NCBI GenBank assembly: GCA_003223255.1
Contig: QHYJ01000226.1
Coordinates: 1-42,738, forward strand
Direction of reading: 5' to 3'
From: Acidobacteriota bacterium
Lineage (GTDB): Bacteria > Acidobacteriota > Terriglobia > Acidiferrales > UBA7541
Length of the DNA stretch: 42,738 nucleotides
Position 1 is the first letter of the stretch. Every line of letters starts with the position of its first letter. Below the pieces are notes generated by a model, which saw nothing but the letters and a program-made list of their open reading frames with translations, did no database searches and had not been told where the DNA came from. Below are positions 1 to 42,738 of this stretch, in pieces. The position numbers and the translations under genes are program-made.

Positions 1-1253
1 GCCTGCAGCGGCGCCGGGTACGACGTTGATGCCGGTGGCGAGAACTTTGAAGGCCCGCGAGTTTCGGTCCATCTTGGAATCGATGACCGGATAGAAGAGG
101 CGCTCGATGTCTTCCGGCTTAATGCGCCGAAGTGCTTCATCGCGGGTGATAAGTTTTTCGTTGGCCATATCCACAGCCATACGAAAATCGGCCGCAGGGG
201 TGCGTTTCCCCGTGCGCGCCTGCAGCATGTACAGCTTGCCTTCTTCGACGGTGAATTCCATGTCCTGCAGGTCGCGATAGTGCTGTTCAAGTTTCACTCG
301 AACTTTCTCGAGTTGTGCGTAAACCTTGAGCATGGTTTTGGCCATCTCGTCGAGATGCATGGGAGTGCGAATGCCTGCGACCGCGTCTTCGCCATGAGCA
401 TTTACGAGATAGTCGCCACAGAAGATCTTTTCGCCGGAACTCGGGTCCCGCGTGAAACAACAAACGCCGGTTCCCGAGCGCTCGCCCGCATTGCCGACAC
501 CCTTTGCACCACATTCACCGCCGCACCGAGTAAGCCAGTGCACTTCTCCACCCGACGACAGGTGACCGCCTTCTCCGCCATCCAGGAGCCGAAGACCGTG
601 GCAATGGCACCCCAGAGTTGCTCCAAGGGATCGTCCAGAAAATCTTTGCCAGCTTTTTCGCGGAAGTAGGACTGGTATTCCGCGACCAACTCTTTTCAGT
701 CGCTCGCGGGAACCGCGGCGTCTTCCTTGATCCCGAGACGCTGTCTCATGGCGCGCAAACGGTGCTCAAGGTCTTCTTTGGAGAGGCCCATCACGACGGT
801 GGAATACATCTGCACAAAGCGGCGATAGGCGTCGTAAGCAAAGCGCTCGTTCTTCGTGACCGCGGCAAGCCCCTCGACCGAGCGCTCATTCAGCCCCAGG
901 TTCAGAATGGTTTCCATCATTCCCGGCATGGAACGGGCAGGCCCCGACCGCACACTGACAGGCAATGGGTTCTTCGGGTCGCCGAGCTTCTTTTTGGGCG
1001 ACGCGCTCAAGCTTCGCTATGTTGTCGGTGACCTGCTCCTTCAATTCCGGCGGAAACTTCTTGTCGGCTTGTAGTAGTGGTCGCAGGCCTCCGTGGAGAT
1101 GGTGAAACCCGCGGGCACGGGCAAGCCGATCTTGGTCATCTCGGCGAGCCCTGCGCCTTTTCCTCCCAAAAGATCGCGCCAGGTGCCGTCTCCTTTGGCT
1201 TTACCCGCACCAAAAAATGCACCGACTTTTTCACGGCCGTCCTCACTTCGCAT
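1..1253 (-). pseudogene. ppdK: pyruvate, phosphate dikinase, N-terminal part, broken frame, cut by window edge
   Basis: PpdK interconverts pyruvate, ATP and phosphate with PEP, AMP and PPi. The N-terminal nucleotide-binding domain is recognisable in pieces: [24 protein letters not shown] and [13 protein letters not shown] near the start, then SVRSGPARSMPGMM, NERFAYDAYRRF, VFGSW, and TRDPSSGEKIF with HGEDAVAGIRTP. The pieces are not in one frame. A base seems missing near 1070 (after DHYYK), the frame shifts again in an A-run near 995-1000, an in-frame TGA at 696-698 replaces the Leu expected in a D-L-K-E-L context, and the frame shifts near 500-510, followed by a doubled TGT codon. ATG at 1253 is the likely start; an upstream TTG at 1286 is possible. 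It lies downstream of glyS on the same strand. It could be a true pseudogene or poor sequence; the other genes here, apart from the SpoU gene, are intact. Confidence 0.8.
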
Positions 1254-1315
1254 TCGCTTGGCGTGGCATTCCTTTGTAAAACCCAAAGACTTGCTGCAGG
1301 GCCCGAAACGGAAAT

Positions 1316-1333
1316 GTCGGCGTGCCGACGCTG
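1316..1333. repeat. palindromic repeat GTCGGCGYGCCGACGCTG, copy 1
   Basis: GTCGGCGTGCCGAC (a near-perfect palindrome) followed by GCTG, matching 5192-5209 in 17 of 18 positions. It lies between the presumed ppdK start and the TTAAAGTA palindrome. Function unknown. Confidence 0.4.
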
Positions 1334-1339
1334 GCTACG

Positions 1340-1356
1340 TTAAAGTAATACTTTAA
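1340..1356. repeat. perfect palindrome between glyS and ppdK
   Basis: TTAAAGTA-A-TACTTTAA is a perfect inverted repeat with 8-bp arms and one central base. It lies directly after the glyS stop codon and about 87 bp before the presumed ppdK ATG. It is AT-rich in GC-rich surroundings and has no T-run after it on the minus strand, so an operator or promoter element for ppdK seems more likely than a terminator. This is inference only. Confidence 0.4.
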
Positions 1357-1357
1357 G

Positions 1358-3511
1358 TCAAGCCAAGCGCTCCTCGCCGCCAATTTCCGAAAAATCTGCA
1401 ATGGTGGTGAACTCACCGAGCAACTGCGCAAGCAAGGCGAGTCGATTCTTTCGCACCTCTTCCTTCTCGGTCATCACCAGAACGCCATCAAAGAACCGGT
1501 CTACCACGGGCCGGAGACCTGCGATCACCTCCAGTGCCTCCTGGTACTTCCCTCCTCGCTTGAAAGATTGCACTTTGGATGCCGCGGCGTGCGCTGCCGA
1601 ATGCAGTTCACGCTCGGCAGGACTCTCAAACAGTTCCGGATTCACGCGGCCGTCTGCTCCGGGAGTGACGCCGGCCTTCTCCAGAATCTTGCGGATGCGT
1701 TTGAAGGAAACTGCCAGGGGCGCGAAGTTCCGGGACTTGCGGATCGCCCGGAGCGCCAGCAGGCGTTTTTGCGTATCGACCAAATCGTCCGCCCCAGCGC
1801 GAAACACAGCGGCGACCTCATCATAGGCAAATTGCTCCTTCTCCCGGAATACGAACCGCGCGCGATCCAAAATAAAATCTAAGATTTTCGATTCCTGGTC
1901 TGGAGTCACCCCACGCTTGGGCTTGTGCGTGAGAAGCGCCTTTCCCGCGGCGCCAATCGCTAAGGAGAGCGAAACGGGAAGCTTCTTCTCCAAAATAATC
2001 TTCACGATGCCGAGAGAAGCGCGGCGCAGCGCGTACGGATCACTCGAACCCGTAGGAACGATACCCACGGCAAGGCAGCCAACCACCGAATCGAGTTTGT
2101 CGGCTAGCGCGACCGCGCAGCCCGTTAGATTGCGCGGAAGAGGATCGTCCAAACCAACGGGCCGATAATGATCATAGACCGCATCGGCAATCTCATCCGA
2201 CTCACCCTGAGCGCGCGCATACAAACCGCCGACGATCCCTTGGAGTTCCGGGAACTCGCGAACCATTTCCGTGGCGAGATCACACTTCGCCAACTCGGCA
2301 GAGCGGTCCGCCTCGGCGACGCGGGCCTGATGCACGCCCAGGTTAAACCATTGTTCCGTGAGCCAGCGAGCGCTATCCCGGATGCGTTCCACCTTGTCCC
2401 GGTAGCTGCCAAGGCGGGACTCGTAGGTGACGCGCTCCAGTTTGGGAAGATAGTCGGCGAGCCGACATTTCTGGTCGGACTCCCAGAAGAAGCGGGCATC
2501 GGCGAAGCGCGCGCGAAGCACGCGCTCGTGGCCAGCCCGGATCATGCCCCGTGCATCCTTGTCCGAGTTGATGACCGCCAGGAACTGCGCTGCCAGTTCC
2601 CCGTTCTTCTTTTCCACGGCGAAGTACTTCTGATGGTCGCGCATCACCGTGATCAGGATCTCGTCGGGCAGGCTGAGGAAGGAAGGATCGAAGTTGCCTT
2701 GAATGACCGTGGGATACTCGTTGAGGTAAGCTACCAACTTGCGGAGATCGGAGTCCTCGTGAATGCGATAGCCACCCCGCTTGGCGAAAGCTTCGAGTTC
2801 CCGGCCGATCTTTTCCTGGCGCCGCGTCGAACGAACGATGACGCCATTGGCGTGCAGCTTCTTTTCGTAGTCGAGAAAATTACGCACGCGGATAGAGGCC
2901 GATCCGAGAAAGCGGTGCCCGCGCGTCGCATTGCCCGCCGCAATCCCCGCCACCGTGAGCTTCAAAGGCTTGCCATCGAGAACGGCGACAACCCATCGAA
3001 TGGGACGAATGAAGCGCGGGCCTTCGAGCCCTGTCCACGTCATGGAGCGCGGCCAAGTCAAATCGTGAACCGCTCTGGGCAGGATAGCATGGAGGATCTG
3101 CTCGGTGGTCCGCCCCACTTTGACTTGCTTGGCAGCAAGGTACTCTCCCTTGGCGGCCTGCGTCAGGTATAAGGCGCTGACAGGAACGCCCTGTTTCTCG
3201 GCAAAGCTCAGTGCCGCGCGTGTCGGCGCGCCGACCGCATCGTAGGCCACGGATTTGGGTGGGCCACTGACCTCGAGTTCGAGGTCGGCCTGTTTGACCG
3301 GAAGCCCACGCACCCAGGCCGTCAGGCGGCGCGGCGCGCTGAAGGTTTCAACCGCCACATTCCTAGAAAGGTCCTCCGCTGCCAGCAATTTTTCCAGGTT
3401 GATTCGCAGCTCCTCCTCGGCCTTGGGCAACAGGCCCGCCGGGATCTCTTCACAGCCAATCTCGAAAAGCAATTCAAGGGACTTCTCTTGGGGGGTAACC
3501 ACGGGCTTCAT
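1358..3511 (-). CDS. glyS: glycine-tRNA ligase, beta subunit
   Basis: Beta chain of the alpha2-beta2 bacterial glycyl-tRNA synthetase, which charges tRNA-Gly in the cytoplasm. At 717 aa it is close to the usual length of about 690. Family landmarks are the N-terminal [36 protein letters not shown], the conserved [12 protein letters not shown], and the C-terminal anticodon-binding region with FFDGVLVM. The ATG at 3511 was chosen because it shares ATGA with the glyQ stop and gives [19 protein letters not shown], a normal N-terminus; the open frame extends further upstream only as glyQ antiphase. The overlap implies translational coupling, which fits subunits needed in equal amounts. Confidence 0.96.
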
Positions 3512-4452
3512 GCGCGCACCCCAAGAGCCGTTTCTGACCCGCCCCGTTGTTGAAGATAAGAAGTGGCCGTGCGGCAAGCTAGCGTGCGTACGCGAGCCAT
3601 CAGCGCCGCGCGCTCCGTCGTGGAAATCACCCCGCGCGCGTCCAGCAGGTTGAACAAATGGGAGCACTTTAAGCAATGGTCGTAGGCGGCAAGCAAAGGA
3701 TACCGCTCGCGGCTCTTCCCTTCCGCCCCTTTAAAGCCCTCCAGGAGTTCCTTGGCTTGCTGTTCATGCAGCTCGAATTCTGAGCGAATGGCTGCGGCGT
3801 CGCTGCCATCAAAACTGTATTCCGAGAGCTGCTGCTCTTCCGCGAGGCGAATGTCGCCGTAGGTCTTGTCAACCGACCAACGAAGGGCGTAAACACTCTC
3901 CACATTCTGCAGGAACGCGCAAATGCGCTCGAGGCCGTAGGTGAGCTCAACGGAAACGGGGTCAAGGTCCATACCGCCACTTTGTTGAAAGTAAGTGAAC
4001 TGGGTGATCTCCAAGCCATCGAGAAGAACCTGCCAGCCGATGCCCCATGCCCCTAGCGTTGGCGACTCCCAGTTGTCTTCCTCAAAACGAATGTCGTGTT
4101 TTTTGAGGTCGATACCCAGAGCGCCGAGGCTTTTCAGGTAGAGCTCCTGCACATCCACCGGCGAGGGCTTGAGAATGACTTGAAACTGCGTGTGCTTATA
4201 GAGCCGATTGGGATTCTCGCCATACCGACCGTCGGCGGGCCGACGACTGGGCTGCACGAATCCGACACGATAGTGCTGCGGGCCGAGGACACGAAAGAAC
4301 GTTTCCGGATGCATGGTGCCGGCTCCGACCTCCACGTCGTAAGGCTGCTGAAGAACACAGCCTTGTTTCACCCAAAACCGAGAGAGTTCCAGAATCAGAT
4401 CCTGAAAGGTGAGCCCCGGCCTCTTCCCTTCAAGCTTTACTTTAACTTTCAA
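3508..4452 (-). CDS. glyQ: glycine-tRNA ligase, alpha subunit
   Basis: Alpha chain of tetrameric glycyl-tRNA synthetase; it carries the class II catalytic core that forms glycyl-adenylate. 314 aa. Conserved stretches are [80 protein letters not shown] and ELTYGLERI. The frame stays open far upstream, but homology starts at LTFQDL. The best start is TTG at 4452, which shares TTGA with the recO stop and has a GGAG ribosome-binding site just upstream; no ATG or GTG fits the family N-terminus. The stop overlaps the glyS ATG, so recO-glyQ-glyS form one translationally coupled unit. Confidence 0.95.
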
Positions 4453-5189
4453 GCGCTCTCCAATAATTCCGGCGTCGTCAAACGGCGTTCCGTGTTCAAC
4501 GCAATCCACGCAAAGGCAGCGGCCCGCAATTCCCCAGCGCTCGATGGCCTGGACTTGTCCAATGAAATCCGATCGAGCCTCTCGCCGGTGAATCTTTCCG
4601 CTAGCGCCCTGGCTTCCAGATGAAGGGGCTTCATCCCAGGGCGCCTGCACTTCGCGCAGAACAAGCCGCTGTGGTGCGGGTCGAAAAAAGCGGCACTGGC
4701 CTCGAAGGCCGCCCGGCACGAGGCACACCGGTCAAACCGCGGCAGCCAGCCGCCCAGCCGCACCGTCCAGAACGCGAAATAGCTCAAGGGCAACTGCCAA
4801 TTCCCTGTCCGTTCGATCTCGCGCGCGGCCAAGAGAATCAGCCGGAACATGGCCTCGGATACTTCATGCTCTGGCAGGACCAGCTCCGCAATCTCGCTGA
4901 TCACTGCCAGCCCCGTGCTCAGGCCGTAATCGCTTTGCGCCTTGTGTAGCGACTCCAGCAATTCCGCCTGCTGGATGCGCACCAACTCCCGGGTTTCCCG
5001 CTCGACGTACCAAATCTGGACGTGCGAAAGGATTTCGAGGGTCGAGCCAAAGCGGTTCTTCAGACGCCGCGCCCCCGCCGCAACACCGCGCAGCCGTCCC
5101 GAACTGCGCCCTAGAAAACTAACCACTCGGTCCGCCTCACCCAGCGGAAATGTTTTCAGGATGATGGCTTCCGTTTCCCGGGCAGGCAT
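4449..5189 (-). CDS. recO: DNA repair protein RecO
   Basis: RecO works with RecR (and RecF) to load RecA onto SSB-coated single-stranded DNA in gap repair and recombination. 246 aa, the normal size. The N-terminal OB-fold is visible in [21 protein letters not shown] and the following beta-rich part (about 1-80), followed by a helical region. A zinc-binding pair lies at C155-x2-C158 and C178-x2-C181 (CASC and CAKC). ATG at 5189 ([12 protein letters not shown]) matches the family start; an upstream in-frame start at 5222 would add 11 residues encoded by a palindrome and is less likely. It is first in the recO-glyQ-glyS unit. Confidence 0.93.
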
Positions 5190-5191
5190 GG

Positions 5192-5209
5192 GCAGTCGGC
5201 GCGCCGACG
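5192..5209. repeat. palindromic repeat GTCGGCGYGCCGACGCTG, copy 2
   Basis: GTCGGCGCGCCGAC is a perfect 14-bp palindrome followed by GCTG. The same unit, with T for C at the centre, occurs at 1316-1333 upstream of ppdK. Both copies lie just outside genes next to a start codon. Similar strings inside glyS and glyQ are explained by conserved protein sequence. Confidence 0.4.
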
Positions 5210-5544
5210 CTGCGCCGGACAAGTGAACACGTCCGAAGCACGCACACGCAGAACTCCATTAATTACCACACGCTTCCGCGAGACGCAATGTATCCCTCGC
5301 AGAAACTGAAACTGAAGAAGAACAGCCCGTGAGATCAAAAATGGAAGAGATGGAAGAGCAACCCGGGCCAACTCCTTTTAAGGCCGCCGCCGCACGCCCA
5401 CATCCACTCTTTTAAGCAGCGGCGAATTCACGCAAACAACCCTCCCCTTTATGAATTCAGAGCCTCCGCGCGCCCCAGCAAAGCCCAGAAAGCACTTAGC
5501 AACTTCCCCGCTAAAGGCCCCTGGCCGTACGTAAGGCCCGCAAA

Positions 5545-5573
5545 TTGAGACGCTTGCAACCGCAAAATATTCT
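5545..5573 (+). promoter_or_regulatory. sigma-70-type promoter for the rhomboid gene
   Basis: TTGAGA (5545-5550) and TATTCT (5568-5573) are separated by exactly 17 bp. They match the -35 consensus in 5 of 6 and the -10 in 4 of 6 positions. Transcription would start near 5580, giving an 85-90 nt leader before the ATG at 5667. Confidence 0.5.
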
Positions 5574-5666
5574 GTTAACCAAACCCTTTCCACTACAAAC
5601 ATTATCGGACACCCTGCCGGGCTTTTCATTTCCCTCCTGGTTCGCTACTCTGCTCCGGGCCAACTC

Positions 5667-6335
5667 ATGTTTATTCCGCTCAAGGACATCAACCCTTCGC
5701 GAAGCTATCCGTTCGTCAACATTTCGCTCATCGTGGCGAACGTGGCTCTCTTCTTTTATCAACTCAGTCTGCAATTCACGATGACGCCCCGAGCCTATGC
5801 TGCGTTCATGGCGAGTTACTCCACGGTGCCAGCCCGCATCCCGGCATTTTTTGCTGGACACGGCACCCTCGAGACGGCGTTTTTGCCGATTCTTACGAGC
5901 ATGTTCCTTCATTCCGGTTTTCTCCACATTGCCGGAAACATGCTCTTCTTATGGATCTTCGGGGACAACGTCGAGGACTTCTTTGGCCACATCTCCTATT
6001 TGTTTTTCTACATCTTTTGCGGGATGGGGGCGGGTCTAGCCCACATGCTGTTCAATCTCTACTCCCATGTTCCGGCGCTCGGGGCGAGTGGCGCGATCTC
6101 TGGCGTCATGGGCGCCTACATTCTGCTTTACCCGCGGGCGCGCATCCTGACCCTGGTCTTTATCTTTCTTCTGCCCATCCCGGCTGTGTTTGTTCTTGGC
6201 GAGTGGTTTCTGGTTCAGTTTCTGGCGGGGATCAACACCTTGGGCGGCGGCCCTTCAGGGGGAGTCGCCGTAATGGCGCACGTTGGCGGCTTCCTTCTAG
6301 GGATGCTGATTACCGCCGTCGTGAGATGGCATTAG
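5667..6335 (+). CDS. rhomboid family intramembrane serine protease
   Basis: A polytopic membrane protease that cuts transmembrane substrates within the bilayer. 222 aa with about six hydrophobic segments (near 17-33, 72-98, 108-130, 136-155, 160-185 and 199-218). Family landmarks are the N-terminal PLKDINPSRSYPFVN typical of this bacterial subgroup, HIAGNMLFLWIFG (H87, N91), the catalytic GASG motif with Ser141 inside GASGAISGVMGAY, and His205 in HVGGFLLG. The Ser/His dyad is therefore intact. It stands alone and converges on the leuB-like gene with only 40 bp between them. Substrates cannot be inferred. Confidence 0.93.
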   Translation: MFIPLKDINPSRSYPFVNISLIVANVALFFYQLSLQFTMTPRAYAAFMASYSTVPARIPAFFAGHGTLETAFLPILTSMFLHSGFLHIAGNMLFLWIFGDNVEDFFGHISYLFFYIFCGMGAGLAHMLFNLYSHVPALGASGAISGVMGAYILLYPRARILTLVFIFLLPIPAVFVLGEWFLVQFLAGINTLGGGPSGGVAVMAHVGGFLLGMLITAVVRWH

Positions 6336-6375
6336 AAAGGCGCCAGGAAAGAGTCAATGCCAAGGACTTCCTGCA

Positions 6376-7485
6376 TTACTTTAGCTGTTTTGCGAGATGG
6401 TTCTTCCCCACGAAGTTCACCAGCCAGTCTCCGACGGCTACGGTGTTTTTATTCCCGCCGAGGTCAGGCGTGACGTAGTTTTCCTGGAGCGCGGCACGAA
6501 CGGCGCTTCGAATTACCTCAGCTTGCGGCTTCCAGCCAAGAAATTCGATCATCATGGCGGAGGTCAGCACAGAGCCAAGCGGGTTCGCAATGCCCTTGCC
6601 GGCAATGTTCGGCGCCGAGCCGTGAACCGGCTCGAACAGTGAGGTTTTGCCCGGATGAATGTTCCCCGAAGGCGCCAAGCCGAGACCGCCGGCGAGCTGT
6701 GCACCCAGATCGCTGATGATGTCGCCAAACAGGTTGCAGGTCACAATGATGTCGAACTGGCTGGGGTCGCGCACAATCTCCATCGCCAGCGTGTCTATGT
6801 AAAGATGGCGCGAATCGATGTCCGCGTATTCCTGGCGGACTTCTTTGAAGACGCGCTGCCAGAGGCCGTGCGCGAAAGTCATGGCGTTGGATTTGTCGCT
6901 CATGCACACGCGCCTGACTCCATTCTGTCGGGCGTATTCAAACGCGTAGCGAATGATGCGCTCCACCCCTTTGCGGGAATTGACGTCTTCCTGAACCGCA
7001 ATCTCATCCGGCGTCCCCTGCCTGAAGACGCCGCCAACGCCAACATAGATTCCTTCGGTGTTTTCACGAAAGACGATGAGGCGAATATCCTTCTCGGTGC
7101 GATCGCGAAGCGGCGTGAGCCGGTCATGAAGCAATTCAACCGGGCGGGCATTGACGTAAAGGTCGAGCTTAAAGCGCAGGCCCAGCAGAATATCGGCGGC
7201 GTGCTGGTTTGAAGGAACGCGCGGGTCGCCCAACGCGCCAAAAAGGATGGCATCGAACTCCTCACGAAGCAACTCTACGCCGCCGGGAGGCAAGGTCACG
7301 CCTTCGCGCAAGTACTTGTCCGCGCCCCAATCAAATTCAACAAATTCAAGCGGGCGCTCAGCGGAAGAGCAGACTGCCTTTAAGACCTTCACCGCCTGCG
7401 GGGTCACTTCGGCGCCAATGCCATCGCCGGGAATTACGGCGATACGGGCCTTCAGGCCGCCGTTTCGCATGGGAATGCCAGACAA
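6376..7485 (-). CDS. leuB: 3-isopropylmalate dehydrogenase-family enzyme
   Basis: An NAD-dependent beta-hydroxyacid oxidative decarboxylase of the isocitrate/isopropylmalate dehydrogenase family. 369 aa. Seen: IAVIPGDGIGAEVTPQ near the N-terminus, FRENTEGIYVGVGG (140-152), the hallmark NLFGDIISDLGAQLAGGLGL (251-270) and APSGNIHPG followed by FEPVHGSAPNIAGKGIANP (285-302). The starting point is MSGIPMRNGG or the internal MRNGG five residues later. Leucine synthesis is the commonest role for this pattern, but no leuA, leuC or leuD lies nearby, and related enzymes use isocitrate, homoisocitrate or tartrate. The family call is firm; the substrate is not. Confidence 0.85.
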   Translation of the reverse strand: MSGIPMRNGGLKARIAVIPGDGIGAEVTPQAVKVLKAVCSSAERPLEFVEFDWGADKYLREGVTLPPGGVELLREEFDAILFGALGDPRVPSNQHAADILLGLRFKLDLYVNARPVELLHDRLTPLRDRTEKDIRLIVFRENTEGIYVGVGGVFRQGTPDEIAVQEDVNSRKGVERIIRYAFEYARQNGVRRVCMSDKSNAMTFAHGLWQRVFKEVRQEYADIDSRHLYIDTLAMEIVRDPSQFDIIVTCNLFGDIISDLGAQLAGGLGLAPSGNIHPGKTSLFEPVHGSAPNIAGKGIANPLGSVLTSAMMIEFLGWKPQAEVIRSAVRAALQENYVTPDLGGNKNTVAVGDWLVNFVGKNHLAKQLK

Positions 7486-7629
7486 CGTTAGGCCCCCTCG
7501 ATAACCCTTGGTGGCTCTCCGAAAAAAATGTCCTCTAATTTGACTGGGTTATTCTTTCATTAAAGAGAGACCTGCGCCAGTATCCAAACGCGGCGAGAGA
7601 GGGAAGCGCAGCCGGATGTTTAAATCGCC

Positions 7630-9558
7630 CTATTTTAGTTTGGCGAATTCCGCGCGCGCAGTCTTGAGGATGGGGATGTCCGCGTCCGCTGTTTTCCAAA
7701 GATCGAAGAATCGCTGGTAGGAGTTGCGCGCAGAATTTGCTGAACCCGACATGGCTTGAGCACGAGCTTGGCCCAAGGCAGCTAGCGCTCCCGACCAGCA
7801 ATTCCCGACAATCCCACGGCTACCCAAAAGCTTTTGGAACTCGGTCAGGGCCTGTGCGCCCTGTTTCGATGTCAAGTAAGCTTCGCCTCGCAGATACACT
7901 GGAATCATGCAGGAATAGCTCAAATTGCCAATGAACTGTCCGCGCTCATAAGGTTTCACGGCTTCCAGCAAATCCACTGCTTGACCGGGTTTCTGATTCG
8001 CCAAGCTGGCCTGGGCGCGGACGGTGGGCAGCCACGCCGATTGCACCACGGTGTTCGTTACATTTGCGGCCGCTAAATCGTCGAGCATCGATTGCGCCCG
8101 GCGTGAATCCCCGGTCCGCATCAAAACAAGAATTGCGAGGATCTGCGCATCGCGGCTGTTGGGGGCAATGTCCAGAACCTTATCGGCCCCCGCTCGTGCC
8201 TCTTGCATCTTGCCGTAGACCGCATCTCGCAGCGCCGAGAGTCCTTGCCAAATAGCCGCGGGCTCGGCGAGATTCGCGCTCTGTGCAGTTTGGACTGCGC
8301 GGCGAGAGAGTTCACGAGCTTTTTGCAGATGGCCCGCATACGCTTCCGTGTCGGCTTGCAGTGCCGACATGGCGTCCTCGCCGCCCGCTTTGCCAACCGA
8401 CCATTCCAGCTCGTGCTGCATGGCACTGCGGTCGCCCCGCAGAAAAGCCAGCGCGTAAAGATTTGTATGTACGGCGGGATCATCCAATCTTCGAGAAACT
8501 GCGGAGTTTAACACGTTGTGTGCTTCCTCAAGATGCAGGAGCGCGATATCCGCCGTAGCCACGTTTTCATACCACGCAACGCTGCCCGGATCGAGGCGCA
8601 GTGCTTGCTGCGCAAAGTTGGCGGCCTGTTCGTAGTCTCCGATGAGAAAATACTCCGAGGCGAGGTTGCCTCTGGCAATGTCGTCGCGCGGATAAAGTTC
8701 GACCCACTGTTTGTAGCTTTGAATGGCCTTCTGCACGTCTCCCGTACCTAAGTCGTAGTAAAGCGTGATGATGTGCAAACGGTCGCGAACCGTTTGACGG
8801 TCCGCGAGTTCGAACGCCTGGCGAATGCTATCGGCGGCCAAAGCGTTTTGGTTCAGGTTGTAATAACTGACGGCGAGGTTGGAGCGGGCCAGGGCGAACC
8901 TCGGATCGAGCTCAATGGCTTTTTTGAGGGCAGGGACACCATTTAGTGAGCCCTGTTCTCGGCTCAAGCGGCGGCCCTCGGAGAAGGACTTAATCGCTTC
9001 TAGCGAGGCACTGGTGGCGCGCTCGAGCGGCAAATTGAACTGTTTCAGCGAATCCGCGCCGTCGCCGAGGGCGCCGCGTAGCCGGAAGGCCGCTTCGCCA
9101 AGTGCATGCACGACCTCGGCTTTGCCTTTGGCTTCACCCTTTACGCTGGCAATCTCTTTGGACGACACACATTGGAAAGTATTGAGGTTAAGAGCGTAAT
9201 GATTGTTGTCATCTTTATTGACAGATCCAGTGAGGAATACGGTAGCGCCTAGGTTCGCGCAGAGCTTCGGGGCAAGTTCGCGAGTGAGGGGACTGTTCGG
9301 GGGGAGCGATTGAGAACGCAGAGCTTCCGCCACCTTTTCCGCAGAAATGAGATTCAGCAGCGGTGACTGGGCGAGGCCGATGGATACGGCTTCTCGGAGG
9401 GACCCATCAAAAGCGGAATCGCCCGTGGAGTTCGCAAAATCGCCGATGAGCAGGGTATCCTTATCGGTGAGTTTGATCCCACTGCCCGCTGAATACCAAA
9501 AAAACCCCGCGACAAGCAGGAAGAGAAGCAATCCGGCCAGGATGAGCTTGGTCCTCAT
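7630..9558 (-). CDS. membrane-anchored TPR protein, like the C-terminal half of acidobacterial Ser/Thr kinases but lacking the kinase
   Basis: 642 aa from ATG 9558, which has GGAAAGG upstream; the upstream in-frame extension looks non-coding. One N-terminal transmembrane segment (about 4-21, LILAGLLLFLLVAGFFWY) is followed by KDTLLIGDFANSTGD and an alpha/beta region (SAEKVAEALRSQ, VFLTGSV). This resembles the extracytoplasmic sensor-like domain of multidomain Ser/Thr kinases common in Acidobacteria. From about residue 190 the protein consists of helical tetratricopeptide-type repeats (ALKKAIELDPRFALARSNLA, AANFAQQALRLDP, ADKVLDIAPNSRDAQ). No kinase motifs (HRD, DFG) occur here or in the 149 bp upstream. 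It probably scaffolds or senses in the periplasm. The specific role is unknown. Confidence 0.75.
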   Translation of the reverse strand: MRTKLILAGLLLFLLVAGFFWYSAGSGIKLTDKDTLLIGDFANSTGDSAFDGSLREAVSIGLAQSPLLNLISAEKVAEALRSQSLPPNSPLTRELAPKLCANLGATVFLTGSVNKDDNNHYALNLNTFQCVSSKEIASVKGEAKGKAEVVHALGEAAFRLRGALGDGADSLKQFNLPLERATSASLEAIKSFSEGRRLSREQGSLNGVPALKKAIELDPRFALARSNLAVSYYNLNQNALAADSIRQAFELADRQTVRDRLHIITLYYDLGTGDVQKAIQSYKQWVELYPRDDIARGNLASEYFLIGDYEQAANFAQQALRLDPGSVAWYENVATADIALLHLEEAHNVLNSAVSRRLDDPAVHTNLYALAFLRGDRSAMQHELEWSVGKAGGEDAMSALQADTEAYAGHLQKARELSRRAVQTAQSANLAEPAAIWQGLSALRDAVYGKMQEARAGADKVLDIAPNSRDAQILAILVLMRTGDSRRAQSMLDDLAAANVTNTVVQSAWLPTVRAQASLANQKPGQAVDLLEAVKPYERGQFIGNLSYSCMIPVYLRGEAYLTSKQGAQALTEFQKLLGSRGIVGNCWSGALAALGQARAQAMSGSANSARNSYQRFFDLWKTADADIPILKTARAEFAKLK

Positions 9559-9707
9559 GAACGCCTTTCCGAGTGAGAAGGAGCTGACACCCAACGAGCC
9601 CGCATCCTCAAATCCAGAGCTTGCGGTAATCACCAAGAGGACACGCCGACTTGCCTTGATGGTAGGTGCCGAAAATGATGCCCGTCAACCACGTTGCCAA
9701 CGGAAGT

Positions 9708-10682
9708 CTACGGAACGGTATTAGCTTCCACGACAGGCGTCCGGCTGGATTCAATCCAATAAACGCCGTATAGCGCCATAACTCCTCCCAGCACTTGCCC
9801 CCAAGACCCCTTTTCGCCGAGCCACAGAATCCCGAGGATCGTCGCGAGAACGGGAAGCAAGTAAGTAAAGGCAGCCAACTGGGATGCCTCCAGATATCGA
9901 AGCAGCCAGTAGTAAAACACATAGGCCAGCGCCGAACTGAAGATCGCCATGTACACCACCGCCGCCCAAACGCGCCAAGGTTGGTGCCAGTGACCTCCAG
10001 CGGAAAGCGTCCACCCTTCATGAATCGCGACCGGAAGCACGATGAGTGCGCCGGCAAAATGATTGAAAGCCGTCATGGTCAACGTGTCGTATTTCTCGGC
10101 CACGCGCTTCCCCAGAACTACATACATTGCAAAACCGATGGATCCGGTCATGGTGATGGCATCGCCCTCGATCGATGCCGCGTGCAAGGAGATCCCGTTC
10201 TCGGAGGCGAGCACCGCAACCCCGGTGAGCGCAATGAGCATGCCCACGACTTTATGGCCCGTGGCGCGTTCAAGACGAAAAAGGACCGCCAGTATAAGGA
10301 TGTAAATTGGCCCCAGTCCGACAATCACCGCAGCATGGCTGACCGGGGTGAAATACAAACCAATCGTGAAGCACATCTGATTCACACATACGCCGAAGAA
10401 CCCCAAATAGAGGAAAGTCCAGAAATCGCGCAGCGCCAACCCGCGGCGGCGAAGCACGGCCGCCTCCGCAAACGCCTTCAACCTGAGGCAGGAGAAGTAC
10501 ACCGGAATCATGAACACTCCCGCCAGCACCACCCGGAAAGAAGCCATCGCAAACGGCGGCAAATAAAGAAGCCCGATTTTCGCAGCGATGAAATTCACGG
10601 CCCAGACCAGCACCAAAATGGCGATGGCGGCGGCAATGGCAAGACGGCTGGGAGCACGCCTCGTGGACGATGCCATCTTCAC
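9708..10682 (-). CDS. EamA/DMT-superfamily permease
   Basis: A drug/metabolite transporter with ten predicted membrane segments arranged as two EamA repeats. 324 aa from GTG 10682, or 322 from ATG 10676. Typical features are the N-terminal VLVWAVNFIAAKIGL and FRVVLAG in repeat 1, and SALAYVFYYWLLRYLEASQ, TYLLPVLATILGILWLGEK and GGVMALYGVYW in repeat 2. It starts 4 bp after the stop of the enolase-superfamily gene, so the two are almost certainly co-transcribed. Members often export amino acids or related metabolites, which would suit a neighbour acting on N-acyl amino acids; the substrate is inference. Confidence 0.88.
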   Translation of the reverse strand: MKMASSTRRAPSRLAIAAAIAILVLVWAVNFIAAKIGLLYLPPFAMASFRVVLAGVFMIPVYFSCLRLKAFAEAAVLRRRGLALRDFWTFLYLGFFGVCVNQMCFTIGLYFTPVSHAAVIVGLGPIYILILAVLFRLERATGHKVVGMLIALTGVAVLASENGISLHAASIEGDAITMTGSIGFAMYVVLGKRVAEKYDTLTMTAFNHFAGALIVLPVAIHEGWTLSAGGHWHQPWRVWAAVVYMAIFSSALAYVFYYWLLRYLEASQLAAFTYLLPVLATILGILWLGEKGSWGQVLGGVMALYGVYWIESSRTPVVEANTVP

Positions 10683-10686
10683 CGGG

Positions 10687-11793
10687 TCAAACCAATCGCT
10701 CTTTGCGGACCGTGAGTTTTTCGATGAGGTCGAGCCGCGGCTCGAACCCGATACCGGGCCCCGTGGGGACGCGAATCGTCCCTTGCGGCGATACTGTGAC
10801 TTCGGGAGAGATGATGTCTTCCGCCCAATACCGCTTGCTGGCCGTCACGTCCCCTGGCAGCGAGAAGTTGGGCAGCGTGGCAAGAGCAATATTGTGTGCG
10901 CGACCGATGCCAGATTCGAGCATGCCCCCGCACCACACCGGGATGTCGCGCTGCAAGCAGATGTCGTGAATGCGGCGAGCCGGGGTGAAGCCTCCCACGC
11001 GCCCGAGCTTGATATTGATGATCTTGCACGCCCCAAGTTCGACGGCCGCGCGTGCCTGCTCTTCGGTGTGGATACATTCATCCAGGCAAATCGGAGTTTC
11101 GAGTCCTTTCTGCAGCTCGATGTGGCTGTAGAGGTCATCCCACCCAAGCGGCTGCTCGATCATCATCAGGTAAAAGCCCTCGAGTTGCTTCAAGAGCGGA
11201 AAGTCCTCAAGCGTATACGCGGAGTTCGCATCAACCATCAGCTTGATTCGAGGAAACTCCTGCCGCAGACGGCGCACCGGCTGAAAATCCTTTCCCGGCT
11301 TGATCTTGATCTTGATGCGCTGGTAGCCCGCCGCAAGTTCTTTCTTCACCGTCGCCACCAGTTCATCCAGCGAGTCTTTAATTCCGATGGAAACACCGGA
11401 AGCGATTTCTTCGCGTGTGCCGCCTATTAGTTTTGCCAGGGGAATGCCCTTTTGCTTGGCCTCCGCATCCCATGCAGCGGCCTCCAAGCAGGCCTTAGCC
11501 ATGTTGTGGCCACGCACGCGCTTCAGGAGCCCCCACACTTCGCAAGCAGAGTTGAATTTCTTGCCCTTGACCATCGGCCACAGAAAATCGCTCAGGACAG
11601 GCCACGCTGTGTCTGCGTATTCCGGGCTGTAGAACGGCGCCTCGGCAGCCACGCATTCGCCCCAGCCCGTCACACCGTCTACGTTCACCTCCGACAAAAG
11701 AATGCGGCGAACTTCAAGCCGGTCCATGCTGGTCTCAAACGGCGTCACCAGTTTCATGGAGATTTCGCGAAGCGTGATTTCTTGAATGCGCAT
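10687..11793 (-). CDS. menC: MenC-type o-succinylbenzoate synthase / N-acylamino-acid racemase (enolase superfamily)
   Basis: 368 aa. An enolase-superfamily enzyme of the OSBS/NSAR group. The catalytic set is present: the KxKxK strand (IKIKIKPGKDF, Lys161/163/165), metal ligands Asp188 (MVDAN), Glu213 (IEQPL) and Asp238 (CLDEC), and the opposite base Lys262 (NIKLGRVGG). ATG 11793 (MRIQEITLREI) starts the capping domain; the open frame upstream overlaps the GNAT gene and is not homologous. This subgroup includes enzymes that make o-succinylbenzoate for menaquinone and enzymes that racemise N-succinylamino acids. No other men gene is in the window, whereas an acyltransferase-like gene lies directly upstream, which favours the racemase. 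The symbol denotes the family only. Confidence 0.85.
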   Translation of the reverse strand: MRIQEITLREISMKLVTPFETSMDRLEVRRILLSEVNVDGVTGWGECVAAEAPFYSPEYADTAWPVLSDFLWPMVKGKKFNSACEVWGLLKRVRGHNMAKACLEAAAWDAEAKQKGIPLAKLIGGTREEIASGVSIGIKDSLDELVATVKKELAAGYQRIKIKIKPGKDFQPVRRLRQEFPRIKLMVDANSAYTLEDFPLLKQLEGFYLMMIEQPLGWDDLYSHIELQKGLETPICLDECIHTEEQARAAVELGACKIINIKLGRVGGFTPARRIHDICLQRDIPVWCGGMLESGIGRAHNIALATLPNFSLPGDVTASKRYWAEDIISPEVTVSPQGTIRVPTGPGIGFEPRLDLIEKLTVRKERLV

Positions 11794-11816
11794 AGGGGTG
11801 CTGGGTGAAACGTTTC

Positions 11817-12557
11817 TTAAAAGTCGCTCCAGGGAGTCAGGCAATACGCGCGATTGCGCGGCCCGGTGCGCAGGGCAACCGCCGCATAACCTTTCGCAAA
11901 CCATTTGGTGAACTCTTCCCTCATGCGTGCCTGCACTTTCTGGACTTCCTGTCCGCTTTCTTCTAACCAGCGCTCCAGGTCTGCAGGTAACTCGACGACC
12001 GCGGGCGCTTCGACAGTCTCTTCCGCGAGGTTCTGGATCGCTGCGATCGCGCGCAGGGAATCGAGCCGCCACTCGACGAGCAACCGGTCCGTCGCCAGCC
12101 CGCGATGCAAGGGACTGGTCGTTGTCCCGTAGAGATTCGGGAGGTATTCCCGGCAGATGGCGCCCAAGCGGTTCAAATTAAAGTGCGCATTGCGAAGCTC
12201 CAGCGGATCGAAAGTCCACTGAATGAGACGGATCCCACGGCTCAGAGCCTCGTCGCGCTGAAACAGTTTCAGCCTGCGCCCAACGCCCCGGCCGCGATAA
12301 CCGCTTAGCACGCCCGTCATGTGGGAATGAAGATACGGCACACCATCGTGCAGGCCGACCACCGCGAGGGTGTAGCCGATCATGCGGCCACCATCAAAGG
12401 CGCCTAGTACTTGCCCGCCGGTATGCGCTGCCACCACAAACATCGTGACGGGCTCGACTTCCAGGTCCGCTTCACCCCAAATTTGCCGCTGAAGTTCCAC
12501 GCAACCGTGGAACTCCTCGAGCGTTTTGCACTTGCGTATTTGGATGTCCCGGGTCAT
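11817..12557 (-). CDS. GNAT-fold acyltransferase-like protein (COG3375 type)
   Basis: 246 aa. The N-terminal half is a GNAT fold. Acetyl/acyl-CoA binding motif A is visible as MTGVLSGYRGRGVGRRLK (80-97), with R-G-R-G-V-G for the pyrophosphate loop. Then comes QWTFDPLELRNAHFNLNRLG and CREYLPNLYG, which I associate with the COG3375 family. The ATGA at 12557-12554 overlaps the mazG stop, and the enolase-superfamily gene starts 23 bp downstream. In Geobacillus an N-succinyltransferase of the GNAT family is encoded beside N-succinylamino-acid racemase in a D-to-L amino acid conversion pathway. The same pairing here suggests that role, by analogy. Confidence 0.75.
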   Translation of the reverse strand: MTRDIQIRKCKTLEEFHGCVELQRQIWGEADLEVEPVTMFVVAAHTGGQVLGAFDGGRMIGYTLAVVGLHDGVPYLHSHMTGVLSGYRGRGVGRRLKLFQRDEALSRGIRLIQWTFDPLELRNAHFNLNRLGAICREYLPNLYGTTTSPLHRGLATDRLLVEWRLDSLRAIAAIQNLAEETVEAPAVVELPADLERWLEESGQEVQKVQARMREEFTKWFAKGYAAVALRTGPRNRAYCLTPWSDF

Positions 12558-13492
12558 TTCCGCGCCTGCGCCTTCGCCAGTTCAGCACTCTGCCCCTTCC
12601 CCTCCGCATTTTTCGTCGCGTCCCACAGAGCTTCCATCTCCTCCCGTGGAAGGTCCTTGAACTCACGGCCGGACTCGCGTGCCAGCTTTTCCATGGCGCG
12701 GAACCGTCGCGAGAATTTTGCATTCGCCTTCTTAAGGGCGATTTCCGGGTCGACGTGCAGAAAACGGGCGAGGTTTACCGCTGCAAACAACAAGTCGCCC
12801 ATCTCTTCTTCGGATCTTTGCCGATTCTTGGTTTGCAGCGCAGCTCCGAGCTCATTCGTTTCTTCCTGCATCTTCGCCATGACGCCGTTCGCATCTTCCC
12901 AATCAAAGCCGATTCGCGAGGCCTTGCGTGTGAGTTGAAAACCTTCCAGCGTGGCCGGCAGCGCTCGGGAGACGCCGTCAAGCAACGAGGGCGCTTCCCT
13001 TTCCGCATGTCCGCTTACTCCATGTTCCTGGTTCGAACGCCGTTCTTCCGCTTTGATCTGCTCCCAATTTCTCAGTACTTCCGCAGAATTTTTTGCCCGG
13101 GTCTTCCCAAAAACGTGCGGGTGGCGGCGAATCATCTTGTCGTGAATCTCGCGAATCACGTCGGCAACGGTGAAGCGGCCTTCTTCCTGTGCAATTTGTG
13201 AATGAAACACAATCTGCAGGAGCAGGTCCCCCATCTCCTCGGCAAACTTCGCATCGTTTCCCGCGTCAAGCGCTTCCAAGACTTCGTATGCCTCTTCCAG
13301 GAGGTAGGTTCGCAAGGTTTGGTGGGTTTGCTCGCGGTCCCACGGACACCCTTTTGGGGCACGCAGCCGGGCTTGCACGGCAACCAGCTTTTCAAACCAC
13401 TCGCCCGGACTCAATTGTTTCACCTTGGTATCGGGCGTCTTTCCCGCGCGTTTCTTGGTGCTTTTCGCCTTTTGTTTCGAGTCTGCGGGCAT
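12554..13492 (-). CDS. mazG: nucleoside triphosphate pyrophosphohydrolase MazG
   Basis: Hydrolyses (d)NTPs, especially abnormal ones, to NMP and PPi; a house-cleaning enzyme. 312 aa, longer than the E. coli protein (about 263) because of a Lys-rich N-terminal tail of about 25 residues and an Ala/Lys-rich C-terminus. Two MazG units are seen: KGCPWDREQTHQTLRTYL with LLEEAYEVLEAL and EEMGDLLLQIVFHS (about 48-100), and a second with MQEETNELGAAL and EEEMGDLLFAAVNLARFL (about 205-245). The metal-binding E-E-x-x-E and E-x-x-D residues are intact in both. It is the first gene of the mazG-GNAT-enolase-EamA run. Confidence 0.93.
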   Translation of the reverse strand: MPADSKQKAKSTKKRAGKTPDTKVKQLSPGEWFEKLVAVQARLRAPKGCPWDREQTHQTLRTYLLEEAYEVLEALDAGNDAKFAEEMGDLLLQIVFHSQIAQEEGRFTVADVIREIHDKMIRRHPHVFGKTRAKNSAEVLRNWEQIKAEERRSNQEHGVSGHAEREAPSLLDGVSRALPATLEGFQLTRKASRIGFDWEDANGVMAKMQEETNELGAALQTKNRQRSEEEMGDLLFAAVNLARFLHVDPEIALKKANAKFSRRFRAMEKLARESGREFKDLPREEMEALWDATKNAEGKGQSAELAKAQARK

Positions 13493-13629
13493 CGGTTTAT
13501 CGGTTGTTCCCCGTGTGAATCAAATGTTCCACTTTACGGGGCCACGGCACGTTTTACAAGGCGTTCTGGCGACTTGCGCTGGCCAGCCATGTTAAACTAA
13601 AAACCGAATTTATCACTGGGGAATAAGCC

Positions 13630-14109
13630 TTGTCTGATCACAAGCAGGATGATTCGTTTCGCGTCATTGACCGCCGCCCGTTCACCTCGGAGGGCGAGTT
13701 GCGCAAGGATGTCGTTGAAGAGCAAGAACGGGAGGCGAAAGTAGCAGCCACCAAGGCTTCGCCCGCTCCCGCGGAAAAGGCCAAAGCGCCCGCGAACCCG
13801 CCTCCTGCCGATGCACCCAAGCGTGTTGCGGCCTTCGAAAACCTGGTGCGCATGCTCGGGCAAAACGCCGCGATGGTCCTGGGCGCTTACGCCGATCCGC
13901 GAACCGGGCAGCCTATAATCGATCCGGACGCCGCGCGCGAGTTAATCGACATGCTCGACGCCTTGCACACGAAGACCAAGGGCAACCTCGCGCCGGAGGA
14001 GGAGAATCTGCTGCTGGACTTGCTGGGCAAGCTCAAGCTGACTTACGTGGAGATCAACCAGGCCGTGGCGGCCCCGGCGGCGACACAGGCCAAAGCCAAG
14101 ACGCGCTGA
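13630..14109 (+). CDS. DUF1844 domain-containing protein
   Basis: 159 aa starting at TTG 13630, with GGGGA about 9 bp upstream; no better start fits. The first 65 residues are charged and then Ala/Pro/Lys-rich (KASPAPAEKAKAPANPPP), probably disordered. The conserved part is FENLVRMLGQNAAMVLGAYADP, RELIDMLDALHTKTKGNL and EENLLLDLLGKLKLTYVEIN, which I recognise as DUF1844, a small helical domain of unknown function. It is divergent from mazG across 137 bp and 56 bp upstream of the MBL-RibF fusion on the same strand, so probably co-transcribed with it. Confidence 0.8.
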   Translation: MSDHKQDDSFRVIDRRPFTSEGELRKDVVEEQEREAKVAATKASPAPAEKAKAPANPPPADAPKRVAAFENLVRMLGQNAAMVLGAYADPRTGQPIIDPDAARELIDMLDALHTKTKGNLAPEEENLLLDLLGKLKLTYVEINQAVAAPAATQAKAKTR

Positions 14110-14165
14110 GCGCACGTGCGGCGCCGTTTCTGGCAGCGAGCACCAATTTCACCAGTTCGTTTAAG

Positions 14166-16103
14166 ATGCCTCGTACTCCGTTAAAAATCACCGTGCTGGG
14201 TTCTGGCACATCGATGGGCGTGCCTACACTCGGCTGTCCCTGCCGCGTCTGCAGTTCCACCGACCCGCATGACAAGCGCCTCCGCCCCTCCATTCTTTTG
14301 TCTCGGGAGGGCCAAAACGTCGTCATTGACACCACTCCCGATTTTCGCCAGCAGGCTATGCGTGCTGGCTTGGACCGCCTGGACGCCATTCTGCTGACTC
14401 ACGGCCACGCCGACCATGTTCTCGGCTTCGACGATATTCGACCATACAACATTCGTCAGCGTGCCGCGCTGCCGGTTTACGGCAACGAAGATACGTTTCA
14501 GATCATCCGGCGCATCTTCGCTTATGTTTTCGACGATAAGCCCACGCAAAGCACTGTACCGAGCGTCACGCTCAAGGTCATCGACGATCGTCCATTCGAA
14601 TTGCTTGGCATCCCCTTCACACCTGTGCCCTTACTGCACGGCGACGTGAAGGTGCTGGGTTTCCGCTTTGAACGCGCAGCCTATCTTACGGACTTCAGTA
14701 CGGTGCCGGATTCTTCGATGGCCCTGCTCGAAGGCCTTGACGATCTCGTCCTCGACGCGCTGCGCGACATTCCTCATCCCATGCATCAGACCGTCGATCA
14801 AGCGCTTGCACTCATCGAGAAGCTCAAGCCGCGCCGCGCCTGGTTCACGCACATCGCCCACGACCTGCCACACGCCGAGACGAACGAACGCCTCGTGAAA
14901 CTCGGCTTCCCCCACGTACAACTGGCTTACGACGGCTTGCAATTCGAGGTCCGGGTTGACGCAACGGGAGAACCTCTTCGTACGCACAAGGGGTTCGAGG
15001 AAGCGCACCCAACGGCTGGGGAAGGAGCGCCGCGTTTCTCCACGTTCCCTTCCTCGGAAGCTTGGGCTTCGCGGTTTGGAAAATTTGGCCACCGCAGCGT
15101 GCTGGCTATCGGCAGCTTCGACGGCATCCATCTTGGTCATCAGGCGATTTTGCGTTCCGTCGCCGCCCGCGGGCGCGCGCTCAACGCTGTGCCCACGGCA
15201 CTGACCTTTGACCCTTCGCCCCGAAAAGTGCTGCGTCCGGACGAGGCGCCTCTACAACTCTCCACCATTGCCCAACGCCTGGCGGGGTTTAGCGCGCTCG
15301 GACTGGAAGCCGCCGTTGTGCTTCCCTTCACGCTGGAATTGTCTCGCCTCACTCCAGAGGAGTTTGTCGAACAAATGCTCTTACGCGACTTGTGTATCAA
15401 GGCATTGTTTGTCGGGGAAAACTTTCGCTTCGGGCACAAGCAAGCAGGGGATGTAAATCTGCTGAGAAAGCTGGGCGCGGAACACGGATTCGAAGTCGTG
15501 GTCCTTCCCCCGGTGATTTACCGCGGAGAAATCGTCTCCAGCACGCTCATTCGCAAGGAAATCGCAGAAGGCAACGTTTCCCGCGCCGCGCGCCTACTCG
15601 GCCGCCAATTCGCTCTTACCGGAGAGGTTATTCCCGGCACCGGGACCGGTCATCGTTTCACGTTTCCGACTTTGAACCTTGCCCTGGAGCAGGAATTGCT
15701 CCCCCGGCGTGGCGTTTATATCACGCGTACTTGCCTGGACGGCGAACAGCGTAGCCGTCGTTCGGTCACGAACGTGGGGATGCGTCCCACATTTAACGGC
15801 TCGGCGCTCAGCGTGGAAACGCATGTTCTCGATTGGCATCCGGCCCCCAATGTACCGCCGGCATCTCTGCCCGCGCCTTCAGGTCCAGACATAGCGGCGA
15901 CCTTTAGGCCGGCCGTTCCTTCTCCTCCCAAACGCATCGAGGTCCGTTTTTGGGAACGCCTGCGCGATGAGAAAAAATTCAGCGGCCCCGAAGATCTACG
16001 CGCGCAAATTACCCGCGACATTGCCAACGCCAACAAATTCTTTTCGCGCCTGCACCGCTTCCGCTCGATTCGCAGCGCCTCGGCTTCCGCGTCGCATTCT
16101 TAG
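14166..16103 (+). CDS. ribF: fusion: metallo-beta-lactamase-fold hydrolase plus bifunctional riboflavin kinase/FMN adenylyltransferase
   Basis: 645 aa in one uninterrupted frame. Residues 1-265 are an MBL-fold hydrolase of the PhnP-like type, with a Cys cluster LGCPCRVC (C24, C26, C29), the metal motif THGHADH (78-84), His158 (LLHGD), Asp176 (LTDFS) and His229/His232. After a linker (about 266-305), residues 308-460 are the FMN adenylyltransferase (GSFDGIHLGH 316-325, TFDPSPRKVL, FVGENFRFGHKQAGD, SSTLIRKEI). Residues 480-630 are the riboflavin kinase (GTGTGHRFTFPTLNL, RRGVYIT, NVGMRPTF, ETHVLDW, RFWERLRDEKKF). RibF makes FMN and FAD from riboflavin. A Pro-rich stretch of about 30 residues (558-588) is inserted between VLDW and KRIEVRF, where other RibF proteins have a short turn. 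Confidence 0.92.
   Translation: MPRTPLKITVLGSGTSMGVPTLGCPCRVCSSTDPHDKRLRPSILLSREGQNVVIDTTPDFRQQAMRAGLDRLDAILLTHGHADHVLGFDDIRPYNIRQRAALPVYGNEDTFQIIRRIFAYVFDDKPTQSTVPSVTLKVIDDRPFELLGIPFTPVPLLHGDVKVLGFRFERAAYLTDFSTVPDSSMALLEGLDDLVLDALRDIPHPMHQTVDQALALIEKLKPRRAWFTHIAHDLPHAETNERLVKLGFPHVQLAYDGLQFEVRVDATGEPLRTHKGFEEAHPTAGEGAPRFSTFPSSEAWASRFGKFGHRSVLAIGSFDGIHLGHQAILRSVAARGRALNAVPTALTFDPSPRKVLRPDEAPLQLSTIAQRLAGFSALGLEAAVVLPFTLELSRLTPEEFVEQMLLRDLCIKALFVGENFRFGHKQAGDVNLLRKLGAEHGFEVVVLPPVIYRGEIVSSTLIRKEIAEGNVSRAARLLGRQFALTGEVIPGTGTGHRFTFPTLNLALEQELLPRRGVYITRTCLDGEQRSRRSVTNVGMRPTFNGSALSVETHVLDWHPAPNVPPASLPAPSGPDIAATFRPAVPSPPKRIEVRFWERLRDEKKFSGPEDLRAQITRDIANANKFFSRLHRFRSIRSASASASHS
15889..15915 (+). repeat. 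palindrome-like repeat inside ribF
   Basis: ATAGCGGCGACCTTTAGG and the following CCGGCCG share the layout of repeats at 33145, 33999 and 35657: a TAG-like lead, a GC stem, a CTTTA/CTTCA centre and a returning GC stem. It lies within the extra Pro-rich segment of the riboflavin kinase domain, which suggests that the segment arose by in-frame insertion. The stem is decayed and the similarity is by eye. Confidence 0.35.
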
Positions 16104-16126
16104 CGGTAGCGATGTAGTCGAGGCAA

Positions 16127-16294
16127 TTATCGTCCGCTTTGAACTGGCGCGTATCGTGGTTGATCCTTTACCTTTACGAGCACCCACACGATGACGGCAA
16201 TTAGCCAAACGCCAATGAATAGCACCCTGGACGAGAAAGTCGCCCGGAAGAACGTGAGGGCGACTGCTAGTAGAGAGCGAAGCCGCAGGGTCAC
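16127..16294 (-). CDS. small single-span membrane protein overlapping fur
   Basis: 55 aa, starting at GTG 16294, which shares GTGA with the fur stop. It begins with a basic N-terminus (MTLRLRSLL) and a moderately hydrophobic stretch (8-16), then a strong membrane segment LFIGVWLIAVIVWVLV (25-40), a KVKD stop-transfer motif and a short polar tail ending QSGR. I do not recognise a family. Support comes from the start/stop overlap and a hydrophobicity pattern unlikely by chance. It ends 23 bp before the convergent ribF gene. It could still be a chance frame. Confidence 0.45.
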   Translation of the reverse strand: MTLRLRSLLAVALTFFRATFSSRVLFIGVWLIAVIVWVLVKVKDQPRYAPVQSGR

Positions 16295-16791
16295 TCGCCA
16301 CTATTCATTTTTTGCAGGCATTCGGCGCAGTAGCCGCCAACTTCGGTGCGGGAAACGGTGACTTTCATATGAAAGTCGCGCGCGATCTGGTTTTTCAGTT
16401 GTTCGTAAAGGCGGCTCTCGAATTCGCGGACTTTGCCGCAGCGCAGGCAGGCCACGTGGATGTGGTCCCTGGGTCCGTGCGTTTCATAATAGTGGCGGTC
16501 GCCGCGCAAATGGAGCAGATCCAACTCATCGATCAGGCCCTCTTTTTTCAGCAGGTCGATGGTTCGATAAACGGTGACGAGGTGCACTCCTGCATCGATT
16601 TTTTGTGCCCGCTCGAAAATCTGATCCACGTCGAGGTGCTGCTCGGCGTCGTCCATTACCTGCAAGATGACCCGGCGCTGGCGGGTCATGCGAATCCCGC
16701 GCGAAGCTGCGGCTTGCTGAAGTTTTCCTGTGGTTTCCGCGGTATTGAGGCGCTCACCGGTGGAAACCCGGTGTGAAGGACTAGACGCCAT
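16291..16791 (-). CDS. fur: Fur-family metal-responsive transcriptional regulator
   Basis: 166 aa. A DNA-binding repressor of the Fur/Zur/PerR family. The winged-helix part holds RGIRMTRQRRVILQVM and VHLVTVYRTIDLLKKEGLI (recognition helix). Then come the metal-site residues DHIHVAC (H110, H112) and two structural-zinc CxxC pairs, C115-x2-C118 (CLRC) and C155-x2-C158 (CAEC). Sequence alone does not separate Fur from Zur or PerR. It is the last large gene of the uppS-cdsA-dxr-rseP run (71 bp after rseP), an unusual place that ties a metal sensor to an envelope operon headed by a metal permease. No clear Fur box was found. Confidence 0.88.
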   Translation of the reverse strand: MASSPSHRVSTGERLNTAETTGKLQQAAASRGIRMTRQRRVILQVMDDAEQHLDVDQIFERAQKIDAGVHLVTVYRTIDLLKKEGLIDELDLLHLRGDRHYYETHGPRDHIHVACLRCGKVREFESRLYEQLKNQIARDFHMKVTVSRTEVGGYCAECLQKMNSGE

Positions 16792-16862
16792 AGCATGAAC
16801 CTCGACAGCGCCAGTCTAACAGGTTGCCACGGCTAACGAGAAGGGCACGACCTGACGTGCCC

Positions 16863-18194
16863 CTAGGAATGAATCGGCAGCAAGCGCATGACGTCGTTGT
16901 ACATAACGTACGCGAAGAGCATCAAGAGGAACACCAAGCCCACTTGCACGAAGCGTTCCTTGAAGCTCAAACTGAAATCGCGCCGGCGGATGCCTTCCAT
17001 CGTGAGCAGCAGGATGTTTCCCCCGTCCAGAATAGGAATCGGGAGCAGGTTGAGAATGCCGAGGTTTAAGCTCAAAGCAGCCATCAGGGTGACGACGGCA
17101 AATGTGCCTTCCTGCACGGCCTGCCCCGCTTCGCTGGCGATTCCAATGACGCTCTGCAGTTGCTTGGCTGCAACTTTGCCGGTGACCAGCTTGCCCACGA
17201 TGTCGATGACCTGCCAGGTTCCTCCCACCGTGAAATCCGTCGCCGAGGTCACGGCCCGGGTGACCCCGACTCTGCGGAAAGAGTACTCCTGTCCTGGCCG
17301 GATGCCGATGATCCAGACCGATTCGCCTTTGTCGTTCTTGTCGGAGACCGGCGTGATCGTGAGCGAGAGCGTCTGATTCTTGCGCCGCACAGTTGTCGGC
17401 ATCGGTTTGCCACCGGAACTTTGAATGGCGGCCACCATTTCCTGCCAGTTGTTGATAGGCTTGGCATCGATCGACAAAATGACGTCATCGCGGCGAAGCC
17501 CCGCTCGATAAGCAGGCTTGTCCCTTTCGGCACTGCCGACAATGGGCCGGTTCGGCGGATAGCCAAAAAGCAAATCAGGCACTTGCATTCCGGCCGTGGT
17601 TACTTCCGCGGAGCGGGTTTCCCCTTTGTGTTCGAAGACGATTTGAAGCTTCTGCCCAGCAAGACCCTTGCTGATGGTCCACCAGGTGGGGCTGGACACG
17701 CCATTCAACGAAGTGATTTTGTCGCCAGGTTCGACGCCGGCTTTGATCAGGGTCGAATCCTTCGGCAGGCTAAGTACAACAAGAGGATCGTCCATGTACT
17801 TCGGATAGGGGTTACCCTTAATGACAAAATAGCCAGTCAGCAAGAACAGCGGAAAAATCAGATTGACCACAGGACCGGCCAGGGAGATCAGCGCGCGCTG
17901 CCAGCGCTTTTTGCTCAACAGTTCGTCAGGAGCGCCGGTGGGTTTTTGCCCGCCAGCATCGATGTCGCTCAGGTCCTGCCCTGCCATCCGCACATAACCA
18001 CCGAGCGGAATCGCACTCACCCGGTAGTCTGTGGCACCGCGCTTCCATCCGAAGAGCCGCGGCCCGAAACCGATGGAGAACACGTCCACGCGCACTCCAA
18101 ACAGACGCGCCACGATAAAATGTCCCCATTCGTGCACCAGGATCAGGATGCCCAGCACAAGAAGAAAACCGATTGCTACGTTTCGAATGTCCAT
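16863..18194 (-). CDS. rseP: site-2 intramembrane metalloprotease RseP
   Basis: 443 aa inner-membrane zinc protease that releases membrane-bound anti-sigma factors or clears signal-peptide remnants. The active site is HEWGH (21-25) in the first membrane segment, with the third ligand Asp390 in LLPIPILDGGN. Two PDZ-like domains lie between (VEPGDKITSLNGVSS, and YRAGLRRDDVILSIDAKPINNW), as in E. coli RseP. GFGPRLFGWKRGATDYRVS and IPLGGYVRMAG are also typical. It lies 49 bp after dxr, in the widely conserved uppS-cdsA-dxr-rseP order. Confidence 0.96.
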   Translation of the reverse strand: MDIRNVAIGFLLVLGILILVHEWGHFIVARLFGVRVDVFSIGFGPRLFGWKRGATDYRVSAIPLGGYVRMAGQDLSDIDAGGQKPTGAPDELLSKKRWQRALISLAGPVVNLIFPLFLLTGYFVIKGNPYPKYMDDPLVVLSLPKDSTLIKAGVEPGDKITSLNGVSSPTWWTISKGLAGQKLQIVFEHKGETRSAEVTTAGMQVPDLLFGYPPNRPIVGSAERDKPAYRAGLRRDDVILSIDAKPINNWQEMVAAIQSSGGKPMPTTVRRKNQTLSLTITPVSDKNDKGESVWIIGIRPGQEYSFRRVGVTRAVTSATDFTVGGTWQVIDIVGKLVTGKVAAKQLQSVIGIASEAGQAVQEGTFAVVTLMAALSLNLGILNLLPIPILDGGNILLLTMEGIRRRDFSLSFKERFVQVGLVFLLMLFAYVMYNDVMRLLPIHS

Positions 18195-18243
18195 TCTTAG
18201 ACTGAAACCTCTTCTTTCACTTTAGCGCGTAAACCTTGTGAGT

Positions 18244-19443
18244 TCATGCACTGCGGACTTGCGCCACGGCTCCGACCGCCACGTTTACGACCTCTTCCCG
18301 GGCCATTCGACGGGCTTCCGCGTCCGCCGTAAGCACGTCGTCCATCTTTTCTAATCGCACGCGCGGCGTGCGCCCCAGTACGCGTTCGATCACTTCCGGG
18401 ATTCCCAAGAACAGGAGGCGGCCCTCGAGAAACGCCGAAACGGCAACTTCATCGGCGGCGTTCAACGCGCACGGATACGCTCCGCCTTTTCTCATGGCTT
18501 CGCGCGCCAGCCGCAGGCACGGAAACCGCCGTGTCGAAGCCCTCTCGAAATCCAGCCGCCTCAACTTGGTCCAGTCCAGGGCTACCTGGTTGGATGCGAC
18601 CCTATCTGGATAGGTTAACGCATATTGGATGGGCATGCGCATGTCCGTGGGCCCGAGTTGCGCCAAAACCGAACCGTCCACAAATTCGACCATCGAGTGA
18701 ATTGTGGACTGGGGGTGGATGACCACTTCGATCTGCTGGGCACTGACTCCAAACAGCCAATGCGCCTCGATCACCTCGAATCCTTTGTTCATCATCGTTG
18801 CGGAGTCGATGGTAATGCGGCTGCCCATCCGCCAATTGGGATGTGCCAAAGCCTGTTCCCGCGTGACGCTCGCCAATTGCGCCAAAGGGGTCTTGCGAAA
18901 CGGTCCCCCGGATGCCGTCAGCACCAGCTGCCGTACTTCTTCGTGCGTTCCCCCGCGCAAGCACTGGTGCAGAGCGTTGTGCTCGCTGTCCACAGGAAGA
19001 AGTTCCCGGCCGGCCTCTTTTGATGCCGCCATCACCAACTCGCCCGCCGCGACGAGAACCTCCTTATTCGAAAGCGCAACCGTCTTCCCTAGCTTAATGG
19101 CTTCGTAGGTAGCTTCCAGGCCTACCACGCCCACTGCCGCGGACACCACCATGTCCGCTTTCGGATGCGAGCCAACCGCCAGCATCCCTTCGCGGCCGTG
19201 ATGAATCTCAGGTCTGCGTGCGACTCCTTTTTCGCGAAGCAAGTGCGAAAGCTCGTCGGCTCGCTGGGCGTCCGCGACCGAGACCACTTCCGGTTGATGC
19301 CGTTTAATCTGCCCGATCAGTTCTTCAAGGTTGGCCCCTGCAGCCAGCGCCACGATGCCGAACCTGCCCGGCAGGGACTCCACCACCGAAAGGCACTGCC
19401 GGCCAATCGAGCCCGTCGAGCCCAAGATAGAAAGTGGCTTCAC
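18244..19443 (-). CDS. dxr: 1-deoxy-D-xylulose 5-phosphate reductoisomerase
   Basis: Second step of the MEP isoprenoid pathway: DXP plus NADPH gives 2-C-methyl-D-erythritol 4-phosphate. 399 aa. The NADPH-binding LGSTGSIGRQ is at 7-16. SNKEVLVAAGELVM, the metal-binding PVDSEHNALHQCL (Asp/Glu ligands), TASGGPFR, and MNKGFEVIEAHWLF with the third metal Glu are all present. ATG 19443 gives the classical MKPLSILGSTGS start. It supplies isoprenoid precursors that UppS, encoded upstream in the same run, uses for undecaprenyl carrier lipid. Confidence 0.97.
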   Translation of the reverse strand: MKPLSILGSTGSIGRQCLSVVESLPGRFGIVALAAGANLEELIGQIKRHQPEVVSVADAQRADELSHLLREKGVARRPEIHHGREGMLAVGSHPKADMVVSAAVGVVGLEATYEAIKLGKTVALSNKEVLVAAGELVMAASKEAGRELLPVDSEHNALHQCLRGGTHEEVRQLVLTASGGPFRKTPLAQLASVTREQALAHPNWRMGSRITIDSATMMNKGFEVIEAHWLFGVSAQQIEVVIHPQSTIHSMVEFVDGSVLAQLGPTDMRMPIQYALTYPDRVASNQVALDWTKLRRLDFERASTRRFPCLRLAREAMRKGGAYPCALNAADEVAVSAFLEGRLLFLGIPEVIERVLGRTPRVRLEKMDDVLTADAEARRMAREEVVNVAVGAVAQVRSA

Positions 19444-19494
19444 GAAGTTTCCGATTCCCTCTTGTCCGCGTTGGTGAGTTTTGCCGCCGTAAGT

Positions 19495-20370
19495 CTACGG
19501 TCGCGGCGAATTGATCAGGCTCCAATAATACCAGACAACCGGAATCGCCAGGATGAGAGCATCGACCCTGTCCAGCACGCCGCCATGCCCTGGAAGCAGG
19601 CTCCCCGAATCCTTGATCCCCGCACTGCGTTTGTAGCCGGATTCCAGCAGGTCGCCGACTTGCCCCGCGACGTTTCCGAGCGCCGCCATGCCCAATAAAT
19701 GAACCAATGGCACGTTCATCCAGCTCATAAACACGAACGCAACCATGATCGAGCCCAAGAATCCGGCAAACGTTCCTTCCCAGGTCTTCTTGGGGCTGAG
19801 CTGCGGAGCGAGGGGATGCTTGCCGACGGATCTGCCCACGAAGTAAGCCGCCGTATCGCTGACCCAAACAATTACCATGGCGAATAGCAGCAGCGTTGGA
19901 CCTTGCGGTCCCGCGCCATGAAGCCGAATTGCAAACGAGAGGGGGAACGCGACTAAAAGGAAGCCGCTTGAGCTAATCCCTGCCGCGGGAAGGACTTCCA
20001 CCAACGGGCGCCGGGTTGCCAGAGTGAGTGCTGCGATGCCCAGAACAAACAAAAAAAAGACTGCATCGAGCGGTGGTGCTCCGCTTGCCAACCAGCTACC
20101 GCGCTCGTGTGCGATGAGTCCACCGGCAAGGTTGTACGCCGGCCCAGAAATACCTCGCCATTGGACGTAGACAAGAACCAGTGCGCAAGTCGCCGTCCAA
20201 AACCGATACCCGCGATGTCCGATGGCCTCGCCCAGCGCGAGATATTCAAAGAGCGCGAGCAGGGTGACCAGGGCGACCCCAAGGGAAACAGTGGCAGTCG
20301 AGCCCCACAACACCAGGCTCACCACAAGTGGAACCAGCGCCACGGCTGTCGCCACACGTTTCCAGGTCAT
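19495..20370 (-). CDS. cdsA: phosphatidate cytidylyltransferase
   Basis: Makes CDP-diacylglycerol from phosphatidic acid and CTP, the branch point for membrane phospholipids. 291 aa, multi-span membrane protein. The full CDS signature is present near the C-terminus (SGYKRSAGIKDSGSLLPGHG continuing GVLDRVD). Upstream are WVSDTAAYFVGRSVGKH and LSPKKTWEGTFAGFLGS. The start is MTWKRVATAVALVPLVV. It lies 107 bp after uppS and 51 bp before dxr. Confidence 0.95.
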   Translation of the reverse strand: MTWKRVATAVALVPLVVSLVLWGSTATVSLGVALVTLLALFEYLALGEAIGHRGYRFWTATCALVLVYVQWRGISGPAYNLAGGLIAHERGSWLASGAPPLDAVFFLFVLGIAALTLATRRPLVEVLPAAGISSSGFLLVAFPLSFAIRLHGAGPQGPTLLLFAMVIVWVSDTAAYFVGRSVGKHPLAPQLSPKKTWEGTFAGFLGSIMVAFVFMSWMNVPLVHLLGMAALGNVAGQVGDLLESGYKRSAGIKDSGSLLPGHGGVLDRVDALILAIPVVWYYWSLINSPRP

Positions 20371-20477
20371 GAAAGAGGAATCCCCTGAGAATGCGCAGGC
20401 CCCATCTCATCATAACGAGTGAAAAAAATCACGTTGCGGAGGTGTGCGAATTGCGGAAGAGAATGGAGAATACAGAA

Positions 20478-21323
20478 TCACTCGCCGGCTACGCGCGCCG
20501 GCTTCTCGGTCGTTGGCTCACCTTCTCGAATTCCGCCGTAGCGCCGCTCGCGTTTCTGAAATTCCACGAGTGCCTCCAAAAGCCGCGCGCGGTTGAAATC
20601 CGGCCACAGCGTTTCGGTGACAAAAATCTCCGCATAGGCAATCTGCCAAAGCAGGAAATTGCTCACGCGCATTTCCCCGCTCGTTCGAATCAGCAGGTCG
20701 GGGTCCGGCAGGCCTTCCGTATATAAATGCCGCGCGAGCTGCTCCTCGGTAATTCGCGAAGAGGCTCCATTGCCATTCCGTTCGCTGAGGATGGCGTTCA
20801 TCGCGTCCACAATTTCCGCGCGCCCGCCATAATTCAGCGCCACGCAAAGCACCATACCTTTGTTCCCCGCCGTCTGCTCCATGGCTTCGCGCACGTCTTT
20901 CTGCACGGCAGCGGGCAGTTCCTCGATGCGTCCCAGAAAGCGCATGCGAATCTCGTTTTTCTGAAGAAGTGGCATTTCTTTCTTCAGGTATTCGCGCAAA
21001 AGCTGCATTAGGAAGTCGATTTCCGTTTTCGGCCGCCGCCAGTTTTCCACGGAGAACGCGTAGAGCGTCAGCGCTTCGATCTTCAATCGCGCGCACGTTT
21101 CAATGGTTGTCCGCGCCGATTGCGTTCCCGTACGGTGTCCCGCGATTCTCGGCAAGTGCCGCTTCTGCGCCCAGCGTCCGTTGCCGTCCATAATCACCGC
21201 GACATGCTTGGGCAGGCGCGTCAAATCCAGCTTTGCAAGAAGTAGCCCTTCTTCCGAAGTGACGGGCCCAAGTGATTCTGGGGCGGGGCCGCTCAACGTT
21301 TTGTGGATTTTCGTGTGCGACAC
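20478..21323 (-). CDS. uppS: isoprenyl transferase (undecaprenyl diphosphate synthase)
   Basis: cis-Prenyltransferase that builds the C55 carrier for peptidoglycan and other envelope polymers. 281 aa, slightly long because of about 35 extra N-terminal residues (MSHTKIHKTLSGPAPESLG and following). The catalytic HVAVIMDGNGRWAQKR has Asp46. TLYAFSVENWRRP, LNYGGRAEIVDA and the C-terminal LIRTSGEMRVSNFLLWQ follow. A shorter start inside the tail cannot be excluded. It lies 97 bp after the NRAMP-like gene on the same strand and opens the uppS-cdsA-dxr-rseP-fur series. Confidence 0.95.
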   Translation of the reverse strand: MSHTKIHKTLSGPAPESLGPVTSEEGLLLAKLDLTRLPKHVAVIMDGNGRWAQKRHLPRIAGHRTGTQSARTTIETCARLKIEALTLYAFSVENWRRPKTEIDFLMQLLREYLKKEMPLLQKNEIRMRFLGRIEELPAAVQKDVREAMEQTAGNKGMVLCVALNYGGRAEIVDAMNAILSERNGNGASSRITEEQLARHLYTEGLPDPDLLIRTSGEMRVSNFLLWQIAYAEIFVTETLWPDFNRARLLEALVEFQKRERRYGGIREGEPTTEKPARVAGE

Positions 21324-21420
21324 AAACTTGTCTGCAGATGGTTTTTTTGAGAAATCCCTTTACGCCGTAAAGTTAACACACCCTCCTCAGGGGCGCAACG
21401 GCATGGTGCCATGACTGGTA

Positions 21421-22743
21421 TCAGGTGGACGGCGGCGGAGCCTGCTGGAAGAACTCCGTATAAGTAAGAATCAGGGTCAGCACAATCATGGCCACCGCCG
21501 TCACCCACGCCACCGTGTTGAACGTCGCCGTGTTGACGTACTCGCCCATCAAATCGCGCCGGTTCACGAGCAACAAAATAAAGATGACTACGACGGGCAG
21601 CCAGATTCCGTTGCCGACCTGCGAGAAGATCAAAATTTTCCATAGCGGTGCATGGGGCAACAACACTACGCCGGCACCGACGACAATCAATAAGGTGTAC
21701 AGCCAGTAGAAGATCGGCGCTTCCCTGAATTTGTGATCCAATCCCGCCTCAAATCCCAGCCCCTCGCAGATCACGTGAGCTGTGGACAAGGGTAAAATGG
21801 ACGCCGCGAACAAGGATGCATTCAGCAATCCAAACGCAAACAAAGTCCCGGCCCATTTTCCGGCAAGGGGAATCAGCGCCTGAGCCGCCAAGGCCGCGTC
21901 ATTGATATCTCGGTGACCGGAGATATACAACGTTGCCGCGGTGCACACCATGATGAAGAACACGATCACCATGCAACTTACGCTGCCAAAGATGACATCC
22001 GCCCGCGCCTGAGGATACTGCCGCGGGCCAACCTTCTTCTCTACGAAACCTGCCTGAAGATAAAAAAACTGCCACGGCGCAATGGTCGTGCCGACCAGCG
22101 CCGTCAGCATTAACAGGTAACCCGAATTGAATCGCAGATTCGGAATCACTGTGTGTTTTGCGGCAATCAGCCAGTCCGGCCTAGCCAGAACCGCTGAAAA
22201 CACATAGGACAGATACAGCACGCACGCAAAAAGAAAGATGACTTCCACCTGCCGGTAAGTGCCCCGGATCACCAGAACCCACACCAGCATGGCCGCAATC
22301 GGTACGGCGACGTACTTGCTCACGTGAAAGATTCCCATTGCCGCGGCGACACCCGCAAACTCCGCCACCACGTTGGCCAAGTCCACAAAAAAACCGGTGA
22401 CCATCACGAAAAATGTCGAGCGGAATCCGAACTCTTCCCGAATCAGATCGGAGAGCCCTTTCCCGGTCACCACACCCATGCGCGCGCACATCTCTTCGGT
22501 GACATACAGCGCAATGGTCATGGGAATGAGGGCCCACAGCAAGGCATACCCATATTTCGCGCCAGCCTGCGTGTAAACGGAAATTCCGCCGGCGTCGTTG
22601 TCCACATTGGAAGTAATCAGTCCCGGCCCGATTACCGCCAGCAACAGGACGAGCCGCCGTCGCAAACTGCGCAAGCGCTTCTGCAGGCTCGCACCGCGAT
22701 TCTGCAGAGTCTCCACGCCCGATTTGAGCATCGGCCAGTTCAC
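21421..22743 (-). CDS. NRAMP-related divalent metal transporter, probably Mg2+ type
   Basis: 440 aa with about eleven membrane segments. It belongs to the SLC11/NRAMP superfamily by IGPGLITSNV in TM1 and the overall helix pattern (EEMCARMGVVTGKGLSDLI, FFVDLANVVAEFAG). Two metal-site motifs differ from Mn/Fe transporters: TM1 has DNDAGG (48-53) where DPGN is expected, and TM6 has TTIAPWQ (219-225) where the Met-Pro-His motif is expected. Loss of the metal-selective Met is a mark of the NRAMP-related Mg2+ transporters described in Clostridium and Eggerthella. The gene starts 23 bp after the MgtE_N/CBS gene, so the two form an operon under the leader at 24009-24335. Family is secure; Mg2+ specificity is inference. 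Confidence 0.85.
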   Translation of the reverse strand: MNWPMLKSGVETLQNRGASLQKRLRSLRRRLVLLLAVIGPGLITSNVDNDAGGISVYTQAGAKYGYALLWALIPMTIALYVTEEMCARMGVVTGKGLSDLIREEFGFRSTFFVMVTGFFVDLANVVAEFAGVAAAMGIFHVSKYVAVPIAAMLVWVLVIRGTYRQVEVIFLFACVLYLSYVFSAVLARPDWLIAAKHTVIPNLRFNSGYLLMLTALVGTTIAPWQFFYLQAGFVEKKVGPRQYPQARADVIFGSVSCMVIVFFIMVCTAATLYISGHRDINDAALAAQALIPLAGKWAGTLFAFGLLNASLFAASILPLSTAHVICEGLGFEAGLDHKFREAPIFYWLYTLLIVVGAGVVLLPHAPLWKILIFSQVGNGIWLPVVVIFILLLVNRRDLMGEYVNTATFNTVAWVTAVAMIVLTLILTYTEFFQQAPPPST

Positions 22744-22766
22744 CCAAGCCTCGCCCTTTGCCTTTC

Positions 22767-24008
22767 TTAGCTCTTCACCAGCCGCGATACCACGTCGTCC
22801 ACGGTAATGGCGCCAACCGGGCGTTTGTCCTTATCCACGACTGTCAGCATCCGCAAGTTATATTTGTCAAAGAGCTGAAACACTTCCTTCTCGTCCGCTT
22901 CCGGAGGCAAACTGACCAAAGGTTCCATCTTCAACGCCGCCAGCCGTTCGCCTGGCACAGCTAGGAGCATTCGCACGACCGGAACCACGCCGGAATACTG
23001 TGCCTTGTCATCCAACAGGACAATGGTGTCCAACTGGTCGTGATTGTGATCCTGCTTGCGCAGCCATTCGAGCACTTCGTCGCGCGTCGCGTTTTCACTG
23101 ACAAACACAAATTCCGTGTTCATCATCCCACCCGCGGTAGCGGGGTCAAACTCCAGCAGTTCGCGGACCTCCTCCGCTTCCCGCCCGGGCATCTCCTCCA
23201 GCAATTCTTCTGAAGTTTCTTTGGGCAAGTCGGCCAGCAAGTCGGCGGCGGCATCGGGGGCCATTTCCTCGAGAATGTCGGCGGCCTTTTCCGGGTCGAG
23301 GTCCTCGACGATCTGGGTCGTCAATCTGGCATCCAATTCGCCCAACACGCCTGCCGCAGTCTCCTCGTCCAACGAAGCAATAATGCTCTGGCGTTCCGAA
23401 GCCGACAGGTCTTCCATGATCTCTGCCAAGTCCGCCGGGTGCAGATCCTCCAGCTTCTCGTGGGTGATGCGCAGCTTGACGCGGCGCAACGGGTCCGGCT
23501 CGATCAGGTTGACGAACTCCCAGCGGATGGAACTCTGGGGCAACTGGCTCTGCAGCTTGCGCACCACCTTCGACGGAACCACGCCCTGCAGCAGCCGCCG
23601 GATTGCTCCCGGAAGGCCCACGTCCACCTGGGTCAGCCGCAACTCCACATTCCCGTTCGAACGCTGCTCGGCTAGGTCCAGGTCATTCACACGCACTACT
23701 TTTCGCCCGCGAGTGTCAATGATTTGCTGGTCTAACAGGTCTTTCTGGACCGCCAGCCAGGATTCATTGGGCTGGTAGATTTCCAGCGCCTTCTCCCCGA
23801 CATTGAGCTGAATCTTCCCTTCAGAGATCGCCGCAATCTGATTGTGCTTGGCCACGAGCGGCTGAAAACGGCCCCGCGACAACAAAAAGTGCGATATACG
23901 ATTGGGCGCCTCCGCAGGCTCGATGAAAAACTCCCGGACGCGCCCAACGTAGTTTCCTTGTGCATCGTAGGCTTTCACGCCCATTAATTCCGTGGCGTAG
24001 AGTTCCAT
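22767..24008 (-). CDS. soluble PRC-barrel / MgtE_N / CBS-pair protein, putative Mg2+-sensing partner of the NRAMP-like permease
   Basis: 413 aa without membrane segments. Residues 1-80 resemble a PRC barrel (LMGVKAYDAQGNYVGRVREF), and a second PRC-like strand set lies at 94-112 (IIDTRGRKVVRVNDLDL). Residues 186-290 are the helical MgtE N-domain (LEDLHPADLAEIMEDL, DLDPEKAADILEEMAPDAAA, LLEFDPATAGGMM), ending in the TAGG-x-M junction typical of MgtE. Residues 297-413 are a CBS pair (VSENATRDEVLEWL, YNLRMLTVVDKDKRPVGAIT). In MgtE these parts form the cytosolic Mg2+ sensor that gates the pore; here the pore is absent and an NRAMP-like permease follows 23 bp later. ATG 24008 has a near-perfect AGGAGGTGA ribosome-binding site. 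Confidence 0.88.
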   Translation of the reverse strand: MELYATELMGVKAYDAQGNYVGRVREFFIEPAEAPNRISHFLLSRGRFQPLVAKHNQIAAISEGKIQLNVGEKALEIYQPNESWLAVQKDLLDQQIIDTRGRKVVRVNDLDLAEQRSNGNVELRLTQVDVGLPGAIRRLLQGVVPSKVVRKLQSQLPQSSIRWEFVNLIEPDPLRRVKLRITHEKLEDLHPADLAEIMEDLSASERQSIIASLDEETAAGVLGELDARLTTQIVEDLDPEKAADILEEMAPDAAADLLADLPKETSEELLEEMPGREAEEVRELLEFDPATAGGMMNTEFVFVSENATRDEVLEWLRKQDHNHDQLDTIVLLDDKAQYSGVVPVVRMLLAVPGERLAALKMEPLVSLPPEADEKEVFQLFDKYNLRMLTVVDKDKRPVGAITVDDVVSRLVKS

Positions 24009-24078
24009 GGAATCTCACCTCCTGCCTCCTTGGCAGACGGGAGGAAACGCGCCTGCCAATTTGACGCAAAATGCCAAC

Positions 24079-24113
24079 AAAAAACCCGCGCGCCGGAGAA
24101 CCTCGGCGGCGGG
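24079..24113 (-). terminator. intrinsic terminator inside the leader RNA
   Basis: Read on the minus strand, CCCGCCGCCG and CGGCGCGCGGG pair (CCCGC/GCGGG and CGCCG/CGGCG with one bulged G) around an 8-nt loop, immediately followed by six T. It lies about 70 nt before the start codon of the gene it precedes and 230 nt after the promoter, so it can only work as an attenuator for the downstream operon. Confidence 0.75.
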
Positions 24114-24150
24114 CAAGTGCTTGAAACAGGTGGACTTACCTTTAGCCGCC
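24105..24150 (-). promoter_or_regulatory. antiterminator helix competing with the leader terminator
   Basis: On the minus strand, GGCGGC (24150-24145) pairs with GCCGCC (24110-24105) and GGTAAGT (24140-24134) pairs with ACTTGCC (24118-24112), 13 base pairs around a loop of about 15 nt. The GCCGCC arm is also the 5' arm of the terminator hairpin, so the two structures cannot coexist. Such paired alternatives are the usual signature of regulated attenuation. Confidence 0.6.
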
Positions 24151-24339
24151 AGTGAACCCTCCCCACCCTGCCGGTCGCGCCTTTGCCTGGACCTTCTGCG
24201 ACTCCATCGGGATACTCAACCCATGCACTAACCAAGGGGCGCACTGCCCCCCGCTTTTAGGGCCAGGCTCCAGTTCGTTGCTCGCGCTCATCGAGAGGAT
24301 CCGTGTGCACTTTTGACCGCATTTGCGGTCCCCATCGCA

Positions 24340-24369
24340 TTGATAATGCTGCCTCTATCGTAATGTCAA
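24340..24369 (-). promoter_or_regulatory. promoter of the MgtE_N/CBS-NRAMP operon
   Basis: A perfect -35 TTGACA (24369-24364), then 18 bp, then TATCAA (24345-24340); with 17 bp the hexamer reads TTATCA. It lies 39 bp after the CYTH gene stop and about 355 bp before the first start codon, so it opens the long leader. The surroundings are AT-rich compared with the rest of the window. Confidence 0.65.
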
Positions 24370-24407
24370 GCGCAGAATGAGGTTCTACGCATTTTTTTTC
24401 ACCGGAG

Positions 24408-25076
24408 TTACTGGGCAGGTGAAACCCGTGCCGGGAAAACCATGTGGACGGGTTGCTCGCCTTTGCGGCGGCACTGTTCCACGTACAAGGTGAGGTAGTT
24501 TTTAAGAAGGTAGTCTCGTTGGGAATAGCCCAATTCTGCCGCGGCTCGGTCAATTGCCGGAGCTGGCCCTTCTAGCTCCACAAAGGTTCCGATGGGGGTC
24601 TCGTCCAGCTCAATCAGCAGCCCCTGTGCCCACTTCTTCGACGCCGGGAGCCGAAAGGTCGTCCGATACTTCTCATAACGGAACCACCCGCTCATCCCCA
24701 GCCCTTCAAAAATCTTCGTCAGCGTGGCGGCATCGGCAACTTCCATCTCGATTTCTTCGCGCACCTTATGCGCGGCGTACGCCCCGTGATCCGCATCGCC
24801 CGCCAGGGGTCGCGCCACGGGCCTCTTGAAAGTCAGCACCACTCGCGGCCTCCATTGTGCCTTTTTCGATTTTCCATGGATTTCCGGCGTTTCGGTCCGG
24901 ATCCGTAGCAATTGTCCGTGTTTTGCCAGGCCCCCCTGAAGTGTGTCGAAGATGACGTTTCTCTCATGCACTCTGCCTTGACCGTCGCCAACGGGCTGCG
25001 CCCCGAGCTTCTTCAAAAGACGCCGCAAGGCCTTCACATCTTCGATCCTTAGCTTGATTTCTCTTTCGTGGGCCAC
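24408..25076 (-). CDS. CYTH domain protein (CyaB / thiamine-triphosphatase-like)
   Basis: 222 aa from GTG 25076 with AAAGGGAA just upstream; an in-frame ATG at 25112 would add 12 residues. The CYTH signature E-x-E-x-K is at the N-terminus (HEREIKLRI, residues 3-11), followed by the alternating charged strands of the triphosphate tunnel: LLRIRTE, RPRVVLTFKRP, REEIEMEV, YEKYRTTF, LIELDETPIGTFVELEGP. The C-terminus has YSQRDYLLKNYLTLY, typical of class IV adenylate cyclase-like members. These enzymes bind or hydrolyse triphosphates, often with Mg2+. The actual substrate is unknown. The metal-transport operon starts right behind it. Confidence 0.85.
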   Translation of the reverse strand: MAHEREIKLRIEDVKALRRLLKKLGAQPVGDGQGRVHERNVIFDTLQGGLAKHGQLLRIRTETPEIHGKSKKAQWRPRVVLTFKRPVARPLAGDADHGAYAAHKVREEIEMEVADAATLTKIFEGLGMSGWFRYEKYRTTFRLPASKKWAQGLLIELDETPIGTFVELEGPAPAIDRAAAELGYSQRDYLLKNYLTLYVEQCRRKGEQPVHMVFPARVSPAQ

Positions 25077-25239
25077 GCTATTCCCTTTGCTGCAGCTGTA
25101 AGGTCGCAGCATTGGCCGGCTTACTTTTTCCCGCCGCCAACTTCCGCTAGTATAACCAAGGCGTTGAATCCTTAGCCGGGCGCGTCCCCCAAACCGTGCA
25201 ACAGAATCGCCCTGCGCTGCTGACGCGCAAGAGAGACTT

Positions 25240-27393
25240 GTGAACCCAGACTTCGAGAAGCTATCACCAGCGGTTTCTGATGAAAATGCGGCGGCTGCGC
25301 CTCCTTTTCCGCCCCTAGCCCGTCGCGAACCCGTCGAGCACGTCCTTCACGGCGACCGCCGCGTCGACCATTACGCCTGGCTCCGGCACAAAGAATCCCC
25401 AGAAGTCCTTGCCTACCTCGAGGCCGAAAACGCCTACACCGACGCAGTTCTCAGGTCCACGCTGGATTTCCGGGAAAAACTTTATCAGGAGATGCTTGGC
25501 CGCATCCTACAAACCGACCTTTCCGTTCCCTACCGCCTCCGCCGCTATCTCTATCTCACGCGTACAGAGGAGGGCAAGCAGTATCCCATCCATGTTCGCC
25601 GCAAGGCGGACGCAGCAGAACGCGATTCCCTGCGGGAGGAACTGCTTCTGGATTTGAACGCCCTTGCCGAAGGGAAGTCTTTTCTTGGTTTAGGCGCGTT
25701 CGAGGTCAGCAACGACAATCATTGGCTGGCGTACTCCATCGATACCACGGGATTCCGTCAATACACTCTTTATCTGAAGGACCTTCGCACTGGCGAGACG
25801 CTGCCCGAGCGCATCGAACGCGTAACCAGCGTTGCTTGGGCCGCCGATAACCAGACGCTCTTCTATACCATCGAGGAACAGACCACCAAACGCTCTTATC
25901 GGCTCTACCGCCATGTTCTCGGCTCAGCCGATGCTGATTCCTTGCTCTGCGAAGAAATCGACCAGCGCTTCCGCGTCGAAATCGAGCGCACACGGAGCGC
26001 CGGATATCTTTTGTTCACATCGGCCAGTCATACCACCAGCGAAGTGCGATTTCTCCGCGCCGATGATCCGTTCGGGCAATTCCAGTTAATTGCGCCCCGC
26101 GAGGACAATCACGAGTATTACGCCGACCACCACCCCGGCCTCGTGCCCGAGGCCGGCGAAGAGATTTTCTTCGTTCGCACGAACTCGGGCGGGCGAACGT
26201 TTCGCCTCGTGGTCGCCTCCGTCAAACACCCAGGCCGCGAATCCTGGCGTGAGATCATTCCCAATCGTCCCCAGGTCATGCTCGCGGGGGTCGAAGCTTT
26301 TAAGAACCACCTCGTGCTTTTTGAGCGCGAGGGGGGCCTTCCCCATCTCCGAATCGTCGAGTTACCTGCAAATTCTGGAGATTTCCTCGACGCCTCGCAT
26401 CGGATCGAATTTGCAGAGCCCGCCTACAACGCCTCCCTCGGCGACAATCCTGAGTTCGACGTGTCCCACGTCCGATTCCAATACGAATCCTTCGTCACTC
26501 CGCGTTCCGTCTTTGATTACCATGTCCCCATGCGGGAGCGCGTCCTTCGCAAGCAGCAACCCGTCCTCGGCGGCTATGACGCTTCGCAATATGCCAGCGA
26601 GCGACTGCACGCGGCAGCGATTGACGGCACGCCCATCCCGGTCTCCATCGTCTACCGCCGCGACACGCCTCGTGATGGCTCCGCTCCCCTGCTCCTCTAT
26701 GGCTACGGCAGCTATGGCATTTCCGTACCTGTAAATTTTAATTCGAACCGCCTCAGTCTCCTGGATCGTGGCGTGAGCTACGCCGTAGCGCACATTCGCG
26801 GCGGTGGTGAACTCGGAAAGCCTTGGCACGACGCAGGGCGCATGAAGCAAAAACAGAATACCTTCACCGATTTCATCGCCGCGGCCGAACGTCTGATCGC
26901 TCAGCGCTACACTTCGAGCGAAAAACTTGCCATCCAGGGCGGCAGCGCCGGCGGCCTGTTGATGGGAGCAGTCGTCAATATGCGCCCAGGCCTTTTCCAT
27001 GTGGTTCTCAGCCAGGTGCCGTTTGTCGATGTGTTGAACACCATGCTGGACGCTTCCCTCCCGCTCACCGTCGCCGAATATGAAGAATGGGGCAATCCGC
27101 AAATTGCGGAAGACTACTTCACCATGAAAAAATATTGCCCCTACACCAACCTCGAGCGGAAAGCTTATCCCGCGATGCTCTTGAAAACCGCGCTGAACGA
27201 CAGCCAGGTGATGTACTGGGAGCCCGTCAAATACGTAGCCAGGCTGCGCACTTTGAAGACCGATTCCAATCCCCTATTGCTGAAAATCAACATGGGTGCG
27301 GGCCACGGCGGCGCTTCCGGCCGTTACGACTATCTCCGCGAAATCGCGCTGGATTACGCGTTTTTGCTCACCCAATTGGGCAGCGGCGAATAA
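25240..27393 (+). CDS. ptrB: oligopeptidase B (prolyl oligopeptidase family, S9A)
   Basis: 717 aa cytosolic serine peptidase that cleaves short peptides after basic residues. The N-terminal part carries the beta-propeller (HYAWLRHKESPEVLAYLEAE, then repeated strands to about residue 430). The C-terminal alpha/beta hydrolase has LLLYGYGSYG, AHIRGGGELG, GGSAGG with Ser569, Asp654 in LNDSQVMYWEP and His689 in GAGHGGASGRYD, a complete triad. The start is GTG 25240 (MNPDFEKL); the first 25 residues are a loose tail. It is divergent from the CYTH gene and has no signal peptide. Confidence 0.94.
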   Translation: MNPDFEKLSPAVSDENAAAAPPFPPLARREPVEHVLHGDRRVDHYAWLRHKESPEVLAYLEAENAYTDAVLRSTLDFREKLYQEMLGRILQTDLSVPYRLRRYLYLTRTEEGKQYPIHVRRKADAAERDSLREELLLDLNALAEGKSFLGLGAFEVSNDNHWLAYSIDTTGFRQYTLYLKDLRTGETLPERIERVTSVAWAADNQTLFYTIEEQTTKRSYRLYRHVLGSADADSLLCEEIDQRFRVEIERTRSAGYLLFTSASHTTSEVRFLRADDPFGQFQLIAPREDNHEYYADHHPGLVPEAGEEIFFVRTNSGGRTFRLVVASVKHPGRESWREIIPNRPQVMLAGVEAFKNHLVLFEREGGLPHLRIVELPANSGDFLDASHRIEFAEPAYNASLGDNPEFDVSHVRFQYESFVTPRSVFDYHVPMRERVLRKQQPVLGGYDASQYASERLHAAAIDGTPIPVSIVYRRDTPRDGSAPLLLYGYGSYGISVPVNFNSNRLSLLDRGVSYAVAHIRGGGELGKPWHDAGRMKQKQNTFTDFIAAAERLIAQRYTSSEKLAIQGGSAGGLLMGAVVNMRPGLFHVVLSQVPFVDVLNTMLDASLPLTVAEYEEWGNPQIAEDYFTMKKYCPYTNLERKAYPAMLLKTALNDSQVMYWEPVKYVARLRTLKTDSNPLLLKINMGAGHGGASGRYDYLREIALDYAFLLTQLGSGE

Positions 27394-27432
27394 TCTCGTG
27401 CCAAGCTTGCACGCAAAAAGTCATATGCGGTG

Positions 27433-27456
27433 CGGCAGCCTTGCTGCCGTTCTTCT
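27433..27456 (+). terminator. intrinsic terminator after oligopeptidase B
   Basis: CGGCAG-CCTTG-CTGCCG forms a 6-bp GC-rich stem with a 5-nt loop, followed by TTCTTCT. It lies 40 bp after the ptrB stop. The T-run is interrupted, so efficiency may be moderate. Confidence 0.55.
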
Positions 27457-27615
27457 CTGGTACATTAGGCTGCACTGTATTTGGCCGGGTTCAATAAGTT
27501 TTTCTCCTCATGATCTCTGCGCTTAGGCCCTGTGGTCTCGGTGTTTATTTTTTTCTTTGCAACGGTTGCGCTCCTCGACCCAAGAAGGCAAAATGCACCG
27601 TCACCACATCCGTTT

Positions 27616-27621
27616 TATAAT
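27616..27621 (+). promoter_or_regulatory. -10 element upstream of mutS
   Basis: A perfect TATAAT 50 bp before the mutS start codon. At 17 bp spacing the -35 position (27593-27598) reads ATGCAC, a poor match, so only the -10 is supported. Confidence 0.4.
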
Positions 27622-27670
27622 GTTGGTATTTCTGGACTAACGACTTACAACGACGGCTGAACACTTCCGA

Positions 27671-30376
27671 ATGAACGAGCCCGCCACACCCTTAATGCAG
27701 CAGTATCACACGATCAAAGCGCGCTACCCGCACGCGCTGCTGCTTTTCCGACTGGGCGACTTCTACGAGCTTTTCTACGAAGACGCCATGATCGCTTCAC
27801 GAGAGCTGCAAATCACACTCACCTCGCGCAATCGCGAAAAAGGCCAACCTATTCCCATGTGCGGCGTCCCCTATCACGCCGCCGAAGGTTATCTCGCCAG
27901 ATTAATTCGCGCCGGCTACAAAATCGCCATCTGCGACCAGATGGAACAGCCGGGTCCCGGGAAAAAACTCGTTCGCCGGGAAGTCGTGCGTGTCATTACC
28001 CCTGGCACCGCTACCGACCTCGGCGTACTCGATATTCGCGAAAACAATTTCCTCGCGGCCGTTGCGCCTCATGCCTCGGGCTCACCTATTGGTCTCGCGT
28101 TCGTCGACCTTTCCACCGGCGAATTTCAGGCCACGGAATTTTCCGGCCCGCGCGCCGACGAAGCTCTCCGCGATGAGCTCCAGCTGCTTCGCCCGCGCGA
28201 AACTTTGCTCCCGCGCCCTCGACAACTCTTCGAGACCGCAAAGACCTCTCTCCTGGAAGGCACCGGCGGCATCGAGTCCCGACTCGAAGACTGGACTTTC
28301 CAGCGCGGCTACGGCGAGCGCATCCTTCGTGAACAATTCGGCGTCGCTGAACTCATCGGGTTTGGTCTCGATGATCATCCGCACGCTCTCTCGGCGGCGG
28401 GCGCCATCATCCATTATTTGCGCGAGAACGCTGCTCGCAGCGAGCGTTCCGGCGAGGCCCGGGAAAAACCGGATGCGCCCTGTGTCGAAGCCCTCGCGCA
28501 TCTCGACCGCGTCCGTTACTACGAACATCACGATTCGCTCGTCCTCGATCCCGTCTCGGTCCGCAATCTCGAATTGCTCATGCCTATCTTTTCTGAAGAA
28601 TCAGGCCGATCCCCGGGCCTCACAACTCTAATTGCCGCCCTCGATGTCACCGTCACTGGCATGGGAGCGCGTCTGCTGCGGTCGTGGCTGTTGCGGCCGC
28701 TCATCGACCGCGATGCCATCGAAGCGCGCCTGGCCGCCGTCACTCATCTAGTCCAGCAAACCGTGGTGCGAGGAGAAATTCGCAAGGAACTTCGCGGAAT
28801 TCTGGACCTGGAACGCCTCACCAGCCGCATCACACTGGGCTTGGCCGCTCCGCGCGAACTCGTCGCGCTGCGCAAATCGCTCGGCCAACTCCCGGTGTTG
28901 AAGAATTTCGTGATCCCGCCCCCGACGGGCGGGAGCGAACTCCTCGGCCGCCTCCACGACGAAATCGACGAACTCGCCGACGTCCGCGAACGCCTCGAGC
29001 GCGCCATCGCCGACGATCCACCGGCTCTTGCCACCGATCCCGGCATTATTCGCACCGGCTATCACACCGAGCTGGATGAGCTGCGCAACCTCAGCCAACA
29101 TAGCAAGCAAATTATTGCCGCCATGGAAGAGCGTGAGCGCAAGCGCACTGGCATCGGCTCACTGAAAATCCGCTTCAACCAGGTTTTCGGCTACTACATC
29201 GAAATCTCCAAGCCCAACCTGCATCTTGCTCCGCCCGATTACGAGCGCAAGCAAACCCTGGTCAACGCCGAGCGCTTCACTTCTCCTGAGCTGAAGGGAT
29301 ACGAACGCAAAATCCTCGCCGCTGACGAGCGCATCGTCGAAATCGAACGCCAGCTTTTCATCGACGTTCGTTCCTCCGTTGCTGCCCAAGCCGCGCGCCT
29401 GCGCCGCACCGCTTCCGCTGTCGCTCAACTCGATGTCCTCACCGCTTTCGCAAAACTAGCGGCCGACCGGGGGTACTCCTGCCCCGAATTCAATTCCACC
29501 GGCGAGCTCCTCATCATCGGCGGCCGCCACCCCGTCATCGAGGACCTCCTCCGCCAACGCGGTGAGCGCTTTGTTCCCAATGATCTGTGCTTCGAACCGG
29601 GCCGTCAGCAACTCCTTCTTATCACCGGTCCGAACATGGGCGGCAAATCCACTTATCTTCGCCAGGCCGCGCTGATCATCCTCATGGCTCAGATGGGCTC
29701 CTTCGTCCCGGCGCGCCAGGCGAAACTCCCCATCACCGACCGCATCTTCACACGCATTGGCGCCAGCGACAATCTCGCTCGCGGCCGCTCCACTTTCCTC
29801 GTTGAGATGAGCGAAGTTGCGGCCATCCTCAATTACGCGACCCCTGCGAGTCTCGTCCTCCTCGACGAAGTTGGCCGCGGCACTGCCACTTTTGACGGCC
29901 TCTCCATCGCCTGGGCCGTCGTCGAACATCTCCAAAAGCAGACTCGCGCGCGCACGCTCTTCGCCACCCACTATCACGAACTCACCGAACTCGCCGACTT
30001 GCTTCCCGGCGTGAAGAACGTTCACGTCTCCGTCAAAGAGACGCCCAGCGAAATTATTTTTCTCCGCCGCGTCGAGCCCGGCAGCGCCGACAAGAGTTAC
30101 GGCATCGAAGTCGCCCGCCTCGCCGGGCTGCCGCGCAGCGTCGTGGAGCGCGCCCGCGAAGTCCTGAAGCGCCACGAGCAGAGCGAGCACGCGCTCAGCG
30201 AAACGCTCTCTCCCCGAGCCCCCGCTGAAGCCCCAAGCGGCAACGGGAATCAACAAATCCTTTTCACGCCACTCGACCGCGCCGTCCTCGATAAACTCCG
30301 CGACGCCGACCTCGACCAATTGAAACCTCTCGACGCCCTCAACCTCCTCGCTGAATTAAAGAAACAAATCTCTTGA
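27671..30376 (+). CDS. mutS: DNA mismatch repair protein MutS
   Basis: Recognises mispaired and looped-out bases and, with ATP, recruits MutL. 901 aa, close to the family's usual 850-900. The mismatch-reading motif FYELF is at 31-35 (F-x-E with Phe31 and Glu33). The connector, lever and clamp regions follow, with IRFNQVFGYYIEIS typical of the family. The ATPase has Walker A GPNMGGKST (653-661), LVLLDEVGRGTATFDGLS and ATHYHELTEL. The C-terminus ends with LDALNLLAELKKQIS. ATG 27671 is the first start matching the family; its ribosome-binding site is weak. Confidence 0.97.
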   Translation: MNEPATPLMQQYHTIKARYPHALLLFRLGDFYELFYEDAMIASRELQITLTSRNREKGQPIPMCGVPYHAAEGYLARLIRAGYKIAICDQMEQPGPGKKLVRREVVRVITPGTATDLGVLDIRENNFLAAVAPHASGSPIGLAFVDLSTGEFQATEFSGPRADEALRDELQLLRPRETLLPRPRQLFETAKTSLLEGTGGIESRLEDWTFQRGYGERILREQFGVAELIGFGLDDHPHALSAAGAIIHYLRENAARSERSGEAREKPDAPCVEALAHLDRVRYYEHHDSLVLDPVSVRNLELLMPIFSEESGRSPGLTTLIAALDVTVTGMGARLLRSWLLRPLIDRDAIEARLAAVTHLVQQTVVRGEIRKELRGILDLERLTSRITLGLAAPRELVALRKSLGQLPVLKNFVIPPPTGGSELLGRLHDEIDELADVRERLERAIADDPPALATDPGIIRTGYHTELDELRNLSQHSKQIIAAMEERERKRTGIGSLKIRFNQVFGYYIEISKPNLHLAPPDYERKQTLVNAERFTSPELKGYERKILAADERIVEIERQLFIDVRSSVAAQAARLRRTASAVAQLDVLTAFAKLAADRGYSCPEFNSTGELLIIGGRHPVIEDLLRQRGERFVPNDLCFEPGRQQLLLITGPNMGGKSTYLRQAALIILMAQMGSFVPARQAKLPITDRIFTRIGASDNLARGRSTFLVEMSEVAAILNYATPASLVLLDEVGRGTATFDGLSIAWAVVEHLQKQTRARTLFATHYHELTELADLLPGVKNVHVSVKETPSEIIFLRRVEPGSADKSYGIEVARLAGLPRSVVERAREVLKRHEQSEHALSETLSPRAPAEAPSGNGNQQILFTPLDRAVLDKLRDADLDQLKPLDALNLLAELKKQIS

Positions 30377-30383
30377 TTTCCCC

Positions 30384-30411
30384 GTGCCCACTGCGCTCTC
30401 TGTGTTAAAAC
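30384..30411 (+). repeat. CTCTGTG-type dispersed repeat, copy 1
   Basis: GTGCCCACTGCGCTCTCTGTG followed by TTAAAAC, starting 8 bp after the mutS stop. It is the shortest of five related, similarly oriented CT-rich copies (see 32685, 38252, 39504, 40110). Confidence 0.45.
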
Positions 30412-30450
30412 TCTTTAGGCGACAAATTTATAAGCCCCGAGGAGGGGTGC

Positions 30451-31365
30451 ATGAACCTTGGCGGTGTAATTTGGATTGGATTCGCCGTAATAATTTTGCT
30501 CGTAGCTTTCTTCGTTCGCTCCTGCTTCTTTATCGTGCACACGAAACAGGCCGCTTTGGTGGAACGGCTTGGCAAGTTTCATGGCATCGCCGGCCCCGGG
30601 CTGAATTTTAAGATTCCTCTTCTGGAGGCCAAGGTCTACGTTGAAGATCTCAACATGCAGCTGATGGACGTTCCGGTAATGTCCAAGACCAAGGACGACG
30701 CAACTGTTACCGCCCCCGTTCGCGTGCAGTATTTCGTTTTGCCCGACCGCGTGAAGGAAGCCTATTACGAATTGGACGATCCCGAAGATCAGATCAAGGC
30801 GCACGTTGAAAACGTAATTCTCAGTGACATCCCGAAGATTGATTTGGACGAAACCTACCAGCAAGAAGACCAAGTCGCCAAGCGAATCAAGAAAAGTCTT
30901 TCCGTCGTCATGGCGAAATCCGGCTATTCCATCGAAAATGCCCTCGTGACGAAAATCGTCCCAGCCGACGCGGTCGTCAAGGCTATGAATGACATCAATG
31001 CCGCCCGGCGCGAGAAAGTGGCCACTGAGGCTCGAGCCGAAGCGCAAAAGATCACTTTGCTGAGGCAAACAGAAGCGGAAGCCAAGGCCAAAGCCCTCGC
31101 TGGTCAAGGCGTCGCTCGGGAGCGCAAAGCCATCGTGGAAGGAGTGGACCCCCATGAAGTCATGGCGCTGCTCATGATGACCCAGTATTTTGCCGCGCTT
31201 CGCGATATTGGGGCCGTCAGCAACACCATCTTGATGCCCCATTCGCCTTCGGCAGTCACCGATCTCTATGCGCAGCTTCGTAACGCCATCACGGTGGGCA
31301 ACTTGGCGGCAACAAGCGCGGCTACGATCGCGGAGGAAGAAAAGAAAAAGAGGGACAGTAAATAG
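30451..31365 (+). CDS. SPFH/Band 7 (stomatin-prohibitin-like) membrane protein
   Basis: 304 aa. One N-terminal membrane segment (about 6-24, VIWIGFAVIILLVAFFVRS) anchors an SPFH domain: VHTKQAALVERLGKFHGIAG, GLNFKIPLLEAKVYVEDLNM, DATVTAPVRVQYFV, then an Ala/Glu/Arg-rich coiled coil (INAARREKVATEARAEAQK and QTEAEAKAKALAGQG) and a C-terminal helical part. Such proteins oligomerise into membrane microdomain scaffolds and often regulate membrane proteases. There is a strong ribosome-binding site (GAGGAGGGG) 3 bp before the ATG, within a CCCC/GGGG hairpin that might partly mask it. No NfeD partner is adjacent. Confidence 0.9.
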   Translation: MNLGGVIWIGFAVIILLVAFFVRSCFFIVHTKQAALVERLGKFHGIAGPGLNFKIPLLEAKVYVEDLNMQLMDVPVMSKTKDDATVTAPVRVQYFVLPDRVKEAYYELDDPEDQIKAHVENVILSDIPKIDLDETYQQEDQVAKRIKKSLSVVMAKSGYSIENALVTKIVPADAVVKAMNDINAARREKVATEARAEAQKITLLRQTEAEAKAKALAGQGVARERKAIVEGVDPHEVMALLMMTQYFAALRDIGAVSNTILMPHSPSAVTDLYAQLRNAITVGNLAATSAATIAEEEKKKRDSK

Positions 31366-31403
31366 CGCGGTCTTTTTGGCCGCATCTTGCGCCCTCAAAC
31401 CCT

Positions 31404-32678
31404 ATGCTCGTCCTTGGCCTCATGTCTGGCACCTCTGCCGACGGCATCTACGTTGCCCTCGCTCGCATCTCCGGCACGCCGCCGCACCTGAACGCGAAAC
31501 TCCTCGGCCACACTTCGTTCCAGTTTCCTCCCGCGCTCCGCAAAGAAATCCTTCGCGTCGCCGAGCAGCAACCTATTCCCGCCGGGGAGCTAAGCCAACT
31601 GAACTTTCGTCTCGGGCACGTTTATGCAGACGCTATCCTTGCTGCGTGCAAGAAATTCAAGATTTCCCCGAAACGTATCGGGCTCATTGGTAATCACGGC
31701 CAAACGATTTTCCACCAGGGTCAGCCTTCGAAATATTTCGGCCTCCCCACCGCTTCGACTCTTCAGATCGGCGAAGGTTCGATCATCGCCACGTGCACCG
31801 GCATCACCACGGTTTCTGATTTTCGCCCCGCCGACATGGCTCTCGGAGGCCAAGGCGCCCCGCTCGTTCCCTATGTCGACTATCTTCTCTACCGCCATCC
31901 TCAACTTGGCCGCGTCTCGCTGAATATCGGCGGGATCGCCAATGTTACGGTCATCCCTGCTGGCGCGCGCCCCCATCAGGTTTTTGCGTTCGACACCGGC
32001 CCCGGCAACATGCTCATCGACGCGCTCGTACAACACTTCACCCATGGCCGCCAACGCTTCGACAAAGACGCGCGCCTCGCGCGACGCAGTCGAATCAACA
32101 GGCAACTGCTGAAGGTGCTCCTGCAAGATCCCTACCTCAAACGCAAACCGCCCAAATCCACGGGCCGCGAATACTTCGGCGCCACTTATGTCCGGAAGCT
32201 TCTAGCTCTTGGCCGCCGTTACGAAGCCAAGCCCAATGACCTCATCCACACGGCTACCGCGTTCACCGCGGCTTCCATCGCCGACGCTCTTCATCGTTTC
32301 GTTTTGCCTAAACACAAGATCCACCAGATCATCGTCTCCGGCGGCGGCGCACAAAATCCACTGCTCTACGAACAACTTTCTGTTTTTGCCATGGTGCCGC
32401 CGCGTGCCGTGTATTCCCCTGCACGTCCCAAAAAGGTTTTTGTGGAAATGAGACTCTCTTCGCCTACTGGGAGTTTCCCTCCTCAAACAAAACAAGTTTC
32501 CTTCCTCTCCGTTCTGCCCTCCTCGCGCTTCGGCATCCCCACCGACGCCAAGGAGGCTTTTGCTTTCGCCCTTCTCGCTTATGAAACGTTCCATCAGCGT
32601 CCGGCGAATCTCCCTTCCGCCACTGGCGCGCGCGGTCCTGCCATCCTCGGCAAAATTTCCTATGCCCCGCCCCGATAA
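31404..32678 (+). CDS. anmK: anhydro-N-acetylmuramic acid kinase
   Basis: Phosphorylates and opens 1,6-anhydro-MurNAc to MurNAc 6-phosphate in cell-wall recycling. 424 aa, against about 370 for E. coli AnmK. Seen: MSGTSADGIYVAL (7-19), GNHGQTIFHQ, DFRPADMALGGQGAPLVP, LNIGGIANVT, FDTGPGNMLID, IIVSGGGAQNPLLYEQL and GIPTDAKEAFAFALLAYET. Between NPLLYEQL and GIPTD there are about 59 residues instead of roughly 26; the extra part (about 336-376) is Pro/Ser/Phe-rich, poorly conserved in character, and CT-rich at the DNA level. It lies in a surface region before the last helix, so activity may survive. The start follows the SPFH gene by 38 bp. Confidence 0.92.
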   Translation: MLVLGLMSGTSADGIYVALARISGTPPHLNAKLLGHTSFQFPPALRKEILRVAEQQPIPAGELSQLNFRLGHVYADAILAACKKFKISPKRIGLIGNHGQTIFHQGQPSKYFGLPTASTLQIGEGSIIATCTGITTVSDFRPADMALGGQGAPLVPYVDYLLYRHPQLGRVSLNIGGIANVTVIPAGARPHQVFAFDTGPGNMLIDALVQHFTHGRQRFDKDARLARRSRINRQLLKVLLQDPYLKRKPPKSTGREYFGATYVRKLLALGRRYEAKPNDLIHTATAFTAASIADALHRFVLPKHKIHQIIVSGGGAQNPLLYEQLSVFAMVPPRAVYSPARPKKVFVEMRLSSPTGSFPPQTKQVSFLSVLPSSRFGIPTDAKEAFAFALLAYETFHQRPANLPSATGARGPAILGKISYAPPR

Positions 32679-32684
32679 CTGCTC

Positions 32685-32724
32685 TTTCTTCTCCGTGTCC
32701 TCCGTGAACTCTGTGTTGAGATCC
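32685..32724 (+). repeat. CTCTGTG-type dispersed repeat, copy 2
   Basis: TCTCCGTGTCCTCCGTG followed by AACTCTGTGTTGAGATCC, directly after anmK. The copies share CT-rich flanks and the words CTCTGTG or CTCTGCG every 8-10 bp, in the same orientation. Confidence 0.5.
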
Positions 32725-32761
32725 GCTTTCCCACTCGCCACTCTTTTCCGACGTCTCACGC

Positions 32762-33109
32762 GGCAATTTTCAGCTCACCTATCAACGCTGGGTCGGCGCC
32801 AACACGGATCCCGACTTTTTCGAATTTGCTTTCTCCTCGAAGCGCTTCCCGCCCGACGGCGCCAACCGCGGACACTACCCCAACCCGCGCATCGACGCGC
32901 TCACCGACCAAATTCGCGTGGAAATGAACCGGGAAAAACGCAAAGCCCTTTGCAGCGAAGTGCAGAAAATTCTTGCAGACGATCTTCCCTACTTGCCCCT
33001 ATGGTTCAACGACGTTGTCTCCGTCCATCGTCGTGCTCTTGGCTTCTTCGATCCTTCCTCCCGCGGCGACTATTCCTTCCTCGGCACCCTCCACCCAACC
33101 AACCGCTAG
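32762..33109 (+). pseudogene. C-terminal remnant of a family 5 extracellular solute-binding protein
   Basis: One frame encodes about 115 residues beginning GNFQLTYQRWVGANTDPDFF, then NRGHYPNPRIDALTDQIRVE, KRKALCSEVQKILADDLPYL, LWFNDVVSVHRRALGF and a normal stop. This matches the last fifth of dipeptide/oligopeptide-type ABC-transporter binding proteins (SBP_bac_5). The roughly 400 residues before it are missing: upstream the frame runs into the anmK 3' flank and repeat copy 2, with no start, signal peptide or lipobox. A permease operon is also absent. The remnant keeps its codon pattern, so the deletion may be recent. Confidence 0.75.
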
Positions 33110-33144
33110 CCATGTAGCGAGAAGAATCACCCGGCGCGGGCACT

Positions 33145-33171
33145 TGTAGAGGCGCGCTTTAAGCGCGTCCC
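33145..33171 (+). repeat. palindromic repeat (GGCGCGCTTTAAGCGCGTCC), intergenic copy
   Basis: TGTAGAGGCGCGCTTTAAGC and GCGTCCC form an imperfect hairpin centred on TTTA. It matches a copy at 35657-35682 inside the SpoU-type gene in all but a few positions. It lies between the solute-binding-protein remnant and tsaC. Confidence 0.5.
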
Positions 33172-33286
33172 ATAGGTACTCTGTCGGTTGTCCTTCCGAG
33201 ACGGCGTTTTGTGCAGCCGAGGAATCCCGGCTTGATTTCAGCGTTATCGAGCCCGCAGCAAGCGCCGCAAGTCGCTGTCTCGCGGT

Positions 33287-33315
33287 CTTCCACAAGTCAC
33301 GGGTCACAAGTCACC
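33287..33315 (+). repeat. GTCACAAGTCACC tandem repeat, copy 1
   Basis: CACAAGTCACGGGTCACAAG followed by TCACC: two degenerate tandem units, ending 8 bp from the tsaC stop codon. A related stretch lies at 40242-40280 near hisC. Confidence 0.4.
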
Positions 33316-33323
33316 GACCCTCC

Positions 33324-33965
33324 TCACTTCTCCTTCATCGCCTTTTCGATTTCCGCCACCGGAATCGCCCCTTCTCTCCCAATCCTCCACGCGTCCCCAT
33401 TCAATTCCACGATCGTCGACGGCAGCGTCGCTCCGGTCTCTCCCGCATCCAGCACCAGCGGCACGCGCGAACCCAATTGCTTCATCACCTGCGCCGCGCT
33501 GGCACACGAAGAAAATCCCGAAATGTTCGCGCTGGTCCCCGTCACCGGCCCTTCAAACTCGTCGATCAGAACGCGCACCACTTCGCTGCGCGGCCAGCGC
33601 AACGCCACTCGTCCCGTCCCGGCCGTCACCTTTAGCGGAATCTTGTGCGCTGCATTCACCACCAGCGTCAGCGCCCCCGGCCAGAACGATTTCGCCAGCC
33701 GCAGGAAACTTCCCGGCGTCCCCCGCGATAGCGCCACTGCTTGCTCGATCGAATTCACCAGGATCGGCAGCGCCCGCGCTTCCGGCCGCCCTTTCACGCG
33801 ATAAATCTCTTCCACCGCCGCCAAATTGAACGGGTCGGCCGCCAGCCCATAAAACGTGTCCGTGGGAATCGCGATCACACTGCCGCGCGAGAGAAAGCCC
33901 GCGGCATACCGCACCGCTTCCGCTTCCGGGTTGATTGGATTGACGCGCAGCAGTTCAGCCGGCAA
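33324..33965 (-). CDS. tsaC: L-threonylcarbamoyladenylate synthase (YrdC/Sua5 family)
   Basis: Forms threonylcarbamoyl-AMP from threonine, bicarbonate and ATP, the first step of the tRNA t6A37 modification. 213 aa, YrdC domain only, without the Sua5 C-terminal extension. Seen: GSVIAIPTDTFYGLAADP, IYRVKGRPEARALPILV (KGRP motif), FWPGALTLVV, GRVALRWP and PVTGTSANISG (SAN motif). The best start is TTG 33965, giving MPAELLRVN; no nearby ATG fits. It is the only minus-strand gene in a plus-strand stretch. Confidence 0.93.
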   Translation of the reverse strand: MPAELLRVNPINPEAEAVRYAAGFLSRGSVIAIPTDTFYGLAADPFNLAAVEEIYRVKGRPEARALPILVNSIEQAVALSRGTPGSFLRLAKSFWPGALTLVVNAAHKIPLKVTAGTGRVALRWPRSEVVRVLIDEFEGPVTGTSANISGFSSCASAAQVMKQLGSRVPLVLDAGETGATLPSTIVELNGDAWRIGREGAIPVAEIEKAMKEK

Positions 33966-34297
33966 TTTTTTGGCCTTTGACGAAGACGTACGCCACCCGT
34001 AGCACCGCCCTTCAGAGCGGCACCTTCGCAGCGCTCCCTTCGCCCTGCCCGTATTGGGGCGACGCTACCACACCCCCTCTCGCCCGCGCAACAATACTCG
34101 GATGCTGAGACGGACTATTGTGAAAGTCGCGGACCCTCGTGGAAGTCCAAACTCGTCATTTCGAGCGAAGCAAGAAATTTCTCTTCGCCTGCCTGGTTGC
34201 GGCGTGGTCCTATGCTATCAAAACAAATCCTCGCGAGTCTAACAGGCCAAATAAAGCGATTCCGAAGCGCATTTGCAGTATTTCTCAAGGAGGCTCC
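33966..34297. other. intergenic region between tsaC and the DinB gene
   Basis: 332 bp between divergent genes. It contains the palindrome-like repeat at 33999-34024 and a stretch around 34156 (GTCATTTCGAGCGAAGCAAG) that resembles repeats I have seen in intergenic DNA of soil bacteria. The DinB frame is open back to 34139, but that part encodes no signal peptide and lacks a ribosome-binding site, so I treat it as non-coding. Confidence 0.45.
33999..34024 (+). repeat. palindrome-like repeat, tsaC upstream copy
   Basis: GTAGCACCGCCCTTCAGAGC followed by GGCACC: the same layout as the elements at 15889, 33145 and 35657 (GTAG, GC arm, CTTCA, GC arm). It lies 34 bp upstream of the tsaC start. Confidence 0.4.
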
Positions 34298-34816
34298 GTG
34301 AACTCTTGTATGGTGTCGGTCGTCGGCGTTTTCCTTTGCTTTTCCTTGTCGGGCGCGAATGCGGTTGCGGCTCCCTCAACCGCCGCTGGCGAATACGCCA
34401 AGCATTTGGCCGCTCTCAGTGGTCTCTCCGTCGCCGTGGCTCAGGCCATGCCGCCGGACCAATACGGTTTCCGCCCCCATCCCGAATCCATGGACTTCGG
34501 CCAGTTGATGTCGCACATCGCCACCACCAACTATCAATTCTGTGCAGGCCTGAAGGATTCGCAATCGCCCGCCTTGCCTTCACCCACCGACAAGGACGCC
34601 GTCGTCAAATTTCTCAGCGATTCCTTCGCCTACTGCACCGATGTCATCTCAAACCTCACCGACGCCCAAATCACCGCCTCCCACGACTCCCCGGACGGCC
34701 ATCTTCCCGGCCGTGAAGTTCTCCTCGCCATGTACGTTCACGTCGCGCATCATCGCGGCCAAGCCGAAATCTACCTCCGCGACAAAGGCATTCGCCCGCC
34801 CTCGTACAGAATCTGA
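34298..34816 (+). CDS. secreted DinB-fold putative metal-dependent protein
   Basis: 172 aa from GTG 34298, which has AAGGAGG 6 bp upstream. A signal peptide is evident (MVSVVGVFLCFSLSGANAVA), so the protein is exported, unlike most DinB proteins. The four-helix DinB fold shows LAALSGLSVAVAQAMP, MDFGQLMSHIATTNYQF, then VLLAMYVHVAHHRGQAEIYL. The likely metal triad is His73, His148 and His152, with HRGQ as the family hallmark. Related proteins include bacillithiol and mycothiol transferases, but the substrate is unknown. Confidence 0.85.
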   Translation: MNSCMVSVVGVFLCFSLSGANAVAAPSTAAGEYAKHLAALSGLSVAVAQAMPPDQYGFRPHPESMDFGQLMSHIATTNYQFCAGLKDSQSPALPSPTDKDAVVKFLSDSFAYCTDVISNLTDAQITASHDSPDGHLPGREVLLAMYVHVAHHRGQAEIYLRDKGIRPPSYRI

Positions 34817-34985
34817 AAGCGACGCATTCGTCGGGAAAGAACGCATAGAGTCGGCACTAGCCCTAGCTTGGCTTTACGGCGTGCGCACCAAAGATCTTAT
34901 CAAGCCAAAACGGGCTGGTGGAGTCTGCCCTAATTGCTCCAGAGAGGTTAGCGCCTTCCAGTCGAAATTTGTTAACCTCCACACT

Positions 34986-35904
34986 ATGGCTACACCCGGC
35001 AAAGCCGCTCGCAGTGCCAAGCCTGCGGGCGAATCTGCGCTCCTCACCAGCCGCGACAATCGCTGGCTCAAAGAGTTCCGCATGGCTCTTCACGGCGGCC
35101 TGCCCACGGAGGGTGGCTTCGTCGGCGTCGAGGGCCCCCGCCTCGTCGAGGAAGCTCTGCTCTCCCGATGCCCCATCCATGCCGTGCTCTTCAGCGAGTC
35201 CGGCCAGCGCCATCACGAGCGCCTCGCGCCTCTCATCGACCGCCCCGAGACGGGCTTCCCCATTCTTGGCACCACTGACCGCCTCTTCCAGGGCCTCGCC
35301 GACACCGAACATCCGCAAGGCGTCGCTGCCTTAGTAAAACCTCGAGAAACCTCGTTCGACGAACTTGTCCGCACTCCCGACTCTGCCTGCACCCCACTCT
35401 TAGTTGTTCTTGCCGGTGTGTAGGATCCCGGCAACGTCGGCACTATCCTCCGCACCGCCGCCGCTTTTGGCGCGACGGGCGCTGCCACTGCCGCCTCTGG
35501 CGTCAGCGGCACCGCCAGCCCGTTTTCGCCGAAGGCGCTGCGCGCCTCCGCCGGCGCGGCTCTCCATCTCTCCATCCTTGCCGGAATGTCTCTCGCCATT
35601 CTTCTGACGCAATTCAAAATCGCCGGCATTCGCACGCTGGCCTCCAGCGTGCGGGATGTAAGGGCGCGCTTCAGCGCGTCCCCCTCTCCGGCGGAAGCGA
35701 GTGATTTTTCTCTGCCAGCCCATCGCGCTTCTCGTTGGCAACGAAGGCGCCGACCTCCCCGAAGAAATCGAACGCTCGGCCGACACCCGCATCCATATCC
35801 CCATGGCCAGCGGCGTTGAGTCCCTCAACGCCGCTGCTGCCGCCGCGGTCGTCTTCTACGAAGCCGCCCGCCAGCGCGACAACCAGGTCGCCGGTAATCG
35901 GTAA
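34986..35904 (+). pseudogene. SpoU/TrmH-family RNA 2'-O-methyltransferase, broken
   Basis: Homology runs along the whole span. The N-terminal substrate-binding part reads LTSRDNRWLKEFRMAL, VEGPRLVEEAL and HPQGVAALVKPRE. The SpoU core reads VVLAGV-stop-DPGNVGTILRTAAAFG, SPKALRASAGAALHL and, in another frame, CQPIALLVGNEGADLPEEI and IPMASGVESLNAAAAAAVVF (the SAM-binding knot). There are two defects: an amber TAG at 35421-35423 exactly where the family has Gln (CAG needs one change), and a frame change between about 35690 and 35712. Just before the latter lies a repeat (35632-35682) that adds foreign residues. Decay or sequence error are both possible; two lesions plus an insertion favour decay. 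Confidence 0.8.
35632..35682 (+). repeat. double hairpin element inside the SpoU-type gene
   Basis: First hairpin: CGCACGCTGG-CCT-CCAGCGTGCG, perfect 10-bp arms (35632-35654 approx.). Second: GGGCGCGCT-TC-AGCGCGTCCC (35663-35682), matching the intergenic copy at 33145-33171. The second lies where SpoU proteins have only a short segment between the strand GIRTLASSV and the QPIALL strand. The first may partly be genuine coding sequence. Confidence 0.45.
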
Positions 35905-35999
35905 ACTGAAAACTGACCACTGCTACCTGAAAACCGCTCTCATTCCAGGCATCCCTCCCTTTCCTCTTTCCCTCCAAACGATTTAGACTCAAGGAGCGC

Positions 36000-37355
36000 A
36001 TGAGCCTCTTCTCCAAACTCCCCGCCTCTCCCGCTGACGCGGACGTCCCCGCGGCCAACCAGCCGCTCGCCGAGCGCATGCGCCCGCGCACGCTCGACGA
36101 ATTCATCGGCCAGGAAAAGCTTCTCGGTCCGGGCAAACCGCTGCGCACGCAAATCGAAGGCGACAACATCGGCTCAATGCTTTTCTGGGGCCCGCCCGGC
36201 TGCGGCAAGACCACCCTCGCGCGCGTCATCGCCAGGCTGACGCACGCCGATTTCGTTTCCTTCAGTGCCGTTCTCGCCGGCATCAAGGAAATCAAGGACG
36301 TCATGGCCGCCGCAGAATACAAAGCGCGGTCCGGTTACCGCACCATCATCTTCGTCGACGAAGTCCACCGCTTCAACAAAGCCCAGCAGGACGCTTTTCT
36401 TCCTCACGTCGAAGCCGGCCACATCACCTTCGTCGGCGCGACCACGGAAAATCCTTCCTTTGAAGTCATTTCGCCGCTTCTCTCCCGCACCAAGGTTTAC
36501 ATCCTCGAACCACTCACGACTCCGCAAATCGTCGAGCTTCTTCGTCGCGCCCTCGCCGACAAAGAACGCGGCTTCGGCAACGAAAGCATCGAAGTCTCTG
36601 ACGATATTCTTTTCCGCATAGCTTCTTTCGCCAACGGCGACGCCCGCACGGCCCACAACACGCTCGAACTCGCAGCCAAAAGCGCTCACGACAAGAAAGG
36701 CGCCTCGCGCGTCATCACTCCCGAACTCCTCGAAGACATCCTCCAGCGCAAACTTCTCCGCTACGACAAAGGCGGCGAAGAGCACTTCAATCTCCTCTCC
36801 GCGTTGCACACATCCGTCCGCAACTCCGATCCCGACGCCGCGCTCTACTGGATCGCACGCATGATCGAATCCGGCGAAGACCCTCTGTACATCGCCCGCC
36901 GCATGGTGCGCATGGCCAGCGAAGACGTCGGCCTCGCCGAGCCCAACGCTCTCGCCATCACGCTCGCCGCCAAAGACGCCTTCCACTTCATCGGCCCGCC
37001 CGAAGGCTACCTCGCGCTTGCGCAAGCCGCTGTCTATCTTTCGCTCGCACCTAAATCCAACGCCCTCGAAACGGCCTACGGCGAAGTCCTCGAAGACGTG
37101 CGCAAAACCGAAGCCGATCCCGTCCCGCTGCATCTTCGCAACGCCCCCACCGGCCTCATGAAAAATCTCGGCTACGGTCAAGGCTACAAGTACGCCCACA
37201 ATTTCGAAGAAAAAGTCACCGACATGCCCTGCCTCCCCGACAATCTTGCCGGCCGCGCCTGGTACCATCCCACCGACCAGGGCTTCGAACAGCGCCTCCG
37301 CCTTCGCCTCGATGAAATCCGTAAGCTAAAATCCAAACCTGTGTCTGACTCCTGA
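36000..37355 (+). CDS. rarA: replication-associated recombination protein A (MgsA/RarA AAA+ ATPase)
   Basis: AAA+ ATPase acting at stalled replication forks. 451 aa. Seen: [20 protein letters not shown], Walker [10 protein letters not shown] (64-72), Walker [21 protein letters not shown], sensor 1 [28 protein letters not shown], sensor 2 [13 protein letters not shown], then the family-specific [33 protein letters not shown] and [22 protein letters not shown] 36000 follows AAGGAG at good spacing. The C-terminal Lys/Ser tail is short. Confidence 0.97.
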
Positions 37356-37364
37356 GGTGATCGC

Positions 37365-38177
37365 ATGCGCCGCACTCCCATAGCTATGACCTTGTCCCTG
37401 GTGGCAACTCTCTTCGCTGTGTCCCTCAATGGCCAGGACCAGCCTGGCCGGCCGCCCATCACCGGTATCGCTCACGTCCGCCTCTGGTCCGCCGACCCGC
37501 ACAAGGCGCTCAATTTCTATAGCAACATTCTTGGCCTCACTGCGCGCGACGCCGGCTGCGCAGGCATGGTGCGTCCTTGTTACATCATCAGTGATCACCA
37601 GCAGGTGGCCTTGGCTGAGGTGACTCCCGGCTCTCCCGAACCCCTCCTTGCCGAAATCGCCTTTGCCACCGTGGACGCTGTCGGTATGCACCGCTACCTC
37701 CAAGCGCACAGCGTCCCAGTCCAGGCCGTCACCAGAGACTTCAACGGCACCATGCACTTTTCGGTTCCCGACCCCGAGGGCCTTCGCATCGTCTTTGTCC
37801 AGCCTCCCCTACACCGTCAGTTCACGGCCCCTGCGCAACAAGTCAGCACTCACCTCATCCATGCAGGCTTCGTCGTCCACGACCGCGCCGCCGAAGATCA
37901 CTTCTACAAAGACCTTCTCGGCTTCTGCGTCTACTGGCACGGCGGCATGAAGGACGACGAAACCAACTGGGTCGACATGCAAGTTCCCGACGGCACCGAC
38001 TGGCTCGAATACATTCTCAACGGTTTCAAGCTCAACGAAGAGCCCAAAATCGGCCGGGACGGCAAATGGCAGCTCAACCTCTACGATCCCGACGACACCC
38101 GCGTCGAACTCATGGAATTCAAGCCCGTCCAAAAACCTTGCTGCTCCGATTACACTGGCCCGCATCCCCAACCATGA
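37365..38177 (+). CDS. secreted protein with two VOC (glyoxalase/dioxygenase fold) modules
   Basis: 270 aa, starting 10 bp after the rarA stop with GAGGTGA as ribosome-binding site, which overlaps that stop. An N-terminal signal peptide (MALATLFAVSLNG-like; here SLVATLFAVSLNGQDQ) is followed by two VOC units: ITGIAHVRLWSADPHKALNF with FYSNILGLTAR, FSVPDPEGLRIVFVQPP (about 32-145), and LIHAGFVVHDRAAEDHFYKD, LLGFCVYW, LNLYDPDDTRVELMEFKP (about 163-258). Metal-type residues are present (His37, Glu in VELMEF), but the reaction is unknown. Stop and the next start share ATGA, so it is coupled to the propeller-like gene. Confidence 0.85.
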   Translation: MRRTPIAMTLSLVATLFAVSLNGQDQPGRPPITGIAHVRLWSADPHKALNFYSNILGLTARDAGCAGMVRPCYIISDHQQVALAEVTPGSPEPLLAEIAFATVDAVGMHRYLQAHSVPVQAVTRDFNGTMHFSVPDPEGLRIVFVQPPLHRQFTAPAQQVSTHLIHAGFVVHDRAAEDHFYKDLLGFCVYWHGGMKDDETNWVDMQVPDGTDWLEYILNGFKLNEEPKIGRDGKWQLNLYDPDDTRVELMEFKPVQKPCCSDYTGPHPQP

Positions 38178-39373
38178 TCCTGTTTCGTCGAATCTCCCAT
38201 TCGCGCGCGTTCTCCATCCCCGCGAGCACCACCTCCAGGTCTTCGCCCAATTCTCCGCGCCCTCTGCGTCTTCTCTGCGTTATTCTTTTTCTTCCTCTTT
38301 TCCTCTCAATCCCCGCCCGCGCTCAAAACCTCGACAATCCCCTCCGCTCCATCGAGGCCGAAATCACCGCCTTTTCCTTCGGCCCCAACGACGCCATCGC
38401 GTTTTCCGTTTATCACAGGCTCAAGACCAAGCTCTACGACCTCGAGCACGACGACATCTGGCTCGAGGAACCCCACGGCAAGCGCCACCGCCTTCTCGAA
38501 GGTCAAAAATACACGCGCGGCAACCAGCTCTTCAGCTACCTGACCGATTCCATTCGCTGGTCGCCCAACGGCCACTACCTGCTCGTCCAACTCTTGACCA
38601 CTACCGTGCAAGACGACAGCGGCAACGCCAGCAACTCCGTGCAAACCCTTCTTTTCGACGACTCCGGACACGAAGTCCGCATCGACAAAGGCGACAACTT
38701 CCTTCTCGAAGCCGCCAACGCCGCCTTTCTTCCCGACAACAACACCATCGCTTACCTCTCCCAAGCCGTGCCGACTCTTCCGCTCTTCTCCATCAAAACC
38801 ACGCGCCTTTCCTCCGGCTCCTTTCCTTCTCCCTACGAAGGCCGCACCTTTCGCGACGTCGCCTGGCTCCCCGGAATGAATTCCGCCATCGCGGTCGAAC
38901 AGGATCATTCCATGTCCGGGCCGCCTCGCCTGCAATATCTCGATGTCCTCAGCGACTCGGACAAGGAACTCGCCACCCTCGACGGCTACGAAGGCGGCCT
39001 CACGGTTTCTCCCGATCGAACCAAGGTCGCCTATTTCATCGACCGCGAAGTCCTCGAGATCCGCAGCCTTTCGAATCCCAACCATCTCGCGCGCGTGCGC
39101 GTCGGCTTCGGAATCTATTGCTGGACTGCGGATGAATCACGCATTTTCCTCAAGCGCGCCGTCGAAAAAAAATCCGGCGACATCATCTGGTTTCCGGTTC
39201 CTCCCCTCGCCGCCATCGCACCCAACAAATACATTCCCGTCTCTCAGCCCACGCCCGTTCCCGTTCTTCACGGGCTCAGTTTCCGCGAATTTTCCCTTTC
39301 TTCCGACGGCCGCCTCCTCGGCGTCGTCGTCCCCGGCAAACGCAACCTCCTGATTTTTCCTCTTCCCCGGTGA
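38174..39373 (+). CDS. secreted propeller-like protein of unknown function
   Basis: 399 aa from ATG 38174, which overlaps the VOC gene stop (ATGA). It begins with a long signal sequence: basic/Ser-rich n-region (MILFRRISHSRAFSIPAST), hydrophobic LLCVILFLPLFLSIPARAQ. The mature part consists of beta-rich repeats resembling WD40/PD40 or the propeller of S9 peptidases: SIRWSPNGHYLLVQLL, AAFLPDNNTIAYLSQ, DVAWLPGMNSAIAVEQ, LTVSPDRTKVAYFIDREVLEIRSLSN, FSLSSDGRLLGVVVPGKRNL. No catalytic domain follows. The coding DNA for the signal peptide coincides with a CTCTGTG-type repeat. Confidence 0.7.
   Translation: MILFRRISHSRAFSIPASTTSRSSPNSPRPLRLLCVILFLPLFLSIPARAQNLDNPLRSIEAEITAFSFGPNDAIAFSVYHRLKTKLYDLEHDDIWLEEPHGKRHRLLEGQKYTRGNQLFSYLTDSIRWSPNGHYLLVQLLTTTVQDDSGNASNSVQTLLFDDSGHEVRIDKGDNFLLEAANAAFLPDNNTIAYLSQAVPTLPLFSIKTTRLSSGSFPSPYEGRTFRDVAWLPGMNSAIAVEQDHSMSGPPRLQYLDVLSDSDKELATLDGYEGGLTVSPDRTKVAYFIDREVLEIRSLSNPNHLARVRVGFGIYCWTADESRIFLKRAVEKKSGDIIWFPVPPLAAIAPNKYIPVSQPTPVPVLHGLSFREFSLSSDGRLLGVVVPGKRNLLIFPLPR
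38252..38290 (+). repeat. CTCTGTG-type dispersed repeat, copy 3, inside a signal-peptide coding region
   Basis: TCTCCGCGCCCTCTGCGTCT followed by TCTCTGCGTTATTCTTTTT. It has the same 8-10 bp CTCTGCG periodicity as the intergenic copies, but here it is read as RPLRLLCVILF of the propeller-like protein. Confidence 0.5.
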
Positions 39374-39503
39374 AATCGTTGCCAAATTTTCAAAGTTTCG
39401 CAACTCTTTGTAAGGCTTCCCGCGCCAGGCCGTACCCACCACCTCTCGACGGTCATCCCGACCGCTGCGAGGGATCTGCTTTTTCTTCTCTTTTCTCTTT
39501 CTG

Positions 39504-39580
39504 CACAAACTCTGCGCCTCTGCGTTGTCTTTTTCTTTCTTCTTCCTCACTGATCTCTGTGTCCTCTATGTTGAAATCCC
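39504..39580 (+). repeat. CTCTGTG-type dispersed repeat, copy 4
   Basis: AACTCTGCGCCTCTGCGTTG, a CT-rich spacer, then GATCTCTGTGTCCTCTATG and TTGAAATCCC. The end TTGAAATCC matches TTGAGATCC of copy 2. It lies in the 282 bp between the convergent propeller-like and CoA-binding genes, which otherwise contains CT-rich filler and the hairpin at 39607. Confidence 0.5.
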
Positions 39581-39606
39581 ACTCTTCCCTTCCACTCAAA
39601 CAAAAT

Positions 39607-39631
39607 GCCCGCGCAATGATTTCACGCGGGC
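39607..39631 (-). terminator. hairpin terminator after the CoA-binding gene
   Basis: GCCCGCG and CGCGGGC form a 7-bp GC stem with an 11-nt loop. On the minus strand it lies 24 bp beyond the CoA-binding gene stop and is followed by ATTTTGTTTG. Read on the plus strand it is followed by a CT-rich tail with five T, so it may serve the propeller-like gene too. A close relative lies at 40204-40228. Confidence 0.55.
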
Positions 39632-39655
39632 TCTGCATCTGTCTTTTTCTATTCC

Positions 39656-40108
39656 CTAGTCCCTGATCCCTATCCCTCTCCTCCGGTGCTCAATCAAAAT
39701 GCACGCATCCTCCACCACCGCCAATCCTGCTGCTCTCGCCTTCTCCGCGGCCTCCTCGTTTTCAATTCCCAACTGCATCCACACTGCCTTCGCCCCGACG
39801 CGAGTTGCGCTCTCCACCACCGGCGGCACCTCTTCCGCGCGCCGAAAAATATTCACCACATCAATCTTCTCCGGCACGTCTTCCAGCCGAGGGTAGCTTT
39901 TCTCCCCCAGTACTTCCGTCTCATTCGGATTCACCGGAATAATCCGGTACCCCGCGCGCTGCATGTACTCCGAGACTTCATGGCTCGGACGCATCGGATT
40001 CGAAGACAACCCCACCACCGCAATCGCCTTGCACTTGCTCAAAATTTCTGCAATCGGATCTGCGCCGCTGGCCTCAAACTCCGACCCTTCCGGAATCGCT
40101 ATTCTCAT
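39656..40108 (-). CDS. CoA-binding domain protein (YccU type)
   Basis: 150 aa from ATG 40108 (MRIAIPEGSEFEASG); the open frame further upstream is repeat DNA. A single Rossmann-like CoA-binding domain: CKAIAVVGLSSNPMRPSHEV, YMQRAGYRIIPVNPNETEVLG, VDVVNIFRRAEEVPPVV and AKAVWMQLGIENEEAAEKA, then EDACILIEHRR. This matches the stand-alone relatives of the succinyl-CoA synthetase alpha N-domain; the function in bacteria is not established. The last seven residues (GIGIRD) come from a degenerate GGGAT-type tandem repeat that also supplies the stop, so the original C-terminus probably ended at EHRRR. Confidence 0.88.
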   Translation of the reverse strand: MRIAIPEGSEFEASGADPIAEILSKCKAIAVVGLSSNPMRPSHEVSEYMQRAGYRIIPVNPNETEVLGEKSYPRLEDVPEKIDVVNIFRRAEEVPPVVESATRVGAKAVWMQLGIENEEAAEKARAAGLAVVEDACILIEHRRRGIGIRD

Positions 40109-40109
40109 G

Positions 40110-40173
40110 TTTTCTGTTCTTCTCTGCGTCCTCTGTGCCCGGACCTCGGTGCCCTCGGTTTTAAGTCTTTTTC
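40110..40173 (+). repeat. CTCTGTG-type dispersed repeat, copy 5
   Basis: TTCTTCTCTGCGTCCTCTGT then GCCCGGACCTCGGTGCCCTC and GGTTTTAAGTC. On the minus strand it forms the leader immediately before the CoA-binding start codon. It is about 30 bp from the hairpin at 40204, the same pairing as copy 4 with the hairpin at 39607. Confidence 0.5.
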
Positions 40174-40203
40174 CCCGAGAGTGATGCTGTCCAATAATCA
40201 AAT

Positions 40204-40228
40204 GCCCGCGCAACTCCTTCGCGCGGGC
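40204..40228 (-). terminator. hairpin terminator after hisC
   Basis: GCCCGCGC and GCGCGGGC, 8-bp perfect arms, 9-nt loop, followed on the minus strand by ATTTGATTATT. It is 95 bp beyond the hisC stop. Sequence around it (AAATGCCCGCGCAA) matches the hairpin at 39607 almost exactly. Confidence 0.5.
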
Positions 40229-40241
40229 TATATTCCAGAGT

Positions 40242-40280
40242 CTTGGTCACCAGTCGCAAGTCACCACTCACGAATCACCT
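40242..40280 (+). repeat. GTCACAAGTCACC tandem repeat, copy 2
   Basis: TTGGTCACCAGTCGCAAGTC followed by ACCACTCACGAATCACC, degenerate tandem units like those at 33287-33315. It lies between the hisC stop and the hairpin at 40204. Confidence 0.35.
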
Positions 40281-40322
40281 GTTCCTTTTAACGTGCTCCT
40301 CTCTCGTCACTCGCCGCTTTCT

Positions 40323-41453
40323 TTAACGCGCCGTCAGCTCCGGCTTGCCTTCGCGCTTGGCCAACACACGGCCCAACGCTCCAAACAGCTTATTATTTTC
40401 TTCCGTCGCGCCCACCGAGATGCGAATCGCCTCCGGAAAGCCCATCCAGCCCAGCGGCCGCACAATCACGCCTTCCCGCAACAAATCGTCGCTGATCCCT
40501 TTCGCCTCCGGCCCCGCTTCCACAAAAACAAAATTCGTTTCGCTCTTCACCGGCTTCAATCCCAGCTTCGCCACTTCCTCGACAATCCGCTTTCGCTCCA
40601 CCTGGTTCGCCTCAATGCACCGCTTCACATGCTGGTGATCATCCAGCGCCCCCCGCGCCGCGGCTTGCGCCACGCCCGACACGTTAAACGGTGTGCGCAG
40701 CTTGTTCATCGCCGCCACCAGCGCGGCCGCCCCAATCCCGTACCCGATGCGCATCCCCGCCATGCCGTACACTTTCGAAAACGTCCGCAGGATCAGCAAA
40801 TTCCTGCGCAACCGGAAAAGCTCCACCGATTGCGGCATGTCCGTCCGTTCCGCGTAGTGGATGTACGCCTCATCCAGCACCACCAACGTGTCGCTTGCCA
40901 CGTGGCTCAGGAAGCGTTCAAACTCTTCCGCACCAAACGCCGTTCCCGTTGGGTTGTTGGGATTCGCCAGGTAAATGATGCGCGTCGCGCTGGTCATCGC
41001 ATGTGCCATTTCTGGCAAATCGTACGCGAACGCGCACATCGGCACGTGCTCGACCGCTCCACCATTCGCTCGAATCGCCGTGGAGAACGGCGGATACGTG
41101 CCTTTGGAAGTCAACCCGATCGTTCCGGGCCTCAGCAGCACACGCGACGCCAAATCAATAATTTCGCTCGACCCCAGCCCAATGAAAATTTCATCTGGCG
41201 AAACCTCGTGCAGCGCCGCAATCTTTTCCCGCAACCACAGTGTCCCCCCGTCGGGATAGCGGTTCGCATCGTTCAGCGCCGCCCTGGCCGCTTCCATCCC
41301 CTTGGGCGAAGGCCCGAGCGGGTTTTCGTTGGAAGCAAGCTTGACCGCGTGAATTTTCAGCTCGCGCTCGACTTCTTCAATGGGTTTCCCGGGAACGTAC
41401 ACCGGCAGCCCGCGAATATATTCTGGTATCAGCTCTTCAATCGTTCGCGTCAT
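40323..41453 (-). CDS. hisC: histidinol-phosphate aminotransferase
   Basis: PLP-dependent class II aminotransferase that converts imidazole-acetol phosphate to histidinol phosphate. 376 aa. Seen: VKLASNENPLGPSPKGMEAA, NRYPDGGTLWLREKIA, GLGSSEIIDLASRVLL, YLANPNNPTGTAF, LVVLDEAYIHYAE (Asp194), the PLP lysine Lys227 in RTFSKVYGMAGMRIGYG, and GVIVRPLGWMGFPEAIRISVG near the C-terminus. No other his gene is nearby. Some homologues act on tyrosine or phenylalanine precursors, so an aromatic role is possible. Confidence 0.92.
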   Translation of the reverse strand: MTRTIEELIPEYIRGLPVYVPGKPIEEVERELKIHAVKLASNENPLGPSPKGMEAARAALNDANRYPDGGTLWLREKIAALHEVSPDEIFIGLGSSEIIDLASRVLLRPGTIGLTSKGTYPPFSTAIRANGGAVEHVPMCAFAYDLPEMAHAMTSATRIIYLANPNNPTGTAFGAEEFERFLSHVASDTLVVLDEAYIHYAERTDMPQSVELFRLRRNLLILRTFSKVYGMAGMRIGYGIGAAALVAAMNKLRTPFNVSGVAQAAARGALDDHQHVKRCIEANQVERKRIVEEVAKLGLKPVKSETNFVFVEAGPEAKGISDDLLREGVIVRPLGWMGFPEAIRISVGATEENNKLFGALGRVLAKREGKPELTAR

Positions 41454-41524
41454 CTCTTCCAGTTTACTTCCGCAACTGTCCCCTCGCCAAACGGCCCTTG
41501 CGCGTAGTGGCCATTCGCTAACTC

Positions 41525-42250
41525 TTAAAGACTCCTCAATTTCGCCACTTCTCGCACCGTCAACGCGCGAAATTTTCCCGGCGGCACGTCCAATACCAGC
41601 GGCCCCAATTGTACGCGCTTGATTTTTTCCACCAAAAACCCAACGTGCTGAAACATCCGGCGGATCTGGCGATTCCGTCCTTCGATCAGAATTACCTCGT
41701 ACCAGGGATTCGCGCCGTCTTCCACTAGCCGAATTTTCGCCGGAGAAGTCCTGACGCGCTCTCCATCTTCCAGCTCAATCGTGATTCCCGCGCGCAGACG
41801 CTCGATCGCCCGCTCGTCCGGCTTTCCGCTGATTTTCACCAGATACGTTTTCGGCACGTGCGACCCGGCTTTCATCAGCTTCTGCGCCAGCGCGCCATCG
41901 TTGGTCATTAGTAGCAACCCTTCGCTCGAGTAGTCCAGCCGCCCCACCGGATACACGCGCTCGGGACATTTCTTCATCAACTCCATCACCGTCGGCCGCC
42001 CCTCGGGATCCCTCGTCGTGGTCACGTAACCCTTTGGCTTGTTCAGCACAAAATACAAAAGCCGCTCCCGGCTTTTCAGCGGCTTACCATCCACGCAAAT
42101 CACGTCGCGTTCCGGATCGGCTTTCGTGCCCTGTTCCAGCATCACTTTTCCGTTGAGCGTCACCCGCCCCGCCGCAATGATCTCCTCGGCCTTGCGCCGC
42201 GACGCAATCCCGCTCGCCGCCATAATCTTCTGTAGTCTTTCGGAAGCCAT
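41525..42250 (-). CDS. rluB: RluB/RsuA-family 23S/16S rRNA pseudouridine synthase
   Basis: 241 aa from ATG 42250 (MASERLQKIMAASG); ATG 42262 would add four residues. The N-terminal S4 RNA-binding domain reads RLQKIMAASGIASRRKAEEI and VTLNGKV. The catalytic domain has YFVLNKPKGYVTTTRDPEGR and the active-site Asp106 in VGRLDYSSEGLLLMTNDG. Then come KTYLVKISGKP, EVILIEGRNRQIRRMFQHVG and LKRVQLGPL-like residues (KIKRVQLGPLVL). RluB and RsuA cannot be separated firmly; the length and the GRNRQIRRMF loop favour RluB. It is 71 bp upstream of hisC on the same strand. Confidence 0.92.
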   Translation of the reverse strand: MASERLQKIMAASGIASRRKAEEIIAAGRVTLNGKVMLEQGTKADPERDVICVDGKPLKSRERLLYFVLNKPKGYVTTTRDPEGRPTVMELMKKCPERVYPVGRLDYSSEGLLLMTNDGALAQKLMKAGSHVPKTYLVKISGKPDERAIERLRAGITIELEDGERVRTSPAKIRLVEDGANPWYEVILIEGRNRQIRRMFQHVGFLVEKIKRVQLGPLVLDVPPGKFRALTVREVAKLRSL

Positions 42251-42264
42251 GGTAGGAGGCAATG

Positions 42265-42585
42265 CTAACCGGCGGCCTGGGCCGCCCTGGCGATATCTTC
42301 ACCCGCCACGAGAAAAAACTCATTTCTTGCGCCAGCGATGCGCTTTTGGCGATATGGCCGGTACTCTTCACTTTCATAGAAGGCGATCGCGGCCTCCTTG
42401 GAAGGCCATTCGACGATCACAAAAATCCCCGCGGAGGTTCGCTTGCCTTCGATTCTCTCCACTTTAGGCGTGCGAGCCAGGTACCTGCCGCCGTGCCGTT
42501 CAACCATCCCCGTCACATTCTTGATGTAGTCCGCGACCCAGCTTTGGTCGGTTATCTCAAGTTCCGCTATTAGGTAATACTTCAT
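42265..42585 (-). CDS. DUF1330 family protein
   Basis: 106 aa from ATG 42585 (MKYYLIAELEITD), an N-terminus typical of this small ferredoxin-like alpha/beta-barrel family. KNVTGMVERHGGRYLART, SAGIFVIVEWPSKEAAIAFY and SEEYRPYRQKRIAGARNEFF are all characteristic. The biochemical role is unknown. It lies 14 bp upstream of the pseudouridine synthase start, so the two are probably co-transcribed. Confidence 0.88.
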   Translation of the reverse strand: MKYYLIAELEITDQSWVADYIKNVTGMVERHGGRYLARTPKVERIEGKRTSAGIFVIVEWPSKEAAIAFYESEEYRPYRQKRIAGARNEFFLVAGEDIARAAQAAG

Positions 42586-42624
42586 GCGAGATTCTCCCGT
42601 CGGTAGAGTCCAAACGGACAAACT

Positions 42625-42738
42625 TCAGGAATGCTTCGTTGCCTTGGCGGCCTTCTCAATCTTCCGCAATTTCTCCGCTTCCTTCTGCTCGATCAGTCGG
42701 TATCTTCCCCGCGGTATTCCCTCCAAAGACAGCGGCCC
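42625..42738 (-). CDS. C-terminal end of an unidentified gene, cut by window edge
   Basis: One minus-strand frame is open from the window edge to TGA at 42625-42627, giving GPLSLEGIPRGRYRLIEQKE and then AEKLRKIEKAAKATKHS. The charged Lys/Ala-rich end looks like a disordered C-terminal tail after a folded domain. It ends 39 bp before the DUF1330 start. I cannot name the family from 37 residues. Confidence 0.5.
   Translation of the reverse strand, partial: GPLSLEGIPRGRYRLIEQKEAEKLRKIEKAAKATKHS

Follow-up and report, generated by a model that had tools for sequence, protein, structure and literature searches.

The leader of a putative magnesium-transport operon in an Acidobacteriota bacterium is very probably a leader-peptide attenuator. 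The operon lies on the minus strand of the window, the whole stretch of 42,738 nucleotides that was analysed (contig C182 of a 6.66-Mb genome). Its leader holds a conserved short open reading frame (uORF) overlapping an antiterminator, two mutually exclusive helices and, in the encoded peptide, a conserved acidic-proline motif; the transporter encoded downstream bears the NRMT signature. These elements are read from the sequence, and from them we infer that the uORF is translated, that ribosomes drop off at the motif, that Mg2+ is the signal, and in which direction control runs. Translation of the peptide probably decides whether the downstream genes are read. Our preferred reading, held with moderate confidence, is that of a trp-like intrinsic attenuator with an MgtL-like leader peptide, in which low Mg2+ would switch the importer on.

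The first-pass annotation had described a non-coding leader of about 325 nt and an ion-sensing riboswitch of a divergent or new class. Neither description was retained: an open frame of 49 codons (24291-24142, minus strand) fills about half of the leader, and the conserved element is this leader peptide frame, with a stop codon overlapping the antiterminator. The broader proposal of an attenuator preceding a metal-transport operon is borne out by alternative helices conserved in relatives and by the PRC/MgtE_N/CBS and NRAMP genes downstream.

A conserved reading frame and its acidic-proline motif

The promoter (24340..24369, minus strand), read directly from the sequence, consists of TTGACA (24369-24364), a spacer of 18 nt, and TATCAA (24345-24340), both hexamers being found as first annotated. 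The TTGAC sequence is at the same aligned position in 25 of 25 sequences of the genus, the window counted among them. A generic scan flagged neither promoter nor terminator in the leader; it missed the promoter because it accepts only -10 hexamers ending in T, while a bulge in the hairpin is probably the reason why it missed the terminator. The 5' untranslated region contains a GACCGC/GCGGTC hairpin (24315..24330, minus strand), also read directly, which only part of the genus possesses (it is missing, e.g., in loci L008, L019, and L022-L024). Loci L059 and L060 carry repeated TTGACCGC..GCGGTCAC hairpins between the terminator and mgtE_N, and a similar sequence forms the 5' hairpin of the window (24330-24315).

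The uORF (24142..24291, minus strand) encodes a peptide of 49 residues, MSASNELEPGPKSGGQCAPWLVHGLSIPMESQKVQAKARPAGWGGFTGG, and ends with the TAA codon at 24144-24142; its assignment rests on coding tests and on counterparts in the family, NCBIfam having returned no match for the peptide. In an alignment of 25 intergenic regions of the genus, the most conserved blocks all fell in one reading frame. One block extends from the ATG to ELEPGP at the start, another comprises WGGFTGG and the stop codon at the end, and the middle is poorly conserved yet always open. Between these conserved start and stop codons, the frame is open in 25 of the 25 sequences, with a length of 46 to 63 codons; in-frame stops were present in 0 of 25 sequences for this frame versus 25 and 21 of 25 for the other two forward frames. 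Permutation of the alignment columns, which preserves the relatedness of the 25 sequences, left all 25 free of stops in 0 of 5000 trials; in the median, 20 of 25 sequences acquired a stop. The real stop codon, always at one place, varies between TAA, TAG, and TGA. The synonymous fraction was above that of the permutations (only 8 of 300 reached the real value). The BLOSUM score of the codon differences was not convincing (35 of 300 permutations reached the real value) because the middle of the peptide is free to change.

The coding test rests on these first 25 uORFs, whose start codons were set by hand from a list of in-frame ATG codons. The 51 uORFs added to them were picked as open frames, and their lack of stops is thus by construction. 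Several starts were possible at L064, L083, L091, L131, L135, and L136; at these six loci, the start was chosen by hand with the peptides already seen. The start codon most often lies 52 to 56 nt after TTGAC (38 of 76, mode of 54), and the ribosome-binding site would be located very close to the 5' terminus of the transcript. The peptides span 26 to 72 residues, the one in the window having 49.

In a DNA search of 61 genomes, 25 contained the leader, corresponding to 25 of the 36 genomes of the window's genus (its own included) and 0 of 25 others. Across the class, covariance model R1 matched 35 of 399 genomes, once in each: 32 of the 36 genomes of the genus, 25 of which had served to build R1, and three genomes outside the genus, where the matches were weak. 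Since the matches barely leave the genus, homology at the RNA level is short-ranged, and relatives were therefore sought by means of the downstream protein. Orthologous genes were obtained in 341 of the 399 genomes of the class and, with a stricter cut-off, in 79 of the 89 genomes of the window's family. In a named collection, the relatives of the window's mgtE_N gene belong to metagenome-assembled Acidobacteria, many of them titled gp2, with one contig titled Candidatus Acidiferrum typicum.

Upstream regions were read at 81 loci of the family, 25 from the DNA search and 56 of 80 further regions that were fetched, the remaining 24 being outside the family. A uORF was present at 77 of the 81 loci, comprising the 25 of the genus set, 51 located by script, and one located by eye (L081, which was left out of the motif, hairpin, and codon counts made on 76 uORFs). 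Among the four loci without a uORF, L069 and L078 have no leader, L079 is at a contig end with repeats and has an upstream sequence limited to 265 nt, and L092 has a terminator and no long ORF. The suggested search for homologous leaders before MgtE_N/CBS-NRAMP pairs thus recovers the uORF but not the RNA sequence, which has diverged outside the genus. Beyond the family, the 25 upstream regions that were read (L093-L116 and L223) showed no clear combination of an acidic-proline uORF and a terminator. Two of these were ambiguous: L099 has an ORF starting MYEPYL at a contig end, the promoter not being seen, and L094 has an acidic ORF, MTDEGRRANRVEET.., with a T run 68 nt further on and no TTGAC.

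Judged from these sequences, the most conserved feature of the peptide is an acidic residue followed by a proline near residue 8. In the window, this feature belongs to ELEPGP (codons 6-11; 24259..24276, minus strand; E8-P9 at 24270-24265), the proposed ribosome-destabilising motif, which brings acidic residues and proline within the first 10 to 20 residues or so, as in MgtL-type leader peptides. A [DE]P dipeptide occurs in the first 17 residues of 65 of the 76 uORFs, versus 8.7 expected when each peptide is shuffled, and in 3 and 4 of 76 for the other two forward frames. Residue 8 is D or E in 47 of the 65 uORFs with the dipeptide. Variants of the motif include ELEPGP, EELEPFP, DQEPLP, and NSEPG. 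The acidic codons are GAG (31), GAA (28), GAC (3), and GAT (3), and the proline codons are CCT (43), CCC (12), CCG (8), and CCA (2). The use of all four E/D codons and all four P codons indicates that the peptide is kept, not the DNA.

By genus, the dipeptide is present in 31 of 33 uORFs in g1, 2 of 2 in g28, 4 of 4 in g25, 4 of 4 in g29 (plus L081), 5 of 5 in g24, 16 of 18 in g26, 1 of 1 in g32, 2 of 5 in g27, and 0 of 4 in g2, g31, and g33 together. Two of the 11 uORFs lacking it come from the window's genus (EVKPGP and EIESGP). The di-acidic form [DE]x0-1[DE]P is present in 38 of the 76 uORFs and in 0 of 18 in g26. As defined in the available excerpt of PMC11282234, the motif studied consists of acidic residues near the start of the chain, either neighbouring or separated by one residue. 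ELEP, EELEP, and DQEP fit this description, whereas NSEP of g26, with a single acidic residue at the motif, fits it less well.

The prolines conserved at residue 9, and often also at residue 11, could alternatively point to an attenuator responding to tRNA charging, in which a shortage of prolyl-tRNA (or EF-P) would stall the ribosome at EPxP and leave the antiterminator free. Such a device would have on/off logic identical to that of our preferred reading, and Salmonella mgtP offers a precedent (PMC3641672, in excerpt). It is rather unlikely because the uORFs usually contain one or two proline codons and no run, most of g26 has a single motif proline with the acidic residue before it kept, and the downstream genes are dedicated to metal transport.

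Alternative helices around the stop codon

The antiterminator was identified by folding and conservation. Its 5' arm (24134..24150, minus strand) is made of GGCGGC, the last two codons of the uORF, and GGTAAGT, located right after the stop codon. Its 3' arm, ACTTGCC C GCCGCC (24105..24118, minus strand), overlaps the 5' arm of the terminator. The intrinsic terminator (24079..24114, minus strand), identified by folding and by its family-wide counterparts, consists of a hairpin at 24114-24084 and a T run at 24084-24079. The predicted energy is -19.6 kcal/mol for the antiterminator (24150-24134 with 24118-24105; shuffle z of -2.7) and -21.9 kcal/mol for the terminator with its T run (shuffle z of -2.6), and both structures use 24114-24105. 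Two alternative helices sharing a segment, and a GC hairpin with a T run that is kept in relatives, are therefore present as initially described. The 13-bp antiterminator of the same description stands for its inner part only. In the genus, the final GGC codon is paired with a GCC of the terminator arm and the GGUAAGU after the stop with ACUUGCC, whereas one pair of the outer GGCGGC:GCCGCC is broken in 15 of 25 sequences. The full 13-bp helix was accordingly ruled out as the conserved form.

The stop codon (24144-24142) sits between the two halves of the antiterminator 5' arm, a placement fit for masking of this arm by a terminating ribosome, as in trp-like attenuators. Prediction and conservation likewise suggest that antiterminator and intrinsic terminator are mutually exclusive. 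At equilibrium, the terminator is favoured in the 75-nt region, implying that antitermination would need kinetic trapping; the order of synthesis matters in other attenuators.

The last codon of the uORF is GGC in 25 of 25 genus sequences, and the sequence around the stop is thus conserved in part at the RNA level. This observation bears on the possibility of an arrest peptide, the nascent chain of which would stall the ribosome early, at S-N-x-E-P-G, or at the C-terminal WGGFTGG-stop in response to an unspecified ligand. The C-terminus W-G-G-F-x-x-G is well conserved within the genus, which speaks for this reading. However, the C-terminal codons look constrained as RNA, 4 of 25 genus sequences have R or S instead of the W, and the C-terminus is different in other genera (e.g., REARPGLK, GPGI, or DLG). 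An arrest peptide is thus unlikely.

Throughout the family, a hairpin before TTT follows the uORF in 76 of 76 cases, with energies of -14 to -31.5 kcal/mol (mean of -22.4), taken as the best hairpin before TTT 40 to 80 nt past the stop with no energy threshold. In 58 of 76 uORFs, the segment at the stop is a better pairing partner for the 5' arm of this hairpin than a control segment taken further upstream (median z of -1.4; z < -2 in 24 of 76). Other genera have different sequences and a similar two-part design, the inner part being, for example, CCGACC:GGUCGG or CCGGCC:GGCCGG. As far as these sequences tell, it is the terminator/antiterminator design and the peptide motif that are kept outside the genus rather than the RNA sequence. 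At four loci of g29 (L071, L073, L074, and L081), the uORF and the hairpin are kept, but the hairpin is followed by a weak T run (e.g., GGGTTTCAAG in L071); termination may be different there.

Covariation is uninformative within the genus, both helices being too conserved. It was assessed on alignment A2, comprising 29 of 30 sequences of other genera (L091 was prepared, then omitted), and the counts do not represent independent events since the species are related. The inner antiterminator pair 20:64 is GC in 19 sequences, AU in 8, GU in 2, and broken in 0, and takes the forms AU, GC, and GU within g24 alone; in the terminator, the pair made by this same base is CG in 18 sequences and UG in 10, with one broken. 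The antiterminator covariation score was matched by 2 of 500 shuffles, and slid registers came nowhere near it; the pairs with two-sided changes (one) and the pair types were not above shuffles (498 of 500 as high). For the terminator, two-sided changes occurred in 12 cells, a value reached by 0 of 500 shuffles; the numbers of pairs and pair types were not above shuffles (177 of 500 and 78 of 500). Covariation in both helices is thus supported in part, by one measure for each helix, the other two measures for each helix not exceeding shuffles.

Alternative helices, a metal-transport operon downstream, and a 3' module conserved in the genus would also be expected of a metal-binding riboswitch of a new class, the ORF being incidental. 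We regard this as very unlikely. The fold of the whole leader is no better than that of shuffles (z of -0.08), half of the leader is a coding frame, and the RNA sequence, unlike the attenuator design and the peptide motif, does not persist beyond the genus. Rfam gave 0 families at the gathering score in the whole window, a single unrelated match of 13.6 bits in the window at E <= 10, and 0 matches in six relatives. The earlier remark that neither an M-box nor a yybP-ykoY consensus is visible agrees with this check, in which neither class was matched in the window.

Downstream genes and magnesium as the candidate signal

The MgtE-like sensor and NRAMP-like permease announced downstream were both found by Pfam. 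The first gene (22767..24008, minus strand) encodes a PRC/MgtE_N/CBS protein. It corresponds to an MgtE-like sensor reduced to its cytosolic part, the channel domain being absent, and NCBIfam mgtE matched its residues 174-408 with a score below the cut-off. The second gene (21421..22743, minus strand) encodes an NRAMP-related transporter of the NRMT type (Pfam Nramp), with DxxG (DAGG) and TxxA (TTIA). NCBIfam assigned the permease to the Nramp family only. Its best solved relative is 7qia (E of 8.3e-97), which we take to be the EleNRMT of PMC8806188, with 7qic, 7qji, and 7qjj as further entries, versus an E of 1.5e-32 for the next-best structure, an MntH. DAGG and TTIA are at the metal site, aligned with 7qia. 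The NRMT signature comprises DxxG and TxxA/T in place of DxxN and A/CxxM (PMC8806188, in excerpt). By this signature, the permease is probably a magnesium NRAMP (NRMT) and the operon a set of magnesium-transport genes.

The order CYTH gene, leader, and mgtE_N is found at 25 of 25 genus loci, with the NRAMP gene next at 22 of 25; the other three end too early or have no NRAMP match. Of the 63 named family loci, 3 are too short for the count, and the remaining 60 of 60 have an NRAMP gene downstream on the same strand. The mgtE_N-nrmT pair has been described by Shin et al. (PMC4072509). As far as the available excerpt of that article goes, the homologue in Acidobacterium capsulatum has no M-box and behaves mainly as an Mn2+ transporter. 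This behaviour is the main warning against naming Mg2+ as the signal.

Neither CorA nor an MgtE channel was found in the window's own genome. Among the 89 genomes of the family, many of which are incomplete drafts, CorA was detected in 8 at E <= 0.001 (7 over the cut-off) and the MgtE channel in 10 at E <= 0.001 (3 over the cut-off, including a 35-residue fragment). Because both are rare in the family, the NRMT protein may be the main Mg2+ importer. CorA or MgtE accompanies 6 of the 15 loci without a [DE]P uORF versus 3 of the 66 loci with one (81 loci; Fisher p of 0.0009, or 0.0003 without the 35-residue MgtE fragment and 0.003 without L079, at a contig end), in a post hoc test in which several species are close relatives. 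The genome of the window also contains partly overlapping pieces of a P-type Mg ATPase, below the cut-off, at a contig start (G000:C60:64-1219); this gene is truncated, broken, or mis-assembled. A second NRAMP-like gene (L028; G000:C141:128719-129777) has, by eye, a DxxS and AxxT metal site, which is neither the canonical DxxN/AxxM nor the NRMT signature. It therefore provides no argument for Mn2+ uptake being covered elsewhere.

According to the mechanism that we propose, transcription would start just 5' of the short ORF. A ribosome reaching the stop codon would cover the final codons together with about 10 nt beyond the stop, which form the antiterminator 5' arm. With this arm masked, the terminator would form and transcription would end. 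If the ribosome were lost early, the free 5' arm would pair with the 5' arm of the terminator before the 3' arm of the latter is made, and RNA polymerase would read through the antiterminated leader into mgtE_N-nrmT. With little Mg2+ in the cytosol, the acidic-proline motif around codon 8 would cause this early loss, by intrinsic ribosome destabilisation as in MgtL, and low Mg2+ would thereby switch the importer on. High Mg2+ counteracts such ribosome destabilisation (PMC9718836, in excerpt). That Mg2+ is the signal and acts through ribosome destabilisation is held to be more likely than not, with clearly more reserve than the attenuator itself. Ribosome position alone would be sufficient to drive the switch, as in a general translation-coupled attenuator that responds to overall translation capacity rather than to a single metal; such a device would leave the acidic-proline motif at a fixed place unexplained and is highly improbable.

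A second design and comparison with known systems

In family f8, another family of the class, an mgtE_N gene is present in 5 of 7 genomes, followed by an NRAMP gene in 5 of 5. Orthologous mgtE_N-nrmT pairs of this family are those of L219, L220, L221, L222, and L223 (also L098, L113, L114, and L115). All five leaders contain a start codon followed immediately by a stop codon, 46 to 47 nt after TTGAC (AUG-UAG in four and AUG-UGA in one), and this mini-ORF is preceded by GGGGGC or GGAGGC. The terminator is GCCUCCCGUGG..CCACGG. In minimum-energy folds of the leader cut before the terminator 3' arm, all six bases of GGGGGC or GGAGGC pair with the 5' arm in 5 of 5 leaders. Inclusion of the 3' arm led to loss of this pairing in four leaders and to partial retention in one, as expected for an antiterminator competing with a terminator; when set against other segments of its own leader, the duplex stands out in only two of the five cases. 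A start-stop uORF acts as a nutrient sensor in plants, namely AUGUAA of NIP5;1 for boron (PMC11915504, in excerpt).

We raise as a tentative possibility, more doubtful than probable, that in this class of Acidobacteriota the ribosome is the Mg2+ sensor for mgtE_N-nrmT in two designs, the acidic-proline leader peptide of one family and the start-stop mini-ORF of f8 with a Shine-Dalgarno sequence predicted to pair. If this is true, MgtL-like control with an intrinsic terminator would exist outside Enterobacteria, replacing the M-box of Clostridia. The leader described here offers a candidate answer for a point left open in print, the control of mgtE_N-nrmT operons without an M-box (PMC4072509, in excerpt). 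If the Mg2+ reading is true, Mg2+ sensing by ribosome stability would have arisen or would persist in a distant phylum, represented here mostly by metagenome-assembled genomes, and could drive an intrinsic terminator. More generally, a leader with the appearance of an orphan riboswitch can instead encode a leader peptide. Among the best matches listed from the open-licence PMC literature, none reported such a peptide in Acidobacteriota.

In trp-type attenuators, the uORF stop overlaps the antiterminator 5' arm and a ribosome at the stop leads to formation of the terminator. The present leader shares the overlap of stop and antiterminator, but not the run of control codons, no run of codons for one amino acid being found in the 76 uORFs. 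The M-box that precedes mgtE_N-nrmT in Clostridia has the same gene pair downstream (PMC4072509, in excerpt); here, the leader has no M-box match and a putative peptide attenuator takes its place. In Salmonella, mgtQ is likewise a small acidic ORF destabilising the ribosome before an Mg2+ transporter, but, according to the available part of the source, it controls translation of mgtB within the operon (PMC8092293).

The closest parallel is MgtL of mgtA in E. coli and Salmonella. MgtL carries a destabilising EPDP at its N-terminus, and low Mg2+ causes ribosomes to drop off and mgtA to be transcribed (PMC11282234, in excerpt). The E. coli mgtA leader has a Rho-dependent terminator and precedes a P-type ATPase gene, whereas the present one has an intrinsic hairpin with a T run and precedes the gene of an NRAMP-type transporter; the peptides described here have 26 to 72 residues and come from another phylum. 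In both cases, a conserved short ORF with an N-terminal acidic-proline motif lies in the leader of an Mg2+ importer, classed as such here by its signature only, and finished translation would shut transcription while aborted translation would open it, as proposed here and reported in the same excerpt (PMC11282234). By analogy, the peptide may work like MgtL, without being filed as its homologue.
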